A stretch of 64,000 bases of DNA from Armatimonadota bacterium (GTDB taxonomy: Bacteria > Armatimonadota > Fimbriimonadia > Fimbriimonadales > Fimbriimonadaceae): positions 1-64,000 of the forward strand of contig JANYCU010000017.1 in the NCBI GenBank assembly GCA_025360125.1, read 5' to 3'. Below the pieces are notes generated by a model. That model did no database searches and was not told the origin of the DNA. It saw nothing but the letters and a program-made list of their open reading frames with translations. Shown here piece by piece: positions 1 to 64,000 of the stretch. Position 1 is the stretch's first letter; every line of letters begins with the position of its first letter. Position numbers and translations under genes: made by a program.

Positions 1-1
1 C

Positions 2-124
2 CTCGCTGTTACAAACTATATCGAGGAATACAACAGTTCAAGAGACCACTCGTCACTCGGGAACACTTCCCCAAGACAATTTGAAGGGCTAATCGCCGAA
101 CACCTTCAAAAGAGAGTGTCTTAA
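2..124 (+). pseudogene. IS3-family transposase (OrfB) C-terminus, partial
   Basis: Open frame from the window edge to a TAA at 122-124, 40 residues. It contains NYIEEYNSSRDHSSLG followed by TSPRQFEGL, which matches the end of the DDE integrase core of IS3-family OrfB proteins (YN..R.HSSLG..SP..F). The rest lies outside the window, so it cannot be told whether the element is intact. No convincing right-end inverted repeat was recognised before the next gene. A 17-base word at 141-157 just downstream recurs beside thyX at 17202-17218. Confidence 0.8.
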
Positions 125-204
125 TATGAGGGCTCATCTCATTGAGCGAAGCGAATAAGTTTCCTCACCTTGGTACCTGTACTGCTACATGGAATAACTC
201 TTTT

Positions 205-390
205 ATGAAGTTTGCAATTTTAGGAATTCTTGTCCTCGCCACCATCGGTTGCGGTAAGTCCGAAACGGTCACCATTGGCGAACCCGGCGAAAAAGGCATT
301 TTGAGAAAAGATATCGACACCAGCAAAGACGTCGCCGGAAAAGCATCGGACAAAATCAAAGAAGGCAACAAAGACGCATTTGGCGGTTAA
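205..390 (+). CDS. Small putative lipoprotein
   Basis: A 61-residue protein. It opens with a short charged stretch, a hydrophobic segment (about residues 3-14) and a cysteine at position 16 in TIGC, a plausible lipobox, so it is probably lipid-anchored. The rest is hydrophilic and Lys/Asp/Gly-rich (GEPGEKGIL and DVAGKASDKIKEGN). An upstream in-frame ATG at 142 exists, but that would bury the signal sequence, so 205 is preferred. No family is recognised. It ends 16 nt before the aminotransferase gene. Confidence 0.55.
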   Translation: MKFAILGILVLATIGCGKSETVTIGEPGEKGILRKDIDTSKDVAGKASDKIKEGNKDAFGG

Positions 391-394
391 AGCG

Positions 395-400
395 TAAACT
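395..400 (+). promoter_or_regulatory. -10 box of a probable leaderless promoter
   Basis: TAAACT lies 6 nt before the GTG start of the aminotransferase gene and no Shine-Dalgarno is present. The same hexamer with the same 6-nt gap precedes the GTG of the ABC-F gene at 27377. It is inferred to be a -10 element of a leaderless transcript. Confidence 0.45.
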
Positions 401-406
401 AATCGC

Positions 407-1483
407 GTGTCCCGACCCGAGCCAACGCGAATCGTTTCCAAGCTCCCCGACGCCATTCCGTTCGTCGCGCCCGAAGCATACGAGCGAGAGATGGGCACCA
501 AGTTCCTCGCCCGCCTCGGTGCGAACGAAAGCGTCTTCGGCCCATCGCCGAACGCCATTCAGGCGATGACCGAAGCCGTCCGAAACCCCCAGTGGTACGG
601 CGACCCACTTTCGTTTGAGCTCAAATCCGCGCTCGTAACCAAGCATAACCTAACCAACGACCACTTCGTGGTTGGACCCGGAATTGACGGACTGTTCACC
701 CACATCGCGAGCGCCTACTTTGCCCCTGGCGACCGGGTCGTCACCACCCTCGGCAGCTATCCCACCTTCAATTACTTCGTCGATGCAGTCGGAGCCGAGC
801 TGGTCCAAGTCCCCTATCGAAACTTAAAAGTCGACCTCGAATCACTCGCAAAAGAAGCCAAACAATGCCAAGCCAAGGCGGTGTACCTGGCAAACCCCGA
901 CAATCCGTCCGGGACATTTCACGATGGCAACGCAATTCAACACTTCATCGATCAAGTGCCCGATGAAACGCTCATCATTCTCGACGAAGCTTATCTTGAC
1001 TTCCTCGAAGACTACGAAGTTGCCGACCTAAGGCTCATTCGCCTCCGAACATTCTCCAAGCTCTACGGTATGGCCGGAGCCCGAGTCGCGTACGCCTTCG
1101 GCGAACCCGAAACCTTGCAACCGCTCAACCGCATCCGCCCCCACTTCGAAGTGAACTCAATCGCCCAAGCCGGAGCACTGGCCTCACTGCAAGATCACGA
1201 TTTCAAAACGAAAATTCAAGAAAAAAACAGGCTGGCAAAATACGACCTTGCGATCCTGCTCGAAAAATACGGACTGTATCCTCTCGCTTCCAGCACCAAC
1301 TTCGTGCTGGGTGACGCTGGAAGCAAAGCGCGCGCCGAGGCAATCGTAACCAACCTACGGCAAGAACGAGTCTTCATTCGCAAACCCGGTCTCGCTCCAT
1401 TGGATCAGTACATTCGAGTGTCGGTCGGCACCGAAGAGGACTACGCGGTTTTAGCCAAAGCCCTGAAGCAAGTGAACCTCTAA
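407..1483 (+). CDS. PLP-dependent aminotransferase, histidinol-phosphate aminotransferase-like
   Basis: A 358-residue fold-type I (class I/II) aminotransferase, the usual length for HisC. It has ANPDNPSG at 162-169, DEAY at 193-196 binding the cofactor, and the Schiff-base lysine K218 in RTFSKLYGMAGARVAY. HisC converts imidazole-acetol phosphate to histidinol phosphate with glutamate; relatives act on aromatic amino acids or other substrates. No other his genes are nearby, so the substrate is open. It starts with GTG at 407 directly behind a TAAACT box. The GH106 gene follows in the same direction after 25 nt. Confidence 0.85.
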   Translation: MSRPEPTRIVSKLPDAIPFVAPEAYEREMGTKFLARLGANESVFGPSPNAIQAMTEAVRNPQWYGDPLSFELKSALVTKHNLTNDHFVVGPGIDGLFTHIASAYFAPGDRVVTTLGSYPTFNYFVDAVGAELVQVPYRNLKVDLESLAKEAKQCQAKAVYLANPDNPSGTFHDGNAIQHFIDQVPDETLIILDEAYLDFLEDYEVADLRLIRLRTFSKLYGMAGARVAYAFGEPETLQPLNRIRPHFEVNSIAQAGALASLQDHDFKTKIQEKNRLAKYDLAILLEKYGLYPLASSTNFVLGDAGSKARAEAIVTNLRQERVFIRKPGLAPLDQYIRVSVGTEEDYAVLAKALKQVNL

Positions 1484-1497
1484 ATAGGTAACATTGC

Positions 1498-1502
1498 GGA
1501 GG
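1498..1502 (+). promoter_or_regulatory. Shine-Dalgarno GGAGG deciding the GH106 start
   Basis: GGAGG sits 6 nt upstream of ATG 1509. An in-frame TTG at 1494 would lie before this site, so the ATG is chosen. The ATG also begins a proper signal peptide. Confidence 0.75.
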
Positions 1503-1508
1503 TGTCTT

Positions 1509-4500
1509 ATGAGGGTTAATCCACGTCTTTTTGCGAGTCTTTCTTTGGTTGCGTTTGCCGCAATTTTCAACGCCCAAACGCTGTTGGATGCAGGTTTCAA
1601 GAACCCGCCCAACTCCGCAAAACCGCACACATGGTGGCACTGGATCAACGGCAACATCAGCAAGCGCGGAATCACCGCCGACCTTGAGGCAATGAAGAAG
1701 ATCGGCCTCGGCGGAGCCCAAATCTTTAACGTCGAAGTCGGAATTCCCGTCGGCAAAACCCCGATGATGACACCTCAATGGCAAGACGCCATGGCCTGGG
1801 CATTCAAAGAAGCAAAACGACTGAACATCGAAATCTGCGTTCATAACTGCGGCGGATGGTCCAGCAGCGGCGGCCCATGGGTCAAGCCAGCCGACGCAAT
1901 GCAATTTCTCACCTGGTCCGAAACAACCGTTGTCGGCCCAAAAAGGTTCGATGGCGTTCTCGCAAAGCCTCAATCAAAACTCAATTACTACAAGGACATC
2001 GAAGTCTATGCCGTTCGCAAGGCATCCAACTCCACCTTCCGAAACCCAAATATTCGCACCAAAGCCAGCTTCGATCGCGGCGACAAAATGGCCCCCGAAT
2101 TCGAAAATATTCCCAGTGACGCGGTCATTCCCGACGGCGATGTCAAAACCCTCCACATGGATTCGTCTGGCAGAGTCAATTGGGATGTCCCCGAAGGCGA
2201 ATGGACGATCATCCGAATGGGTCACACCCCAACCGGAGCCGTCAACTCACCGTCACCCGTCTCGGGCCGGGGACCTGAGGTCGACAAGCTCAGCCGAACC
2301 GCCCTCGATCATTTCTGGAGCGGGATGATGGCCGACGTCCTCAAGGACAACGGACCAATCGAAAAATACGGACTCATGAATGCCTTGGTCGACAGCTACG
2401 AAGTCGGCAGCCAAAACTGGACTCCAAAATTCCGCGAAGAGTTCATGAAGCGGCGCGGCTACGACCCAATGCCTTTCCTCCCCGCCATAACCGGACGAAT
2501 TGTCCAAAGCGGCGAACGAACAGAGCGATTCCTTTGGGACTGGCGAAGGACCATTTGCGACCTGTTCTCCGACAATTATTTCGGATACTTTAAAGAGCTA
2601 TGCCACAGGAACGGCCTTAAGTTCTCAACCGAGGGCTACGGCAATGGCTCTTTCGATAATCTTCAGGTCAGTGGCCTGGCCGATATCCCAATGGGCGAGT
2701 TCTGGGTTCCAAACGGAATGGCCCAAGAGTCAACCAAACTTGCCGCATCCGCCGCGCACACAAACGGAAAACCCATCGTCGGAGCCGAGTCATTCACCAC
2801 CGACGAAGGCAACAGTCGATACAAAGTCGATCCCTACTCCATCAAGGCACTCGGCGACCGAATCTTCACACTCGGTATCAACCGCTACATCTTCCACCGA
2901 TTCGCTCACCAACCGTGGCTCGATCTCGAACCCGGAATGACGATGGGTCCATGGGGAATGAACCTTGACCGAACCATCACGTGGTGGGATCAAGGCCAAG
3001 CCTGGATGAAATACATCGCGCGATGTCAGTACCTCCTTCAATCCGGTCGATTCGTCGCCGACGTCGTCTCATTTACGGGCGAAGAAGGCCCCAATGACCT
3101 TCCGCTCATGAAAGGCAAGGAGATCCCCGAAGGCTACGACTACGACGGTTGTGACGCCACCGTCTTGCACCAAATGCGAGTCGAGAATGGACAGATTGTC
3201 CTGCCAACTGGAATGCGATATCGAGTGCTCGTCCTGCCCAACAGCAAATGGATGACCACCAAGACCCTCGCCAAGATCGCGGAGCTCGCCCAGGCCGGAG
3301 CCATCATCGTTGGTTCCAAGCCACAAGGTTCTCCAAGTCTTTCCGATGAAAAGTCCGATGCCAACTACCAGACCATGGTCGACCGCGTTTGGACCAAAGT
3401 TCACGGATCGGAAACTCTCCGTGAAGTCTTGGCCAGCACGAAAATTACACCGGACCTCACCGCAACCCGCCCCGTCAACTGGATTCACCGAGTCGATAAA
3501 GGAACGGACTACTACTTTGTAGCTAATCCGGCTTACCGCCCGGTTGACCTTGATGTTTCTTTCCGAATATCTGGTCGACAACCGGAGCTTTGGAATCCCG
3601 AAACCGGAGCCACTGAAGACGCCATGGTTTGGCGCGCAGCAAACGGAAGAACCAACGTCTCCCTACGCCTCGAATCAGCCGGATCAACCTTCGTCATTTT
3701 CCGAAAAGCTCCCGCCAAAAAGCACCTCACGTCTCTCGTCTGGCTAGGCGATAGCGAGAAAGAGCCGCAAATGCCAAAGGTCGCCGTGATCTCGGCTCGA
3801 TGGGAAGCTACCGACGGAGCTGGAGGAATCGATGCCACTGAAAAAGCGAAATCGCTCATTGAGCACGGTGAAACCGAAATTGAAGCCACCAACGCGAATT
3901 TTGGCGATCCGACATACAACCACGTCAAGCACCTTCATTTGGTTTACACGATCGACGGAAAGGAGTTCACGCGAAACATCGCGGAGAACGACTCGCTCTC
4001 GTTCATGCCCAAAGGGCCAGACGATGCCCCGCCAAACTTCTTGGCAACCAATGGCCAGATTTTGCCGTGGAAGTCGGGACACATTAAATTCACGAACTCC
4101 GATGGCGTTTCTGGAATGATTGGTAGTACCCCAAAGATGGTTCCTCTGAACCAGCCGTGGACGATCCATTTCCCACCAAAGAAGGGAGCGCCCGCAAGCA
4201 TTTCGATGAATAAATTGATGTCTTGGACCGACTCGTCGGTCGATGGAGTTAAGTACTTCTCGGGGACGGCAACCTACTCCTCAAGCTTCAAGTCAAATGG
4301 GGCTTCACCCACTGGACCAACGTGGCTCGATCTGGGCAAAGTCAAAAATTTTGCCGAAATTGAACTCAACGGGCACCACTTCGAAACATTGTGGAAAGCA
4401 CCATTCCGAGTCGACGTCTCCAAGTACCTCAAGAAAGGAAGCAACAGCCTCGTCGTCAAAGTCACCAACCTTTGGGGCAACCGATTGATCGGCGACGATC

Positions 4501-4718
4501 AATATCCACCCGAAGCGAAGTACAACGGCGGCCCGATTGCCGAGTGGCCAAAGTGGATTCTCGACGGAACTCCGCGACCGCCAACTCAGCGAATCGGCTT
4601 CACCACCTGGAAGTTCTACGACAAGAACTCGCCATTGCTCGACTCCGGACTGATCGGCCCAGTTCAACTCGTGACCATTCTGCCAATTAGCGGCTCCTTA
4701 CTAAAGAAGTCACATTAG
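1509..4718 (+). CDS. Exported glycoside hydrolase, GH106 (alpha-L-rhamnosidase) type
   Basis: A 1069-residue protein with an N-terminal signal peptide (hydrophobic residues about 7-20, likely cut near FNA-QT). It then has the typical GH106 opening WWHWINGNISKRGIT followed by a TIM-barrel-like domain. The C-terminal part resembles the galactose-binding-like beta domain seen in these enzymes (WLDLGKVKNFAEIELNG and LVVKVTNLWGNRLIGDD). Family members remove alpha-L-rhamnose from plant cell-wall polysaccharides or glycosides outside the cytoplasm. Length fits the family. The assignment is by remembered family pattern; substrate not determined. It is convergent with the giant gene pair. Confidence 0.85.
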   Translation: MRVNPRLFASLSLVAFAAIFNAQTLLDAGFKNPPNSAKPHTWWHWINGNISKRGITADLEAMKKIGLGGAQIFNVEVGIPVGKTPMMTPQWQDAMAWAFKEAKRLNIEICVHNCGGWSSSGGPWVKPADAMQFLTWSETTVVGPKRFDGVLAKPQSKLNYYKDIEVYAVRKASNSTFRNPNIRTKASFDRGDKMAPEFENIPSDAVIPDGDVKTLHMDSSGRVNWDVPEGEWTIIRMGHTPTGAVNSPSPVSGRGPEVDKLSRTALDHFWSGMMADVLKDNGPIEKYGLMNALVDSYEVGSQNWTPKFREEFMKRRGYDPMPFLPAITGRIVQSGERTERFLWDWRRTICDLFSDNYFGYFKELCHRNGLKFSTEGYGNGSFDNLQVSGLADIPMGEFWVPNGMAQESTKLAASAAHTNGKPIVGAESFTTDEGNSRYKVDPYSIKALGDRIFTLGINRYIFHRFAHQPWLDLEPGMTMGPWGMNLDRTITWWDQGQAWMKYIARCQYLLQSGRFVADVVSFTGEEGPNDLPLMKGKEIPEGYDYDGCDATVLHQMRVENGQIVLPTGMRYRVLVLPNSKWMTTKTLAKIAELAQAGAIIVGSKPQGSPSLSDEKSDANYQTMVDRVWTKVHGSETLREVLASTKITPDLTATRPVNWIHRVDKGTDYYFVANPAYRPVDLDVSFRISGRQPELWNPETGATEDAMVWRAANGRTNVSLRLESAGSTFVIFRKAPAKKHLTSLVWLGDSEKEPQMPKVAVISARWEATDGAGGIDATEKAKSLIEHGETEIEATNANFGDPTYNHVKHLHLVYTIDGKEFTRNIAENDSLSFMPKGPDDAPPNFLATNGQILPWKSGHIKFTNSDGVSGMIGSTPKMVPLNQPWTIHFPPKKGAPASISMNKLMSWTDSSVDGVKYFSGTATYSSSFKSNGASPTGPTWLDLGKVKNFAEIELNGHHFETLWKAPFRVDVSKYLKKGSNSLVVKVTNLWGNRLIGDDQYPPEAKYNGGPIAEWPKWILDGTPRPPTQRIGFTTWKFYDKNSPLLDSGLIGPVQLVTILPISGSLLKKSH

Positions 4719-4765
4719 GCTTCAAAAGGCCATATCCGGTTAGCTCTTTAAGTAACTGCGGAAAT

Positions 4766-4799
4766 CGGGAAACATAAAGCTATGGCTTTATGTTTCCCG
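4766..4799. terminator. Perfect 15-bp hairpin between convergent genes
   Basis: Arms 4766-4780 and 4785-4799 are exact reverse complements with a 4-nt loop (TATG). The hairpin begins inside the stop codon of the 1394-residue minus-strand gene and lies 48 nt after the GH106 stop. There is no strong T tract on either side, so it may be a bidirectional terminator or an mRNA 3'-end stabiliser. Confidence 0.65.
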
Positions 4800-7700
4800 G
4801 TTCACGCACGAAAGGGCTTCCCAATGTCAGGTTAATCACATCTGCGTGAACTAACCTGCCCGCGATACTCGATGTATTGATTGAAACTGGTGGGTCTCCT
4901 GCCTGACTTGGGTGGACTTCGTACTCACGGAGCACAACTCGATATTCGCTCGCACGATTTGGCACGGTCACGGTCCCAGGACGGCCTTGCGCCAACTGAG
5001 CGAGATTTTCAGGCTTTCCGCTCCAATCATATAAGTTCGACAAAAGGGCAAACATTCCCAATGGGCCATTGCTGAATGGAACGAAGAACTCAAAAGGTTC
5101 ATTGTCTCTCGTGACTGGCATCCAAGGTGCGTCGGGACTACTGTTCGCCTGAGTTTCTAAGGTACCAATGACAACGTTTGAGGCGACCTTGGTTTTGCCA
5201 GCTATGCCAGCATAAAACACATGAAAAGTCTTGCGCTGTTCGACGGTTACGACCAACGCGACTCGGTCGGGCTGCAACTGTGTGATCTCGGTTACCGACA
5301 AGGGACTTACATGGTTTCCTTCCGTTGAATTTGGTTGATATCGGCAAACCACCAGCCTTAAGAATGGCGTGTAATACGGATTGAGAGGATCGATTTCAAT
5401 GTCCACGAACCACAACTGAAGCTGTGCATCGAACTTGGGATCGTAAGTGATAAGAGTCGCGGTTCCGCCAATTTCGGGAATTTGAACTTGGTTGGCAACC
5501 CCTGATTTTCCGAGGAAATGAGCTGGCGTCATGTTCAAGGTGTTGTCCAAGAATTCAAATGCAGGGTCAAAACCGATCGTGGAATGGTAATAGTAATCTG
5601 GATTATTTGAATTTGGTCCAGATCCATCGGGCAACACAACCGCAAGCTTTTCGCCTATACCGCTCGAAAACCAAGGCCGACGCAAGTAAATCCGAATGGT
5701 GTTTCCTCGCTTGCGACTCACTTTCCCGGTTGGAGTAGAGTCGCTTGCCCAAGTCATTGCCGGGAGGACGTATTCGACTTGAGGCTTGTCGGGGCGCTTA
5801 CTTGATGGAACGATAATATTGGTCTTGATGTATGATCGCGTGTAGGCTCCAGATGGTCCTTCAGACTCAGTTGATGCCGCTGAAGCAACCAACTTAAGAC
5901 GTTGGCGGCTGAGTGCCTTGGCTACCGGATTTGCCTTTTGGGCATTGGGGAAGAAGTCTGCATATCGTGTCTTTGCAGTAGCCGTTATTTCGACAATATG
6001 GCACTTCGTATCGTGAAATTCTATGCCCTCATCGGCATACCATCCATTAACGGGAACGGTGTCGATGTAGGCGGGATTCAGATCTGAAATCTTGGCGTCG
6101 TGGCCCTCGGCTTCGGTCTTTCTTCGATGTTCTGAAAGGTCATCGACGGGGTCCGAATAACTGATTGTGAATTCCAATTCTTCGGTACTCCAGCCATGGA
6201 CCTGTCCGCGCATGTCAAATGTCGCGGCTGTTCCCTCTCGACTGACTTCAATCTTATCGAACTTAAATCCATTTTCTGGAACTTGGGTGGCATAGACAAC
6301 CCTCACAGCCCGTGTCGGAGTAATTGCTGAGTTTTGACCTCGAAGGCAGGCTTCAAGCGCTTTTTGAGAGCTTGACTCAACTGGCGCTTCGCGAGTAAAC
6401 CTGATTGCAATTGGTCGATAACTGACTGGCTCGAAGCTGAACGGTTTGTGGGTGCGATGGCTCTCCATCCTTTGACTAAACTTCGGTGTTTTTGCAGCTC
6501 GGACCAAGCTGTCTCCTTTTGTTTGGAGGGACTTTTCTATCCACCGAGTCTGTTCAAAGACCGGAAGATAGTCTTCGCTGGTCGTTGAACTTAAGCTAAC
6601 GGTTACGTCTTGTCCTGGAGCCAATGTCAATCCGATTCCCTGGATACCTGTCGAACTGTCCATCTTAAAGGCAGAGCCTGGCATCAAAGATAAGGTCGAA
6701 GCCTGGGCATCGATCCATCCACCCGCAGGAAGGAATCCAGTCGTCGCGACATCGGTCGGTTTTGATGCTCGACCTTCGCGCTTTACGGCAGCCCCCACGC
6801 AAGCAGGATCGATGAAATACGGGACTGGCGGCGCATTAACAGACGTGATGGTATCGGGGATCTCTTTTCGAGCGTCAACCGATGCCACTTTGTCCCAAAA
6901 TGTAGGGTCGGGCGATCCAGTTGGCAGATCAAATTTGCCGTGAAGCTCGGCCATACTCATTCCGCCGACAGGAGGATAGAGGAACCTAAGAGATTTTGAA
7001 CCGACCTTTCCATCAGCGGTCTTACGGACGGCTAAAACGTTTGCAGATTCACCAGGTCCGGCACTATCGTGCAAATGAACAGATGGAGGCAAAATTGGCT
7101 CGTGTCGAAGATAAGCAATTGTCTGAGATGCGCCCGAAGGTTCTTTGGCCGTCAACGGCAAACTGTTACCAGCGAGATCGACAGATCGTGATCGAATTGC
7201 ATAAACCTCGCCGTAGCGCAGGGTAGGTAACGATCCCTTTGCTGGCTCGGCAAAATAATTCAAACGATAGAACTTGTCAGATTCGGTTGCCTGATATTTG
7301 TGGCTCCGTGCTTCATCAATCGACGAAATAGTTGATGTATCAGGCATCGAGTCATCTTGTAGGCTACGATCAACCAGTGGGCTAACTGGTTTCGGAGCGG
7401 AAAGACTCCAGCCATCCCAAGTGAGGACGCTCTCTGGGATCTTGACAACCTTTCCATCCGGCGACGATGTGTTACTTGGCGATACGTGACCTTCGTCCGA
7501 AAGATCGATTGGCAAAGCTTTATCTGCGATTCGATAGAAGAGCGTGCGGGCAGTTAGAGAGAACCATTTTCCCTTATGAAGAACGTCTGGGCGCCAACCC
7601 TTATGGAGGTCGTCAGCATAAAGCGTATCCGCAAATCTCGCACTGTAGATTTGTTGTCCAATCGTGTCTCGAACCAAGTGTCGTGCAGAGTGTTCTCTTC

Positions 7701-8964
7701 GATACAGCGTAATTCCCGCGGTACGTCTTGCGGGTAACTGAGCGGCATCGCGATCTTCGGATTGTGCCGCGATTTTTTGAGTACCGCGATCTTGAATATT
7801 GGCCAGATCTGGATTTGCCGCTCCAATTTTTGGAGGACGCCCCGTTTGTCCTCCAGCCCCGATCCTTACTGCCAAACTCGACATCGCCAACAAATTCGTC
7901 TTCTGAACTTCCAGGTGATCTAAAAATCCTGCGGTTTGAAGAACGGCACCAGACAGGTCCATTGCCCCAAGAGCGACGTCTTCGGGATTCATTCGCATGA
8001 ATCCCTGCACAATATCGCTTGAGTAGCTGGTTGTTCCTTTCACCGAGGTTCTTTCTTTGGCAAGAAATCCGGTTGAAGTTATCGAGCACATGGTTCCAGG
8101 GAACTTGGTTGATGCCGTCGGCATGCCGTCGACCTGAATTGAAAGGACCCCATCTCCGGGTGGCAAAGATGCAATTTCTAGGTCGAGAACAACGCCTACA
8201 AGCCGCATTAACTGCGGATGCTGACATAGCATGGCATGGGCATCATGAAAATCGGTCTCAGGTCGAGTCGGCAATGCCCAAACACCCGTTGCAGGCACAA
8301 ATGGACGATGAAAATGAACCGCTTCAACCATCAGATCAGATACTTTTTGACCAACCACGGCTTGTCCTACTCGCCTGGATTCCAATATTGATTTGAACTG
8401 AGGATGAGCAATGTCAGCTTCCATCGTTGCTCTGATCGGAGCATGAGGATCCTTTGCCGTACTTCGAACACTTTTTGTTCGCAAGACTCGACTCTTCGCC
8501 AAGTCCGCACTTGGAGCCATGACCGTAAGGTTAGGGTTGATCGTCTGATCACCGAACTTCAAGCTCGGCTCGAAAGAGGCCACAGCAAAGTCGGCATGAA
8601 TGAGTTCAATGTGCTTGTAAATATCGAAAGTTGAAAACGTTCGAACTTCTTGCCATTCCGGCTTTACTGGATCATAAGATATAACGGGACCGTCGGCAGG
8701 GAAGAACTTCGCAAAAAGTCCTGGCTCAGGCTTTGAAATTATTTTCGCATCAATCGGCTTGCCATTAAAGAAAACCTTGATCGCAATAGACTCGGGTTTG
8801 AATCCGGCAACCGTGGGGAAGTTAGAGACCTTGGCTTTTCCACCTGCCTGGGCTAACTCTTGGGCCGTATAGCTCAAGTGGAATGTGGCGTGGGCAGACA
8901 TGATGAGTTTGCCTTGCTCGGATCGTCCGTTGGGCAGTGCGGTCCAAATGATGGTTTCTTTCAT
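4780..8964 (-). CDS. Giant protein of unknown function (1394 aa), second gene of a pair
   Basis: No family is recognised. There is no signal peptide or membrane segment; the protein starts MKETIIWTALPNG. Much of it looks beta-rich. Near residue 590 it has YAIRSRSVDLAGNSLP, the kind of strand seen at the end of fibronectin- or Ig-like domains. An earlier block contains TAGITLYRREHS followed by LYADDLHKGWRPDV. The ATG overlaps the stop of the upstream 1586-residue gene by 4 bp (ATGA), so the two are translationally coupled and probably make partner proteins. A perfect hairpin marks the end. It could be a surface, assembly or insecticidal-type protein; no function is claimed. Confidence 0.8.
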   Translation of the reverse strand: MKETIIWTALPNGRSEQGKLIMSAHATFHLSYTAQELAQAGGKAKVSNFPTVAGFKPESIAIKVFFNGKPIDAKIISKPEPGLFAKFFPADGPVISYDPVKPEWQEVRTFSTFDIYKHIELIHADFAVASFEPSLKFGDQTINPNLTVMAPSADLAKSRVLRTKSVRSTAKDPHAPIRATMEADIAHPQFKSILESRRVGQAVVGQKVSDLMVEAVHFHRPFVPATGVWALPTRPETDFHDAHAMLCQHPQLMRLVGVVLDLEIASLPPGDGVLSIQVDGMPTASTKFPGTMCSITSTGFLAKERTSVKGTTSYSSDIVQGFMRMNPEDVALGAMDLSGAVLQTAGFLDHLEVQKTNLLAMSSLAVRIGAGGQTGRPPKIGAANPDLANIQDRGTQKIAAQSEDRDAAQLPARRTAGITLYRREHSARHLVRDTIGQQIYSARFADTLYADDLHKGWRPDVLHKGKWFSLTARTLFYRIADKALPIDLSDEGHVSPSNTSSPDGKVVKIPESVLTWDGWSLSAPKPVSPLVDRSLQDDSMPDTSTISSIDEARSHKYQATESDKFYRLNYFAEPAKGSLPTLRYGEVYAIRSRSVDLAGNSLPLTAKEPSGASQTIAYLRHEPILPPSVHLHDSAGPGESANVLAVRKTADGKVGSKSLRFLYPPVGGMSMAELHGKFDLPTGSPDPTFWDKVASVDARKEIPDTITSVNAPPVPYFIDPACVGAAVKREGRASKPTDVATTGFLPAGGWIDAQASTLSLMPGSAFKMDSSTGIQGIGLTLAPGQDVTVSLSSTTSEDYLPVFEQTRWIEKSLQTKGDSLVRAAKTPKFSQRMESHRTHKPFSFEPVSYRPIAIRFTREAPVESSSQKALEACLRGQNSAITPTRAVRVVYATQVPENGFKFDKIEVSREGTAATFDMRGQVHGWSTEELEFTISYSDPVDDLSEHRRKTEAEGHDAKISDLNPAYIDTVPVNGWYADEGIEFHDTKCHIVEITATAKTRYADFFPNAQKANPVAKALSRQRLKLVASAASTESEGPSGAYTRSYIKTNIIVPSSKRPDKPQVEYVLPAMTWASDSTPTGKVSRKRGNTIRIYLRRPWFSSGIGEKLAVVLPDGSGPNSNNPDYYYHSTIGFDPAFEFLDNTLNMTPAHFLGKSGVANQVQIPEIGGTATLITYDPKFDAQLQLWFVDIEIDPLNPYYTPFLRLVVCRYQPNSTEGNHVSPLSVTEITQLQPDRVALVVTVEQRKTFHVFYAGIAGKTKVASNVVIGTLETQANSSPDAPWMPVTRDNEPFEFFVPFSNGPLGMFALLSNLYDWSGKPENLAQLAQGRPGTVTVPNRASEYRVVLREYEVHPSQAGDPPVSINTSSIAGRLVHADVINLTLGSPFVREPGNIKP

Positions 8965-11900
8965 GCGTTACCTCCGAAAGCGGAGCAATAGTTCTTGAAT
9001 TGTTGACTGGTAACGGACTTAGTGAATTGGGTCCGTTGATGATCCGTGTATAGCTCTGGTGGAGAATTCCCTGCCCACAGGCCACCGATACTTGCGTCGC
9101 TTGAGGAGCCGGCAAACTCCTTGTGGGCATGAACCGTGACTGTTTTGTGGAAGCAAAATAGAGAAATGCGAATGCTGACTGCCGCATCTCCAGATAGAAC
9201 TTTTGAAGCCGTATTGTAGGTCAGACCAAGATACATTGTCAACGAAGCTGAGATAATGCCAAGGACATCGACTTCTCCCACTAACCGAACGTATCCGGTC
9301 AGCGTCGTTCCTCCATTTACTTCATATTTGAAGTAAAAGCCAGCCATTAAACTGATTGAACCGCTGGCAACACCAAAATTAAGCGCGACCATTGCCCCAA
9401 ACTCAATTGCTCCTTCGATGGACTTAATTCCGCCCGGAGTTACCTCGATTCCAAGGAATCCACCACCAGCTATACCGTAAACGGAAACCGCAAAAGGTGC
9501 ATCGCGTTTGCAAAAGGCAAAGTGGAAGGTGAGGGCATCGCCAAACCAGGGCAGAATCAACTCGGATAGCACCGAGATATTCATGACTGTCACCACTCCG
9601 ATCCCAATGGTTGGGACAGTTACCGAGAAACCTACCGTCAATCCTTGCCCATTAATGTCGAGGATAGGTTCTATTCCAACGCCATATGGCTCCGGACTTG
9701 TTGACGCCAAAAGCTCAGAATTTGGTGACGATGACTGGAAGTGATAGCCCTTGGTTCCTGGCGACAAAATCGATTGCAGTACCCCGACAAAGGACAGCAT
9801 GCCCAAGAACTGGATGTCATCAATATCGATGCGGATGCTAGAATTGGAGCCAGTTTGACTGCTGAACTCTATTTTGTCAACGAGAACATGAACTTGATCG
9901 CAGGCATTGACTTGGAAATTATAAACACCAGCCTTGAGAGAGTAACTTGATCCGACCGGGAAGTTTGATCCTTCCGGATCCGTGACCTGATAATATGCCG
10001 CATCAACCCTGAGTTGAGATGTTCCTTTGTACTTGGAGAAACACTTTTGGCTAAATGGCCAACTAGCAGGGGACCATTCCTTGAGTGCAGGCTGCCAAGA
10101 GAACGAAGCAACGGCACCAATAAGCGGGGCACTGGAATTGCCGGAACCGACAACCCCGAATTTGTCGTTGGCAAACACCTTGGCCACTTTGAACTTTGGA
10201 ACATCGACACCGTTTCCACCGACGTCAATTGAGTCCGGTAGGAGATCCCAAATGCTAACCACCCCAAGAAGCTTTGGAGGATCAGGAACAACAAAAATCG
10301 CGTCGGTAGAGGCGTATTCATCGCTGGATATTGATGCGTATTGAGTTGGAGAAATCGAATTGCCAGTCGGATTCGGCATTGGGCCGTGTTTTCGACTGAT
10401 CACATCCATCTTAATGGAAGCATTGACCATTCCGCCAAACTTCTTTCCGTCGCCTGGTGGAGTAGAAACTGGAGACTTAAGGGCGAAGAAAACTTCAGCC
10501 CCCCCGGTGAATCCATTGGCCTTATATCCGTCAGCAAACTTTACGGGGACGAATCCTAGGTTTGATCCACTAGGCAAGTACTGCTCAACAGCAGGGATCT
10601 TGATTGCGGCCAAATTCATGATTGGACGAAATGCAGGAATTCCCTTACTTGGATTTGGTGTCCCAGGACTACCACCCATGTAAATTGTTTGACAAGGAAA
10701 ATTCGTGGCGTCAGAAGGGCTCTGAGTTGGCGCAAAGGCCACCATATGACCTCCCGTCCTGAGGTTTACTTCGTTGCCGACACTCCAATTGGTACTGGTA
10801 TTGATTCCGGCGCTGAAGACATAGAACATCGCCTGTTGAGTCCAGCTGACCTGGTTTCCGTCCATGTCAGTACCGACCATCGAGAATTCAAAGAACTTAT
10901 CAGAACCAGCAATCTTCAACATTCCGGTGAAGTCTAAATCTGGCGTCGTCTTGGTTTTGCAAACGATTTGACTAAATGCCATATTCCGCGCCTCGTTTGC
11001 ACTCAGGTTGACAACTGGATTCATCAGAACCAGATACATTCTCTTTTCTAAACGAGCGACGACACCTTTGCCAGAAGGTCTGAACTTCCGCTCAGTTATC
11101 GTAATCTTGTCAACTCGGTGACCAGTCGGGAACAAGAATCCAGCTTCGCGAACATAGACATAATGTTCTCGACCTAACGTTGACCAATGGCGCCAACCAA
11201 CTACATCGTGGGGTGGCGTTGCGTCTCCCCAGGTCCATGAGCCCTTTAGGAAACCACCGAGACTCGTGAGCATCAGTCGATCCGCAATAAACGGTGGAGC
11301 ATCGGCGGAAGGACTTGCAGAGCGAATGGACATCGTATCAACAAGGTCCCCCCGTTGCTTCTTAGAAAGTGAGAAATCAGCCGTGTTTGGAACGGTAACG
11401 TCGTAATCAGTCGAGTCAATCGCTCTCAGGTTGGGATGGACAGGGGTAGATGACTTGAATGGACCAAGTCGACCTTCGGCATCTTGCGCATAGAACCACT
11501 CGCCGTCATCACTCGATTCAACTGGCACCGACTTACCGTCAAGGGTCGCAATCGAACCTAGTCTGGTGTGCCAAATAGGTGTTCTTTTCGAAGCAACTGC
11601 TCTAACGGAATTAATATTAGAGATAGTTCGGGCGGCCGGAGCCTCCGCAGTTCGCGAATGTACGAAGTGGGCATTTTCGTCTGGCGACATTTGCAACATT
11701 GCCGGAATTTCAATATTGGTGTAATACCGATATACCGGGCCTGTCCGTCCGGTTGGAATTGCCGGAACAATCTTCGTTGGATCCACTTGCGGGCTCACTT
11801 CTCGAACATTAGGTTTGTAATGAATGATATTCGGAGGTTTCTGGCGAATTATTGGGATTTGAAGCTCTGGTCGAATTTGCTGGTCACCGATGACTGCCCG

Positions 11901-13721
11901 CTGAATCTTGAAAATGCTTGCGAGCCGTTCAGGAACGGACGGAATTCGTTCGGCTAACAATTCGAGGTCTCGAGACGCTCCAATCTTAATATCTTGTATT
12001 GGATGTTGCCAGGAACGATCAACCTTGACCTTTCCGCTAAACGTTGAAAACGCTGCAGGAGCAACGGAGAGGCTCCAATTATCCCAATCAAGCAAGCCCT
12101 CATCTTCGGTCAGACTGAACTTGATTGATTTCTGGGCAAGTGGTACAAAGAAGACTAGTCGAGTGGGACCCGACAAAAGAGTCTGAACTGGAGTTGTTTG
12201 AACCGGGGAGGTTGTGCCAAATGTTTGTTCTCCCACCGACTGTGGCGGGAATTCGACAATAATGTAGGCAGGGCGAGTATTGATCTCCCGCTCAAAATAT
12301 GGAGCGGTTCCGATCGAACTCACCAGGTGCCAGTTTACAAATTCAAACTTTAAATTCAAAAAATCCTGTGGGCGGACAATTTCAATTGAAGGAATCCAAA
12401 CTTGACTCGAGACTTTGATATTTGGATCAATTTTTACGATCGGTGGCTTTTGAATGACCGGTGGCTTTATGATCGGCGGTCGCTGTATAACTGGTGGACG
12501 GGTCGTGACGGGTGGACGATCTTGCGGTTCGTTGACCAACATCAAATTAGGAAGTTTCGATATTCCGAAAGTGACAAAGGCGTCCTCGATTGTCACGGCA
12601 ATATTCTTTGAATGAAGAACTGGCTGACCCACTAAGTCACCTGCGTTATTTGTACTCAGAATGAATGGTTCAGACGTAAGTGGAACTGCATGGAGACTGA
12701 CCCCTTCGTGATGGATCCAGTCACCTTCATCATGTAAATATGAAGCGAAATGGAGATCCTCTCCATCGATCCCTAAGGAACTCAAGGTCGGCGTGGTCGC
12801 TCTCAGTTTGGCGGCGCCAGGTAATTCGACACTGAGTGAACCTGCGCCACTAAATCTCGTCGCAACCGTCCCGTCCTCATGGAATTCTGCCTCCCATGTA
12901 TCGAACGCATCAACAGATCCGTTTACTTGCCAACCACTAGTAGCTACCAAAGCCACATTACCAGTCCAATTCTCACGCTTGGAGACCTGAATCTGGGTCA
13001 GTGCTTTGTCCTTTCCTGATACCAAAGTTTCTTCTGAACGCAGTTTCGACTGAATTGATAGGTCGGCTATTGGCCAAATCTGATCGCTGAACGCTAAATC
13101 CATTGATGCCTGGACAGCTAACTCTCCGGACGCCAAGTAAACGACAGTTCCATTGTTAGCTGCGCTGACCAATGTGCCACCAGATAGACAGAGGAGCAGG
13201 TGATTCAGGTTCGCCTTGTCGATGGCTACACTTGCCTGTCTTTTACCCTTAATCCATTCGTTCAGAGGAGCGGATAATTGGAAACTCGCCGATCCGTCTC
13301 CACATTCAAAAAAGGAGAAGCTGATTTTGCCAGATGGAACATGGGGAATAGTTGCCTCTAAGTTGAAGGCAATCTGAGTTCCCGGAAATCGAGCTCCGGT
13401 CAAACGTAGTACTGTCGATTCGGTTCCCTTTTCTCGAACGAGCTTCGGAGTCCCAGCAAAAGTGGAAGTATCTAAAGCCCAGGTTGATCCAATCGAAGTT
13501 GATACCGTCACCTTCGAGTTTTTACCGACTTGTACTAGGTCAATCCTTACTGAATCATCTCCAAGAGCTGAAACCGCGGACCGAACTCCCGGTGATATGG
13601 ACGCAATCGCCACTGCACCCCCGGAGAATAGGTCTCGTCGGCTAACCTTCAGACCGACATGGTCAACTCTTGATGACCGGCTTAATGCTTTTTGGTTGAG
13701 GCGAAATCGCGAAGAAGGCAC
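8961..13721 (-). CDS. Giant Tat-signal protein of unknown function (1586 aa), first gene of a pair
   Basis: Begins with GTG. A twin-arginine motif, SRRDLFSGG with R28-R29, is followed by a hydrophobic stretch and an AxA-like site, so export in folded form is likely. Around residues 395-430 there is a proline-rich repeat of PPVI/PPII units, which looks like a hinge. The C-terminal third is Gly-rich with alternating hydrophobic residues (such as GYVRLVGEVDVLGIISAS) and contains FCFHKTVTVHAHKEF near the end. No family is recognised. The next gene overlaps its stop by 4 bp. A TATAAT lies about 48 nt upstream on this strand. The organisation suggests a two-component exported system. Confidence 0.8.
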   Translation of the reverse strand: MPSSRFRLNQKALSRSSRVDHVGLKVSRRDLFSGGAVAIASISPGVRSAVSALGDDSVRIDLVQVGKNSKVTVSTSIGSTWALDTSTFAGTPKLVREKGTESTVLRLTGARFPGTQIAFNLEATIPHVPSGKISFSFFECGDGSASFQLSAPLNEWIKGKRQASVAIDKANLNHLLLCLSGGTLVSAANNGTVVYLASGELAVQASMDLAFSDQIWPIADLSIQSKLRSEETLVSGKDKALTQIQVSKRENWTGNVALVATSGWQVNGSVDAFDTWEAEFHEDGTVATRFSGAGSLSVELPGAAKLRATTPTLSSLGIDGEDLHFASYLHDEGDWIHHEGVSLHAVPLTSEPFILSTNNAGDLVGQPVLHSKNIAVTIEDAFVTFGISKLPNLMLVNEPQDRPPVTTRPPVIQRPPIIKPPVIQKPPIVKIDPNIKVSSQVWIPSIEIVRPQDFLNLKFEFVNWHLVSSIGTAPYFEREINTRPAYIIVEFPPQSVGEQTFGTTSPVQTTPVQTLLSGPTRLVFFVPLAQKSIKFSLTEDEGLLDWDNWSLSVAPAAFSTFSGKVKVDRSWQHPIQDIKIGASRDLELLAERIPSVPERLASIFKIQRAVIGDQQIRPELQIPIIRQKPPNIIHYKPNVREVSPQVDPTKIVPAIPTGRTGPVYRYYTNIEIPAMLQMSPDENAHFVHSRTAEAPAARTISNINSVRAVASKRTPIWHTRLGSIATLDGKSVPVESSDDGEWFYAQDAEGRLGPFKSSTPVHPNLRAIDSTDYDVTVPNTADFSLSKKQRGDLVDTMSIRSASPSADAPPFIADRLMLTSLGGFLKGSWTWGDATPPHDVVGWRHWSTLGREHYVYVREAGFLFPTGHRVDKITITERKFRPSGKGVVARLEKRMYLVLMNPVVNLSANEARNMAFSQIVCKTKTTPDLDFTGMLKIAGSDKFFEFSMVGTDMDGNQVSWTQQAMFYVFSAGINTSTNWSVGNEVNLRTGGHMVAFAPTQSPSDATNFPCQTIYMGGSPGTPNPSKGIPAFRPIMNLAAIKIPAVEQYLPSGSNLGFVPVKFADGYKANGFTGGAEVFFALKSPVSTPPGDGKKFGGMVNASIKMDVISRKHGPMPNPTGNSISPTQYASISSDEYASTDAIFVVPDPPKLLGVVSIWDLLPDSIDVGGNGVDVPKFKVAKVFANDKFGVVGSGNSSAPLIGAVASFSWQPALKEWSPASWPFSQKCFSKYKGTSQLRVDAAYYQVTDPEGSNFPVGSSYSLKAGVYNFQVNACDQVHVLVDKIEFSSQTGSNSSIRIDIDDIQFLGMLSFVGVLQSILSPGTKGYHFQSSSPNSELLASTSPEPYGVGIEPILDINGQGLTVGFSVTVPTIGIGVVTVMNISVLSELILPWFGDALTFHFAFCKRDAPFAVSVYGIAGGGFLGIEVTPGGIKSIEGAIEFGAMVALNFGVASGSISLMAGFYFKYEVNGGTTLTGYVRLVGEVDVLGIISASLTMYLGLTYNTASKVLSGDAAVSIRISLFCFHKTVTVHAHKEFAGSSSDASIGGLWAGNSPPELYTDHQRTQFTKSVTSQQFKNYCSAFGGNA

Positions 13722-13769
13722 GTGTCAATCCTAGATTTCCCAGTAAATTTCCTGGGTTAACCTTTCAGG

Positions 13770-13775
13770 ATTATA
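13770..13775 (-). promoter_or_regulatory. -10 box for the giant gene pair
   Basis: Read on the minus strand this is TATAAT, about 48 nt before the GTG at 13721. No good -35 is seen at 17 nt. It lies in the divergent interval shared with the gene at 13860. Confidence 0.4.
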
Positions 13776-13859
13776 CGATACTTGTTGTAGTCAGAAGAAG
13801 GTTATTGGTCATCATTTAGACCGACAAAAACTAACGGTAACGTGATAGCATACGACTAG

Positions 13860-15500
13860 ATGTTTGGAACAATCGCGTGCTTGATTCTTCTTAGAAAGCC
13901 TCCGATGTTGGTGGAACAATTCCCGGTTCGATGGTTTTACGTCCAAACTAACCTCGCGGTCGAAAAAAATGTTGACGGCCTCATTTCCGTGATGGAGCGG
14001 GCCAAGAAGGCGGGCTACAACGGAATGGTCATCACCGATTCCAAATTCTCGATCCTCGACAAAGTCTACAAAAACTACTTTGACAACGCTGAACGAGTGC
14101 GAAAGAAGGGCGAAGAATTCGGCCTCACCATCACTCCCGCCGTCGCCGACATGGGATGGTCCAGCGGCCTCCTCTCGCACGACGTGAACCTCATAGAGGG
14201 CCAGCCCGTCAAACGCGCTCCCTTTGTCGTCACCAACGGAGTCCTTGCCCCAGAGAGGCGTGTGAACTACACGAACTCTGGCATGGAGCAATCCAACGGC
14301 GACAAGCTGGTTGGATTCTCCTACCAGGATGGTCCCGGAACCGAGTCTTTTGTCGACACAGCGATTAAACACAGCGGAAATCAAAGCATTCGATTTGAGA
14401 ATTACAAGGGCGTCAACGCCCGCGTGATGCACCCCTTGACCGTGCGCCCGTGGCAGCAATATCGAGTCCGATTCTGGCTCAAAACCGAAGCGGTGGTCCC
14501 CGTAAGCGAATTTCGCTGCTTCGCGATGGGTGAAGGTGGCAAAGTCCTGAGCTTTATGGATACCGGAGCCAAACAAACCCAAGATTGGACCGAGCACACC
14601 ATCATCTTCAATAGCCAAAACTTCGACAAAGTCACCCTCTACACCGGGCTTTGGAGTTGCCAATCCGGCAAATTCTGGCTCGATGACATCACCGTCGAAG
14701 AAGCGGGATTCCTCAATGTTCTGCGCCGCCCAGGTGCTCCAGTCAAGGTCGAATATGATGACGGAACTGCAGCAAAAGAGACTGATGTTTGCAGTCGTAT
14801 CGAAGACACCAATCTGGGCACCACACCATGGATGGGCGAGTATACATTCACCCATCCGACTCCACAAATAAGGAGTCGGATTAAAGAAGGAACGAAGGTC
14901 CTTGTCTCCTACACTCACGCCGTCGCCACCGAGTCGGGAAAGACCGCCATCTGTCCTAGCGAGCCCAAGACCCTGGAAATCCTCAATGATTCGTTCTCCC
15001 GAATCGCCTCGCTCTGGAAGCCCAAAGGACTATTTTTGGCCCACGATGAGATTCGAGTCGCGGGCGTCTGTCCACTCTGCGAAGGCAAAACTCCAGGTTC
15101 ACTGTACGCCCAAAACCTGCGCCTGTGCGTTGAGCTAAGTCACAAAACCGTTCCCGGCGGTATGACCCTCGTTTGGAGCGACATGTTCGACCCGTTCCAT
15201 AATGCAGTCGACAACTACTACCTAGCGGGCGGAACCTGGAAAGAGTCCTGGAAAGGGCTAACCCCAGATGTGACGATTATGAATTGGAACTCGGGGAAGC
15301 CAAAGGATAGCTTGGCCTTCTTCGCCTCGCTCGGTTGCCATCAGATTCTCTCGGGCTTCTATGACGCCCCAGTAGACAATGTCAAACCGTGGCTCGCTGC
15401 CGCCAAGTCAGTCAAGAACATCGACGGAGTGATGTATACGACCTGGGTCGGCGATTACTCGAAACTGGAAGCATTCGCAAAAGTCGCGTTCAGTAAGTAA
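13860..15500 (+). CDS. Putative sugar-active TIM-barrel protein with inserted beta-sandwich domain
   Basis: 546 residues. The N-terminal part (FYVQTNLAVEKNVDGLISVMERAKKAGYNGM) and the C-terminal part (GLFLAHDEIRVAGVCPLC and LVWSDMFDPFHN) look like two halves of a TIM barrel of the beta-hexosaminidase-like or GH-A type. Between them, residues about 130-290 contain a carbohydrate-binding-module-like jelly roll (HSGNQSIRFENYKG, then PWQQYRVRFWLKTEA, then GKFWLDDITVEEAG). HDEIR may carry acidic catalytic residues, but this is not proven. No clear signal peptide is seen, although the first 12 residues are hydrophobic. Start at ATG 13860 is supported by TAGCAT 8 nt upstream; ATG 13905 is an alternative. 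Confidence 0.6.
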   Translation: MFGTIACLILLRKPPMLVEQFPVRWFYVQTNLAVEKNVDGLISVMERAKKAGYNGMVITDSKFSILDKVYKNYFDNAERVRKKGEEFGLTITPAVADMGWSSGLLSHDVNLIEGQPVKRAPFVVTNGVLAPERRVNYTNSGMEQSNGDKLVGFSYQDGPGTESFVDTAIKHSGNQSIRFENYKGVNARVMHPLTVRPWQQYRVRFWLKTEAVVPVSEFRCFAMGEGGKVLSFMDTGAKQTQDWTEHTIIFNSQNFDKVTLYTGLWSCQSGKFWLDDITVEEAGFLNVLRRPGAPVKVEYDDGTAAKETDVCSRIEDTNLGTTPWMGEYTFTHPTPQIRSRIKEGTKVLVSYTHAVATESGKTAICPSEPKTLEILNDSFSRIASLWKPKGLFLAHDEIRVAGVCPLCEGKTPGSLYAQNLRLCVELSHKTVPGGMTLVWSDMFDPFHNAVDNYYLAGGTWKESWKGLTPDVTIMNWNSGKPKDSLAFFASLGCHQILSGFYDAPVDNVKPWLAAAKSVKNIDGVMYTTWVGDYSKLEAFAKVAFSK

Positions 15501-15545
15501 TGGCCATGTGGAGTGCGCCGATTTATGTTACGATAGTTTCAATTA

Positions 15546-16247
15546 ATGAGTTCATTTCAGAATCTGTCCAATTCTTATGTCGAAGATCCTGCGCCGGGCG
15601 AGCCCATTGATCATGTTAACCCATTGTCAAAAAGGGCCTTCAAATTGGTACACGACAAGAAGGCAACGTCTAGGTTACTGACAACCAATTCGATTAACAT
15701 TATTGGTGCTGCCGACATGATGGAGGGCTTGGATTACCACCATCAAAACTTCATGGAGCTATTTGGTGATGTCCAATTGGGTCACACAACTTTCAGAGCC
15801 AGCAAGCCCAACCTGACCCATGAAATCGTCGCCTATATAAATCGAGTGGGGCAATTCTATCACTTTGCAATTTCGGCTCTCATTCATGAGACAATCGGCA
15901 GTCAAGATTCAAACTTAACCACTATCAAAAGCATCGTAAGGGTTAGGAACAAGCATACGGCACATCGATCAATAGACGCACCGAGGAGAGAATCCGAGTT
16001 TGAGAAGGAAGAGCAAGCAATGCTTTTCTCCGGAACAATTTTTAGTCCTCGGGCGGGGCTTTCGACCAAAATGAATGACTCGGAATTGGACATGGATGTG
16101 ATACTTCAAAAGCTTTGTCAGAATAGTTTCGTGAATTTTCAGTTCCACGAAGAAGCTGGCTTCTTCAACTTTTCGATTGAGGAGCAACATCCCCAAGTCA
16201 TGTCCGAGGCATACGCGATTGTATCCAAACTGATCAATTTTCCATGA
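15546..16247 (+). CDS. HEPN-like protein of unknown function
   Basis: 233 residues, mostly predicted helical, no signal or membrane segment. It contains VRVRNKHTAHRS, in which R134 and H140 form the Rx4-6H pattern used by HEPN ribonucleases and their inactive relatives. An acidic, possibly disordered tail follows. TACGAT lies 11 nt before the ATG, suggesting a leaderless start. It is convergent with a second HEPN-like gene, with 7 nt between the stop codons. Possible roles are defence or stress RNase, or a regulatory helper; the motif alone does not prove activity. Confidence 0.55.
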   Translation: MSSFQNLSNSYVEDPAPGEPIDHVNPLSKRAFKLVHDKKATSRLLTTNSINIIGAADMMEGLDYHHQNFMELFGDVQLGHTTFRASKPNLTHEIVAYINRVGQFYHFAISALIHETIGSQDSNLTTIKSIVRVRNKHTAHRSIDAPRRESEFEKEEQAMLFSGTIFSPRAGLSTKMNDSELDMDVILQKLCQNSFVNFQFHEEAGFFNFSIEEQHPQVMSEAYAIVSKLINFP

Positions 16248-16254
16248 GGTCATT

Positions 16255-16902
16255 CTAAGCGGGAAAACTGGAGATGAAGTTACGAACCTCAGACGCATAA
16301 AGGACAACCCGCGCATGGTCATATTCATTGTATTTCGCGTGGGCAGCTGAATTCCGTAGCGCTAACATAGACGTGACTTGCTTTTGCCGATTGGCATCAT
16401 AAACTCCTAATGTCCGTAATTCGGTATTGAGGGTTTCGCTCTTTTTCGGCTCCATGCCTCCGTTGCTCTTCGCTACATCAACCACGATCACATTCTTTGT
16501 ACACAACTGTCGTAAGTGGTTCTCAAGGACGCCGCCAATCATAACTGCAGCGGGGTCTTTAAATCCTTGTTCAAGTAGGTGCTCAGCTGCCTCTAAAAAG
16601 TCACTGAACATATCGGCGTGTATAAGTTCCGCTACCCCAGACAAATACCCAACTTCGTAGTCGTTTTTTAAAGCAAGTGCTACTTGTGCCACATCGTACA
16701 ACCCCGCTGCGTTCTGTAGGGCTAGCGTGTATTGGTTAATTCCTGGATTGAGTCTATCAATTGCTGCCCTAAGTCGCGTCTCTAATGATGGATTTTTCCT
16801 CGACCAACTCATACGGCTAGCTTGATTATTTATTGGAACCTCCTCATAAAGCTGCAATAGACTTGTTAGCTGTTCTACCGCCACCTTTGCCGTTCCATTC
16901 AT
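16255..16902 (-). CDS. HEPN-like protein (DUF4145/AbiV-like C-terminus)
   Basis: 215 residues. The C-terminal third has MLALRNSAAHAKYNEYDHARV, with R183 and H188 giving a clean Rx4H motif in the last helices, as in HEPN-domain proteins. Upstream there is a helical bundle with EAAEHLLEQGFKDPAAVMIGG followed by ENHLRQLC, typical of HEPN-type bundles around nucleic-acid or toxin modules. TAAGTT lies 6 nt before the ATG at 16902, so it is probably leaderless. It sits between the other HEPN-like gene and the duplicated thyX end, in what looks like accessory DNA. Confidence 0.6.
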   Translation of the reverse strand: MNGTAKVAVEQLTSLLQLYEEVPINNQASRMSWSRKNPSLETRLRAAIDRLNPGINQYTLALQNAAGLYDVAQVALALKNDYEVGYLSGVAELIHADMFSDFLEAAEHLLEQGFKDPAAVMIGGVLENHLRQLCTKNVIVVDVAKSNGGMEPKKSETLNTELRTLGVYDANRQKQVTSMLALRNSAAHAKYNEYDHARVVLYASEVRNFISSFPA

Positions 16903-17059
16903 TGGACAAACTTACCTGATATCGTGTATGTAAAATTTGATTACCACGTTATGACTGAGTGACCCTGCAACAAGTGGGCAGGAAATTCGCCTGTTAAGGA
17001 CCACCAGAGTAAGCAACTTCTTTCCACCGACGCGTATCAGTGCCACATAGGATTACCCG

Positions 17060-17105
17060 TCGGCGAAACAAACTCTTCCGGAGCCTCGGACGGAACCGAT
17101 GCCTT
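17060..17105. repeat. Second copy of the thyX 3' end (46 bp)
   Basis: Matches 17245-17290 at 45 of 46 positions (only 17090 versus 17275 differs), at an offset of 185 bp. Read on the minus strand it encodes KASVPSEAPEEFVSP, nearly the last residues of ThyX, then runs into unrelated sequence without the ThyX stop. It is therefore a relic of a displaced gene end. Confidence 0.9.
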
Positions 17106-17244
17106 CATCACCCCTCGCGAAGCGAGATGCTTCTCTGGACAGAGAAGCCAATGAGCAAATTCCACTGAAAATTAGAATCTGCTTGCGAATTGGATGAGTC
17201 GATTGAGCGAAGCGAATATTCTTTGCATTTTGCACTCTACGTAC
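17106..17244. repeat. Hairpin-bearing spacer between the two thyX ends
   Basis: This 139-bp segment has no gene. It holds two hairpins: CTCGC-GAA-GCGAG at 17114-17126 and an 8-bp stem with loop GGAC at 17129-17148. It also has the 17-base word at 17202-17218 shared with 141-157. Directly after the ThyX stop, on the minus strand, come GAGTGCA and AAATGCA heptads. The remaining part of the gap between the HEPN-like gene and thyX, 16903-17059, shows nothing beyond the upstream gene's promoter region. Confidence 0.7.
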
Positions 17245-18112
17245 TCGGCGAAACAAACTCTTCCGGAGCCTCGGCCGGAACCGATGCCTTAAGCTTCTCG
17301 ACCTTCTCCATGAACGCCTTCATCGGTCGCTCTTCAAGGCCAGGCTCTCCGCCCGACAGCATCCGCGCCAAAGCCGCGCATTCAGCCTTACTAAACGAAA
17401 CCGAACCCAGAATGTGCTCTTCAAAAGCCTCGTAGGCGAACGGAGCCACCGCCTTCGCGCACTGGGCCAATGCCTCGGCGTAAACCCGAATCTCGTACTG
17501 GGCGTGGGGGTCGATGCGAAGACGAATAAAGTGGAAGAGGTTGTGAAGGTCGATCTGCCAATACCACTCGGTATAAAGCGAAACCGGAAGGTTAGTACGA
17601 GCCAATTCGCGGGCCACGCCCTTATCGATCATCCCGGTGTACTCCGAATAAGCTTCCTTCTGGTCGCGCTCCATCTGCTCAATGATCGCCATCGCTTCAT
17701 CGAGCGGAAGCGAGTCGGCCCGGCCCTGCTTATTATTTGAGCTTTGAAACGCGACCTGCTGAGGCTCGGGCACGTAGAACTCGTCCTTCATGATGCTGTA
17801 TCGACCCGAAATCTCGTTGAGCCTCGCAGTTCTGTGACGGATCCATTGGCGAGCAATGAAAATCGGCATCTTGCAGTGGAACGTGAGCTGCACCTGCTCG
17901 AACGGGCTTGTGTGCCAATGCTTAATCAGATAGTGGATCAACGCTCGGTCTTGACGAACCGACTTCGTTCCTTCGCCGTAGCTAACTCGCGCGGCCTGAA
18001 CGATGCGCTGGTCGCCGCCCATATAGTCCACCAGCCGTACAAATCCCTTGTCCAGAACCTTAATTTCGTGGTCGAGGAGGGCTTCAGCTTCGGGGACGGT
18101 AGTGCGTGGCAT
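17237..18112 (-). CDS. thyX: FAD-dependent thymidylate synthase ThyX
   Basis: 291 residues. ThyX methylates dUMP to dTMP with methylene-tetrahydrofolate and uses FAD and NAD(P)H. The signature is clear: RHRTARLNEISGRYS at 92-106 fits the RHRTxSxNExSxRYS motif, although an R replaces the usual S or A next to L. Further conserved parts are SPFEQVQLTFHCKMPIFIARQW before it and LHNLFHFIRLRIDPHAQYEIR later. Residues beyond about 265 form a variable tail, whose coding sequence is duplicated downstream. It is preceded on the same strand by a DUF503 gene (11-nt gap), probably in one operon. Confidence 0.95.
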   Translation of the reverse strand: MPRTTVPEAEALLDHEIKVLDKGFVRLVDYMGGDQRIVQAARVSYGEGTKSVRQDRALIHYLIKHWHTSPFEQVQLTFHCKMPIFIARQWIRHRTARLNEISGRYSIMKDEFYVPEPQQVAFQSSNNKQGRADSLPLDEAMAIIEQMERDQKEAYSEYTGMIDKGVARELARTNLPVSLYTEWYWQIDLHNLFHFIRLRIDPHAQYEIRVYAEALAQCAKAVAPFAYEAFEEHILGSVSFSKAECAALARMLSGGEPGLEERPMKAFMEKVEKLKASVPAEAPEEFVSPST

Positions 18113-18123
18113 GGGTTGAAATT

Positions 18124-18414
18124 TTACTTCAACTGATCGACCAAGATGACGGAATCATAAACTTCCAGTTCCGGATTTTCATCAATCATTTTCAAGACCT
18201 GCTGAAGCACTCTTTCCACTTGAACAGCATCAGAACCTGCCACCGCAACGCCAATCACTCCGTTGCCCAACATATCGTGGTCACCAACCTCAGAGACGCT
18301 GATCGGATACGAACTTCGAACCTTGGCGATGAGCTTTTGGATGATCGATCGCTTATCTTTGAGCGAATGAACGCTCTGAATTCGAAAGTCAATCTGAAGC
18401 GCGCCGTAAACCAT
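18124..18414 (-). CDS. DUF503 family protein (YlxP-like)
   Basis: 96 residues, the standard size for DUF503. Conserved pattern: VYGALQIDFRIQSVHSLKDKR at the start, then IIQKLIAKVRSSYPISVSEVGDHD and a C-terminal helix. These small proteins often sit beside translation factors such as rbfA or infB; a molecular function is not established. Its ATG follows directly on the TAG stop of the broken ParE-type toxin gene. thyX follows after 11 nt. Confidence 0.85.
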   Translation of the reverse strand: MVYGALQIDFRIQSVHSLKDKRSIIQKLIAKVRSSYPISVSEVGDHDMLGNGVIGVAVAGSDAVQVERVLQQVLKMIDENPELEVYDSVILVDQLK

Positions 18415-18747
18415 CTAATTGAGTGTGGAACGCCAGTTCTGACGAGTATGAAATACGTGCGCAATAGTGATTTCAGACTTAGTCTCATTGAAGCGATAAA
18501 CAGCCACGTGCCCGTGCCCATTTGGACTCCACTTCATAAACAAAAACCTTAAATTTGAATCTTTCCCGACAATCACGCCTCAGGCAGGACTTTCTTTGAG
18601 GGATTCAACTGCATCAATCAAAAACTTTCGATAAGCTACTACTTGATCAAATCCGTTGTGACGAACATTCCAGGTCCAAATCTCATCAAGCTCTTCGACG
18701 GAAGTCAAAGAATAGACAATGATTATTGAAGGTTGTTCTTCATCCAT
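18415..18747 (-). pseudogene. ParE/RelE-family toxin with an in-frame TGA stop
   Basis: One continuous reading frame of 110 codons plus stop, interrupted only by TGA at 18582-18580 (codon 56). The first half reads MDEEQPSIIIVYSL, then TSVEELDEIWTWN and ends LKESPA. The second half starts GVIVGKD and includes GHGHVAVYRFNETKSEITIAH followed by VFHTRQNWRSTLN, the typical ParE C-terminal strands. The ATG lies inside the end of the antitoxin gene, as is normal for such pairs, and the TAG abuts the DUF503 ATG. A single CGA-to-TGA change would explain the break. Both halves are well preserved, so inactivation looks recent. Confidence 0.75.
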
Positions 18748-18998
18748 CCGCTGTCTTTGGCTGCGAAATGAGTGTTCACTTGCTCCGAAGTCAGGAACTT
18801 GCCTTTGTCCACTTCCGCGAGTGATCGTTCGATATGTGCCAACCGTTCTGAGGTGAACATTGACTGAATTTCCTCGTTTTGATCGAAGATCAGCGAGTTT
18901 ATTAGTTCAGGTTGAGCCGACAGCTTTTGAGTCAAGCTTAGAAACTGAGCTTGCAATTCGGGTTGAGAATTGTCTGGAATCACTATTTCAAATCGCAT
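18723..18998 (-). CDS. Antitoxin of a ParE-type toxin-antitoxin pair
   Basis: 91 residues starting MRFEIVIPDNSQPE. The C-terminal half has HIERSLAEVDKGKFLTSEQV, resembling the toxin-binding region of ParD/RelB-like antitoxins (I..S...V..GKF.T.E.V). The ORF is open further upstream, but TATAAT at 19009-19014 (minus strand) with ATGGCA 17 nt before it places the start at 18998, leaving a 10-nt leader at most. Its end overlaps the start of the broken toxin gene by 25 nt. Such antitoxins normally repress their own promoter; no operator could be defined. Confidence 0.6.
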   Translation of the reverse strand: MRFEIVIPDNSQPELQAQFLSLTQKLSAQPELINSLIFDQNEEIQSMFTSERLAHIERSLAEVDKGKFLTSEQVNTHFAAKDSGWMKNNLQ

Positions 18999-19008
18999 CG
19001 CAGTCTTC

Positions 19009-19014
19009 ATTATA
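19009..19014 (-). promoter_or_regulatory. TATAAT -10 box of the antitoxin promoter
   Basis: A consensus TATAAT on the minus strand, 10 nt before ATG 18998. A 4/6 match to the -35 consensus (ATGGCA) lies 17 nt upstream. It overlaps an alternative upstream ATG, arguing against that longer start. Confidence 0.6.
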
Positions 19015-19121
19015 CGACGACCGGGCCACATTGCCATTAATTCCAGGAATTTGGCGAGTGCCGTTGACCATTGCTAACTTTGATTCGGAAACCACATCAC
19101 AGAACCCAAGGAATCTGAGCT

Positions 19122-19814
19122 TCAACGTTTCTTCATTGCCTTGATTTCATGATTGCGAATAGGGAGTCCGACCTTTTCAACGTCTAACATGCTTGTCCTG
19201 ACACCCGGCGCAAATTCGCCCTGCTTGCTCATCGGATCATTAATTTCGCGACCGTTCGATTTGACAAAGGTTGCGACTACAGCATTGTTGAACCGATCAA
19301 AGTAATATTTGGCGAACCGCATGTTCTTATTCGTCCAGGAGCGGTAGTCGGCGTCTTCGCGATTCGGGAGCCTTTCTCCTTTCATAAGGCGATAGAAGTG
19401 AGCCAAGGTTCCCGTTGGCAAAGTCTTATTGGGTTTTGACCACACAGTTGCGACTTGCCACATTCTTTTAGGCCGACTGTCTTTCTGAAGCTCGAAACAT
19501 GTGACAAGTTGAGTTCCCCTGGACAGTCCTCGACGACCGCCATAATACCTTCGCATGTATTCGGTAAAAAAGAAAACTCGGCGTGACTCTCCGATCGGAA
19601 AAAGGAAGTAAGTTGGGCCCCCACCCTCATCCATTTGCCACATATACCCGCAATAGTTCAATTCCTGTTCCAAGCTTTCTTGTTTAACAGCCTGTTCAAT
19701 TGAGCGGATGAGTCGATATCGACTCTTGCCAAGGTCACCCCCAGGTTCGACTTTAGGGAAGACTGGGATCGTCTGAGATTGAAGCAGAAAGGTCAATAAA
19801 AGAGCGATTACCAT
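19122..19814 (-). CDS. Exported protein of unknown function
   Basis: 230 residues. The first about 15 residues, MVIALLLTFLLQSQT, form a short signal peptide. The rest is rich in aromatic and basic residues (FFFTEYMRRYYGGRRG, then RFAKYYFDRFNNAVV). No family is recognised. A GGTGG lies before the ATG and could serve as ribosome site. It is divergent from the PhyH gene at 19868. Confidence 0.55.
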   Translation of the reverse strand: MVIALLLTFLLQSQTIPVFPKVEPGGDLGKSRYRLIRSIEQAVKQESLEQELNYCGYMWQMDEGGGPTYFLFPIGESRRVFFFTEYMRRYYGGRRGLSRGTQLVTCFELQKDSRPKRMWQVATVWSKPNKTLPTGTLAHFYRLMKGERLPNREDADYRSWTNKNMRFAKYYFDRFNNAVVATFVKSNGREINDPMSKQGEFAPGVRTSMLDVEKVGLPIRNHEIKAMKKR

Positions 19815-19867
19815 AGCGAACCACCGTGAATCTATTGTGACCCAGATTCCGTATGATCAATTAGACA

Positions 19868-20521
19868 ATGAACCTAAATATTGATGGCTTTGAGTGGGAT
19901 TCTGTTGACCCTACTACCCTCGAACTGGTCTGTAAGTCCTGCCAATCGATCCTGAATTCAAATGTCAAATCATTTGGAATTCGCGGCATCGTACGTCAAT
20001 CATCCGAACTTGCCAACCTCGTCAGCAATCATCTTAAACCAATTGCCCAGAAACATTTAGGTCCCAACGCCATTCTCGTTCGCAGCATCTTGTTTGATAA
20101 GCCCTTAGACGCGAATTGGGCCGTGCCTTGGCACCAAGACGTGACCATCGAGGTCCAAGAAAAGCATGAAGTCGATGGATTCGGACCGTGGTCAACCAAA
20201 GACGGCGTCATCTCAGTTCAACCGCCAGCAGCTATCCTTGAGCAAATGCTAACCCTTCGGCTTCACTTAGATGACACTGACGGCTCAAACGGTGCCCTAC
20301 TCGTCGATCCGGGCAGTCACCTTCTCGGAAAAAAGCATATCAGCGAAATTAATCCAATCGCCCCCGTCACGTTAGAATGCCAATCCGGCGCGGTGCTCCT
20401 CATGAGGCCGCTAATGTACCATGCATCAAATCGATCAACTTCGGGGAAACCAAGGCGCATTTTGCACCTCGATTTCGCATTGAAGCTTCTCCCAGAGCCC
20501 TTGAAATGGATGCATACTTAA
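19868..20521 (+). CDS. Phytanoyl-CoA dioxygenase (PhyH) family oxygenase
   Basis: 217 residues. 2-oxoglutarate/Fe(II)-dependent double-stranded beta-helix enzyme. The metal-binding HxD is visible in VPWHQDVTIEV, the distal His in MYHASNRS, and the 2-oxoglutarate-binding Arg in KPRRILHLDF. LRLHLDDTDGSNGALLVDPGSH is typical of the family. Family members hydroxylate small molecules; the substrate here is unknown. TATGAT 10 nt before the ATG suggests a leaderless start. The stop overlaps the stop of the convergent aldo/keto reductase gene in a shared TTAA. Confidence 0.8.
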   Translation: MNLNIDGFEWDSVDPTTLELVCKSCQSILNSNVKSFGIRGIVRQSSELANLVSNHLKPIAQKHLGPNAILVRSILFDKPLDANWAVPWHQDVTIEVQEKHEVDGFGPWSTKDGVISVQPPAAILEQMLTLRLHLDDTDGSNGALLVDPGSHLLGKKHISEINPIAPVTLECQSGAVLLMRPLMYHASNRSTSGKPRRILHLDFALKLLPEPLKWMHT

Positions 20522-21420
20522 CTTCCGTTCTCCAGGTAGCTCATTTCCGCTGGCGACAGCACAACATCTGGCACCACGCTGTTCTGCTCCACGTCGCTCA
20601 ACTTCCGCAACCCACACAGCGCAAAAGCCGGAAATGGTTGGTTCAAAACCCAAGCCAACGCAACCTGAGTCGCGCTCAATCCATGCTTCGCCCCAATTTC
20701 GGCGGCTCGACTTCGTCGTACTCGGCTTTGATCGCAATCGTATGCAGCGATAACTTCCGGATCCTGGGTTTCGGCAAAATATCCCCGCGCAGCCGATGAC
20801 CACGCAAATAGCGGTAGTTGTGTCTTTTCGTGCCAATCTCGGCCCGCCTTATCGATGGTCAAGCATCCGCCCCAAAGTGGCTTCACGTTATGCGCCAAAG
20901 TCAAGTTCGGATTATTGCAGCTAAAGCCTTGCTGACCCGACTTCTCGGCATAAGCATTCGCCGCCGCGACCCGTTCAACCGTCCAGTTCGACCCGCCGTA
21001 AGCAGTAATAAAACCCGACTTGATGATGTCGTTCATGAAGTCAACCACTGTCTCAACCGGAACGCTCTCATCGTCCCGATGAAAAACGTACAGGTCCGTG
21101 TGATCAAGCCCCAGTCGGTAGTGATTCTCCTGAATGTCTGACCGCGTATCCGCTGCCGTCAAACATGGCGTTCCGTAAGGGTGGTTTCCCTTGTTCAAAA
21201 AGACGATCTCGTGAGCTTGATGCCGAGTCTTCAGCCAAGCTCCAAGAATGTTGCTGTTCGCTCCGTAACAGTGGGCAGTATCAAAACAGTTTCCACCCGC
21301 CGCGATGAAAGCATCCAAGACCTTAAACGATTCAGCTGGGGCAACGCCCATCAACCAATCCGTTCCGCAAACAATCGCAGAAATGTCCTTATTCAGGTGG
21401 GGAACTCGTCCATATTTCAT
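20518..21420 (-). CDS. Aldo/keto reductase
   Basis: 300 residues, NAD(P)H-dependent (beta/alpha)8 enzyme. The catalytic tetrad is visible: D and Y in CFDTAHCYG, K in FLNKGNH and H in LYVFHRDD. The ATG overlaps the stop of the upstream Gfo/Idh/MocA gene by 4 bp (ATGA), so the two oxidoreductases are co-translated and probably act on the same sugar or polyol. Substrate unknown. Confidence 0.88.
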   Translation of the reverse strand: MKYGRVPHLNKDISAIVCGTDWLMGVAPAESFKVLDAFIAAGGNCFDTAHCYGANSNILGAWLKTRHQAHEIVFLNKGNHPYGTPCLTAADTRSDIQENHYRLGLDHTDLYVFHRDDESVPVETVVDFMNDIIKSGFITAYGGSNWTVERVAAANAYAEKSGQQGFSCNNPNLTLAHNVKPLWGGCLTIDKAGRDWHEKTQLPLFAWSSAARGYFAETQDPEVIAAYDCDQSRVRRSRAAEIGAKHGLSATQVALAWVLNQPFPAFALCGLRKLSDVEQNSVVPDVVLSPAEMSYLENGS

Positions 21421-22412
21421 GATTTCGCCTCGTTTCCAAATACAATTCCCGCCGACTTTCGAAGCCTATCCAACGTTCTCATTTGCTGCATGGTGTCCTC
21501 CACCGACAAGAATGGAACTTCCTTCGCCTCAAAGTATTCGGCGACCGTATCCGCCTCCGCCGCATAAAGCTCGGCATTGGTGATGCCCATCTCAACCGTC
21601 TCAACCAAGTTGTATTTTTCGTATCGATACATTTTTGTCCCGACGCTCTGTTTCCACGGGCTCTCGATGACGATGCGACCTTGGTCGCCGTAAATTGTGG
21701 CGCCGTTATCGCAGACGATTCCGACACCCGTTGTAAACACCGCGCTGCGATCTCGTGAGAATCGAAGTTGACCACTACCAATCCAATCGACTCCCTTCGC
21801 ACTCTTTTGCGAGATATAAGTCGCATCGATTGGCTCCTCGCCAAACGCTAATCGAGCTAGTGAAACGCAGTAAGTGCCGACGTCCATCAATCCGCCGCCG
21901 CCCAAATCCGGGTCGTTTCGAAAATTCGTCCAATCCTCGCCTGCCTGAAACGCAAACTCGGCGTTAACCATCTTCACGTCACCGATCAAACCGCTCGAAA
22001 TCCACTCTCGAATCGTCGCACTCTGCTTGGTGCATCGGTACATAAACGCTTCCATAAAGAAGACATTCGCCTCTTTCACTGCTTTGAGAGCCCACTCGGC
22101 TTCAATCGCATTCAGCGTGAACGGCTTTTCGCACAAGATGCCTTTGCCCGCTTTCGCCACCGCAATCGTGTCATCCATGTGGGTGTGGTGCGGAGTCGCG
22201 ATATACACAACATCAACGTCGGGGTGGTTATAGACCTCGGCGTACGATCCGAACGGCGTCCCGCCATGCTTGGCGCAAAACTCGGTAGCGCGCTCTATGG
22301 TCCGTGAGCCGACCGCGACGAGTTTGCCCGAATTACAAGCCGCGAGACCTTCGGCAAACTGATTGGCGATGCTTCCAGTGGCAAGAATTCCCCAGCGAAG
22401 TTGATTAGACAT
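21417..22412 (-). CDS. Gfo/Idh/MocA family oxidoreductase
   Basis: 331 residues from ATG 22412. N-terminal Rossmann fold (RWGILATGSIANQFAEGL), then VYIATPHHTHMD and the conserved lysine in ILCEKPFTLN. The C-terminal substrate domain contains GGGGLMDVGTYCVSLARL. These enzymes oxidise or reduce sugars and inositols with NAD(P). The frame is open 14 codons further upstream, but TATCCT 8 nt before 22412 and the usual family start favour the shorter form. Confidence 0.88.
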   Translation of the reverse strand: MSNQLRWGILATGSIANQFAEGLAACNSGKLVAVGSRTIERATEFCAKHGGTPFGSYAEVYNHPDVDVVYIATPHHTHMDDTIAVAKAGKGILCEKPFTLNAIEAEWALKAVKEANVFFMEAFMYRCTKQSATIREWISSGLIGDVKMVNAEFAFQAGEDWTNFRNDPDLGGGGLMDVGTYCVSLARLAFGEEPIDATYISQKSAKGVDWIGSGQLRFSRDRSAVFTTGVGIVCDNGATIYGDQGRIVIESPWKQSVGTKMYRYEKYNLVETVEMGITNAELYAAEADTVAEYFEAKEVPFLSVEDTMQQMRTLDRLRKSAGIVFGNEAKS

Positions 22413-22636
22413 CGGCAAAAAGGATACTTGGAATTCAAGCGGGTTTCGGGCCACAAGTCCTCGGATTAACGAAAAATGTCAAGCTTTCGCCCGGATGTCT
22501 ATAATCCAAAGTAATTCTGCAGCGTGAAGCGAAATTCGTTTTCCCTTTTGGCTTCGTCTAGGGTGAAACTACCTGATCTCGATCAAATCGTATGATTAAT
22601 GTATGCATTTTGTACGAACCATGCCATAATAAATGT

Positions 22637-22852
22637 ATGGTCCGACAAATTGTAAAAAGCGGAAACAGCACAGCCTTGGTGCTCTCCAAAGACATGCGAG
22701 ACCATTTGGGTCTTACCGACAACCAGATTGAGGTCACGTTTGAGCGTGGCTGCATTGTCCTGCGCAATCCTCAAACCGATCCAAACGTAGAGAGTGCAGT
22801 CCGCGAGACGCTCGCCAAATACGACCAAGCGTTCCGTAATCTCGCGAAATAA
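22637..22852 (+). CDS. AbrB/MazE-type antitoxin
   Basis: 71 residues. The N-terminal half, RQIVKSGNSTALVLSKDMRDHLGL followed by IEVTFERGCIVLRNP, is a SpoVT/AbrB-type swapped-hairpin DNA-binding domain. The C-terminal helix would bind the toxin. The Doc-type toxin gene follows 12 nt later. The ATG at 22637 is preceded by CATAAT with a 6-nt gap; a longer form from 22592 would include unrelated residues. AbrB-type antitoxins usually repress their own operon. Confidence 0.8.
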   Translation: MVRQIVKSGNSTALVLSKDMRDHLGLTDNQIEVTFERGCIVLRNPQTDPNVESAVRETLAKYDQAFRNLAK

Positions 22853-22864
22853 GCGGCGGATATC

Positions 22865-23272
22865 ATGATTTGGTATCCGTCGCTTGACGACGTCTATCGC
22901 TTTCACAACATTCAGATTTTTCTCTACGGTGGAAGTGCAGGCGTTCGAGATGAAGGGCTAGCCGAAAGCGCCCTTCTAACTCCTCAGCAAACATTTGCTA
23001 GTCAAGATTTGTACCCAACAGTCTCTGACAAAGCAGCTGCGTTGTGGCATGGTTTTGTATGTAATCACGCTTTCGTCGATGGCAATAAACGAATTGGCCT
23101 GATGGTCACTTCGGTATTTCTGATTTCAAACGGATATGAACTTGGCCTTACCGAGCAGGAAGCTGAAGACATCACAATGAAACTTGCCTCAAGCGGCATG
23201 AGTCGACAAGAATTGATTGATTTATTGGCTGATCGCGTTTACCTACGTTGGGGACATTCGTCAGATGTTTGA
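22865..23272 (+). CDS. doc: Doc toxin (Fic/DOC family)
   Basis: 135 residues, the normal Doc length. The active-site motif HAFVDGNKRIG is at 68-78 and matches the HxFxDGNKRxG form. Preceding VSDKAAALWHGFVCNH and following LMVTSVFLISNGY are also family features. Doc toxins phosphorylate elongation factor Tu and stop translation; Fic relatives AMPylate. The partner gene just upstream encodes the antitoxin. No frame damage is seen, so the pair may be active. Confidence 0.88.
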   Translation: MIWYPSLDDVYRFHNIQIFLYGGSAGVRDEGLAESALLTPQQTFASQDLYPTVSDKAAALWHGFVCNHAFVDGNKRIGLMVTSVFLISNGYELGLTEQEAEDITMKLASSGMSRQELIDLLADRVYLRWGHSSDV

Positions 23273-23388
23273 GACTTAGGCAAGGACTTTAGTATTTGAA
23301 CCTAGAAAAGAGTTCGCTCAACGTAAGTCGATTGCAACCAAAACCTTCCCTGAAAGGTGATTCCTCCTGTAAACTCATTTGATCTTTG

Positions 23389-24201
23389 ATGGAACTCCTT
23401 ACTAACCCGTCCGTGTGGATCGGGCTTTTCACCCTCACCATTCTCGAAATCGTTCTCGGCATCGACAACATCGTCTTTGTCAGCATCCTCGCCAGCAAAC
23501 TTCAGGGCGAAGAGCGGGAACGCGCGAGGAAGCAGGGAATGATGTTAGCCATCATCCCAAGAATTCTCTTGCTCCTCGGAATCGGACTCATCGTCCGCGC
23601 CACCCATCCCATTTTCGAGATCCCATATCTGGCCGACGCAATCGTCAAGAGCGGCGAGACGCTAGATCACGCCAAAGAGATGGCACAGTTCAGTTTTCGC
23701 GACATCGTTCTCATGGGCGGCGGACTCTTCCTCATTTACAAGTCCGTCAAAGAAATCCACCATAAGCTCGAAGGAGTTGAAGACGAACCTTCGGCAAACG
23801 CAAAGGCCGAGTTTCTAAAGGTCATCATCGCCATTCTCTGGATCAACGTCATCTTCTCGCTTGATTCGGTCATCACAGCAGTGGGAATGGTCAAAGAAAT
23901 CGAAGTCATGATTGCCGCAGTAGTCATCTCCGGCATCTTCATGATCTTCTTCAGCGGCCTGGTCTCGAAATTTGTTGACAAGCACCCTACCATCAAGATT
24001 CTTGCTCTTTCCTTCCTAGTTCTTATCGGAGCAAACCTCATCGCCGATGGCGGCGGAGTCCACCTTCCCAAGGGCTACACCTACTTCGCAATGGCCTTTG
24101 CCGTCATTGTCGAAACCGTCAACATCAAAGTTCGGAAGTCAAACCCGGTCGACCTCCACGAGCGCGAAATGCCCGCCGACGAGACCCCGATAATATCGTA
24201 A
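23389..24201 (+). CDS. TerC family integral membrane protein
   Basis: 270 residues with about 7 hydrophobic segments. The typical start LFTLTILEIVLGIDNIVFVSIL holds the conserved acidic residues, and a second copy, ILWINVIFSLDSVITAVGMV, holds the matching acids. TerC/Alx/YkoY proteins export manganese or help metalate secreted enzymes, and take part in tellurite resistance in some species. ATG 23389 is preferred over the TTG just before it. No yybP-ykoY riboswitch pattern was recognised upstream. Confidence 0.9.
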   Translation: MELLTNPSVWIGLFTLTILEIVLGIDNIVFVSILASKLQGEERERARKQGMMLAIIPRILLLLGIGLIVRATHPIFEIPYLADAIVKSGETLDHAKEMAQFSFRDIVLMGGGLFLIYKSVKEIHHKLEGVEDEPSANAKAEFLKVIIAILWINVIFSLDSVITAVGMVKEIEVMIAAVVISGIFMIFFSGLVSKFVDKHPTIKILALSFLVLIGANLIADGGGVHLPKGYTYFAMAFAVIVETVNIKVRKSNPVDLHEREMPADETPIIS

Positions 24202-24211
24202 ACTGAAGATC

Positions 24212-24376
24212 TTGCGAAAAGGTTGGACAGTTCAAGTCGGCGATTACGATGAACTGGAACGCGAAAAGTTGCTCCACTGGAAGCAGATGGAACCGCAACA
24301 ACGGCTTGATGTCATGATAGAATTGAATCGAATTTGGCGGGGTAACGATGGAATCAGACTGGAAAGAACTTATTGA
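24212..24376 (+). CDS. Small protein of AbiEii/nucleotidyltransferase-associated type
   Basis: 54 residues from a TTG start, containing ELEREKLLHWKQMEPQQRLDVM and then ELNRIW. This pattern (a helix with W...P..RL....ELRRI) is common in short proteins encoded directly before nucleotidyltransferase genes of the AbiEii type. It is complete, but the partner after it is truncated (24348-24422). Identification is by remembered pattern only. Confidence 0.45.
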   Translation: MRKGWTVQVGDYDELEREKLLHWKQMEPQQRLDVMIELNRIWRGNDGIRLERTY

Positions 24377-24422
24377 ATTGTTACATTCCCGTTACCGCCA
24401 GGTTAATCCAAGAGTGAAATAG
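24348..24422 (+). pseudogene. Truncated N-terminus of a putative AbiEii-type nucleotidyltransferase
   Basis: 24 codons, MESDWKELIELLHSRYRQVN then PRVK and TAG. The first residues resemble the start of nucleotidyltransferases of toxin-antitoxin type (DFKELIELLN), but the catalytic part is missing. It overlaps the small gene before it by 29 nt, as such pairs often do. It is probably the remnant of a lost two-gene module. Confidence 0.4.
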
Positions 24423-24485
24423 GGACGGTTCGAATTGAGTAGCTTCGGCCCTATAGTCGCCCCGCCTCGAGGTCATAGTACTTCC

Positions 24486-25427
24486 ATGCCTCAATCGGAG
24501 AAAGTCCGTAAAGTCCTCCGGTCCGACGAATTCTATGCCTGGGCTCCGTATGAGCGAAAGCTAGTTGAGCTGAAAGCCTCCTCAAACCTAACGCTTGGGT
24601 TCCTTTTCGCCGCTGGAATATCTGGAACCTATATGTTGGCTTTTCAGGCGCGAACTTCCGATTTTAGCGGTTGGCTACCGACGCTTCTGTCGCTTCTCGG
24701 TGGACTATTCACACTTTATGTCCTATTTTTCGGGCTCGGCGGTTCAAGGCAGATCATCTATGACGATGTCAGTTTTGAGATTTCAGCCAATAATTTGTCA
24801 CCGCTTCGAAGCGACTGGAGCGAAATAGTCTCGGTCAAACGAATATGGTTCAACGGGTTCGAGGTCAAAACGCGTCGGGGCAGCGCCAAAGTACGGTGGT
24901 GGATTCTTCCCCTGTGGGATGACGGCTACAGCAAGTTCCTTTTTCATGTTTTCAAGACCCTAGCCGTCGGCTACGAAAATGGAAAGCTGAAGCAATATCG
25001 CCCACCCGTCACGTTAGAAATCGGAGAAATTTACGTTTACGAAATCCCACCAAACGTGGTAGGAGTTTTTCATATTGTCACGGCTTGCGCATCGCTAATC
25101 TTAGCCATTCTCGATACCATTTACGGAGGCTCAAAAACATCTTCCGCGATTTCCATTCTTGGACTGATGTACTCAGTCAATTCCTTCTACCAGTTCTGGA
25201 AAGGTTACGCTCCCCAGCCATATTTCTCCGGCGACAAAGTCACTGTGATGGACGAAGAAATTTCGGTGACGGGAAAGAGCGGGACCAAGCGGGTGCCGTT
25301 GGCATTGGCAAGCTATCCTCTCCTACCAACCTTCAAGCCTCGACCCTTCAAGGATACAGAAATCTTCGGCGAAGGTGCCGATATTGTGGCAGTAGATCGC
25401 CGTTTCCTCGTGAAAGCCGACACATAG
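24486..25427 (+). CDS. Membrane protein of unknown function
   Basis: 313 residues from ATG 24486. There are two hydrophobic segments near the N-terminus (LGFLFAAGISGTYMLAF and LPTLLSLLGGLFTLYVLFFG) and two further on (VFHIVTACASLILAILDTIY, then ISILGLMYSVNSFY). The stretches between and after them (IIYDDVSFEISANNLSPLRSD and VTVMDEEISVTGKSG) resemble bacterial PH-like beta strands. No family named. A TTG start at 24435 is possible; CATAGT 6 nt before 24486 favours the ATG. It is convergent with the ABC-F gene with no gap. Confidence 0.6.
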   Translation: MPQSEKVRKVLRSDEFYAWAPYERKLVELKASSNLTLGFLFAAGISGTYMLAFQARTSDFSGWLPTLLSLLGGLFTLYVLFFGLGGSRQIIYDDVSFEISANNLSPLRSDWSEIVSVKRIWFNGFEVKTRRGSAKVRWWILPLWDDGYSKFLFHVFKTLAVGYENGKLKQYRPPVTLEIGEIYVYEIPPNVVGVFHIVTACASLILAILDTIYGGSKTSSAISILGLMYSVNSFYQFWKGYAPQPYFSGDKVTVMDEEISVTGKSGTKRVPLALASYPLLPTFKPRPFKDTEIFGEGADIVAVDRRFLVKADT

Positions 25428-27377
25428 TTACTTCGACCTAAACTCGACGCCTGGAACCGTCATTTCAACCGCACCCGATCTCATCGCTTCCAACTTCTCT
25501 AATTCAACAACTTTCTCTTCCCAAAGAGCCATCGCATTCGCGACGTCCTTTTTGACTTCGTGATGCTTTTTGCTAAGGGCTACGACGTCATCTTTCGGAC
25601 CGATGTGAGCCAATCGATTTTCGAGCTGAACTAGCTCAGATTCTCGCATCGAAACGCCATGCTCAGCCGCACCGACTTCCTTCTTCAACCGCTCGATGCC
25701 CTTGCTAACATCGCGTGGCGATAGCGTTGGAACCACTGGCTCAACAGGTTTATTGGCGGTTTTGACCGTCGGAACCGGAGCTTGTTTCACATTCAGCGAG
25801 GCCCGATACTCAGGGTAAGAACCCGGATACTGAACTGGACCGCTCTTCTTGATGTCGAGCGTATGATCGGTAATCTGGCTCAGCAAATATCGGTCATGGC
25901 TAATAAGAATTAACGTCCCCTTAAAGTCCTTAATGACATTCGCCAGCGCCTCTCGCGATGCCATGTCAAGGTGGTTCGTAGGCTCGTCAAGCACCAGCAA
26001 ATTCGGGTTCAAATTGGTCAATCGAGCCAAACTCAACTTGTTCTTCTCGCCTCCACTAAGAGTTCTGACCGGCCGATAAACATCGTCACCTGTGATCAAG
26101 AATCGACCCAGCAGCGTTCGTGCCTCTGGCACGCCCATCCCGTCTTCCATCGTCAAGGTCTCAATCGGAGACATTTCGGGATCAAGGTCGCTGGCATCTT
26201 GAGTGAAATAGCCCGCAACGACTCCGCTACCTAAGCGGTGCTGACCACTCAACGACTCGATCAAGTTCATACAGGTCTGGATCAAGGAAGACTTACCAGA
26301 TCCATTTTCACCGATAACCCCCCAGCGCTCGCCAAACCGAACGGTCCAATCCAAGTCCTTAATGAGAACATTGTCGCCAAAGCCGACCCTCAATTTCTTT
26401 GTCTCAAGAACAATATCACCCGAGCGCTGAGTCTTGCCAAAGCCGCCCGCCATCTGCTTATCATTCTTCGCAATCTGGACCTTCTCGGTGATGAGTTTGT
26501 CCATCAACTTCAGTCGCCCTCGCGCCTGGGCCGTTCGCTGACTATTCATGAACCGCCGAACAAACTCGTCCAGCTTCGCGATATCTTGCTCTTGCCGCTT
26601 AGCGACCTCCGCCAGACGCTCCTGGTCTTCTTCCTTCAGGATAAGGAACTTGGCAAAGGGCCCTGGCCAAGCCCGAACCGTTCCATCGTTCATGTCCAAA
26701 ACTCGCTCGGCCGTGGCTTCCAAAAAGATTCGGTCGTGACTAACCAGCAAAATCGTTCCGTGATACGCCCGAATCCACCCTTCCAACCACTCGGTTGCTT
26801 GAAGGTCAAGGTGGTTCGTCGGCTCGTCAAGGATCAACAAGTCAGGTTCTTCCAACAGCAGCCGGGCAATCGCCAGCCGAGTCCGCTCGCCACCGCTCAG
26901 AGAACTAGTCTGTTTGTCAAATTCCGACTCCTCAAACCCCATTCGAAGCAAAACGGTCCGTACATCGCTTTCGACCGAATACCCCTCCGAATCCAAAAAG
27001 TGTTCGTGAACCAGAGCATATTCCTCGAGATCATCATCGGTCGCCTTGTCAGAGTGAATAATTTCTTCAAGCTCGCGCAGGCGAATTTGAAGCACAAGAC
27101 GCTCCTCGGTGCCCGACTGAGCCTCCTCCAAAACCGTACGACCCATGGTGACAGGCTGCTCTTGCTTGAGGTACCCAACTTTGGCACCCCGGCTCAACAA
27201 CACATTTCCAGTGTCTGGACCGTACTGACCAGTAAGGATCTTCAGCAGAGTCGTTTTACCAGCTCCGTTACGTCCAACAAGGGCAACCCGCTCGCGGGGT
27301 TCAAGGCGAAAGGTAACTCCTTTCAAGATATGGTCGGGCCCAAACGACTTTTTGACATTTGAGACAGAAAGAAGCAC
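25428..27377 (-). CDS. ABC-F family ATPase
   Basis: 649 residues with two ABC domains and no membrane part. First: Walker A GRNGAGKTT, signature LSGGERTRLAIARLL, Walker B LLILDEPTNHLD. Second: GENGSGKSS, LSGGEKNKLSLARL, LLVLDEPTNHLD. The linker and the C-terminal coiled-coil tail (SPRDVSKGIERLKKEVGAAE) match YdiF/Uup-like members. These proteins act on the ribosome, relieving stalls or giving drug resistance. GTG start with TAAACT 6 nt before it, so probably leaderless. Confidence 0.93.
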   Translation of the reverse strand: MLLSVSNVKKSFGPDHILKGVTFRLEPRERVALVGRNGAGKTTLLKILTGQYGPDTGNVLLSRGAKVGYLKQEQPVTMGRTVLEEAQSGTEERLVLQIRLRELEEIIHSDKATDDDLEEYALVHEHFLDSEGYSVESDVRTVLLRMGFEESEFDKQTSSLSGGERTRLAIARLLLEEPDLLILDEPTNHLDLQATEWLEGWIRAYHGTILLVSHDRIFLEATAERVLDMNDGTVRAWPGPFAKFLILKEEDQERLAEVAKRQEQDIAKLDEFVRRFMNSQRTAQARGRLKLMDKLITEKVQIAKNDKQMAGGFGKTQRSGDIVLETKKLRVGFGDNVLIKDLDWTVRFGERWGVIGENGSGKSSLIQTCMNLIESLSGQHRLGSGVVAGYFTQDASDLDPEMSPIETLTMEDGMGVPEARTLLGRFLITGDDVYRPVRTLSGGEKNKLSLARLTNLNPNLLVLDEPTNHLDMASREALANVIKDFKGTLILISHDRYLLSQITDHTLDIKKSGPVQYPGSYPEYRASLNVKQAPVPTVKTANKPVEPVVPTLSPRDVSKGIERLKKEVGAAEHGVSMRESELVQLENRLAHIGPKDDVVALSKKHHEVKKDVANAMALWEEKVVELEKLEAMRSGAVEMTVPGVEFRSK

Positions 27378-27383
27378 GCCCCA

Positions 27384-27389
27384 AGTTTA
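27384..27389 (-). promoter_or_regulatory. -10 box of the ABC-F gene
   Basis: TAAACT on the minus strand, 6 nt before the GTG at 27377. It is identical in sequence and spacing to the box before the aminotransferase gene at 407. Confidence 0.45.
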
Positions 27390-27433
27390 CCGAGACGGGG
27401 TACATTATTATCTCAAGTCTGTTCAAGACCCCT

Positions 27434-27517
27434 GCCGGGGTGGCGGAATGGTAGACGCGGCGGTCTCAAACACCGTTGATGAGAGTCATGAGGGTTCGAG
27501 TCCCTCCCCCGGCACCA
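27434..27517 (+). tRNA. tRNA-Leu (anticodon CAA)
   Basis: Acceptor arms GCCGGGG (27434-27440) and CCCCGGC (27507-27513) pair perfectly, followed by A and an encoded CCA. The anticodon loop CTCAAAC presents CAA, reading UUG. The long variable arm (TTGATGAGAGTCATG region) and the GAGGG-TTCGAGT-CCCTC T-arm fit a class II leucine tRNA. Length is 84 nt. Confidence 0.95.
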
Positions 27518-27540
27518 ATTCATTAGCTTTCAGCCAAGAA

Positions 27541-27566
27541 GCTGCTAGCCCTCAGCATTTTTTTTG
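27541..27566 (+). terminator. Possible terminator after tRNA-Leu
   Basis: A weak stem (GCTG...CAGC) is followed by eight T residues at 27559-27566, about 40 nt after the tRNA. The T tract is clear, the stem short. Confidence 0.45.
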
Positions 27567-27624
27567 CACAATCTCAACCCTGCTAAACCTACTGGGTTTT
27601 TCCATTCCAGCCGATACCTAGAAT

Positions 27625-28029
27625 GTGAGGTTGCGCAACCGCAAACGAGGAATAACCTTTGTCGAGATCGTCGTCGCGATGTCGTTTGTCCTTATTTGCA
27701 CCGCTACCCTCGCAGATTCCATCATGTTCTCGACCGAGACCATCGACTACAACCAGCGACGAGTCATCATCCAAGCTGCCTTGCAATCAACAATTGATGA
27801 GGTCAAAGCGTCATGCCTAACCGCGCTGCCCATTGACGGCACCGTCAATACGACCATCACAATCCAAAACGGCAAAACGGTCAACATCTCGCGCGTGCTC
27901 ACGGCGGTTACCGGCAAAAACGTGACCCGACTTCAAGTTGCCGCCCAATGGCCCGAATCAAAAGGGTCACGAAACTTTACCGACATCATGACACTTGAGG
28001 TCTACCTGCGAGGTCCGGATGGCCTCTAA
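27625..28029 (+). CDS. Prepilin-like protein (PilV-type minor pilin)
   Basis: 134 residues, GTG start. The leader MRLRNRKRG is followed by ITFVEIVVAMSFVLI, a type III signal with a cleavage site after G9 and Glu at position +5. The +1 residue is Ile rather than Phe. The helix then leads into a short beta domain. It is the first of three overlapping genes encoding minor-pilin-like proteins ahead of the HD-GYP and pil genes. It probably helps initiate pilus or pseudopilus assembly at the inner membrane. Confidence 0.75.
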   Translation: MRLRNRKRGITFVEIVVAMSFVLICTATLADSIMFSTETIDYNQRRVIIQAALQSTIDEVKASCLTALPIDGTVNTTITIQNGKTVNISRVLTAVTGKNVTRLQVAAQWPESKGSRNFTDIMTLEVYLRGPDGL

Positions 28030-28693
28030 ACGCGGTGCTTCCCTCATCGAACTCATGTTCACGTTGTCGCTGACCGTAATGGTTATGGCCACAACCGTGA
28101 CCTTGTTTGCCTTCGTTGCCATTCGAACCGGAGACTCGGTCACCAAATACAACACCTATCAGCAGACCAAAGATCTGATGTCCGCAATCTCGGACGTGGC
28201 CTCCAATGCTATCTCGTGTACTAACGTAACCATCGGTTCGGTGACCGCCCTAAAGTGCGCAATGCCCAACGCAGGCTCCGACCGTGACAACGACGGCATT
28301 TACGAGTCTTACAATCCGGCGGGAATCTATAAAACGCTGAAGGAGTACTACAATCCCGGCAAACGAATCTGGTTCATCCCATCCACCAGTCCGTTTTCCC
28401 TCGGAACTTCGGGCAAATTCTGGTATCGCGCCTACCGAAGTGATGATTCAAATATCGTTGCCGACAACGTAGATGCCAAATGGAGCTACGCCACCGGAAC
28501 CACTCCTAGAATTTACATTCCCGGCACCGTAACCTTTGCCCACACCACCTCCACACTCTCAACTTTGGTCCAAATAAACCTAGACCCCACCATCAACCCC
28601 AATGGGGCGGTTAAAGGCTTCTCAGGAAACCTTGGCAACCCAATCCCCGCTATTTCGTTGTCTCGACGATTCTTCTGGAGGGCGGGATTTTGA
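28019..28693 (+). CDS. Prepilin-like protein (PilW-type minor pilin)
   Basis: 224 residues from ATG 28019, overlapping the stop of the preceding gene. MASKRG is followed by ASLIELMFTLSLTVMVMATTV, a prepilin signal with cleavage after G6 and Glu at +5. The C-terminal domain contains DRDNDGIYE, a calcium-binding-like Asp-rich loop, and several aromatic strands. PilW-like proteins sit in the pilus-tip initiation complex. Overlaps indicate translational coupling with its neighbours. Confidence 0.75.
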   Translation: MASKRGASLIELMFTLSLTVMVMATTVTLFAFVAIRTGDSVTKYNTYQQTKDLMSAISDVASNAISCTNVTIGSVTALKCAMPNAGSDRDNDGIYESYNPAGIYKTLKEYYNPGKRIWFIPSTSPFSLGTSGKFWYRAYRSDDSNIVADNVDAKWSYATGTTPRIYIPGTVTFAHTTSTLSTLVQINLDPTINPNGAVKGFSGNLGNPIPAISLSRRFFWRAGF

Positions 28694-29715
28694 AGCGGCG
28701 AAAAAGAGCCATGATTATGATTTTTGTGGTGATCATGATCGCCGCAGCCACCACAATTATTGCCGCTTCAGTCGACCTCGGTCGAATGGCTGCGTACAAA
28801 CAAAAGCAATCAGAGCGGGAAGCAAAGTGGGACTACTGTGTTGAATCAGCAAAATCATTGGTCGTCGAGAATCTCTCGAATTACGGAAGCACCACGCAAA
28901 GCTTTGTCCAAACGGTCAACGGAATTTCGCTGTCCATTTCCGCCGTGCCCGCTCCAACCTGGAACCCAACAACCAGCACAAGAATCTCCATCACGGGCAC
29001 CCTCGACGGACAAAGTCGAACTTCAAATATCTTAATCGGAAAGCGGACCTATGTGAACCCGTTCCTATTTGCAATGTATTTCACCAGCAAATTCAATCCA
29101 AACCACCATGTGTTCTTAAACAGTGATCTATTTCTTCCAAGTCAATACGATTTAACTTACACCCACCTAACCGGAGACTGCTACACCACCCAAACGACCG
29201 CCCCAACTTTCAATTCTTTTACGGGAAACTTCTATGGTCGTCAACCCGTCGAACAATTCCAACTCAACTCTGCGGTCTACGCGGCAAATGCGAGCATCAC
29301 AACATCTGGTGCTTCTGTTCTCAACAACCCCACCAATCTCATTTCTCTCACCCATAGTCAATTGAGGTATCACACAGGCAACCTGACCATTTCTGGGACC
29401 GTAACCGGAGAAATCACCATATTCGTCAAGGGTGGCGCCTATATTGACAATGTTCAACTCGCGACCAGCATTTTGAGCCGCCTCGTCGTCATTTGCGACG
29501 GTGATATCAATTTTGAATCAGGTACCTGCAGCGTCTTCATCATGGGCAACGGAAAATGCCGTATGAGCGGGAGCAATGGTAACCGCAACATCACTGGGTC
29601 GGTGGCCGCAAACGAATTAACCGCAACCAACAACCCTTGGACGATTAATTACGACAACTACTTTGCCCTGTTCCCCGATGCGGCCAACCGGTACTGGCTA
29701 CCCGGAGCATGGTAA
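28690..29715 (+). CDS. PilX/GspK-like exported protein without the prepilin Glu
   Basis: 341 residues, TTG start overlapping the previous stop. The N-terminus MKRRKRAMIMIFVVIMIAAATTI is a membrane anchor with basic leader, but no Glu is found at the +5 position, as in GspK/PilX-type subunits. The large C-terminal part is Thr/Asn/Ser-rich and beta-like, with TISGTVTGEITIFVKGGAYID resembling beta-helix turns. It completes a PilV-W-X-like set. The assignment is by position and shape, not close sequence match. Confidence 0.6.
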   Translation: MKRRKRAMIMIFVVIMIAAATTIIAASVDLGRMAAYKQKQSEREAKWDYCVESAKSLVVENLSNYGSTTQSFVQTVNGISLSISAVPAPTWNPTTSTRISITGTLDGQSRTSNILIGKRTYVNPFLFAMYFTSKFNPNHHVFLNSDLFLPSQYDLTYTHLTGDCYTTQTTAPTFNSFTGNFYGRQPVEQFQLNSAVYAANASITTSGASVLNNPTNLISLTHSQLRYHTGNLTISGTVTGEITIFVKGGAYIDNVQLATSILSRLVVICDGDINFESGTCSVFIMGNGKCRMSGSNGNRNITGSVAANELTATNNPWTINYDNYFALFPDAANRYWLPGAW

Positions 29716-29819
29716 TCGAACCGAGCATCGTAATCAAACCTAAAGAGATTCGTGAATTCTGCCGACTTTAACCATAACAAATCCATGTATTTCTACCAGG
29801 ACATCAAGGAGAACCAACT

Positions 29820-31499
29820 GTGAGAAGAAACCTACTCCTCGCTTACCAAGTCGATCGTCAGTATCTGAAGTTTCGATGGCTCATCTTGTTGTTCTCGGCA
29901 TTCATGTCATACAACCCAGCGACATCGATGACCCTCGGCATTGTCTTAGCCCTTGAAAGCCTTCTCGGCATCGGGGCAATGATCACCACCAAAAGTCTCG
30001 ACCTCTATAAAACAAAAGGACACGTTTTTCCTGGATTACTCAGACTTTTTGACCTTGCTACCATTTGCTTAGCCAGTGCGTTGATCACCAACCCGCTCGT
30101 TTCCGATTCCCTGAGCAATCTGTGGATGATGGCAATCCCGATCATCCTTATCGAATGTCTCAGCACGGCAAAAGCGACTCGGTCGCTGTTCTTTACGTTC
30201 GCCGCAATGGTTCTCGTCAGCTATGATGGCCTTTCCATCGGAAACTATAAGTCGATCATTATCCCAGTGTCCGGAGTTATGGCAACGGGATGCCTGGGCT
30301 TTCTCTTCTCAAAATTTCAAACCAAAGATCGAATCCTTCGCGATCGCGATAAGCGTCTCACGACCCTAATGAACACCGCTGCCAATATGTCGCTTTCCGG
30401 TGACCTCCGCAGCCTCATCATCAGCACCCTCAAATCCGCCGTCCTTGACCTCGGAGCCAGTGCTGGCGTCGTCTCGCTCACCTGCGAAGAGGACAAAAGT
30501 CTGCTCCTCACAGAAGCAGCCTATGGTGTCAAAGGCGATTTTGAATTCCCCGTCGTTGTCACCATGGGTGAAGGCGTTTCTGGATACGTCGCAAAAACGG
30601 GTCAGCCAATTACCCTGACCGCAAAGGACGGCGAATTCATTGATTGCGATGGCATCGGCCTTCCCGTAAAGTCGGCTTTCTGCTTGCCACTGGTCAACCG
30701 AGAGTTCTCTGGTGCTGGAGTTGCTCAATCCGAACTCATGATTGGCGCAATGACGATCATCAATTCAGAAGAAAATGTGATCCTCGAATCCGAAGAGCTA
30801 GACCTCCTCCAAAGCTTATCTTCTCTGCTAGCCAATGCCGTGCACAACGCACGAATGGAAGAACGATCTCGAGCCACCTTTATTCGAACACTCGAATCAC
30901 TCGCGACCGCACTTGAAGCCCGAGATGAGTACACCCGAGGTCACTCGCAACGCGTTTGCGACCTCTCCGTCATGATCGGAATCCGATTGGGACTCCTTAC
31001 TGACGCACTCGAAGAACTTCGAATCGGAACAATCCTTCACGACATCGGAAAAATTGGTGTCCCCGACCATATCCTCAACAAACCAAGCCGACTCACCGAC
31101 GAAGAGTTCGCAACCATGCGAACCCACCCGGTCATCGGATACGAAATTTGCCGCCCTCTCATGCTGAGCGAAGGGGTGCTTCTCATCATCCGAAACCACC
31201 ACGAAAAGCTCGATGGAAGTGGTTACCCAGACGGACTGAAGGGTGGCGAACTCCCTCTTTCGCTCCGAGTCGTATGTGTAGCCGACGCGTTTGACGCAAT
31301 GAGTAGCCGCCGTCCATACCGAGGTGTCATGGACATGGGCCACGTCATGGGCGAAATGTCCAAGGGCGCTGGCGTCCAATTTGACCCGGTTGTTGTCGAA
31401 TCCCTCAAGGAGCTTCTGACCGAAGGACAACTCGACGAAATGTACGCCGAATACTGGACAAAACCAGCTAATGATTACCCTGGAGTAGAAGCCGCCTAA
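29820..31499 (+). CDS. Membrane GAF-HD-GYP protein, probable c-di-GMP phosphodiesterase
   Basis: 559 residues, GTG start behind AAGGAG. Residues 1 to about 165 hold five or six membrane segments. A GAF domain spans about 190-345. The HD-GYP domain follows: HD at 407-408 in LHDIGKIGVPDHIL, HHEKLDGSGYPDG at 460-472, and VCVADAFDAMSSRRPYR. All hallmark residues are present, so it should hydrolyse cyclic di-GMP. The stop codon is followed immediately by the pilM ATG, placing it in the pilus operon, where it likely tunes pilus activity to a signal sensed by GAF or membrane domain. Confidence 0.9.
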   Translation: MRRNLLLAYQVDRQYLKFRWLILLFSAFMSYNPATSMTLGIVLALESLLGIGAMITTKSLDLYKTKGHVFPGLLRLFDLATICLASALITNPLVSDSLSNLWMMAIPIILIECLSTAKATRSLFFTFAAMVLVSYDGLSIGNYKSIIIPVSGVMATGCLGFLFSKFQTKDRILRDRDKRLTTLMNTAANMSLSGDLRSLIISTLKSAVLDLGASAGVVSLTCEEDKSLLLTEAAYGVKGDFEFPVVVTMGEGVSGYVAKTGQPITLTAKDGEFIDCDGIGLPVKSAFCLPLVNREFSGAGVAQSELMIGAMTIINSEENVILESEELDLLQSLSSLLANAVHNARMEERSRATFIRTLESLATALEARDEYTRGHSQRVCDLSVMIGIRLGLLTDALEELRIGTILHDIGKIGVPDHILNKPSRLTDEEFATMRTHPVIGYEICRPLMLSEGVLLIIRNHHEKLDGSGYPDGLKGGELPLSLRVVCVADAFDAMSSRRPYRGVMDMGHVMGEMSKGAGVQFDPVVVESLKELLTEGQLDEMYAEYWTKPANDYPGVEAA

Positions 31500-32678
31500 A
31501 TGTTCTCAAAATCATTCCAGACTGGTAAGAGTGGAAGGCTTTCCTTAGGAGTCGACTTTGGTTCTCGATCAACCAAGATTCTCCTATTAAACCAGGTGGG
31601 AGATCGAATCGATATTCAAGCCGCAGGCTCGTTTACCAATCCCGAATCCGGCATTAAAAATGGAGTCATCGTCGAACCAAAAGAGTTTGGTAAACGCCTT
31701 GCGAGCTACCTCGACGAAAACTCGGTCCAATGCGATACTGCTGTGTTCGACATACCGAGTAACTTAGCCGTTCTCCGTTGGGTCAATTTGCCCGATCTTG
31801 AAGGTAATGAACTGCGAGAAGCGGCGAAATTCAAGGTCCGAAAGCACCTACCATTCCCTCTCGAAAGTGCCTACATTGAAGTCTCGAGAATGAATGCTGA
31901 ATACGATCGTGACACGGCATCACTCATTGTTGCCGTACCCCGAAAAGTTATCGATAGCCGAGCTGAAGCAATCCTCAATGCAGGAATTACCCCCATCCGA
32001 GCGGAACTCGAAGCTCAAGCAATCTTGCGCGTTGTCGAACGCAAACTGAATCGAAAGTCAGCACTTTGGCGCGACGCTTCACTAACAATCATCGACTTTG
32101 GCGCAACCAACACCCACATGTACGTGGTTCAAAACCAACAACTTCAGTTCATCCGAGGGGTCAAATTTGGCTCGTCCATGTTTCATGAAGCGGTTTCACA
32201 AGCCCTTAATGTCGACTCAGCTGTCGCGGAAACAATGCTCCACGATCAGTTCACGGTACTGAATGAAAATGGCATTTTAACCGTCCCGTATATGAATTCC
32301 TCTGCGCTTGTAAATCTAACCCACGAACTCGAGAAACTTACCAAAGAAGTTTGGCGGCTCATGCGCTACTTCCGGTCACTGCACCCCGAGCGAAGCTATG
32401 CAGGAATCCTCGACCAGGCAATCCTCGTTGGAGGACTCGTTGGTCTAACTGGCTTTGCTACGTACCTAGAAAGAAAACTCGGGCTTCGAATCGAATTTGC
32501 CCGACCAATCGCCGGAATGATGACCCGATTTAATCAAGAAACTTTTGCCAATGTCTCTAAACGACAAGAGGCATACACCGTCGTCATGGGACTCGCCCTC
32601 GCAGGACTGAGTCAAAACGAACTAAACAGGAGCCAAGCAGAAGGTGCAAGGGAATATAACTGGATCCGCGCAGCATAA
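31500..32678 (+). CDS. pilM: Type IV pilus assembly ATPase-like protein PilM
   Basis: 392 residues with an actin-like fold. LSLGVDFGSRSTKILLL is the phosphate-1 loop and LTIIDFGATNTHMYVV the second. WVNLPDLEGNELREAAKFKVRK and HLPFPLE are typical PilM. It sits on the cytoplasmic face and binds the N-terminal tail of PilN. First of the pilMNOPQ set; the gene abuts the HD-GYP stop codon and its end overlaps pilN. Confidence 0.92.
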   Translation: MFSKSFQTGKSGRLSLGVDFGSRSTKILLLNQVGDRIDIQAAGSFTNPESGIKNGVIVEPKEFGKRLASYLDENSVQCDTAVFDIPSNLAVLRWVNLPDLEGNELREAAKFKVRKHLPFPLESAYIEVSRMNAEYDRDTASLIVAVPRKVIDSRAEAILNAGITPIRAELEAQAILRVVERKLNRKSALWRDASLTIIDFGATNTHMYVVQNQQLQFIRGVKFGSSMFHEAVSQALNVDSAVAETMLHDQFTVLNENGILTVPYMNSSALVNLTHELEKLTKEVWRLMRYFRSLHPERSYAGILDQAILVGGLVGLTGFATYLERKLGLRIEFARPIAGMMTRFNQETFANVSKRQEAYTVVMGLALAGLSQNELNRSQAEGAREYNWIRAA

Positions 32679-33237
32679 AGTAAAGACGATTAACGTCGAA
32701 GTCAATCTGCTCGATGCCTGGGTAGGGCAGCGTGCTGAATTAGAATTCACGTTTTATCGAAAAATCTTTGTCCTCACCATAATCATCCTGAGTGCAGCAA
32801 TTGCTTTCCCCATCTTAATTCAACAGAATTCTGCCTCTACACTTGCGCTGATGCAATCTGAGGCGTCCCTCGCATTGTCCAACAAGGCCAAATCAGAACT
32901 TCAATCCAAAGCAAAGGCGATTATGCCCAGCATCCAGATGGATGATATGGTAATCCGAAGTCATCGATTTTCGAATAGCTATCTCAATGAATTGACAAAA
33001 GTCATCAATTCGGCACCAAGCGAAATCTTCTTCGAGCAACTCACAACCGAGGTCAACCAAGGCGAGTGCACCATCAAAGTATTGGCCAACGCGGCAAACC
33101 CTGATGTTGGCCGAGAATTTGTCGACAATGCCAGCAAAGGACCTAACGTTCTGTCCGCAACCCAAACGTCTGTCCGCCAAAGCCAGCTATCCAAAAACAG
33201 CATTAAGTTTGACTTTATAAAGCGGGTGAGCCTTTAA
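32644..33237 (+). CDS. pilN: Type IV pilus inner-membrane protein PilN
   Basis: 197 residues, GTG start 35 nt inside pilM. The segment INVEVNLLDAW near residue 17 corresponds to the INLLP motif that binds PilM. One membrane helix follows at about 41-60, then a coiled-coil stretch rich in Gln/Ala/Lys and a ferredoxin-like periplasmic domain. The role is inferred from the motif and gene order. Confidence 0.85.
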   Translation: MQGNITGSAQHKVKTINVEVNLLDAWVGQRAELEFTFYRKIFVLTIIILSAAIAFPILIQQNSASTLALMQSEASLALSNKAKSELQSKAKAIMPSIQMDDMVIRSHRFSNSYLNELTKVINSAPSEIFFEQLTTEVNQGECTIKVLANAANPDVGREFVDNASKGPNVLSATQTSVRQSQLSKNSIKFDFIKRVSL

Positions 33238-33239
33238 CC

Positions 33240-33809
33240 ATGAACTCCAGCGCCCATATCAACGACAGCAATCTTAAGGTTCTCGAACGGGCCATCCTCG
33301 TAGCAGGGCTAATGACCGTCGGATTAAGTGGTTTCTTGATCCTCAGCATCGGCATTAACCACTTTCGAACGGTCGATTCAAAATCCAAACTTGGCGCAAC
33401 CGAGCGTGAAGTGATCGCCCTGTCTCAGACCCTCGAAAAAGGAAAACGAATTCAATTCCAGCCGATCAGTAAAAAGGAACTGAACATTGTTCAAGCTGCG
33501 ATGGATCGACTTGCCAACCAAAACAACGTCCAACTTCAAGAAGTCACATCAACCAACGACACCGTACCGTTCATGACCCATTACAAGAAAAGTGTCGAAG
33601 AGCGAGGCTGGAAACAACTACCAATCACGGGTCAAGTGGTCGGCACCCTCAGCAACGTCATGGCTTTTTCAAGAAAGCTTGCAACAATTTCTACCCCCAT
33701 AGAACTACTGGCAATCGATATTTTGCCGATAGGAACTAAGGCTGACGAAAACACCAAGGTTTCCGCCAAAGTAAGTTTTCAAATTCTTAAGCAAGAGGCA
33801 TCGCAATGA
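33240..33809 (+). CDS. pilO: Type IV pilus inner-membrane protein PilO
   Basis: 189 residues with a single membrane helix near 17-40, a short coiled coil, and a periplasmic domain with TGQVVGTLSNVMAFSRKLATI, which matches the PilO core (G.Y..L..F...L). PilO pairs with PilN. It begins 2 nt after pilN and overlaps the next gene by 4 nt. Confidence 0.85.
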   Translation: MNSSAHINDSNLKVLERAILVAGLMTVGLSGFLILSIGINHFRTVDSKSKLGATEREVIALSQTLEKGKRIQFQPISKKELNIVQAAMDRLANQNNVQLQEVTSTNDTVPFMTHYKKSVEERGWKQLPITGQVVGTLSNVMAFSRKLATISTPIELLAIDILPIGTKADENTKVSAKVSFQILKQEASQ

Positions 33810-34471
33810 AAGTAGGAGATAAACGACAGGCCATAGTACTAAGCTTCGTGGCGATATTTGCCATTGTCTTGCTGGCAAAAACAACTCTTGGATCACTTGG
33901 TGGTGGCAGCTCAAACAAACCGATCCCCATTCGGGATTCTTCAGCTCATACTGGGACGACAACGGAGTCTGTTGAGCCGTCGTCCGACACAAACTCTGCA
34001 CCCCAGCCAACACCCACTACATCCAATAACAATATTTCAGCAAAAGAAGAACAAACGCAGATAAAGCGAGACGCCTTCCAAAAGCCAAATATTCCAATTC
34101 AAACAAAGGGATTCGATCCAACACCAGCGAACCCCAACGTTGGGACAACGGAAACTCCACCTGGAACTGAAACGAGTAGCCCGAACACACCAATTCAAGG
34201 ATCCATAGGCTTTACAAATCCACAAGATAAGACTGGCTTACCCAAGGCAACACAAGTCAAAAAAATAATCAATTCAATTCGCTTCGATGGATATGTCGAA
34301 GCCGGATCTCCGATGGGCATCATCACCTACAACAAAAGTAGCATCAGTGTCGCAGCCGGAGACACATTTGGCGACGGATTCATGGTCGAATCTGTTTCCA
34401 GTCACAAAATCATCGTTCGCAAGAACAAAGACACCAAATCAATTTCAATCGGACAGGAGATACATATCTAA
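33806..34471 (+). CDS. PilP/GspC-like pilus lipoprotein-position protein
   Basis: 221 residues. A membrane helix (about residues 9-30) is followed by a 100-residue Ser/Thr/Pro-rich linker. The C-terminal beta domain has FDGYVEAGSPMGIITYNKSSI, then VAAGDTFGDGFMVESVSSHKI, like the HR domain of PilP or GspC, which contacts the secretin. It has no lipobox, unlike classical PilP. Position between pilO and pilQ supports the role. Confidence 0.75.
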   Translation: MKVGDKRQAIVLSFVAIFAIVLLAKTTLGSLGGGSSNKPIPIRDSSAHTGTTTESVEPSSDTNSAPQPTPTTSNNNISAKEEQTQIKRDAFQKPNIPIQTKGFDPTPANPNVGTTETPPGTETSSPNTPIQGSIGFTNPQDKTGLPKATQVKKIINSIRFDGYVEAGSPMGIITYNKSSISVAAGDTFGDGFMVESVSSHKIIVRKNKDTKSISIGQEIHI

Positions 34472-36117
34472 TGCTTAACTGGTTCTTCACTGCTCTGCCT
34501 GCAACTGGCTACCAACCAAAATTAGTTGCCGACTTCATGGCCGCCGAACTTGCCGTCGTGAGCACAAAAGTGGCACCAGTGGCGCCAAAAGTCGGTCCAC
34601 AGGTTCTCATGGTGAGTCACTATGAAGGGCATATAGACATAGCCAAAAAACTGGCCCTCCAGCCCCCGACCCAAAACCTCCTTCCTGAAATCGCGGGAAA
34701 TCTATTCCTATTGAGTGAACCGATCAGTCGACTTGTGGAGCAAACCGCACCAGCAAAATTCGACACAAATCCCCAACCCACTCTCCCGTGGAATCAAAAA
34801 TTAGTCAATCTAAACCTCTCATCAACCGCAATCGGAACGGTTGTCTCGATCCTCGGAAAACAAACCGGAATCAACATCGTGCTGCTCTCCAAATCAGACG
34901 AAAAGGTTACGATGAACGTGACCCAAATGCCCGTTGGAGATGCTCTTAAACATCTCGCCATGCTGGCCGGACTGCGAAGCATCAAAGTCAAAAACACAAT
35001 CGTCATGGCAGACGAGGCCACGCTCAAGAGTGCCTATCCCAAGGAGTTTGATCTCGAATATAACCCGGCGCCAAAACCTGAAACTCCCGACACCACAAAA
35101 ACCACGACCGACACGACTTCACACAAAACGGAAACTGAACTAGTTGTCGTCGACAATATCCAGAGGATCTACTCACTCAAATATCAGGGCGCAACTCAAC
35201 TAGTAACTTCCCTCAAAGAATATCTCGCTACGAAGAAAGTCTCAATCGTCGCATTACCAAACACCCTCCTTCCAACCGTCGGCAATGGCGGTGGAAATTC
35301 GGGCAGCAGCAATTCTGGTGGTGGTTCCAACTCCGGTGGAAATGGAACGGCCCCACCTGATTCGCGTGCCAAACGAGTACTCCTTTCCGGGCCAGCAGCG
35401 GCAGTTCAAGAAACCATCGTAATCCTTCAACAAATGGACACGCCTCGACGTCAGGTTGAGATCACGGTGACCATTCACGATGTATCAAACGATGCACTCA
35501 AAGATGCAGGCGTGACCTGGGACTTCGGTCAGTCAACCATCAGCGAAGCCGTAAATGGTCACGCAAATGTCGGCACATTTAGCCGTACTGGACTCTCGTT
35601 TGTCGGCACAATCCATGCCCTCGAACAAGCAAACAAAGCCAAACTCCTCGCCTCACCAAACCTCAGCGTCATGGACGGAGAGCTCGGATCAATCCTAATC
35701 GGCGAAAAGCGGCGATTTCCAGTCGTAACCGGAACAACCTCAAGTGGCCAGTTCATCTATTCAACCGAAGAGCAAAACGTCGGCATCTATATGCTCGTTG
35801 CTACTGACATCACCGAAGATGGCACCGTAACCCTCGCAATCAACGCGCAAGTCTCATCCATTCTCGGCTTCCTCCAACTCAACGGTGGCAGCTATCCGCA
35901 AATCTCAACCCGAGAATCGAAATCAACCTTACTTCTCAAAGATGGACAAACAATGCTCATGGGCGGACTTCTTCGCGACGAAGAAATCGTCAACCTCCAA
36001 AAGGTGCCGTATCTCAGCCAAATTCCATTTTTCGGAAAACTCTTTGAGAGCCGAAAAACCCAAAAGAATAGCTCGCAGCTCCTCATCAGCATCACCCCAC
36101 ACATTATCAAGCAATGA
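34471..36117 (+). CDS. pilQ: Type IV pilus secretin PilQ
   Basis: 548 residues. The N-domain near 110-180 (VNLNLSSTAIGTVVSILGKQ, then GINIVLLSKSDEKVTMNV) is an STN/N0-like fold. Next come N1-type repeats (VDNIQRIYSLKYQGATQLV), a Gly/Ser-rich loop at about 270-292 and the secretin barrel, ending with VPYLSQIPFFGKLFESR. It forms the outer-membrane channel for the pilus, which implies a diderm cell. No clear signal peptide is visible at the ATG chosen. The ATG overlaps the preceding stop by one base. Confidence 0.9.
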   Translation: MLNWFFTALPATGYQPKLVADFMAAELAVVSTKVAPVAPKVGPQVLMVSHYEGHIDIAKKLALQPPTQNLLPEIAGNLFLLSEPISRLVEQTAPAKFDTNPQPTLPWNQKLVNLNLSSTAIGTVVSILGKQTGINIVLLSKSDEKVTMNVTQMPVGDALKHLAMLAGLRSIKVKNTIVMADEATLKSAYPKEFDLEYNPAPKPETPDTTKTTTDTTSHKTETELVVVDNIQRIYSLKYQGATQLVTSLKEYLATKKVSIVALPNTLLPTVGNGGGNSGSSNSGGGSNSGGNGTAPPDSRAKRVLLSGPAAAVQETIVILQQMDTPRRQVEITVTIHDVSNDALKDAGVTWDFGQSTISEAVNGHANVGTFSRTGLSFVGTIHALEQANKAKLLASPNLSVMDGELGSILIGEKRRFPVVTGTTSSGQFIYSTEEQNVGIYMLVATDITEDGTVTLAINAQVSSILGFLQLNGGSYPQISTRESKSTLLLKDGQTMLMGGLLRDEEIVNLQKVPYLSQIPFFGKLFESRKTQKNSSQLLISITPHIIKQ

Positions 36118-37826
36118 ACATCGACAAGCCGCTAAGTGAGATATTTGTCGAAGAAGGGTTCGTCTCTCGAGACGAACTCAATGAAATTTTGTCGCATCGG
36201 GAAGATACGACGGAACCACTTGGTGATCTCCTTATCCGACTCAAAAGGATTACCGAAAAGCAAAAGTTGCAATGCATGGGTCTGCAAATGGGTGTGCCGT
36301 TCATTGATCTAGCAGTCATCGAGCCAGACCAATTTGCATCGACCATCATTCCGCATTCGGTCGCAGTTCGACTCCTCGTCATTCCCGTCGAAGTCACAGA
36401 CGTGTCGGCGTCGGTAGCCATGGTTGACCCGCTCAACCTGTCAGCTCTGGACGAGTTAACCAATCTTACTGGTCGCGATATCGACCCGCTAATCGCGACT
36501 GAAACCGACATCCGTGAATCAATTTTCCGAGCATTCGGAGCATATGATGATCTTGGCGAAATTCTCGGAGAAGCAGTTCGTGGTGTCGACACCGAAGGGC
36601 TCGAGCTTCAAGCCGTCGGGGAAGAAGAACTCGACCCGGTCAACATCGTCGAACTCAAAGAGGTTGGCGAAGGTGCACCAGTTGTCAAACTCGCCAACGC
36701 ACTACTTGTCCGGGCAATCGCAATGCGAGCCTCCGATGTCCACATCGAGCCATACCAACGAAAAGTCCGGGTCAGAGTCCGAATCGACGGCCTTCTCCAA
36801 GAAGTCATGGTCATTCCCAAGGACCTCCAACTTCCGCTGACATCAAGAATTAAGCTGATGGCTGGTCTCGATATTGCCGAACGACGCGCCCCGCAAGACG
36901 GCCGATGTACCCTCGTTGCCAATCAAGGCGAATACGATTTCCGAGTTTCGACATACCCAAGTGTCTACGGAGAAACCCTCGTTATCCGAATTCTCGACAA
37001 GAATGTCGCGATGATCAACTTGTCAAAACTTGGAATCCATCCGACGGCGCACAAAACCCTCATTTCTAAGTTAGAAGAGCCTCAGGGACTCATCCTGGTC
37101 ACCGGGCCAACTGGCTCCGGAAAAACCACGACACTTTACGCCGCCCTTCATCACCTCAACTCCATCTATCGAAATATCATCACCATCGAAGATCCCGTCG
37201 AATACCAAATGGATGGAATCACCCAGGGCAACCTCAACGTCCGAGCAGGAGTAACGTTTGCAGCCGGACTTCGGTCCATGCTTCGACAAGATCCCGACGT
37301 TATCCTCGTCGGTGAAATCCGAGATGGCGAAACCGCATCCATCGCAACCGAAGCCGCCCTCACGGGTCACCTTGTCCTCAGCTCACTCCACGCAAATGAC
37401 GCATCAAGCGCCATCACTCGACTGCTCGATATGGGTATCGAACCATTCCTATTGGGTGGTTCAATCTCGTGCTCCATCGCACAACGCCTCGTCCGAACGA
37501 ACTGTCCGAAATGCCTCGAAGAGTATCAACCAGATCCGGAAAATATTCGCCGCCTTGGCCTGAATCCTAGCCAAACATTTGTGCGAGGTCGCGGTTGCGA
37601 ACATTGCACAAAGACCGGATATCGAGGGCGAATCGGTATCTACGAGTGCTTAGAAATGACTTCTGAACTAAGAAGAATGATCTTAACCGGAAAGCATGCC
37701 TCCGAAATTCAACGAACTGCAGTTGAATCTGGACTCGTAACGCTTCGCGAAGACGCCGCGACCAAAGTTATTTCCGGAACAACCACCGTCGAGGAGGTTC
37801 TGCGGGTAACCGCCGAAAACATCTAA
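36114..37826 (+). CDS. pilB: Type IV pilus extension ATPase PilB (GspE family)
   Basis: 570 residues. An N-terminal MshEN-type domain that in relatives may bind c-di-GMP (EIFVEEGFVSRDELNEIL) comes first. Walker A GPTGSGKTTT lies near 331-340, the Asp box in VTIEDPVEY form (ITIEDPVEYQMDGI), and Walker B with ILVGEIRDGETA near 396-407. A tetracysteine zinc site follows (CPKC near 463, CEHC near 495). It powers pilus extension. No pilT is in the window. It overlaps pilQ by 4 nt and pilC by 1 nt. Confidence 0.95.
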   Translation: MNIDKPLSEIFVEEGFVSRDELNEILSHREDTTEPLGDLLIRLKRITEKQKLQCMGLQMGVPFIDLAVIEPDQFASTIIPHSVAVRLLVIPVEVTDVSASVAMVDPLNLSALDELTNLTGRDIDPLIATETDIRESIFRAFGAYDDLGEILGEAVRGVDTEGLELQAVGEEELDPVNIVELKEVGEGAPVVKLANALLVRAIAMRASDVHIEPYQRKVRVRVRIDGLLQEVMVIPKDLQLPLTSRIKLMAGLDIAERRAPQDGRCTLVANQGEYDFRVSTYPSVYGETLVIRILDKNVAMINLSKLGIHPTAHKTLISKLEEPQGLILVTGPTGSGKTTTLYAALHHLNSIYRNIITIEDPVEYQMDGITQGNLNVRAGVTFAAGLRSMLRQDPDVILVGEIRDGETASIATEAALTGHLVLSSLHANDASSAITRLLDMGIEPFLLGGSISCSIAQRLVRTNCPKCLEEYQPDPENIRRLGLNPSQTFVRGRGCEHCTKTGYRGRIGIYECLEMTSELRRMILTGKHASEIQRTAVESGLVTLREDAATKVISGTTTVEEVLRVTAENI

Positions 37827-39058
37827 TGGTCTCATATGCTTATAAGGGCGTCGACCGAAGGGGTACCAAAATTGAGGGGCAAATTAACGCCGCCACCCTC
37901 GATGAAGCCGAAAAGAAACTCAATCTCCAAGACATTTCGATTCACGTCTTAGTCCCAACGTCCGAAGCAAAAGGCTTCAAGAAATTTGAAGTAGTCGATT
38001 CACGTACGAAGCTGATTCGAAAGAAAGTATCAGCCCAGGATTCCGCTGACGTCCTCGCCAATTTGGCCATCATGGCCGAAACTGGCGTACCGTTTGTCGA
38101 AGCTCTCGATGCCGTAATTTACAGTGCCAGAACCCCAGTCATTCGAGACAGCCTCATGGCCGTCAAAGATGGTGTCGTCGGTGGGCAAGGTCTCTCGCAA
38201 TCCCTCAGGCTGGCCCCCAACATGTTCCCCCCAATTGTGACCGACATGGTACGGGTTGCCGAATCCGGCGGAAAGTTCGATCAGGCCCTTCGCAACAGTT
38301 CCAATTACCTCGCCAGAGCAGCAGACCTTCGCAAAAAGGTGGTCAACGCAATGATGTACCCATCCGTCATGCTCGGCGTTTCCATCATCACGATTCTGAT
38401 TCTGATCATCTTCGTCATGCCAAGGTTTGGCCAAGTCTTCATTCAAATGAAGAGCAACCTACCCGCAACAACAAAATTCATGCTTGATGCAGGAACAATG
38501 CTCCGCACCAATCCACTTGGGTCATTGCTCATTACAGGCTCAATCATCATGGGGTGCATCATCATGCTCCGATTCGAGCCCGTGAAGAAAGTTCTTACAA
38601 TGATTCTGAACCGAATACCAATCCTCGGTGATCTTCTCAAACGACTGGCCATTGCCCGATCACTCCAAACCATTGCTGCCCTTTCAACATCCAATGTTCA
38701 ACTCCTTTCCGCGATGGAACAAGGCGCTCGCGTCGCAGGCCATGCCGACATCACAAAAGCCCTCATGAAAGCCCGGGATGACATCGAACAAGGATGCTCC
38801 ATGTACGACGCCATCGAAAAAACAAAGATGTTTCCAAAACAAGTCACACAAATGATCGCAGTTGGAGAGAAAACCGGACGACTCTCTCAGCTGCTTGAAG
38901 TCATTTGCCAGTCAATGGAAAAGGAAATTGATGCCCGACTCAAAGCCCTCGTATCGATTATCGAACCACTCATGATCGTCTCCATGGGCGTCATCGTAGG
39001 TTCAATTACGGTTTCCATCATCGGTCCAATTTACTCAGTTATTGAAAATATCAAATAA
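37826..39058 (+). CDS. pilC: Type IV pilus platform protein PilC (GspF family)
   Basis: 410 residues with two GspF domains and three membrane segments, e.g. MMYPSVMLGVSIITILILIIF and the C-terminal one ending near IIGPIYSVIENIK. VSAQDSADVLANLAIMAETG and VTQMIAVGEKTGRLSQLLE are family hallmarks. It is the inner-membrane platform moved by PilB. Confidence 0.95.
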   Translation: MVSYAYKGVDRRGTKIEGQINAATLDEAEKKLNLQDISIHVLVPTSEAKGFKKFEVVDSRTKLIRKKVSAQDSADVLANLAIMAETGVPFVEALDAVIYSARTPVIRDSLMAVKDGVVGGQGLSQSLRLAPNMFPPIVTDMVRVAESGGKFDQALRNSSNYLARAADLRKKVVNAMMYPSVMLGVSIITILILIIFVMPRFGQVFIQMKSNLPATTKFMLDAGTMLRTNPLGSLLITGSIIMGCIIMLRFEPVKKVLTMILNRIPILGDLLKRLAIARSLQTIAALSTSNVQLLSAMEQGARVAGHADITKALMKARDDIEQGCSMYDAIEKTKMFPKQVTQMIAVGEKTGRLSQLLEVICQSMEKEIDARLKALVSIIEPLMIVSMGVIVGSITVSIIGPIYSVIENIK

Positions 39059-39115
39059 CTGTAAAAAAAGCCTGAAGAAACGCACGCGATTTGCCGAAAT
39101 CTTACACAGAGGCTT

Positions 39116-39553
39116 ATGAAAAATCTTCGAATCGGTAACAAAGGATTTACGCTCGTCGAGCTCCTGATTGTCATTATCATCATCGCAGTTCTGGCTGCCA
39201 TTGCTATTCCAAAGTTCGCAAACTCAAGTTTGAGAAGCAAGGAATCAGCCCTTCGCGGCAACCTTCGGTTAACTCGCGATGCAATCGATCTCTTTAAGGC
39301 TGACACTGGTGCCTATCCAGCCGTAACCGCAGACCTTGCTGTAACGACAGCTCCTGCGAACGGAATTGACTCAACTGGTACATCAAAGGCTATCGTGGCT
39401 GCCGATTGGCGAGGACCATATCTCCAGGCCGTTCCACTTGACCCGACCGATGCTGGCGCCCTTGGATACACCATCACTGGTGCTAACACCGGAAAGCTTG
39501 CCGCCCACAACACAGGCACCGCAACTGACGGCACCCTGTACTCAACTTGGTAA
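39116..39553 (+). CDS. Type IV pilin / pseudopilin, likely major subunit of the pil locus
   Basis: 145 residues. Leader MKNLRIGNKG, then FTLVELLIVIIIIAVLAAIAIP: cleavage after G10, Glu at +5. The body has the GspG/PilA-like pattern LRLTRDAIDLFKADTGAYPA and GPYLQAVPLDP. It lies 57 nt after pilC and is followed by a strong hairpin, as expected for a highly expressed subunit. Confidence 0.88.
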   Translation: MKNLRIGNKGFTLVELLIVIIIIAVLAAIAIPKFANSSLRSKESALRGNLRLTRDAIDLFKADTGAYPAVTADLAVTTAPANGIDSTGTSKAIVAADWRGPYLQAVPLDPTDAGALGYTITGANTGKLAAHNTGTATDGTLYSTW

Positions 39554-39580
39554 GAAAGGCATAAGCCTGCTACCAGTCTT

Positions 39581-39610
39581 AACGAGCTTAGAGAAATCTC
39601 TAGGCTCGTT
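39581..39610 (+). terminator. Terminator after the pilin gene
   Basis: A 14-bp stem (39581-39594 with 39597-39610) with one T-G pair and a tiny loop, followed by TGCTTTC. It separates the pil operon from rpsU. Confidence 0.75.
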
Positions 39611-39666
39611 TGCTTTCAAATCACCCGACTCTTGAGGTATCCTCTTCAGTCTTAAAGGAGTTTTCT

Positions 39667-39837
39667 TTGATCTACGTTATTGTTCAACCAAATGAATCGA
39701 TTGATAGTGCGCTGAAGAAGTTTAATATGAAGCTACAGCAAAGTGGCGTTCTTCGCGAACTAAAGGAGCATTCTCATTACGAGAAGCCAAGCGAAAAGCG
39801 TCGACGACAAGCTCGACGACGAACTACCCGCAACTAA
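39667..39837 (+). CDS. rpsU: 30S ribosomal protein S21
   Basis: 56 residues from a TTG start set by AAGGAG six nt upstream (39655-39660). IYVIVQPNESIDSALKKFNMKL and the basic tail RRRQARRRTTRN are typical of S21. It sits on the small-subunit platform near the 3' end of 16S rRNA. A longer in-frame ORF starts at 39610 but would include the terminator region. Confidence 0.9.
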   Translation: MIYVIVQPNESIDSALKKFNMKLQQSGVLRELKEHSHYEKPSEKRRRQARRRTTRN

Positions 39838-39853
39838 GCGGAAGTCGGACTTT

Positions 39854-39875
39854 AGGGAGCGATAGCTCCCTTTTT
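39854..39875 (+). terminator. Rho-independent terminator after rpsU
   Basis: AGGGAGC-GATA-GCTCCCT stem followed by TTTT. It lies directly before the ybeY start at 39881, so ybeY must have its own transcription signal or depend on readthrough. Confidence 0.9.
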
Positions 39876-39880
39876 CATTC

Positions 39881-40345
39881 ATGAACCAAAGTCCAATCCA
39901 AAACGCAACCGATATTTCTATTGATCTGGATAGCCTCGAAATAAGCTTCCTTCGAGCCCGTCAAGCACTCGCAATTTCACGTCCCGTCGATACCATCCTC
40001 GTCGAATCAGCCGAAATGGTCCGGCTAAACACCCAATTTCGAAACTGCACCGACAATACGGATGTACTCACCTTCCCTTCCGGCCTCCAAGCACCGCTCC
40101 CATTGGGAGATATTGCAATCTGCATCCCTTACGCAACAAAGCAGGCCACCCTCCGATCAGTATCGCTCGACAACGAAATTGTCGCTCTCTACGTCCACGG
40201 TTGCCTTCACCTCCTCGGTTACGACGACATCGAAGAAGCTGACCGAACCGCGATGCAGAAAAAAATGAATGAGGTTGGTCAAATAATCGGGATCCCAATT
40301 GAGGGCGAATGGACGTCTATACTTCATCAGGAAGAACACGAATGA
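39881..40345 (+). CDS. ybeY: Endoribonuclease YbeY
   Basis: 154 residues. YbeY is a zinc-dependent RNase for 16S rRNA maturation and ribosome quality control. NTDVLTFPSG and ALYVHGCLHLLGYDD match the family. H106 and H110 are the usual ligands, but the third position of HGxLHLxGYDH is Asp (D116) here. Its stop overlaps the next ATG (ATGA). Confidence 0.88.
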   Translation: MNQSPIQNATDISIDLDSLEISFLRARQALAISRPVDTILVESAEMVRLNTQFRNCTDNTDVLTFPSGLQAPLPLGDIAICIPYATKQATLRSVSLDNEIVALYVHGCLHLLGYDDIEEADRTAMQKKMNEVGQIIGIPIEGEWTSILHQEEHE

Positions 40346-41055
40346 AGGGCAAAAACAACGTATTTGAACCATTCAAAGTAGCCCTCAACGGAATCATCTT
40401 CACGTTCAAAACACAGAGGCATATGAGGTTTCACCTCTACGTCGTCTTTGTTGTCATCCTCCTTGGCCTCTTCGTTAACCTCGGTCTTCGTGAAATGCTG
40501 GTGCTACTCTTCACCATTTCACTCGTCGTCGTTGCCGAAATGTTTAACTCCGCCATCGAAGCTGTTGTCGACCTTGTTAGTCCCAACTATAATCCGATGG
40601 CAAAATTTGCCAAGGACATCGCCGCTGGCGCAGTTCTGATCACCACCATGATTGCCCTTGTCGTAGGCGCCATGCTCATTCTCGGTGAGAATCGGTGGGA
40701 AACCCTACAAGTCAAATTAAGCTCAGAAGCTCCCGCAATCGGCTCGCCCCTTCGCATCATCCTCGGGTTCTTTCTGTGCCTCCTCGCCGTCATCATTGGC
40801 AAAGGACTCGGCAAACGGGGCCAAGTCCTGCAAGGCGGGCTCGTGAGCGGCCACGCTGCCCTCGGCTTCTTCTTTGCCACTTGTGCCATTATGCTCTCGA
40901 CCAACGCCCTGGCGGGCGGACTAGCCGTCCTCCTCGCCGGGATCATCGCCCAAAGTCGTTACGAAGCCAAATTCCATACCATCGGCGAACTCTGTATCGG
41001 CGCTGCAGTAGGAGTCCTTGTTGGCTTCCTCGTATTCACATCGTTTCCAAAGTAA
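40342..41055 (+). CDS. DgkA undecaprenol/diacylglycerol kinase fused to PAP2-like phosphatase
   Basis: 237 residues. The first about 125 are a DgkA-type membrane kinase with the active-site pattern EMFNSAIEAVVDLVSPNYNP and KFAKDIAAGAV. The second half is a PAP2-like domain with VSGHAALGFFFA and AQSRYEAKFHTIGE. In the last motif the usual catalytic Asp is Glu. Kinase and phosphatase for undecaprenyl (pyro)phosphate in one protein would recycle the lipid carrier for peptidoglycan. ATG at 40342 overlaps the ybeY stop. Confidence 0.85.
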   Translation: MKGKNNVFEPFKVALNGIIFTFKTQRHMRFHLYVVFVVILLGLFVNLGLREMLVLLFTISLVVVAEMFNSAIEAVVDLVSPNYNPMAKFAKDIAAGAVLITTMIALVVGAMLILGENRWETLQVKLSSEAPAIGSPLRIILGFFLCLLAVIIGKGLGKRGQVLQGGLVSGHAALGFFFATCAIMLSTNALAGGLAVLLAGIIAQSRYEAKFHTIGELCIGAAVGVLVGFLVFTSFPK

Positions 41056-41088
41056 TGAGATACTTAGTAAAGTAGAAGAAAAGAAAGC

Positions 41089-42039
41089 ATGAGTGACCCA
41101 TCACCTGGAGAACGAAGAGCGGATAGCCCGCTCAGAGCCATCAGCACAAAAGTGCTCTTTGGCTTTGCCAAAGTATTTGTCGCCATCGCCAACCTCTTCG
41201 CTCGCGCCGCTGGCGGTTCGGCAACTCTCCGCCAAAGCAAATTAATGGAAGAGGAAATCCGATCCCTGGTGGATTCAGCCGGAGAAACCGGAGAGATGGA
41301 GTCCGATGAAACCGAACTCATCCACAGCGTCCTCGAATTTTCCGATACCGTAGCACGCGAAATCATGACCCCGCGAACCGACCTCGATGCCGTCCCAATC
41401 GACATCAATCCGTACGACCTCGTCGAACTCATCCAAGAATCCGGTCACTCCCGAATTCCCATTTACGAGGGCAGCGACGACGACATCGTCGGAGTTGTTC
41501 ACGCCAAAGACCTCTTCCTCGCCATGCTTCGTGGCAAACCCGTGAATATCCATTCGCTGATGCGCCCACCACTCTACGTCACCGAGAACAAGAGCATTGA
41601 TGATCTCCTCGCGGAAATGCGAATCTCAAAATCGCAAATGGCGGTCATCAAAGACGAATATGGCGGAACCTCCGGCATCGTAACCATCGAAGACATCATC
41701 GAGGAACTGGTTGGCGAAATTCAAGATGAACACGATGATGAAGATCCCGAATTCACCGACTCGCTTGAAGGCTTTCTCGTCGACGGCAAAACCCACCTCG
41801 ACGATGTCAACGACGAAATTGGCTCAAAATTCGAGAGCGAAGACTTCGACACCATTGGCGGCTTTGTCTTCGGTCTTTGCGGACGCCAACCCAAACTCGC
41901 CGAATGGCTAGAATTCGAAGGCTATCAATTCAACATTGTCGAAACCGATGGCAAACGCATCATCAAAGTCCGAATCGTCCCCAGTGATCCCCTCGGCAAC
42001 TCGACCCGAGAAAATACCGAACAAGGCTCAGACGCTTAG
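41089..42039 (+). CDS. CBS-domain protein of the CorC/HlyC (CNNM) family
   Basis: 316 residues. EIMTPRTDLDAVPID opens a tandem CBS pair (about 90-215), with IKDEYGGTSGIVTIEDIIEELVGEI, and the C-terminal CorC_HlyC domain follows (LEGFLVDGKTHLDDVND, then IGGFVFGLCGRQPKLAEW). The DUF21 membrane part of full-length CNNM is missing; only one weak hydrophobic stretch lies near 23-42. CorC-like proteins are linked to Mg/Co efflux. The ybeY-dgkA-corC order is a common housekeeping arrangement. Confidence 0.88.
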   Translation: MSDPSPGERRADSPLRAISTKVLFGFAKVFVAIANLFARAAGGSATLRQSKLMEEEIRSLVDSAGETGEMESDETELIHSVLEFSDTVAREIMTPRTDLDAVPIDINPYDLVELIQESGHSRIPIYEGSDDDIVGVVHAKDLFLAMLRGKPVNIHSLMRPPLYVTENKSIDDLLAEMRISKSQMAVIKDEYGGTSGIVTIEDIIEELVGEIQDEHDDEDPEFTDSLEGFLVDGKTHLDDVNDEIGSKFESEDFDTIGGFVFGLCGRQPKLAEWLEFEGYQFNIVETDGKRIIKVRIVPSDPLGNSTRENTEQGSDA

Positions 42040-42121
42040 TCTTTCGTCTGGGCATCGGTAATTCCTCAACTTGATCATTGCTGTTAAAACACGCAAATGA
42101 TTCGTCGCGTAGAACTTCGAT

Positions 42122-42838
42122 ATGAGCCTCAATTCAACCCTCGCCCCGGACAGAAAGCTTTGGGTCCTGCGAAACTTTGACTTGTTTGCCTCATTATCCG
42201 ACCAAAACCTCGAAGAACTCCTCCGCGCCAGCCGCGTCGTCAACTTCAGCCGCAACGATCACATCTGCATGTCCGGCGTCCAACACACCCACGCCTATCT
42301 CGTCAAAGAAGGCAACGTTCGCATCGTCCACCACCACGCAACCGGAAAGCGATTAACTCTCGGAATCCTCAAGCCCGGCGAACTCATCGGTGACATCGAC
42401 CTCTTCAACCACGAGCTACCGCTCGGTGAAAGTGCCGAAGCAATTGGCACCGTCCAACTCTACGCCGTCCCCATCGACCTCCTCAAAAGGCTCATCGGCA
42501 ACAATACCGCCGCCACCCTCAAGCTTTCCAAAATGACGGGCGAGAGACGCTCCGACCTCGTCAATCTCATCCAGGACGTCCTCTTCCTGACCGTCCCCCA
42601 ACGCATCGCGAAGCTCCTTCAACGACTCGAAAATGAATTCCCCGGAACAACCAAAAACGGTCGCCAGTTTGTCAACCTCAAACTCACCCACGCCGAGGTC
42701 GCTGACCTCGTCGGAGCAAATCGGGAAGCGGTCAGCACCACTCTCGGCAAATGGAAAGCCGCCGGTATTGTCGAAAGCATCAAAGGCTACTTCGTCATCA
42801 AAGACCAAGCAAGTCTTGACAACATCGCCAACGTCTAG
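42122..42838 (+). CDS. Crp/Fnr family transcription regulator
   Basis: 238 residues. N-terminal cyclic-nucleotide-binding-like barrel (HICMSGVQHTHAYLVKEGNVR, GELIGDIDLFNHELP) and C-terminal winged helix with LTHAEVADLVGANREAVSTTL. No cysteine cluster for an FeS centre is seen at the N-terminus. The exact ligand is unknown. The TAG stop shares CTAG with the stop of the convergent esterase gene. Confidence 0.9.
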   Translation: MSLNSTLAPDRKLWVLRNFDLFASLSDQNLEELLRASRVVNFSRNDHICMSGVQHTHAYLVKEGNVRIVHHHATGKRLTLGILKPGELIGDIDLFNHELPLGESAEAIGTVQLYAVPIDLLKRLIGNNTAATLKLSKMTGERRSDLVNLIQDVLFLTVPQRIAKLLQRLENEFPGTTKNGRQFVNLKLTHAEVADLVGANREAVSTTLGKWKAAGIVESIKGYFVIKDQASLDNIANV

Positions 42839-43737
42839 CTCTTCGGGTGAGCCTTAAAGAACTTCCAAATCTCAGCCACCGCGTCAACCCCGCTAGCCGA
42901 CTCTCGTCCGCCCTGACCGTAGCCACCCGGAATATCGTGCGTGCCCTTCACCGTCGAAATTAACTGCACCTCAGTCCCATTTTTCCCGCGACGGTAAGTC
43001 GTCACTGTTGCCAAATCTTTCACCAAATCTTGCGTTTCTGGCGCACCCTCGCAGCCATCTTCCTTCGCCCACCACTTGGCACAGTCTTCGGCACCGATAC
43101 ATTGAAGCAAAGCCTTCGCCCCTGGCTTATAGGCCACCATTGGGTCCATCTGTCCGTGAATCAACAAAACAGAAATGGGATTCTTCGGTTCCGGAACCTC
43201 TTTTATCGGACTACTCGCCTTGGGAATCCCTATCGTCCCGGCAATCCCCGCCACCGCCGCAAACCGATCTGACATCAACCCACCGAGGTAATACGACATC
43301 ATCGCCCCGTTCGAATGTCCAAAAACATACTCTCGCTTCTTGTCAACCGAGAACTCTTTCTCAACCTTGTCGAGAATCGAGGTCAAATAGGCGACATCAT
43401 CCTTCGTACCCGCCATCGCAAAAAATCCCGTGTTCCAACCCCGCAAATTGTCGGGAGTCCCGTTCGGAATCACGCATATAAAGCCTTCTTTGTCAGCGAC
43501 CTCTTCAATCTTAGTCGAGGCCGTGAAATAGTCCATGTTCCCGCTCAAACCATGCAATCCCATGACGAGCGGCGTCGGTGTACCCTGCTTATAATTCTTA
43601 GGAATCCGCAAAATATATCCGCGATCAAGAGCGCCTTGCTTGAGGGCTTCAACGTAGTGCCCCGGACCGCGTCCGTCTTGAGCAGGAGTACACGATGCTA
43701 AAACTAGCAAAACGAAACAAGACAATCGATTGATCAT
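42835..43737 (-). CDS. Lipoprotein esterase, PHB-depolymerase/feruloyl-esterase (LpqC) type
   Basis: 300 residues from ATG 43737, which has AAGAAGG five nt upstream. MINRLSCFVLLVLASC is a lipoprotein signal with lipobox LASC. The alpha/beta-hydrolase shows PLVMGLHGLSGN (oxyanion region), the nucleophile Ser in FGHSNGAMMSYY, and a C-terminal His in TVKGTHDIPGG. It likely cleaves esters in polyesters or plant polysaccharides outside the inner membrane. Longer in-frame starts up to 43953 would run over proS. Confidence 0.82.
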   Translation of the reverse strand: MINRLSCFVLLVLASCTPAQDGRGPGHYVEALKQGALDRGYILRIPKNYKQGTPTPLVMGLHGLSGNMDYFTASTKIEEVADKEGFICVIPNGTPDNLRGWNTGFFAMAGTKDDVAYLTSILDKVEKEFSVDKKREYVFGHSNGAMMSYYLGGLMSDRFAAVAGIAGTIGIPKASSPIKEVPEPKNPISVLLIHGQMDPMVAYKPGAKALLQCIGAEDCAKWWAKEDGCEGAPETQDLVKDLATVTTYRRGKNGTEVQLISTVKGTHDIPGGYGQGGRESASGVDAVAEIWKFFKAHPKS

Positions 43738-43927
43738 AAGTACCTTCTTTGACGAATCGGAGACTAACATCGGTTTCAAAAAATGGCGGCCGCTACCTGC
43801 AAATGGTGCGACCGCCTTGAGGGTTATGGGAGTTTCTTGCCAGCTCTCATCGGGAGCCTTCTGATCATTTAAACGCATTGGCAAAACATTCGGTTCCAAT
43901 AATTTGCGAATCTGCCAAAATCTAAAG

Positions 43928-45427
43928 GTGAGCAGTAATTTAGGCATCCCCACCCGCGAATCAAACTACGCCGACTGGTACAACGAGTTGGTCGTCAAAG
44001 CAGATCTGGCAGACTACTCGCCAGTCCGAGGATGCATGATTATCCCGCCGCATGGCTTCGCCCTTTGGGAGAATATGCAGCGAGCTCTGGACGACATGAT
44101 CAAGGAAACTGGCCACCAAAATGCCTACTTCCCCCTGCTCATTCCAAAGTCATTTTTCGACAAAGAAGCCGACCACGTCGAGGGCTTTGCCAAAGAGTGC
44201 GCGGTCGTCACCCATCACCGCCTCACCAAAAGCGCCGACGGCAAAAGCCTCATCCCTGACCCAGAAGCCGAACTCGAAGAGCCACTCATCATTCGTCCAA
44301 CCAGCGAAACGATCATCTGGAACACCTACAAAAAGTGGATCCAAAGCTATCGTGACCTGCCAATTTTGGTTAACCAATGGGCCAACGTCATGCGTTGGGA
44401 ACTTCGTACCCGTCTGTTCCTTCGCACCGCAGAGTTTCTCTGGCAAGAAGGCCACACCGCCCACACCACGTACGAAGAAGCCGACGCCGAAGCCCTTACC
44501 ATCCTTCACGACGTCTACAGCAAGTTCGCCGAGGAATGGATGGCCGTGCCCGTCTTCCGAGGCATCAAGACCAAGAGCGAAACATTTGCGGGCGCAAGCC
44601 ACTCCTATTGCATCGAAGCCATGACCCAAGACCTCCGCGCAATCCAAGCCGGAACGTCGCACCACCTCGGTCAAAACTTCGCCAAAGCCTTCGATGTCCA
44701 ATATCAAAGTGCCGAGGGCAAACTTGAGTACGTATACGCCACCAGCTGGGGAGTCTCAACCCGCCTTATCGGAACCCTCATCATGGCCCACAGCGATGAT
44801 AAAGGCTTCGTATGCCCGCCAAAGCTCGCCCCAATTCAGGTCGTCTTTGTTCCAATGGGCAAGGCCGAAGGCCTCGAGCAAACGACTGCTGTCGCCAAAG
44901 ACCTCGCCGCCCAACTCAAGGCCAAGGGAATCCGCGTCAAAGTCGATGACCGAGCCAAAGAATCCCCCGGATTCAAAGCCAAACACTGGGAAATGCGCGG
45001 AGTCTGCATGCGAGTCGACGTCGGAGGACGCGAACTCGAAGCGGGCGAACTCGGAGTTTCCCGTCGGGATGAAGACGAGAAGCAAATGGTCACGACGGGA
45101 AGCGTCGTTGATCATGTCACGGCGCAACTCGCAGCCATGCAGGGCGACCTTTTCACCAAAGCTCTCGCCTTCCGGGAAGCCAATATCCACCGAATCGACA
45201 CATGGGACGCCTTCGCCAAGCAATTTGACGGCGAAGGCGGCGGTGGCTTCGTCCTCGCCCACTGGGATGGAACCGCAGAAACCGAGGAGAAAATTCGTGA
45301 ACTCACCAAAGCCTCGATCCGCTGCATTCCTCTCAACCACGAAAAGCCAGAAGACGGTCAACCCGGCAAATGCGTGTTGACTGGGGCTCCTAGCCAGCAA
45401 CGCGTCGTCTTCGCGAAAGCCTATTAG
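43928..45427 (+). CDS. proS: Prolyl-tRNA synthetase, archaeal/eukaryotic-like short form
   Basis: 499 residues from GTG 43928; an in-frame TTG at 43904 is also possible. Class II core: [54 protein letters not shown]. The C-terminal anticodon-binding part includes [20 protein letters not shown]. It lacks the editing insertion of the long bacterial type, as in archaeal-like ProRS. It charges tRNA-Pro. It is divergent from the esterase gene, whose long ORF overlaps it only in a shadow frame. Confidence 0.92.
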
Positions 45428-45759
45428 CATGGGGCAGAGGAACGAAGTTCCCAAGCTTCCAGCCTGCAGAATTGATTGGCAGAGCCAAGGCATGGATAGA
45501 GGGATGTTTTAGCGACGACATCCCCTCTGTCCAAGACCATTCAAGTCTATTCTTTAGTTTCTTTAGCCCCGAAGGTGGCGATTCAAGTTAGCCTAGCGCG
45601 AAGCGCTAGGTGTAGAATTCGATGTAATTGCGGGCTGAAAGTCCGCTTCAATTCAGATCATTTCGGTAAAGCAACGATCATCCAATTCTATGCTCAATAA
45701 ATTCTCGCTTAGTGAACCCGGTTGACTGACGGATGAAAGCTAGAAGCTAACCACTATAT
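45428..45759. repeat. Intergenic cluster of GAA-triloop hairpins
   Basis: No gene seen in these 332 bp. Hairpins in order: GGAAC-GAA-GTTCC (45439-45451); a long imperfect stem at about 45494-45532; GCCCC-GAA-GGTGGC with one bulge (about 45566-45579); CCTAGCGC-GAA-GCGCTAGG, a perfect 8-bp stem (45592-45610); GCGGGCT-GAA-AGTCCGC with one G-T pair (45630-45646). Four of the five have the same GAA loop. No T tracts follow, so they do not look like ordinary terminators. Confidence 0.75.
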
Positions 45760-46611
45760 TCAATGCGGTCCCGTTACCGCGCCCGAAACCCCTTCCTCAC
45801 GAAAAACGATCTTCCCACCCTCAAGAACCGGAACCCCGCACGGTCCGCCCTTGTCAATCGACCGCAACCCATCAACCTCGCTTCCGTCCATCCGAAAGAC
45901 CGGAAAATAATACTTTGCGACCTGATCGGCGTTCCCTTCGATATAATGCCCAACCATAATCCGCCGAAACCGAGTAGCAGACTGGTTCGGACCCGAACCG
46001 TGAACCAAAGACCCGTTAAAGAAGATCACATCCCCCTTCTTCATGTGAACCGGAATCGCCGACATCCCAGGAAGGTTGATCACCACGTCCGAAAAGCTCT
46101 TCGTGGTATCCGCCGGCTCGGTACAGACCATCGGCATGTCCTGCGTGCCCGGCACCACTTCCAAACAGCCATTTTCGTCATCAATATCCTCAAGCGCCAA
46201 CCAAGCCGCCATGCACGTCCCCGGCTCAGCCTGCAAATACCGATTGTCCTGGTGCAACGCCTGCCCCCGAGCTCCCGGCGGCTTAAAGTAGACCATTGTT
46301 TGGACTGCCAATGGAGACCGATCATAAAACGACGAGAGATATCGGTCAATCCGAGGATCAACCATGTAGTCGAACGCCACTTTATCACCCCGATGAGGTT
46401 GCAACAATCGCGGATAGCGTTTGAGCGGATCTTCATGGTTGGTATCAACACCCCCCTCGGCCCAACCGTCACCACCACGTTCCACCATGTCGGTAAAGTA
46501 CTGGCTCCAAAAATCGCACTCAGAGTCCGAAAACAAACCCCGCACCACCAAATAACCATTGGTAAGGTAAAAATCTTTCTCAGAATCAAGAATCGGGTCA
46601 ACGGTGGTCAT
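45760..46611 (-). CDS. Phytanoyl-CoA dioxygenase (PhyH) family oxygenase
   Basis: 283 residues from ATG 46611. The Fe(II) ligands HxD are in ALHQDNRYLQAEPGT, the distal His in GSLVHGSGPNQS, and the 2-oxoglutarate Arg in RFRRIMVGHY. LEDIDDENGCLEVVPGTQ is the family's metal-site strand. It is a second PhyH protein in the window, closer to ectoine-hydroxylase/PhyH proteins than the one at 19868. Substrate unknown. An upstream in-frame ATG at 46686 is judged too early. Confidence 0.85.
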   Translation of the reverse strand: MTTVDPILDSEKDFYLTNGYLVVRGLFSDSECDFWSQYFTDMVERGGDGWAEGGVDTNHEDPLKRYPRLLQPHRGDKVAFDYMVDPRIDRYLSSFYDRSPLAVQTMVYFKPPGARGQALHQDNRYLQAEPGTCMAAWLALEDIDDENGCLEVVPGTQDMPMVCTEPADTTKSFSDVVINLPGMSAIPVHMKKGDVIFFNGSLVHGSGPNQSATRFRRIMVGHYIEGNADQVAKYYFPVFRMDGSEVDGLRSIDKGGPCGVPVLEGGKIVFREEGVSGAVTGPH

Positions 46612-46754
46612 AGGCAAACGTCTCTTCACAATAATACAGTGATTGTAAGTGAAATTTCTTGCCCGACAGTGATCGAGTTCACTCAATTCAAGCTTTGAAA
46701 CCTATATGAAAGTGCGAGGTTTTCCCCCAGTCGACCGAGATTTCCAGGTCCTTT

Positions 46755-46763
46755 TGATATAAT
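46755..46763 (+). promoter_or_regulatory. Extended -10 promoter of the prepilin gene
   Basis: TGATATAAT gives an extended -10 (TGN plus TATAAT), 62 nt before ATG 46826. The leader between them contains a 7-bp hairpin (46774-46780 with 46798-46804). Confidence 0.5.
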
Positions 46764-46825
46764 GGACTACTGCCTGATTGAATTGGGAAATCTAATCCAA
46801 TCAGATTGAACAGGAATTATTCTCT

Positions 46826-47668
46826 ATGAAAAAGGCCTTTACGCTTATTGAATTACTTGTGGTTATTGCGATCATCGCAATTTTGGCTGCAATCCTCTTC
46901 CCCGTCTTTGCTCAAGCAAAAGAAGCGGCAAAACAGACTCGCGCGCTCGCTCAAATGAAGCAGCTTGCAACGTCACTGATCATGTACTCCACCGATCATG
47001 ATGACTACTTTGTTCCTGCTTCTGGTCGAGATCCGTTAGGCGTCTCCGATCCTTTCGTTTGGACCCAAGGCTTGTTCCCTTACGTCAAAAACGACCAAAT
47101 TTTTGTTTCTCCGGCAGCCAGCGATTCAACCATGGCCAAAGATTGGAGCACACGTAAGAACCAAAGCGTTGGCTACAGCGATGCCACCGGAGTTGATCCT
47201 AACAGCACCGCCGTGCCCGGAGCCGCCCCCGCCGGAACCGAAGGTTTCAATGGCGCAGCGTCATTCTCCCAAGCCGAAGAAGTGGCCCGGACTGGACTGA
47301 TCGTTACCACTCCGAACAGCCTTAACGGCAAAGAAAGAGGATATGTCTTCAATCCATACAACGGAGCAACACCAACCACCGGAACTGCCAGCGAGAACTA
47401 CAAAAATGGCCTCCCGCTTATTTCCGATGTGAACATCTGTACCACCGTTGCAGCAATGAATGCACTCACGCCATGTACTCCTGCCGGAGTCGGTTTCTTT
47501 GACTGCACCGCAAACGCTCCCGGAGCATTGAAGCCAGTCTATGCCCGATTCCGTGCCAATAAGAAAGGCGATGGCGTCACGCCAGTCATCTTTGCTGATG
47601 GCCACGCAAAATCGTTCACAGCCAACGCACTGAACACATTCGGCAACGTCATCTGGCGATTCCGATAA
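46826..47668 (+). CDS. Prepilin-type protein (DUF1559-like / pseudopilin)
   Basis: 280 residues. MKKA is followed by FTLIELLVVIAIIAILAAILFP, a minimal prepilin leader with cleavage after A4 and Glu at +5. FAQAKEAAKQTRALAQMKQLATSL and VIFADGHAKSF near the end match the abundant pilin-like proteins of Armatimonadota and Planctomycetota. It stands alone with its own promoter and terminator. It may form a surface filament or pseudopilus using the pil machinery. Confidence 0.85.
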   Translation: MKKAFTLIELLVVIAIIAILAAILFPVFAQAKEAAKQTRALAQMKQLATSLIMYSTDHDDYFVPASGRDPLGVSDPFVWTQGLFPYVKNDQIFVSPAASDSTMAKDWSTRKNQSVGYSDATGVDPNSTAVPGAAPAGTEGFNGAASFSQAEEVARTGLIVTTPNSLNGKERGYVFNPYNGATPTTGTASENYKNGLPLISDVNICTTVAAMNALTPCTPAGVGFFDCTANAPGALKPVYARFRANKKGDGVTPVIFADGHAKSFTANALNTFGNVIWRFR

Positions 47669-47694
47669 CCCAAAGAGAACTCCTGTTCTCCCCC

Positions 47695-47735
47695 AAAGCT
47701 TCCCTTCACCTAAAAAAGTTGAGGGAAGCTTTTTT
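47695..47735 (+). terminator. Rho-independent terminator after the prepilin gene
   Basis: Arms 47695-47705 and 47722-47732 pair over 11 bp (AAAGCTTCCCT with AGGGAAGCTTT), followed by further T residues. Confidence 0.9.
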
Positions 47736-47803
47736 GCGTGGGATCAAACTAGGACATTGAACCTTCGCTGGGGCATCCAATCCGGGTAGAACAGGAAGGC
47801 ACT

Positions 47804-48274
47804 ATGACCGATTGGCTAACTCAGTTTTCAACCTACCTTCCCCGACTCGGCCACCGAAACTGGATACTCATCGCCGATGCGGCCTACCCTGAGCAAGTTG
47901 CTCCAGGAGTGACCACCGTAGTCGCCGACGCTCCCGTTGATGAAGTCCTCAATCGGGTCCTTACAAAGATTCAAGAATCTGGCCACGTGTCTCCAATGGT
48001 TCTTCTCGATCGCGAATTGGAATTCATCTCCGATGACCTTTGCCCCGGAGTCCTTGCTTTGCGAAGCAGTATCAGATTCGAAATTGGTCAATTACCGTGT
48101 TCGGACGCCGCCCACGATTCCATCCTCGAAATGCTCGCGATGGAAGGCGAAACCTACTCAGTCTTCGTCATCAAAACCAATACAATGATTCCTTATACTT
48201 CCGTTTTCCTTCGGCTCGAATGCGGTTACTGGGATGCGGATCGCGAGAAATACCTCCGCGAGGTCATGGGATAG
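47804..48274 (+). CDS. RbsD/FucU-like sugar mutarotase homologue
   Basis: 156 residues behind AGGAAGG. LPRLGHRNWILIADAAYPEQ matches the RbsD/FucU active-site strand (LGHGD.I.IADA.FP), with the conserved His and Asp. These enzymes interconvert sugar anomers (ribose or fucose). Sequence elsewhere is divergent, so the substrate is unsure. The stop overlaps the GTG start of the aldo/keto reductase gene (TAGTG), suggesting joint sugar metabolism. Confidence 0.6.
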   Translation: MTDWLTQFSTYLPRLGHRNWILIADAAYPEQVAPGVTTVVADAPVDEVLNRVLTKIQESGHVSPMVLLDRELEFISDDLCPGVLALRSSIRFEIGQLPCSDAAHDSILEMLAMEGETYSVFVIKTNTMIPYTSVFLRLECGYWDADREKYLREVMG

Positions 48275-49236
48275 TGTCAGTGCCCTTTCGCTCCCTCAGA
48301 TCGGGCGACCAAATGCCTGTCCTCGGTCTCGGAACGTTCGGCTCCGATAAGTACAATGCTGCGACCGTTGCCGCCGCCGTAATCGAAGGTTACGGGCTGG
48401 GTTATCGCCATTTCGATTGCGCCGAAGTGTACGGCAACGAAAAGGAAATCGGAGACTCTTTTGCTTCAATAGTCCGAAATGGAGCCAACCGCAAGGACCT
48501 TTGGATCACCAGCAAGGTTTGGAACAATCACCACGGTGACGCGGTCGCAGCCTGCGAAAACTCCCTCCGAAACCTCAAGCTTGACTATCTCGATCTGTAT
48601 CTCATCCATTGGCCATTCGCAAACCATCACGAGCAAGGCGTAGCTGTCAATTCTCGCGATCCACATGCCAAACCGTACAATCACGACGGATACATGCGAA
48701 CCTGGTCACAACTCGAAGACCTTCACCAACGCGGTCTGGTAAGAAACATCGGAACGTCGAACATGACGATCCCAAAACTCTCCCGAGTGCTCAGTGACGC
48801 GTCAATAAAGCCCGCCGTCAATGAAATGGAAATCCACCCCCACTTTCAACAGCCCGAGTTATTCAACTTTTGCATCCAAAACGAAATCGTCCCCATCGGC
48901 TACTCTCCGATAGGCTCTCCCAGCCGCCCCGAACGAGACCGCACCAGCGACGACACCATCGATATAGAAGACCCCGTCATTGTCCAAATTGGCAACCGAC
49001 TTAACATTCACCCGGCTGTTATTTGTATCAAATGGCAGATCCAGCGCGGCTCAATCCCCATCCCTTTTTCGGTCAAGCGATCCCAAATGGAAACCACCCT
49101 GAAAGGAGTATCGTCAGAACCACTCACCGAAGCCGAGATGAACGCTGTCAGCCAAATCGACCGAAACTGCCGCCTCATCAAAGGACAAGTCTTCCTCTGG
49201 CCCGAAGCCAACGACTGGCAAGACCTGTGGGACTAA
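48274..49236 (+). CDS. Aldo/keto reductase
   Basis: 320 residues from GTG 48274 (GTG 48280 is an alternative). MPVLGLGTFGS starts the barrel. The catalytic residues are D and Y in RHFDCAEVYGNE, K in LWITSKVWNN and H in LYLIHWPF. IPIPFSVKRSQMETTL is the NADPH-binding region. It reduces an aldehyde or sugar; substrate unknown. The open frame extends upstream but over the RbsD-like gene. Confidence 0.88.
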   Translation: MSVPFRSLRSGDQMPVLGLGTFGSDKYNAATVAAAVIEGYGLGYRHFDCAEVYGNEKEIGDSFASIVRNGANRKDLWITSKVWNNHHGDAVAACENSLRNLKLDYLDLYLIHWPFANHHEQGVAVNSRDPHAKPYNHDGYMRTWSQLEDLHQRGLVRNIGTSNMTIPKLSRVLSDASIKPAVNEMEIHPHFQQPELFNFCIQNEIVPIGYSPIGSPSRPERDRTSDDTIDIEDPVIVQIGNRLNIHPAVICIKWQIQRGSIPIPFSVKRSQMETTLKGVSSEPLTEAEMNAVSQIDRNCRLIKGQVFLWPEANDWQDLWD

Positions 49237-49521
49237 TTAGAATCGAGGAACAAAGTTCCCCAGCCGTCCCTCCCGGATTATCCCAGCATTCCTAATATTA
49301 CAGTAGTAGAACCCAGTTCCCAGCGAACGACAAGGAACTAGTCATGCTACGCCCTCGGGAGAGCTACGGAGTAGCCAAGAGCTGAGCAGGCCTTAGGCGA
49401 AGCGGAGGGCGTGGACAAGTTTTGGCATCTGCCATCCCACGGAAGCCATTTCGTCAACTTGATCACCATCCCGCCACAAAAAGATCAAGCCTTCGAACCT
49501 CAGTTGGCTTATAATTGCCCT
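49237..49521. repeat. Intergenic hairpin cluster downstream of the aldo/keto reductase
   Basis: No gene. It contains GGAAC-AAA-GTTCC at 49247-49259, matching the proS-side hairpin except for the loop. GCTAC-GGA-GTAGC lies at 49363-49375 and a GCGAAGC word at 49397-49403. An 8-bp inverted repeat (49349-49356 with 49405-49412) encloses the last two. The promoter of the next gene is at 49510. Confidence 0.65.
49510..49515 (+). promoter_or_regulatory. TATAAT -10 box, probable leaderless promoter
   Basis: A consensus TATAAT ends 6 nt before ATG 49522. A -35 element is not clear. Confidence 0.5.
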
Positions 49522-50031
49522 ATGAAAGTGCCCAACGGCTTAAAACTCCAACGAGGCATCTTCATCACGTGGTCAGTCCTCTGGTTCTTGGCCCTTCTGC
49601 CAGTTGAGTTCATTCACAAATCACTAAGTCTAGTCTTCCTTCAAATCGAAGATGCCGTATCGTCATGGGACCGAAGGTATCTGACCTGGGGTCAAGACTA
49701 TATCCAGGACGCCGACTGGCATTACAAACTAACACCCCAAATACTGATATTCGTTTTTGCAATGTGGACTCTCTCTGTCTTTCTCGCGTTGAAAGTCCGC
49801 GCACAGGTTCGATGTAGCCGATGGATCTGGCGAATCCTCTGGCTCGTCGCGATGATCCTCTCCTATTGCTTCGTGCGTTCCGAGGTCATCGTAGCTTCTA
49901 CACCCTGGGAGACCATCTGGGATTGGTTTGGTGCCATGATCATCATGGTTCCGTTCTGGCTACTCCAACCCGCTGACTTGGCTCCATTGTGGCGCTCGCG
50001 AAGCAATTGCCAACCAAATGCGGTGGATTGA
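49522..50031 (+). CDS. Small integral membrane protein of unknown function
   Basis: 169 residues with about four hydrophobic segments: FITWSVLWFLALLPVEF, ILIFVFAMWTLSVFLAL, WIWRILWLVAMILSYCFV and FGAMIIMVPFWLL. Trp-rich. No family recognised. ATG 49522 is chosen over upstream in-frame starts because TATAAT lies 6 nt before it. It borders the repeat-rich accessory region. Confidence 0.55.
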   Translation: MKVPNGLKLQRGIFITWSVLWFLALLPVEFIHKSLSLVFLQIEDAVSSWDRRYLTWGQDYIQDADWHYKLTPQILIFVFAMWTLSVFLALKVRAQVRCSRWIWRILWLVAMILSYCFVRSEVIVASTPWETIWDWFGAMIIMVPFWLLQPADLAPLWRSRSNCQPNAVD

Positions 50032-50147
50032 GTACCGGCTGCCACCATGCAACTATTGTCGCAGCCATTAGCGATTAGTTGCCAGGGAACAGCGCCAACG
50101 GAGAGTCCTTGGAAAAGACCGCCAATAGGGCAGTCTTTTCTGAGGTG

Positions 50148-50236
50148 GGCTTTACCCTTAGCCCAGTCCGAGAGTCTTTCGACGTATCAGCGTCAAAAGG
50201 CTCGGAGGGCTGGGTAGGCAGGCAGAAACTGTCCCT
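50148..50236. repeat. Structured 89-bp element, copy 1
   Basis: Repeats at 50307-50395 with a few changes. Its core folds as nested arms: CCCAG, CCGAG and CTTTTG-type segments pair with CAAAAG, CTCGG and CTGGG around a TATCAG loop. Near the end, GGCAG-AAA-CTGTC is a further small triloop stem in this copy. Confidence 0.75.
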
Positions 50237-50306
50237 TCCACAGCCGCCGTGCAACTATTGTCTCAGCCCGTAGCGATTAGTTGCCAGGGAACAGCGCCAA
50301 CGGTGC

Positions 50307-50395
50307 GGCTTTACTCTTAGCCCAGTCCGAGAGGCTTTTGGCGTATCAGCGTCAAAAGGCTCGGAGGGCTGGGTAGGCAGGCGGTAACTGTCCCT
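50307..50395. repeat. Structured 89-bp element, copy 2
   Basis: Second copy of 50148-50236. In this copy the inner stem is CTTTTGGCG with CGTCAAAAG (one G-T pair) around TATCAG. No mobile-element gene is seen next to it. Confidence 0.75.
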
Positions 50396-50531
50396 ACCAC
50401 GGTCGCTAGCTCAGGGCACAATCTTATCCTGAACTCTGTGCTCTGAAAACTGAGCCTTGATTTTGCGAGCGACCCCGCCGATAGGCGAGAATTCAAGAGA
50501 AGTGCAAAAAAAACACCAATCCCCACACCCC

Positions 50532-50580
50532 GACTCTCCACTCCGCACTCCGCACTCTGCACTTCGCACTATGCACTGCC
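50532..50580. repeat. Degenerate heptad array (CACTNNG)
   Basis: Seven head-to-tail 7-bp units, from GACTCTC through CACTCCG, CACTCCG, CACTCTG, CACTTCG, CACTATG and CACTGCC. The last four recur over the glucosidase stop at 53335-53362, and a degraded set is at 50885-50905. Confidence 0.8.
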
Positions 50581-50617
50581 TTCCGCAATCAAATTCGCAA
50601 TCAACGCCGTCCAGCCC
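50549..50617. repeat. Copy of the glucosidase gene 3' end (69 bp)
   Basis: Matches 53331-53399, the true end of the GH63-type gene including its stop and the heptads, at 68 of 69 positions. Beyond 50617 the sequence leaves the gene and enters the hairpin unit. Confidence 0.9.
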
Positions 50618-50900
50618 TTCGAAGTGGGACAAGAATCGTTACCTCTTTTGTAAGAGGTCGGTGAGCGATTTCGATTGAACCAATCGAAATGCTGAGCAAA
50701 CCGGGAGATTAGATTCATAAATGCTCATAAGCTTTGTTCACGATCAGCCACGTCTAAGACATTGGATGCTTCCCAAATCGCATCCCTCCAAAGATTGGAA
50801 GGGTGGCGCATCGGTCATTCCATTTACATTGCTCTTTCATGACCGACGGAGGAACGAAGTTCCCAGGGGGTGGATGATTCTCCCGACTCCGCGCTCTGCA
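50579..50900. repeat. Long direct repeat, left unit
   Basis: Pairs with 53041-53343. The first 230 bp (50579-50808) match 53041-53270 closely. After a divergent stretch, 50867-50900 matches 53310-53343 with one change. It contains CCTCTT-TTGT-AAGAGG (50642-50657), a perfect 10-bp stem with AAC loop (50668-50690), and GGAAC-GAA-GTTCC (50851-50863). Confidence 0.88.
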
Positions 50901-51151
50901 TTACGCTCCCCCTGGGAAAATCGTCACTCGAAATTATGAGTTTTGATACGGCAGACTTTCGGATGGTCGGATTCGATTCAACGAGATATCTCTACTAGTT
51001 GAGAATTAACCATCAAAACAAAAGTTCTTGCCACAATGAGTTCCTTGTCCTTAAGAGTTTGAACTCCACCAACGCTTGGAACTCCGCTATAAATTGACAT
51101 GTTTTATAAAACACACTTTCAAATTTGATCAATGCAGTGTATTATTCACAA

Positions 51152-51568
51152 ATGAAACGAACGCTTCAATCGAAAACGGTCAAAAATCTAATTCGATTTG
51201 GTTGTTTAAGTTTCGTATCATTCGGACTCTATGGAGTTTGTATAAGTCGTTGGGCCGGAGTCAATCTTCGGCTCAACACTATATCAGTCAGATATGACCG
51301 ATCAAGTAAGAACAGTCAATTAGGCAGATTTATATTGGTAAATCCTACATTCGCCAAGGTTGAGATGAATGTTCAACCAGCATGTGGATGCGTTGTTGTG
51401 ACGGATTATCCAAAGAATTTGTATCCTTTTGTTCCATGCATCGTGGTTTTGGAGATTCACCCAGATTCGTTAATCTCAAAGCCTGGATACAAGCAAAGGG
51501 TGGCATTTGAATGTTCAGACTCTAGGCATAAGTGGACCGAAACCGTAGAAGTAGAACCAAGGATATAG
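51152..51568 (+). CDS. DUF1573-like exported protein
   Basis: 138 residues. A hydrophobic N-terminal segment (FGCLSFVSFGLYGVC) serves as signal or anchor. The body has GRFILVNPTFAKVEMNVQPACGC and PCIVVLEIHPDSL, which fits the DUF1573 Ig-like fold with its CGC motif. TATTAT lies 6 nt before the ATG. First of three closely spaced genes (2- and 11-nt gaps) in AT-richer DNA between two copies of a direct repeat. Confidence 0.65.
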   Translation: MKRTLQSKTVKNLIRFGCLSFVSFGLYGVCISRWAGVNLRLNTISVRYDRSSKNSQLGRFILVNPTFAKVEMNVQPACGCVVVTDYPKNLYPFVPCIVVLEIHPDSLISKPGYKQRVAFECSDSRHKWTETVEVEPRI

Positions 51569-51570
51569 TC

Positions 51571-51954
51571 ATGAAATTAACTAAAATACTCTCAATCACT
51601 GTGCTACTTAGCTTGACGAGCCAATTTATGGCTCAAGACGACGTGCCACCTGCATCGCCTGTGACCATCCATAAAATGAAGTGCTTTCCAAATTACCCAT
51701 TTGGGGCTGGTGAAAACGAAAATATAACCTGTACTCCAGCATGCGAAGGAAATTGCTTCCGTCGAACATTCGGAACTGCCTACGTCAGCGTATGCGTTCC
51801 GGGGACTGCCTCTGAAACGTGCGTCGCTACATACAAGGACTTTCACTGGAGTATAGAAACAGCTCCTTGCAAATCAGACCCTTACGGGTGTGGATGTGAT
51901 ACAACGTGGAGTGCCGGACATACAGAAACGATCAGCTTGCCAACTTGCACCTAA
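51571..51954 (+). CDS. Small cysteine-rich secreted protein
   Basis: 127 residues. Signal peptide MKLTKILSITVLLSLTSQFMA, then a mature part with ten cysteines (ITCTPACEGNCFRR, then CVPGTASETCVAT, CGCDTTW), probably disulphide-bonded. No family recognised. It starts 2 nt after the DUF1573-like gene. The Cys-rich form suggests a stable extracellular or periplasmic factor. Confidence 0.6.
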   Translation: MKLTKILSITVLLSLTSQFMAQDDVPPASPVTIHKMKCFPNYPFGAGENENITCTPACEGNCFRRTFGTAYVSVCVPGTASETCVATYKDFHWSIETAPCKSDPYGCGCDTTWSAGHTETISLPTCT

Positions 51955-51965
51955 ATGGCACGATT

Positions 51966-52952
51966 ATGGAAAACTTTCAACATCTAACTTGGAGCATTAC
52001 GTCTTCGCAAGAATGGCGAGAATCAGGCGGAGCAGCTCAGACCTTTCAAAAAGAAATTGAAAGTACGATTGAGGTCTGGGTTGGTCAGACCTCAACTTTC
52101 TATCGCGTCAATAGTCCAATAATTAATGAAAGCAATAATCTTGAATTGCAGAGACAAGAATTTGAACTTCGTTCAAATTTCGCGATTATGCAGACATTTG
52201 ATTGCCGAAATACCCGTAGCCATGACAAGTGGGATGTTTGCTTTGTCCAAGTAATCCCCGCATTTGGCGATCCGAGAATTTCTGATGTCAATTTATTGCA
52301 ATTTCCATTAACTGAACTATTCACTCGCCTGATGCTTCTCGGTAAGGTGCCAACAAATTGGAATGAATTGCAGTTCGAAAATGGCGCCGACAAATTCTCG
52401 TTAAAAACCTGGGATGAAGTGAAAAAAACTTCCAAATTGAAGAGTGATCCAAGGGGATGGACAAAATATTCAGGTTCTTTTGTGAATCACAAGCTTGTTG
52501 GCGTTTCGATCACAAATGGTTATGGCGGAAGAGCCCTTCGAAATTATGACCATATTCAGTTCGATGGGAACCAAATCGTGAAATTTACTCGCTCGGATGA
52601 AACAATTCAATCCAAGAGGCTTACATCTCCTCGGTTAGTGTCCCAATTCGAATTGAAATCTGTGGATAATAATCCACCAAATATCGAGTTCAAAAAGGGT
52701 GCCACAGTGTTTGATTTTCGGCATTGTAATCCTGTTGCGCTGAATCAATTTCCAGACAAAACTTGCCCGCCAAAGACCTACAAGTGGTCTGGAGACGTGG
52801 CCGATATGAAGACTTTGGCTACATTAGATGTAGCTGGCTTTAATATTCCTCCTCCGCCAAAGCAAAATCCAATATCACCAATGTTTATTGGTATCACCGT
52901 CGTCGCTGGACTCATAGGTCTCGCTTCATTTTTTAAGCTGAGAAAGCGGTAG
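51966..52952 (+). CDS. C-terminally membrane-anchored protein of unknown function
   Basis: 328 residues from ATG 51966. There is no N-terminal signal at this start. The C-terminus has a Pro-rich stretch (IPPPPKQNP), a membrane helix (MFIGITVVAGLIGLASFF) and basic LRKR, a tail-anchor arrangement. The body is Asn/Phe/Lys-rich and unlike any family I know. An earlier in-frame ATG at 51906 overlaps the Cys-rich gene. It closes the three-gene module. Confidence 0.55.
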   Translation: MENFQHLTWSITSSQEWRESGGAAQTFQKEIESTIEVWVGQTSTFYRVNSPIINESNNLELQRQEFELRSNFAIMQTFDCRNTRSHDKWDVCFVQVIPAFGDPRISDVNLLQFPLTELFTRLMLLGKVPTNWNELQFENGADKFSLKTWDEVKKTSKLKSDPRGWTKYSGSFVNHKLVGVSITNGYGGRALRNYDHIQFDGNQIVKFTRSDETIQSKRLTSPRLVSQFELKSVDNNPPNIEFKKGATVFDFRHCNPVALNQFPDKTCPPKTYKWSGDVADMKTLATLDVAGFNIPPPPKQNPISPMFIGITVVAGLIGLASFFKLRKR

Positions 52953-53350
52953 TGCATGAGCCCGTTTGTGGGCGGATTACGAGTGTCCGGTTGTCAAGGC
53001 AATTTGGCGGATAGGAGCAACGTTCATTGGCTTTAATTACCCTTCCGCAATCATATTCGCTATGAGCGCCGTCCAGCCCTTCGAAGTGGGACAAGAATCG
53101 TTACCTCTTTTGTAAGAGGTCGGTGAGCGATTTCGATTGAACCAATCGAAATGCTGAGCAAACCGGGAGATCAGATTCATAAACGCTCCTAAGCGTTGTC
53201 TACGATCAGCCACGTCTAAGACATCGGATGCTTCCCAAATCGCTCCCTTCAAAAGATGGGAGGAGTGGCAGTCCTGTGACTTTGTCAGAGAAGCGAAGCT
53301 TCCAGAGACGGGGTGGATGATTCTCCCGACTCCGCACTCTGCACTTCGCA
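52953..53350. repeat. Gene-free region with the right direct-repeat unit
   Basis: No gene. From 53041 it matches 50579 onward: a diverged copy of the glucosidase 3' end (TSKGWTALIANMIAEG when read on the minus strand), the TTGT- and AAC-loop hairpins (about 53104-53119 and 53130-53152), and GAAGC-GAA-GCTTC at 53290-53302. The segment 52953-53040 shows nothing recognisable. Confidence 0.8.
53041..53343. repeat. Long direct repeat, right unit
   Basis: Counterpart of 50579-50900. It ends in the heptads that overlap the glucosidase stop codon. Its GAA-loop stem differs from the left unit by two compensated base pairs. Confidence 0.88.
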
Positions 53351-55936
53351 CTATGCACTGCCTTCCGCAATCAAATTCGCAATCAGCGCCGTCCAGCCCG
53401 TTTGGTGGCTCGCCCCACACCCGCGCCCAGTATCACCATCAAAGTACTCATAAAACATCAAGTGATTCGGGTTCGCCTGACTAAACGAGTCCGGTTGCGC
53501 AGGCAAAACTCCGTCCGCTCCCGGCTCGTACAAACTGATAATCCGGCGGCTCAACTCTTCCGCCAACTCCCCAACATTCGTATCGACCGAACTCTCAGAA
53601 AGCACAATGTTAAAGTCAGCTCCCCACGCCGCGTGGTGCTCCCGCAATGCCTCAACCAACATGTAGTTGATCGGCATCCAAATCGGACCCCGCCAGTTCG
53701 AATTCCCGCCAAATACCCCAGTGGTCGATTCACCTGGCTCGTACTCGATCAGGTGTTCTGTGCCCTCAATCGACTTCGAAAACGGACGATTCTTGTAGTA
53801 CTTTGACAAGGCCCGTACCCCATGCGGTGAGAGGAACTCATCTTCGTTAAACACGCGGGACAAAATACGTCCAATCCGTGCCTTCGGCACTAGCGACAAA
53901 TGGCTCGACTTCCGCCCATTCACATCCAGTGTTTCGTGGCACGCCTTCGCCAATCCCGGACGATGCTTCAGAAACCACTCAACCCGCTCCCGAAAACCCG
54001 GCAAGTTGCTGATCTGATCGGGCGAAATCGTGGCCACCGCAAAAATCGGAATCACACCGACAATCGACCGAACCTTGATTTGCTCATCGCTCGATGGATA
54101 CCGCAACAAGTCGTAAAAGAAACCGTCTTCGTCATCCCACATTCCGCTCGAATTCAGCGCGTCAGCGACATAGAGAAAGTGCTCAAAGAACTTCGAAGCG
54201 ACATCGCCATAGCTAATATCGTGCGCCGACAACTCTAGGGCAATCGAAAGCATATTCAGGCAATACATACCCATCCAACTGGTGCCATCTGACTGCTCTA
54301 ACACATCGCCATTCGGTAGCGACATATTCCGGTCAAACAGACCAATGTTGTCAAGGCCTAAGAATCCACCTTCAAACAGGTTATTCCCCAGCTGATCTTT
54401 CCGGTTAATCCACCACGTAAAGTTCAACAAGAGCTTGTGAAAAGCCTTGCTCAAAAATTCATAGTCCGGTACCCCCGTGCGGTCGCGGTCGTCCCGAAAT
54501 ATCTTGAGCGCGGACCACGCGTGAACCGGAGGATTGACATCGGAAAAAGCCCACTCATAGGCTGGAATCTGGCCATTCGGGTGCATGTACCACTCCCGCA
54601 TTAGTAGCAATATCTGAAACTTAGCAAAATCCGGGTCAACCAGCGCACACGTCACGCAATGAAACGCCAAATCCCAGGCGGCAAACCACGGGTACTCCCA
54701 TCCATCTGGCATCAAAATCAGGTCCTTTGCGTGCAGATGAGACCAACCGCTATTGCGCGTTCGGTGCCCTGGTGGCGGCGCGGGTTGATTCGTATCCCCC
54801 GCTCCCCAACGGTCCCAGTCAAAATAGTAATACTGCCGCGACCACAACAGCCCAGCTAGGGCACGCCGCTGAATCAAAGCCTTTTGCGGGTCCTTCGGAG
54901 CAGTAGAGGCATAAAACTGATCGGCCTCTTCTTCTCGCATGACGAGCGTCTTTGCCCACTCCTTCTGGGCTGGAAACCCTTTCTCTGGCCCAAGGCAACA
55001 CTGAATTTCCTTCGTCTCGCCAGCAGCAAGAACCATCGGAATCACCGCGCAACCTTTCGTTCCAGTCTGCTCAGGGTTCACCGCGTCAACCTCTCCATTC
55101 ACAACGTACCGATGAAAGGCATCCTTGACGTAAGGCGTTTCATTCGGCTGCCCAAACAAACGCTCTTCATTCGAATCGTTGTTCGTAAACAAAAACTCCG
55201 CAGCATCCGGGATTTCAAGACTGACGCGCCCGTATCGGTGTGACTCTGCCACCAAAGTCTTTTTTCCCGACTTCGAAATGCTTGGCATTTCGGATCCGTC
55301 ACGCCAAGACCATTTATTCCGAAACCACAAATGCGGCAAAACCCAAATAGAAGCTGCTTCTGGCCCCCGGTTGGTGATTGAGGCCCTCGCGACCACCGTC
55401 TCCTCGTTCATCTTGGCGTAAGTGATCTCGATCTCAAAATATCGATTTTCATCCAAAATTCCCGTGTCGATCAGCTCGTATTCTGGCCGATGAACGCCAA
55501 TAGTTCGGTTGGTTGCGACCAAGTCTTCGTAAGGAAACTCGCGATGCGGATAGATGTAAACCGTCCGCATAAACGAGCTCGTCGGCGTCCCATCAACATG
55601 GTAGTAAAGCTCCTTGACGTCCTCTCCATGATTACCTTCCGGGTTCGAAAGCCCAAAATACCGCTCCTTCAAAATCGGATCGTTGCCATTCCAAAACGCC
55701 CAGGCAAATATCTGTTCGCAATGCCGATCGCACCATCCTGCCAAGCCATCTTCCCCCCAGCGATACGCCCGAGATCGAGCCTGGTCGTGAGTAAAGTATG
55801 TCCACGCCGAACCGCTATCCGAATAATCTTCCCGAACCGTGCCCCAGTGTCGGTCGGCCAAGAAACAGCCCCAACGGTACCAATGTCCTTTTAAGGCATG
55901 CTGGTCCGCTAATCGCAAATGCTCGGGAGTATTCAA
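53351..55936 (-). CDS. GH63-type glucosidase (MGH1-like)
   Basis: 861 residues from TTG 55936, set by GGAGG six nt upstream, 3 nt beyond the SDR stop. DQHALKGHWYRWGCFLADRHWGTVREDYS opens the family pattern; an (alpha/alpha)6 barrel follows with GWSHLHAKDLILMPDGWEYPWFAAWD, SDGTSWMGMYCLNMLSIALE and NSNWRGPIWMPINYMLVEAL. The end is SHQTGWTALIANLIAEG. Such enzymes act on alpha-glucosides such as mannosylglycerate or glucosylglycerate, or glycogen-like sugars. Its last 69 bp exist in two further copies downstream, one nearly exact and one diverged. Confidence 0.85.
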   Translation of the reverse strand: MNTPEHLRLADQHALKGHWYRWGCFLADRHWGTVREDYSDSGSAWTYFTHDQARSRAYRWGEDGLAGWCDRHCEQIFAWAFWNGNDPILKERYFGLSNPEGNHGEDVKELYYHVDGTPTSSFMRTVYIYPHREFPYEDLVATNRTIGVHRPEYELIDTGILDENRYFEIEITYAKMNEETVVARASITNRGPEAASIWVLPHLWFRNKWSWRDGSEMPSISKSGKKTLVAESHRYGRVSLEIPDAAEFLFTNNDSNEERLFGQPNETPYVKDAFHRYVVNGEVDAVNPEQTGTKGCAVIPMVLAAGETKEIQCCLGPEKGFPAQKEWAKTLVMREEEADQFYASTAPKDPQKALIQRRALAGLLWSRQYYYFDWDRWGAGDTNQPAPPPGHRTRNSGWSHLHAKDLILMPDGWEYPWFAAWDLAFHCVTCALVDPDFAKFQILLLMREWYMHPNGQIPAYEWAFSDVNPPVHAWSALKIFRDDRDRTGVPDYEFLSKAFHKLLLNFTWWINRKDQLGNNLFEGGFLGLDNIGLFDRNMSLPNGDVLEQSDGTSWMGMYCLNMLSIALELSAHDISYGDVASKFFEHFLYVADALNSSGMWDDEDGFFYDLLRYPSSDEQIKVRSIVGVIPIFAVATISPDQISNLPGFRERVEWFLKHRPGLAKACHETLDVNGRKSSHLSLVPKARIGRILSRVFNEDEFLSPHGVRALSKYYKNRPFSKSIEGTEHLIEYEPGESTTGVFGGNSNWRGPIWMPINYMLVEALREHHAAWGADFNIVLSESSVDTNVGELAEELSRRIISLYEPGADGVLPAQPDSFSQANPNHLMFYEYFDGDTGRGCGASHQTGWTALIANLIAEGSA

Positions 55937-55938
55937 AA

Positions 55939-56793
55939 TTAACCTCCGCTGGCAAACCCTTCGCAAAGGGTCATTCCACCGTCAACAAACAGCGTCGTCC
56001 CAACCACATAATCGCTCGCATCCGACGCGAGCCAAACACACGCTTGACCGATGTCATCGGGCAAACCAACCCGGTTATAAGGAATCAAATCGAGCAATTT
56101 CGACTCTGCATCAACGGTGTCCCACGCCGGACGGTTAATCGGAGTTGCAATCGCTCCCGGCGCAATCGAATTAACGCGAATCTTTCGATCCGATACTTCC
56201 TGCGCGATCGACTTCATCATCAACATGACTCCACCCTTCGAAGCGGCATAATTCGCGTGCCCTGCCCAAGGGATCACCTCGTGAACCGAAGACATGCAAA
56301 CAATCTTTCCAAGCGCTTTGCTAACGTCATGCATCCCCCGCCGCTCGAACTCGTTGATCGCCTCGCGGATGCACAAGAACTGGCCCCGCAGGTTCACATT
56401 CATGACCAAGTCCCACTGGGATACAGTCATTTTCTCAATTTTGCTGTCCTGCTGAAGTCCAGCATTGGGAACCACAATATCCAGAGTCCCAAACGCCGCA
56501 ACTGCGGTCAGAAACATGGACATCACCTGTTCTTCGCTCGCCACGTCGGCGATAACTGCAATTGCCTTGCCACCAGATTGATTGATATCGTCAACAATCT
56601 TTTGGGCTGCTTCCGGATTCCGAACGTAATTAACCGCAACCGCCGCACCGGCCGCCGCTAAATGCCTCGCGCAACCTTCGCCAATGCCTGAATTCGCTCC
56701 CGTAACCAGCGCACTTTGCCCCCGAAGCGGTTGGTGGGGATAAAGGGAAATCAGTGCTTTTTGGCGGTCTAAATTGTATTCTTCCAGAACCAT
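55939..56793 (-). CDS. Short-chain dehydrogenase/reductase (glucose 1-dehydrogenase-like)
   Basis: 284 residues. TGANSGIG at 31-38 binds NAD(P); NAG at 110-112; catalytic S168/169, Y182 and K186 in SSVHEVIP and NYAASKGG. VNSIAPGAIATPINRP and the C-terminal GTTLFVDGGMTL are typical. It probably oxidises a sugar released by the glucosidase, whose gene follows 2 nt later in the same operon. TATCAT 10 nt before the ATG suggests a leaderless start. Confidence 0.9.
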   Translation of the reverse strand: MVLEEYNLDRQKALISLYPHQPLRGQSALVTGANSGIGEGCARHLAAAGAAVAVNYVRNPEAAQKIVDDINQSGGKAIAVIADVASEEQVMSMFLTAVAAFGTLDIVVPNAGLQQDSKIEKMTVSQWDLVMNVNLRGQFLCIREAINEFERRGMHDVSKALGKIVCMSSVHEVIPWAGHANYAASKGGVMLMMKSIAQEVSDRKIRVNSIAPGAIATPINRPAWDTVDAESKLLDLIPYNRVGLPDDIGQACVWLASDASDYVVGTTLFVDGGMTLCEGFASGG

Positions 56794-56803
56794 AGTACTG
56801 TGT

Positions 56804-56809
56804 ATGATA
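56804..56809 (-). promoter_or_regulatory. -10 box of the SDR-glucosidase operon
   Basis: TATCAT on the minus strand, 10 nt before ATG 56793. It fits the TANNNT pattern seen before many genes in this window. Confidence 0.45.
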
Positions 56810-56878
56810 GCTGGCAGATGGTAACCGAATAGCGGGGTTTCGAAGGAAATTAACGAATTGAGGCTCTTGATAAAACCT

Positions 56879-56901
56879 GGGAGGAAGTAAAACTTCCTCC
56901 C
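56879..56901. repeat. Perfect 10-bp hairpin with AAA triloop
   Basis: GGGAGGAAGT (56879-56888), loop AAA, ACTTCCTCCC (56892-56901). It lies upstream of the SDR promoter and downstream of the BNR-gene terminator. No T tract of note follows on the plus strand. Confidence 0.8.
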
Positions 56902-56909
56902 GTAATTTC

Positions 56910-56940
56910 AAAAAACTCGATAGATTTGAAAGCCTATCGA
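56910..56940 (-). terminator. Terminator of the BNR-repeat gene
   Basis: On the minus strand TCGATAG and CTATCGA (56940-56934 and 56923-56917) pair, and are followed by G and six T residues. It begins 16 nt after the stop at 56956. Confidence 0.8.
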
Positions 56941-56955
56941 TCTTTTCTTCGATGT

Positions 56956-59900
56956 TTATTGCGGAAACGCTGACGCGATTGGCTTGAGTTTGTATTTGGC
57001 CAAAATGGCATTGAAAGCGGCCAGCTCTTTCCCATTGATCGCCTTCCAGTTTGCCTGAGCCGTCAGCAAATCAGCCGCCGCCGTCTTCGCATTCTTCATC
57101 ATTACCTCGGTCGGAATCAGGTCGCCCGAATCCAACGTGCTCATGAATCGCATCATGTTGCCCATCGTTCCCGCAAACGTCGGCGCAGGTGGTGGCCCAC
57201 TGATGGTTGGAAAGCCGCCGCCAAAGCGTCGTCCGCCGCCGCCACCCGCCCCACCAATCAACGCTAACTTGGCATCAAAATTCGTAATTGCTTCCGAAAG
57301 CTCTGCCGTGGGCTCCGTCGATTGAAGGTCGGCCAAGAAGGCTCGAATGCGGGCAACCTTTTGGAATCCATCCCACGCTTCTCCGGCACCAAAATACAGG
57401 GCCGCTTGCATCTCTGCTTGCCGCTTCACATCAGACGCCGATGCGGGTGATCGCGGGTCATTCTTAACCGTAACTGTCTGGGTCATGACTTTCCCATCGA
57501 CCGTCAATTTGACGGTGTAAACACCCGGTGCAACCAGAGGGCCTTCCGGCGATGCCGGAGTCTCTCCTGGGTTCGCATTGATGTCGTAGTTGTGACTAAA
57601 CGCATTCGGATTGTCATATCGCAAGTTCCAATTGATCCGATTCGTGCCTGGCGCGGTCGGAAGAGACCATGGCTTCTCAATCCAAAAATCAGGAACTGGG
57701 GGCAAACCATCCGTGGATGGTGGAGCGGGTTTGCTCGTCATATGCCGAACAACCCGCCCACTCGAATCACTGATCTCCAGACTCATGTTTGAAGCCGGTG
57801 ATCCAAGGTAGTAATAAATAATCGCACCAACCGGAGCGTTCACCGCATGAGGGATTTCTGGTGGCATCGGAGTATCTCCGTTCACGTTCCGACGAACCCG
57901 AATCGCATCCCCTGGTTTGAACAGGTGCGCCAATTCAGAACTAACGGAACCAGCTAATTCTCGCAGCGGAGAAATGTCATCCAAAATCCAGAAACTGCGT
58001 CCATAGGTTCCGACGACAACGTCATTGTCCTTCACCACCATGTCTCGGTATGAAGTATTCGGCGCGTTCAACGTCAAATTTTGCCAATGATCGCCATCGT
58101 CAACCGAGAAGTAAACCGAGCTCTCAGTTCCCGCAAAAACGAGTCCGGCCTTCTTGGTATCGGCCCGAATGACCCGAGCAAAGCTTCCGCTCGGTTGGTC
58201 AGTTCGCATTCCCGTCACAATTTTCGTCCAAGTCTTTCCGAAATCCTTTGTTCGGTAGAAGTGAGGAGTCATGTCTCCCACGCCGTGGAAGTCGATCGCT
58301 ACGTATGCCGTCCCTAAGTCTTGATGCGAAGCATCAATTCCCGAAATATCCGCCCGGGTTGGATTCTTCAATCCAGGAATCGTGACATCTTCCCAGGTTG
58401 CCCCGTGGTCCCTGGTAACTTTGATCAGGCCATTGTTCGTTCCAACCCAGATCGTATTGCTATTGACGCTCGATACCGAGAAGGATTCAATGGAACCGCC
58501 TTGGTTCGGCCCCAACTGCAAGTCGAGCATTCCATCCTCGTCGTCCTCATCATCCATTTCGATCTGACCACCACCGCCGCCAGTGCTTCCCGTTCGAACC
58601 GGAGGAACCGTCGGTGGCTTTGTCGGAGGCGTCGTAGGTGGTTTCGTTCCCGGAGCGTCCGCAGGCTTCGGTGGCACATATCCTTTAGGGAATCCAAGGT
58701 CTGGGCTCAATTTCTTCCAGTGCTGACCGCCATCGGTAGTTGACATCAAAAACTGGAATCCGGCCAAAAATTCGTGAGGATTGGTAGGAGAAAACGCCAG
58801 CGGTTGATTCCCAACTTTCCGCAAAGTCAATGTTGAATCCATATTCGGACTGACATTAATCCACTGGCCGCTTGGGTAAGTCGTCTTAATAATTCCGCCA
58901 CCCGCAGGTCCACCCGCAAACGTAACCTTGGGGTTTAACGGGTCCGCCACAATCGAACCAAATTCGTAGCCAGGATGAGGAAGCCAGTCCAACGTTGTGA
59001 TTGCACCCAAGTTGCCTCTACTTGCAGTTCCTACCGCTCCACTATCTTGCTGAGTCGCGTAAATCCAATACGGATATTGGTTGTCGACCGAAATGTGATA
59101 CACCTGCGCCGTCGGCTGGTTGTACCATGAGCCCCAATTGAGTCCGCCGTCCAACGAAACCGTCGCCCCTTGGTCGCCACCCAATAAGAGTCGGTCACCG
59201 TCAGTTGGGTCGAGCCACATCTGTTGTGGGTCGTCGCCACCGGGCGCGCCTTTAAATCCGGTGAAGGTCTTGCCGCCATCGACCGACCGATACATGCATG
59301 TGCTAACCACGTAGACGATGTCGGGGTTCTTTGGATTGACGTAAACACCGCAGTTATAGCCGCCCTGACCATTGGCCACTCGGCGATCGGTTGGGTCCAT
59401 TTGCTTCCATGTGTCACCGCCGTCGTCTGATCGGTAGAGGCCAAAATTTCCAACGATAAACATCCGTTTGGCATCAGTATTGTTGGCAACTGCTACACTT
59501 GTTCGCCCCGTCAATCCTGGCAAGCCGTGGCCCGAAATCTGTTTCCAGGTCAAACCTTCGTCGTGAGAGATATAAAGTCGAGTTGAATTGGTGGCCGTAC
59601 CTTGACCTCCGCCTCCGCCAGCACCATTAGGCCCTGCGCGCTGGGCGCCCGGGGCATTGTAGTGGCGAACGGTCGTCGCGAGCATTACACTCGGATGGTC
59701 GTACGCCCAAGCGATCTTTTGCGCGCCGGTCTGCTTATCAACATAGAGGGTTTTGGTCCAAGTCTTTCCTCCGTCGATGCTTCGAAAAACGCCTCGATCC
59801 TCGGATTCCTCGCGAATATTTCCTTGGGTTGCAGCTAAAACCAAATTAGGGTCATGAGGATCAACGAGAATCGAAGGAATCTGCTTGCTGGTCTCCAGCC

Positions 59901-60318
59901 CCAAATGGGTCCACGACTTTCCGGCATCGATTGATTTATAAATTCCATCGCCTTCGTTGATGGTGCCGCCAGTGATGAGGTCACCCATGCCAACATAGAT
60001 AATGTTCGGACTCGATGGGGCAACTTCGATGGCTCCGACCGATGAAACCTCTTTGTTGTCATCGAAGATGGGATACCAAGTCGTTCCTGCGCTGGTTGTC
60101 TTCCAAACTCCGCCTGCAGGCATGCCCATATAGAAAGTTCCAGATTGGCCAATCGCGCCCGAAACCGCCGCAACTCGACCGCCACGAAACGGTCCAACAC
60201 TTCGCCATTTGAGGCCCGAATAGAGTTCCGGACGAACACTTTGCGCTAACGAAATCGAACTAAATGCGACGACTAAAACGGCCACACCAAGACTTCGAGC
60301 AGAGAATCTTCTCATCAT
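56956..60318 (-). CDS. Exported BNR/sortilin-like beta-propeller protein
   Basis: 1120 residues from ATG 60318, with TATGAT 7 nt upstream; the longer ATG 60330 would overlap that box. Signal peptide (LGVAVLVVAFSSISLAQ). Repeated BNR/Asp-box motifs (SIDAGKSWTHLG, SIDGGKTWTKTL, SHDEGLTWKQI, SDDGGDTWKQM, SVDGGKTF, STDGGQHWKKL) make two propeller domains like Vps10/xyloglucanase-type or YCF48-like proteins. A Pro/Gly-rich linker with KPPTTPPTKPP separates them. The C-terminal part has an Ig-like beta domain. The active-site type is not visible; an exo-glycosidase or binding role is possible. Confidence 0.82.
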   Translation of the reverse strand: MMRRFSARSLGVAVLVVAFSSISLAQSVRPELYSGLKWRSVGPFRGGRVAAVSGAIGQSGTFYMGMPAGGVWKTTSAGTTWYPIFDDNKEVSSVGAIEVAPSSPNIIYVGMGDLITGGTINEGDGIYKSIDAGKSWTHLGLETSKQIPSILVDPHDPNLVLAATQGNIREESEDRGVFRSIDGGKTWTKTLYVDKQTGAQKIAWAYDHPSVMLATTVRHYNAPGAQRAGPNGAGGGGGQGTATNSTRLYISHDEGLTWKQISGHGLPGLTGRTSVAVANNTDAKRMFIVGNFGLYRSDDGGDTWKQMDPTDRRVANGQGGYNCGVYVNPKNPDIVYVVSTCMYRSVDGGKTFTGFKGAPGGDDPQQMWLDPTDGDRLLLGGDQGATVSLDGGLNWGSWYNQPTAQVYHISVDNQYPYWIYATQQDSGAVGTASRGNLGAITTLDWLPHPGYEFGSIVADPLNPKVTFAGGPAGGGIIKTTYPSGQWINVSPNMDSTLTLRKVGNQPLAFSPTNPHEFLAGFQFLMSTTDGGQHWKKLSPDLGFPKGYVPPKPADAPGTKPPTTPPTKPPTVPPVRTGSTGGGGGQIEMDDEDDEDGMLDLQLGPNQGGSIESFSVSSVNSNTIWVGTNNGLIKVTRDHGATWEDVTIPGLKNPTRADISGIDASHQDLGTAYVAIDFHGVGDMTPHFYRTKDFGKTWTKIVTGMRTDQPSGSFARVIRADTKKAGLVFAGTESSVYFSVDDGDHWQNLTLNAPNTSYRDMVVKDNDVVVGTYGRSFWILDDISPLRELAGSVSSELAHLFKPGDAIRVRRNVNGDTPMPPEIPHAVNAPVGAIIYYYLGSPASNMSLEISDSSGRVVRHMTSKPAPPSTDGLPPVPDFWIEKPWSLPTAPGTNRINWNLRYDNPNAFSHNYDINANPGETPASPEGPLVAPGVYTVKLTVDGKVMTQTVTVKNDPRSPASASDVKRQAEMQAALYFGAGEAWDGFQKVARIRAFLADLQSTEPTAELSEAITNFDAKLALIGGAGGGGGRRFGGGFPTISGPPPAPTFAGTMGNMMRFMSTLDSGDLIPTEVMMKNAKTAAADLLTAQANWKAINGKELAAFNAILAKYKLKPIASAFPQ

Positions 60319-60325
60319 GTTCGTT

Positions 60326-60331
60326 ATCATA
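60326..60331 (-). promoter_or_regulatory. -10 box of the BNR-repeat gene
   Basis: TATGAT on the minus strand, 7 nt before ATG 60318. With TATACT at 60360 it forms a divergent promoter pair. Confidence 0.45.
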
Positions 60332-60359
60332 CGCTAATCACACAAAATTAGGTTTCTCG

Positions 60360-60365
60360 TATACT
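60360..60365 (+). promoter_or_regulatory. -10 box of the GNAT gene
   Basis: TATACT, 11 nt before ATG 60377; no Shine-Dalgarno of note follows. Confidence 0.45.
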
Positions 60366-60376
60366 TTGGAAACCAA

Positions 60377-61171
60377 ATGACTGAAACAACTTTTCCGAAA
60401 TTATCCGATTTCAGCCCTCAAGCACTCGTTCATCTTGCGGACGACCACGATGATCAGGCCTTCGGATTGGCGTTTGGCAATCACCCTCAAATGATCAATG
60501 AAGGCGACTTCTTTGAAATAATCACTGGCCTGAAGGACCCATTTGCCAACATGGCGTTCGGAATGGAAGTTCGGAACGCACCATCGAGAGTAAAGTCAAT
60601 CACCAAAAAGCTCGCCTACCTCGATGCTCCCGGTTATTTTTGGGTGGGACCGCATACCAAGCCCGACAATCTTGAAGAAATATTGGTTCAAAACGGCTGG
60701 ACCTATTTGGCGTCTCCGCCAGCGATGTTGATTGACCTCAACGCCCTCGACGCAAGCCAAGTGAATCCCGAAATTGAGCTGAAAGAAGTCATCACTGAGG
60801 AGGACCAACTGATCTGGCAACGAGCAGTTTCGACTGGCTTTAACCTAAGTCTTGAAGTCGCCAAAATGTTCGCCATGCCAGATGGTGTGCGCATGAAGTG
60901 CTACACAGCATTTCTTAACGGCGAGCCAGTGGGCACCACCGCCCGAGTCATTCATAACGGAGTAGCCGGGATCTACTGCGTTTCTACGCTGCCCGATTTT
61001 CGTCGACGCGGTGTTGGGGCAACAGTAACCCTTCTTCCCCTTCTCGACGCCCGCGAACAGGGATTTCAAATCGGAACCCTCCAAGCCTCTTCGATGGGCC
61101 TCCCGATCTATGAGAAACTCGGATTCAAAGAAGTCTGCCGCATCAAGTTGTACGGCTACGGGTTGGCGTGA
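60377..61171 (+). CDS. GNAT family N-acetyltransferase
   Basis: 264 residues. The C-terminal GNAT domain has GIYCVSTLPDFRRRGVGATVT, in which RRRGVGA is the acetyl-CoA pyrophosphate loop, and LPIYEKLGFKEVCRIKLYG at the end. The N-terminal half is a family-specific extension. Substrate unknown. The D-lyxose isomerase-like gene follows after one nt. Confidence 0.82.
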   Translation: MTETTFPKLSDFSPQALVHLADDHDDQAFGLAFGNHPQMINEGDFFEIITGLKDPFANMAFGMEVRNAPSRVKSITKKLAYLDAPGYFWVGPHTKPDNLEEILVQNGWTYLASPPAMLIDLNALDASQVNPEIELKEVITEEDQLIWQRAVSTGFNLSLEVAKMFAMPDGVRMKCYTAFLNGEPVGTTARVIHNGVAGIYCVSTLPDFRRRGVGATVTLLPLLDAREQGFQIGTLQASSMGLPIYEKLGFKEVCRIKLYGYGLA

Positions 61172-61172
61172 A

Positions 61173-61754
61173 ATGAAGCGAAGCGAAATTAACCACCTCA
61201 TTCTTGGTGCGAAAGCGTGTTGGGCCGAGAACGGTTGGACCCTTCCACCGGATCCCCAATGGGATGTGACCGACTTCGGACTCGGTGACTGGCAAAAGTT
61301 CGGGTTGGTTCTGGTTAACCTTGCCAACGAATCCGAATATTGCGAAAAGCTGATGTACGTTCAGCGCGGAATGGTCACTCCACCGCACACTCACATCAAA
61401 AAGAAAGAAGACATTATCTGTCGGTGGGGAACCATGAAAATTGACGTGTGGAGCGGATTACCCGAGTCCAATCCGACCGAAGCTGTTTCGCTGAAATACA
61501 ACGGCAAACCAACCACGGTTCCAAGCGGTTCAACCATCCAATTAAGAGCAGGCGAACGAGTTACGCTGATGCCTGGCGTCTATCACCAGTTTGAAGGAAC
61601 ATCGGACGAATGTATCATCGGAGAAGTCTCGACGGCCAACGACGACGTTAACGACAACCTATTTTCCAACCCGGAAGTGGGGAGATTTTCCGAAATCATC
61701 GAAGACGAGCCCCCAATCGAAAGGCTTGTCAACGAGCAAAACCCTGGGAACTAA
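61173..61754 (+). CDS. D-lyxose/D-mannose isomerase-like cupin
   Basis: 193 residues. Cupin with metal ligands H72, H74 and E79 in PPHTHIKKKEDI and H138 in PGVYHQFEG. The opening MKRSEINHLILGAKACWAEN and CRWGTMKIDVWSG match the D-lyxose isomerase (YdaE/YjfF-type) family. It would interconvert D-lyxose and D-xylulose, or D-mannose and D-fructose, with Mn(II). It starts one nt after the GNAT stop. Confidence 0.8.
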   Translation: MKRSEINHLILGAKACWAENGWTLPPDPQWDVTDFGLGDWQKFGLVLVNLANESEYCEKLMYVQRGMVTPPHTHIKKKEDIICRWGTMKIDVWSGLPESNPTEAVSLKYNGKPTTVPSGSTIQLRAGERVTLMPGVYHQFEGTSDECIIGEVSTANDDVNDNLFSNPEVGRFSEIIEDEPPIERLVNEQNPGN

Positions 61755-61780
61755 GATCGTCCATGCTACATTAAGAAGCC

Positions 61781-62287
61781 ATGATCATTCCAATTCTCTC
61801 CCTGCTGTTGAATCAGGGCAACACCTTGCTTGGCAAAGAAGCACCAGGCTTAATCGGAAAGGAGTGGCTGAACACCGAGAAACCAGTCAAGCTCTCCGAC
61901 CGCAAGGGCAAAGTCACCCTCGTCTATTTCTGGACCTTTGCCTGCTCCAATTGCAAAAACAACATGCCGGCAATCAAGAATTTGAACGAGGCATTTAAGA
62001 AGGAAGGCTTGGAAACCATCAGCATTCACACCCCAGAGCTGAAGGAAGAACGAGACATCGCAAACGTGAAAAAGGCAATCGAGAAGAACGGGATCAAGTA
62101 TCCCGTCCTCATCGACGGCGACTATGCCAATTGGAAGGCATGGCAGACGAATGTTTGGCCCTGTCTCTATGTCCTCGACAAACATAATCGCGTTCGGGGT
62201 GGTTGGCAAGGCGAATTGAACTACAACAACCAAGACGGCGAAGGAAAGATGACTCTTCTGATTAAGCAGTTGTTGAAAGAGCAGTAA
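61781..62287 (+). CDS. Thioredoxin-like (TlpA/DipZ-type) exported protein
   Basis: 168 residues. A weak N-terminal hydrophobic segment (MIIPILSLLL) suggests export. The thioredoxin fold shows VYFWTFACSNCKNNMPAI with redox cysteines C55 and C58 and later NVWPCLYVLDKHNRV with the cis-Pro region. It probably handles disulphides outside the cytoplasm. TACATT 8 nt before the ATG suggests a leaderless start. Confidence 0.82.
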   Translation: MIIPILSLLLNQGNTLLGKEAPGLIGKEWLNTEKPVKLSDRKGKVTLVYFWTFACSNCKNNMPAIKNLNEAFKKEGLETISIHTPELKEERDIANVKKAIEKNGIKYPVLIDGDYANWKAWQTNVWPCLYVLDKHNRVRGGWQGELNYNNQDGEGKMTLLIKQLLKEQ

Positions 62288-62345
62288 TCATTTCTAGTTT
62301 CCATTGGGCTGGAACCAATCGCAGGACACATTTGTCCTTTTCTTT

Positions 62346-63218
62346 ATGATTCTGTTCGCGCTATTCCTGGTGTCTTCGGATACATATAGACCTCCTGAAT
62401 ATACAGCGAAGTTCGCAAACGGATGCGTCATTGAGTATGGAGAACAGAAGCTCGCGACGGTTCGAACAAAATGTGGAACCGTGGCTTTGGATCTCGATGG
62501 ATTTCTTAAGATGCGGATCGCAGGACGGATCCGGGGAGACCCGGACAAAACCGCTAACAACTTGGAATATCAGTATAATCGGCACTGGCTCGGCGTCAAA
62601 TTGTTTCAGGCCGTACCAATTTCGCGAGAAGAAGCAATTGCGATTATTGGCTATCCGGCCGGTGACAAGGGCAGTCGGGAAGAAGCTCAGGACCTTGTCT
62701 CAATTTCTGTTCGGGCCGTACCAACGATTCGGTTGATCCGAACTTTGCCTCTTCCAAAGTATCGTACAAGCTCAGACTTAAAACCGCACCTATTTTGGTC
62801 GCAGAAGAAATTACTTCTGAGAAATGCATCAGGCTTTGAAATCATCGATACAAAAGGGCGAAAGGCTGGCGAGTTGCCCCAGCAACACGGGGGCTATTTC
62901 GTCGGAGTAAATAGTCGAAGAGAACTTATCTACGTGAACACCAGGAATTGCCTGAGCGTAGAGTTCTTCAATCCAACTACACGAAATTGGCGCATAAAAG
63001 AAATTGTTACTCCCTATGCACACGTCAGTCTCGAAAGCTGCTTTTTCCTCGGCGCCAACAAAATGCAGCTTGAGTTGGAGGCCTATAATTTCGAAACCAT
63101 TGGCGGACGAAGTGTGATGAAACAGGGGGCAAAAGCCCACTACATACTCGACACAACCAATGGAAGGCAGCTTGGAAAGCCACTCACGTATGACGGCAAC
63201 GGCCATTGGCATAACTAA
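62346..63218 (+). CDS. Exported protein of unknown function
   Basis: 290 residues from ATG 62346, which begins a short signal peptide (MILFALFLVSS). A TTG start at 62304 is also open. The body is mainly beta-like with basic residues (LPLPKYRTSSDLKPHLFWSQK, GREL-like strands and NPTTRNWRIKEIVTPYAHV) and could be a propeller fragment. No family recognised. Confidence 0.55.
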   Translation: MILFALFLVSSDTYRPPEYTAKFANGCVIEYGEQKLATVRTKCGTVALDLDGFLKMRIAGRIRGDPDKTANNLEYQYNRHWLGVKLFQAVPISREEAIAIIGYPAGDKGSREEAQDLVSISVRAVPTIRLIRTLPLPKYRTSSDLKPHLFWSQKKLLLRNASGFEIIDTKGRKAGELPQQHGGYFVGVNSRRELIYVNTRNCLSVEFFNPTTRNWRIKEIVTPYAHVSLESCFFLGANKMQLELEAYNFETIGGRSVMKQGAKAHYILDTTNGRQLGKPLTYDGNGHWHN

Positions 63219-63240
63219 GGTTCATAGCGATCCTGTAACG

Positions 63241-63648
63241 TTACTTCTTGCTGGAATTGATGGAAATCAGCAACGCAATAAATGCGAGCGAAAAGAAGAT
63301 GCCCATGATCAGGCCGAAAATCGCCCGACCCTGACCCGTTTTTTCAGGATGCTTTTTCAAATCCCGCAGGGCAACAAAAGAGAGGATTATGGCCAACGGG
63401 GCGGGCAACATCAAGACTGATACGAGACCCACGTATCCCGCCGCCACGGCCCAGCCGGATGGATTCACCGGAATTACAAATCGCAAAGGATCGTTATTCG
63501 CATCAACTGGTCCGCCCATCGGCCTTGGGTAGGCATGCTCCTGCGGAGGAACCGAAAACTCACTGACCGGAGGTGGAGTCACCGCGGTCAAATCCGACAA
63601 TTCGCTTGCTGCGCCAGTTGGTTCCGGCGTAATCCCTTCTTCAGTCAT
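63241..63648 (-). CDS. DUF4190-type membrane protein
   Basis: 135 residues. A Pro-rich N-terminal tail is followed by two membrane segments: AAGYVGLVSVLMLPAPLAIIL and GLIMGIFFSLAFIALLI, with the connecting SFVALRDLKKHPEKTGQGRAI typical of DUF4190. Function unknown. Its ATG overlaps the stop of the upstream carboxypeptidase-like gene (TAATG). Confidence 0.75.
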   Translation of the reverse strand: MTEEGITPEPTGAASELSDLTAVTPPPVSEFSVPPQEHAYPRPMGGPVDANNDPLRFVIPVNPSGWAVAAGYVGLVSVLMLPAPLAIILSFVALRDLKKHPEKTGQGRAIFGLIMGIFFSLAFIALLISINSSKK

Positions 63649-64000
63649 TACTTAGCTCCTCGCAAATTGTTCCAATTCGCGGCCGCATTAAAGATCATCG
63701 CCCAAGAACCATGAGTCGATTGTCGCCACATCGGATTGATCGCGAAGAGCAACACATTTCCCTTGCCGACCGGACATTGGACCACCGCCGCTTTGCCTGC
63801 CAGTTCCTCGCCCTTATCGAGCGCGCCACTGAGCAAAAGTTTGTCCACCGATGCAAAACGCAGCAAGACTCTCGGTCTAGACGCGGGTGAATCCTGATTC
63901 TGTGCAGGAGGAGGAGCATCACTCGGCAAAGGCTTAGCCGAATAGGGAGGTCGACCTTGAACAACGTCAGGGTCGGTCAAGTCTCCTCGACCGCTTGGCC
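63648..64000 (-). CDS. C-terminus of an M14-like zinc carboxypeptidase, partial
   Basis: The frame is open to the window edge, so the gene starts outside. The visible end has LLSGALDKGEELAGKAAVVQCP, VGKGNVLLFAINPMWRQSTHG and SWAMIFNAAANW, as at the end of bacterial M14-peptidase proteins with a C-terminal glutamine-amidotransferase-like domain. The catalytic zinc site is not in the window, so activity cannot be judged. Confidence 0.6.
   Translation of the reverse strand, partial: PSGRGDLTDPDVVQGRPPYSAKPLPSDAPPPAQNQDSPASRPRVLLRFASVDKLLLSGALDKGEELAGKAAVVQCPVGKGNVLLFAINPMWRQSTHGSWAMIFNAAANWNNLRGAK

Follow-up and report, generated by a model that had tools for sequence, protein, structure and literature searches.

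The locus described here raises the question of what a block of three genes is that lies between two direct repeats beside a gene with a duplicated end, and of how it came to be there. The block is found in a 64,000-nucleotide stretch of DNA from an Armatimonadota bacterium, which is called the window below. A preliminary description, made from the sequence alone, had proposed a non-autonomous mobile cargo with a surface or envelope role, moved by factors encoded elsewhere. The features on which the argument draws are the following.

49237-53350: stretch inserted relative to relatives, between an aldo/keto reductase gene (ending at 49236) and the GH63 gene
50541-50578 (38 nt): tail piece to the left of unit A, a copy of the DNA immediately 3' of the GH63 stop (96% pair)
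50579-50906: repeat unit A, comprising the GH63 gene end (~40 nt), a middle part with a palindrome, and a tail
50637-50709: REP-like dispersed palindrome of unit A, with at least six further copies in the genome
51152-51568, plus strand: g1, DUF1573-like protein with an N-terminal transmembrane (TM) segment and a CGC motif; ORF open from 51125
51571-51954, plus strand: g2, protein with a signal peptide and exactly ten cysteines, a framework common to 27 relatives
51966-52952, plus strand: g3, member of a predicted LolA-like family with a C-terminal TM segment, N-terminal signal absent; ORF open from 51906
53041-53362: repeat unit B, abutting the native GH63 gene end
53099-53171: REP-like dispersed palindrome of unit B, with further copies in the genome
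53351-55966, minus strand: native GH63-type glycoside hydrolase gene (Pfam PF22422 and PF03200)

The two direct repeats, given as about 300 bp in the preliminary description, were recovered at the places reported there. Units A and B are ~325 nt long each, with a core that is 92% identical, and they resolve into three direct pairs: 50579-50807/53041-53269 (229 nt, 92%), 50867-50906/53310-53349 (40 nt, 93%) and 50541-50617/53323-53399 (77 nt, 96%), the last of which includes the GH63 3' end. The duplication of the adjoining gene end also held: the last ~40 nt of the GH63 gene (GWTALIAN[LM]IAEG) are present in three copies, at 50579, at 53041 and, as the native end, at 53363, with a period of 322 nt from unit B to the native end. 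On the plus strand the order is thus tail, gene end, middle and tail, then the cargo, then gene end, middle and tail, and finally the native gene end with the GH63 body. Inverted pairs in the region are short and imperfect, and none was found at the ends of the cargo. Three positions separate gene-end copy B from the native end, and copy B is 94.3% identical over 35 nt to the GH63 orthologue of G009, compared with 91.4% for copy A; these few sites hint that the allele of copy B may be foreign in origin. Such repeat pairs were sought as a control in 40 random 15-kb stretches of related genomes and in three other tiles of the window, and were found in one of the 40 and in none of the three, so the pair exceeds chance.

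Both units contain a palindrome of ~70 nt that has at least six additional copies in the 4.13-Mb genome. The copy in unit A folds better than all 200 of its shuffled versions, and the whole 4.1-Mb genome has 22 matches to Y1_Tnp (RAYT-like); given this dispersal, strong fold and set of Y1_Tnp genes, the palindrome is probably a REP element. Its copies elsewhere in the genome share the palindrome alone, not the rest of the repeat, and the bracketing repeats reach past it on both sides. An Rfam search of the block gave no match. A second local repeat, distinct from the bracketing ones, adjoins the module at 50041-50412, where a hairpin-forming intergenic sequence occurs twice (100 nt at 91% and 70 nt at 87%).

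Orthologues of the GH63 gene were found in nine relatives. Near-empty syntenic sites, proposed in the preliminary description as a check on the cargo idea, were found in G002 and G009, the two closest relatives with the aldo/keto reductase-GH63 gene pair. Their flanking genes are syntenic with those of the window and the gap between the pair measures 134 nt and ~330 nt, respectively, versus 4.1 kb here, which indicates that the region was inserted in the window's lineage. When composition was analysed, the AT-richness that had been seen by eye was borne out: GC falls to 0.38-0.45 inside the block from ~0.53, and GC3 is 0.37-0.44 in the trio versus 0.53-0.65 in the neighbouring genes. The block is foreign by composition. 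Strict homologues of the trio genes were found in none of the other searched species of the same genus. Within the inserted stretch lies a further ORF (49411-50031) for a predicted 206-aa membrane protein, with a host-like GC3 of 0.594 and no relative among 85 family genomes. In view of this orphan ORF and the other repeat pair, the growth of the stretch was not necessarily a single event. Further upstream, 4 kb from the trio, lies a pseudopilin-type gene (46826-47668, with an FTLIELLVV start) that has two matches in the syntenic region of G002.

The window protein sequences alone, used as queries, retrieved nearly no homologues, and the trio proteins had no usable match in Pfam, NCBIfam, PHROGs or PADLOC. 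The family was opened with profiles built from two weak matches and then iterated on the fetched loci. One seed was a weak g1 match in G048 that adjoins a cysteine-rich ORF and a large anchored ORF, and the other a g3 match in G177 with the same arrangement of neighbours. With these profiles, g3 was found in 25 and g1 in 16 of 291 genomes of the phylum, mostly at the same places; some of these genomes are fragmented, so that counts of absence are lower bounds. The g1 profile proved too heterogeneous for scanning named genomes, for which a profile of a g3 subset was usable. One locus in G005 was dropped from the set as a false g3 match with neither a cysteine-rich gene nor g1.

The order g1, cysteine-rich gene, g3 was found at about 20 loci, several of which carry tandem pairs of cysteine-rich gene and g3, and the trio of the window (51152-52952) has the same order, with ten-cysteine g2 in the middle, on one strand. 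Recurrent neighbours in the relatives are a sigma-70/ECF-like gene upstream and, downstream, a pseudopilin gene and a gene for either a Wzy_C O-antigen ligase or an Lnt-like protein, the latter label coming from reading of the sequence. These neighbours are frequent, not universal, and are absent around the window trio, which consists of the three core genes only. Judged by gene order and profile matches, the trio is no chance cargo, and the block is a compact representative of an operon family that recurs across Armatimonadota. We found no description of such an operon in the open-access literature, and the family is apparently undescribed. At two loci, L115 6396-7243 (G102) and L116 1955-2745 (G101), g1 is followed by the cysteine-rich gene without g3, whose place is taken by another exported-looking protein of ~280 aa.

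The gene types named in the preliminary description, a DUF1573-like protein, a secreted ten-cysteine protein and a C-terminally anchored protein, were upheld, that of g1 through its relatives. For g1, the window protein is too divergent to match Pfam alone, whereas 17 of the 20 members of its profile family match PF07610 (DUF1573) at E ≤ 0.1 and the CGC motif is invariant across the relatives.

The g2 relatives are 14-27% identical to window g2, and no family of Pfam or NCBIfam covers the set. Across 28 proteins, nine of the cysteine columns of window g2 are kept in 26-28 sequences and the tenth in 19; the set was partly picked by cysteine content, so that the number of cysteines is biased and their spacing is not. 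An array in G183 (L100) holds five g2 paralogues, at 6674, 8466, 10153, 12534 and 14138. Their first 54 nt are 81-94% identical and the 60 nt upstream 57-100%, compared with just 8-30% for the mature residues. As far as these alignments reach, g2 proteins keep the same cysteines and are variable almost everywhere else. Animal conotoxin-type precursors likewise have a constant leader and constant cysteines with a variable remainder. The likeness is an analogy, with no homology claimed, as g2 is bacterial and lies in an operon with membrane partners.

Structure prediction, the check suggested for all three products, was informative for g3 through a homologue; the predicted structure of g2 had low confidence and was too uncertain for a structure search. 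The HR15 homologue of g3 was modelled from a six-row alignment (pLDDT 78) as a LolA/LolB-like sheet with one helix at the N-terminus and a TM helix at the C-terminus. Foldseek returned LolA3 as the best match (E 7e-8), and VIA-align gave Z scores of 12-13 to DUF1329, LolA3 and LolB and of 8-9 to RseB. On the strength of this homologue, the g3 family is predicted to have a LolA/LolB-type fold, as in Porphyromonas gingivalis LolA3 (9tp6), the DUF1329 protein 4z48, LolB and RseB. It would differ from that superfamily by its signal peptide, its C-terminal TM helix and its cysteine-rich gene partner. Sequence similarity of g3 to solved structures was not detectable, and searches of plasmid, phage and viral collections retrieved nothing for g3. 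Since RseB has the same fold, we considered whether g3 might be a sensor of the RseB type acting on the neighbouring sigma factor. This role was rejected, because the predicted cytoplasmic tail of g3 is just a few residues long and no sigma gene adjoins the window trio.

All aligned g3 family members have a signal peptide and window g3 does not: in the alignment its start falls in the region just after the signal peptide of the relatives, and the upstream ATG at 51955 yields only a ten-residue peptide. Either the signal has been deleted, in which case the LolA-like domain would be cytoplasmic, or there is a sequence error; the missing signal suggests that the window copy may be decaying. The envelope or surface role proposed earlier fits the family, given an Ig-like DUF1573 protein, a signal peptide with ten cysteines and a LolA/LolB fold, and is doubtful for the window copy.

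Related modules also lie beside duplicated pieces of host genes at other sites. In G171, the module is placed between a truncated 5' copy and an intact copy of the malate synthase gene aceB (848 bp, 99.3%); the same module recurs at a second site, ~95% identical, where its g3 is split into several frames. The single contig of G079 carries its module with a truncated msrA on one side and an intact copy on the other (313 bp, 95%); the two differ chiefly in the first ~60 nt of the truncated copy, as expected from a recombination mosaic. A module of g1 and cysteine-rich gene in G101 is bordered by a 102-bp duplicate of the start of a GNAT gene, and G037 has a duplicate of the sigma gene that belongs to the module itself (918 bp, 98.8%). 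For two of the three loci beside a partly duplicated host gene (aceB, msrA and GNAT), sister species have clean empty sites, namely G078 (flanks 99.9% and 95.6% identical) and G167 (continuous at 90-93%). Bordering repeats were found at 5 of the 16 module loci with enough flank, one of which (L099) duplicates the module's own sigma gene, versus 1 of 43 control tiles (Fisher p 0.004, a post hoc comparison). The duplicated piece is a 3' gene end with intergenic DNA in the window and a 5' gene part at the other loci. A repeat in L105 (8092/12249) was rejected as flank, as it is a leader common to two cysteine-rich genes.

These observations support part of the mobile-cargo idea, namely an insertion of foreign composition with related modules at unrelated sites elsewhere, and leave unsupported the part in which the repeats serve as ends for a trans-acting enzyme. 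The repeats are a partial copy of the neighbouring gene end and of the DNA downstream of it, and the same occurs with unrelated genes elsewhere, which points to recombination. As to conservation in place in distant relatives lacking the repeats, named in the preliminary description as evidence against a cargo, the picture is mixed: module arrays of genus g92 lie in flanking synteny shared among species, which argues against frequent movement of the module, and the site in the window's own genus is empty.

The absence of a transposase or integrase from the block was also corroborated. No such gene was seen in the modules read, the three window ORFs matched neither transposase nor other families, and Pfam, NCBIfam and PHROGs showed no integrase among the ORFs. 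Duplications of 0.1-0.85 kb of unrelated host sequence are too long to be the target duplications of a transposase. Unlike a transposon or insertion sequence, the block has no transposase and no terminal inverted repeats with a short target duplication; it has direct repeats of ~325 nt instead. Since no recombinase gene was seen in the modules read and the duplications are long, we favour recombination with partial duplication of the target over transposition.

In the preferred explanation, the trio would have entered the lineage as foreign DNA beside the GH63 gene, and recombination would have produced tandem units of the GH63 3' end and its downstream sequence, two of which enclose the module. 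Most likely this was a mechanism of the natural-transformation kind, in which one end is joined through homology and the other illegitimately or unequally. Transformation is described as leaving merodiploids bordered by repeats (PMC3784515), and DNA is also described as being joined through homology on one side and by illegitimate recombination on the other (PMC3240628). In both, repeats arise from partial chromosomal duplication around incoming DNA without a recombinase of its own; the tandem duplications they report are far larger than the repeats of 0.1-0.85 kb seen here, which are known as a sequence outcome only. Transformation-like integration appears the most likely mode, ahead of a Campbell-type circle or stepwise growth and, behind these, of REP/RAYT movement. 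The joint explanation, which combines a foreign operon, recombination-type integration and export of g2 with a g3 partner, seems to us evenly poised between right and wrong; the orphan ORF and other repeats in the inserted stretch count against it, as a single clean event is not evident, and so do the contrast between the 3' piece duplicated here and the 5' pieces elsewhere, the post hoc nature of the repeat count and the shared synteny in g92.

We regard it as unlikely that a circle carrying the module and a piece of host gene, popped from a donor via the repeats, integrated by a single homologous crossover. Such a crossover leaves directly repeated intact and truncated gene copies, the arrangement seen at aceB and msrA, but no replication or mobility genes were seen in the modules read, g3 has no match in the mobile-element collections searched, and a prior non-homologous capture of the host gene piece would still be required. 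Next in order, and likewise improbable, is stepwise growth, in which the GH63 end and REP-bearing DNA were first duplicated in tandem and the foreign genes arrived later by illegitimate recombination. The three gene-end copies with their 322-nt period, the 8% difference between units A and B, and the orphan ORF and further repeat pair nearby would all fit this sequence of events, which leaves the gene duplications at other module loci unexplained. Least probable, and quite poorly placed, is movement of the palindromes as REP elements by Y1 (RAYT-like) transposases encoded elsewhere, with the trio as a non-autonomous composite, a reading close to the preliminary one: the dispersed intergenic palindromes and the Y1_Tnp genes resemble REP/RAYT systems in the ~70-nt palindrome only, yet here the palindromes are not the ends of a moved unit, the bracketing repeats greatly exceed them and contain a host gene end, the bordering repeats of the aceB and msrA loci consist of host gene sequence, and other cargo between such units was not seen.

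Whatever the mode of arrival, the module family is a more interesting result than the mobile-cargo idea. The one-to-one pairing of their genes suggests that g2 and g3 are partners. In full operons the sigma factor would probably drive expression, g2 would be exported and disulfide-bonded, and g3, tethered to the membrane, would serve the paired g2 as a periplasmic carrier or chaperone. Delivery of g2 to the surface, itself inferred, may be aided by the DUF1573, pseudopilin and Wzy/Lnt proteins. A VKOR-domain gene directly after g3 in G048 suits a disulfide-rich g2 partner. More tentatively, and with more doubt than confidence, we propose that the three genes form the core of an Armatimonadota system that is undescribed and occasionally mobile. 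Hypervariable exported proteins on a constant leader and ten-cysteine scaffold would each have their own membrane-tethered LolA-type partner, and homologous recombination between the near-identical leader DNA of paralogues would add, swap or move modules, so that the repertoire of surface proteins or effectors varies. Should g2 and g3 indeed be paired, LolA-type proteins gain a use beyond generic lipoprotein traffic, and g2 becomes a bacterial case of diversification on a constant leader and scaffold. An odd repeat structure is thereby tied to a widespread operon, unnamed as far as the searched libraries show, and its mode of spread can be tested through the partial host-gene duplications found at independent loci.

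Two further gene arrangements were seen among the loci. At L093 (9625-11799), 3' of a double array of cysteine-rich gene and g3, a Wzy_C O-antigen ligase is fused to a peptidoglycan transglycosylase domain (PF00912). At L099 (10197-11988) and L105 (13157-14685), a second kind of cysteine-rich gene (191 aa, and 184 aa with 15 cysteines, respectively) adjoins a secreted protein of ~320-400 aa and a sigma factor, and perhaps represents a sister type of module.
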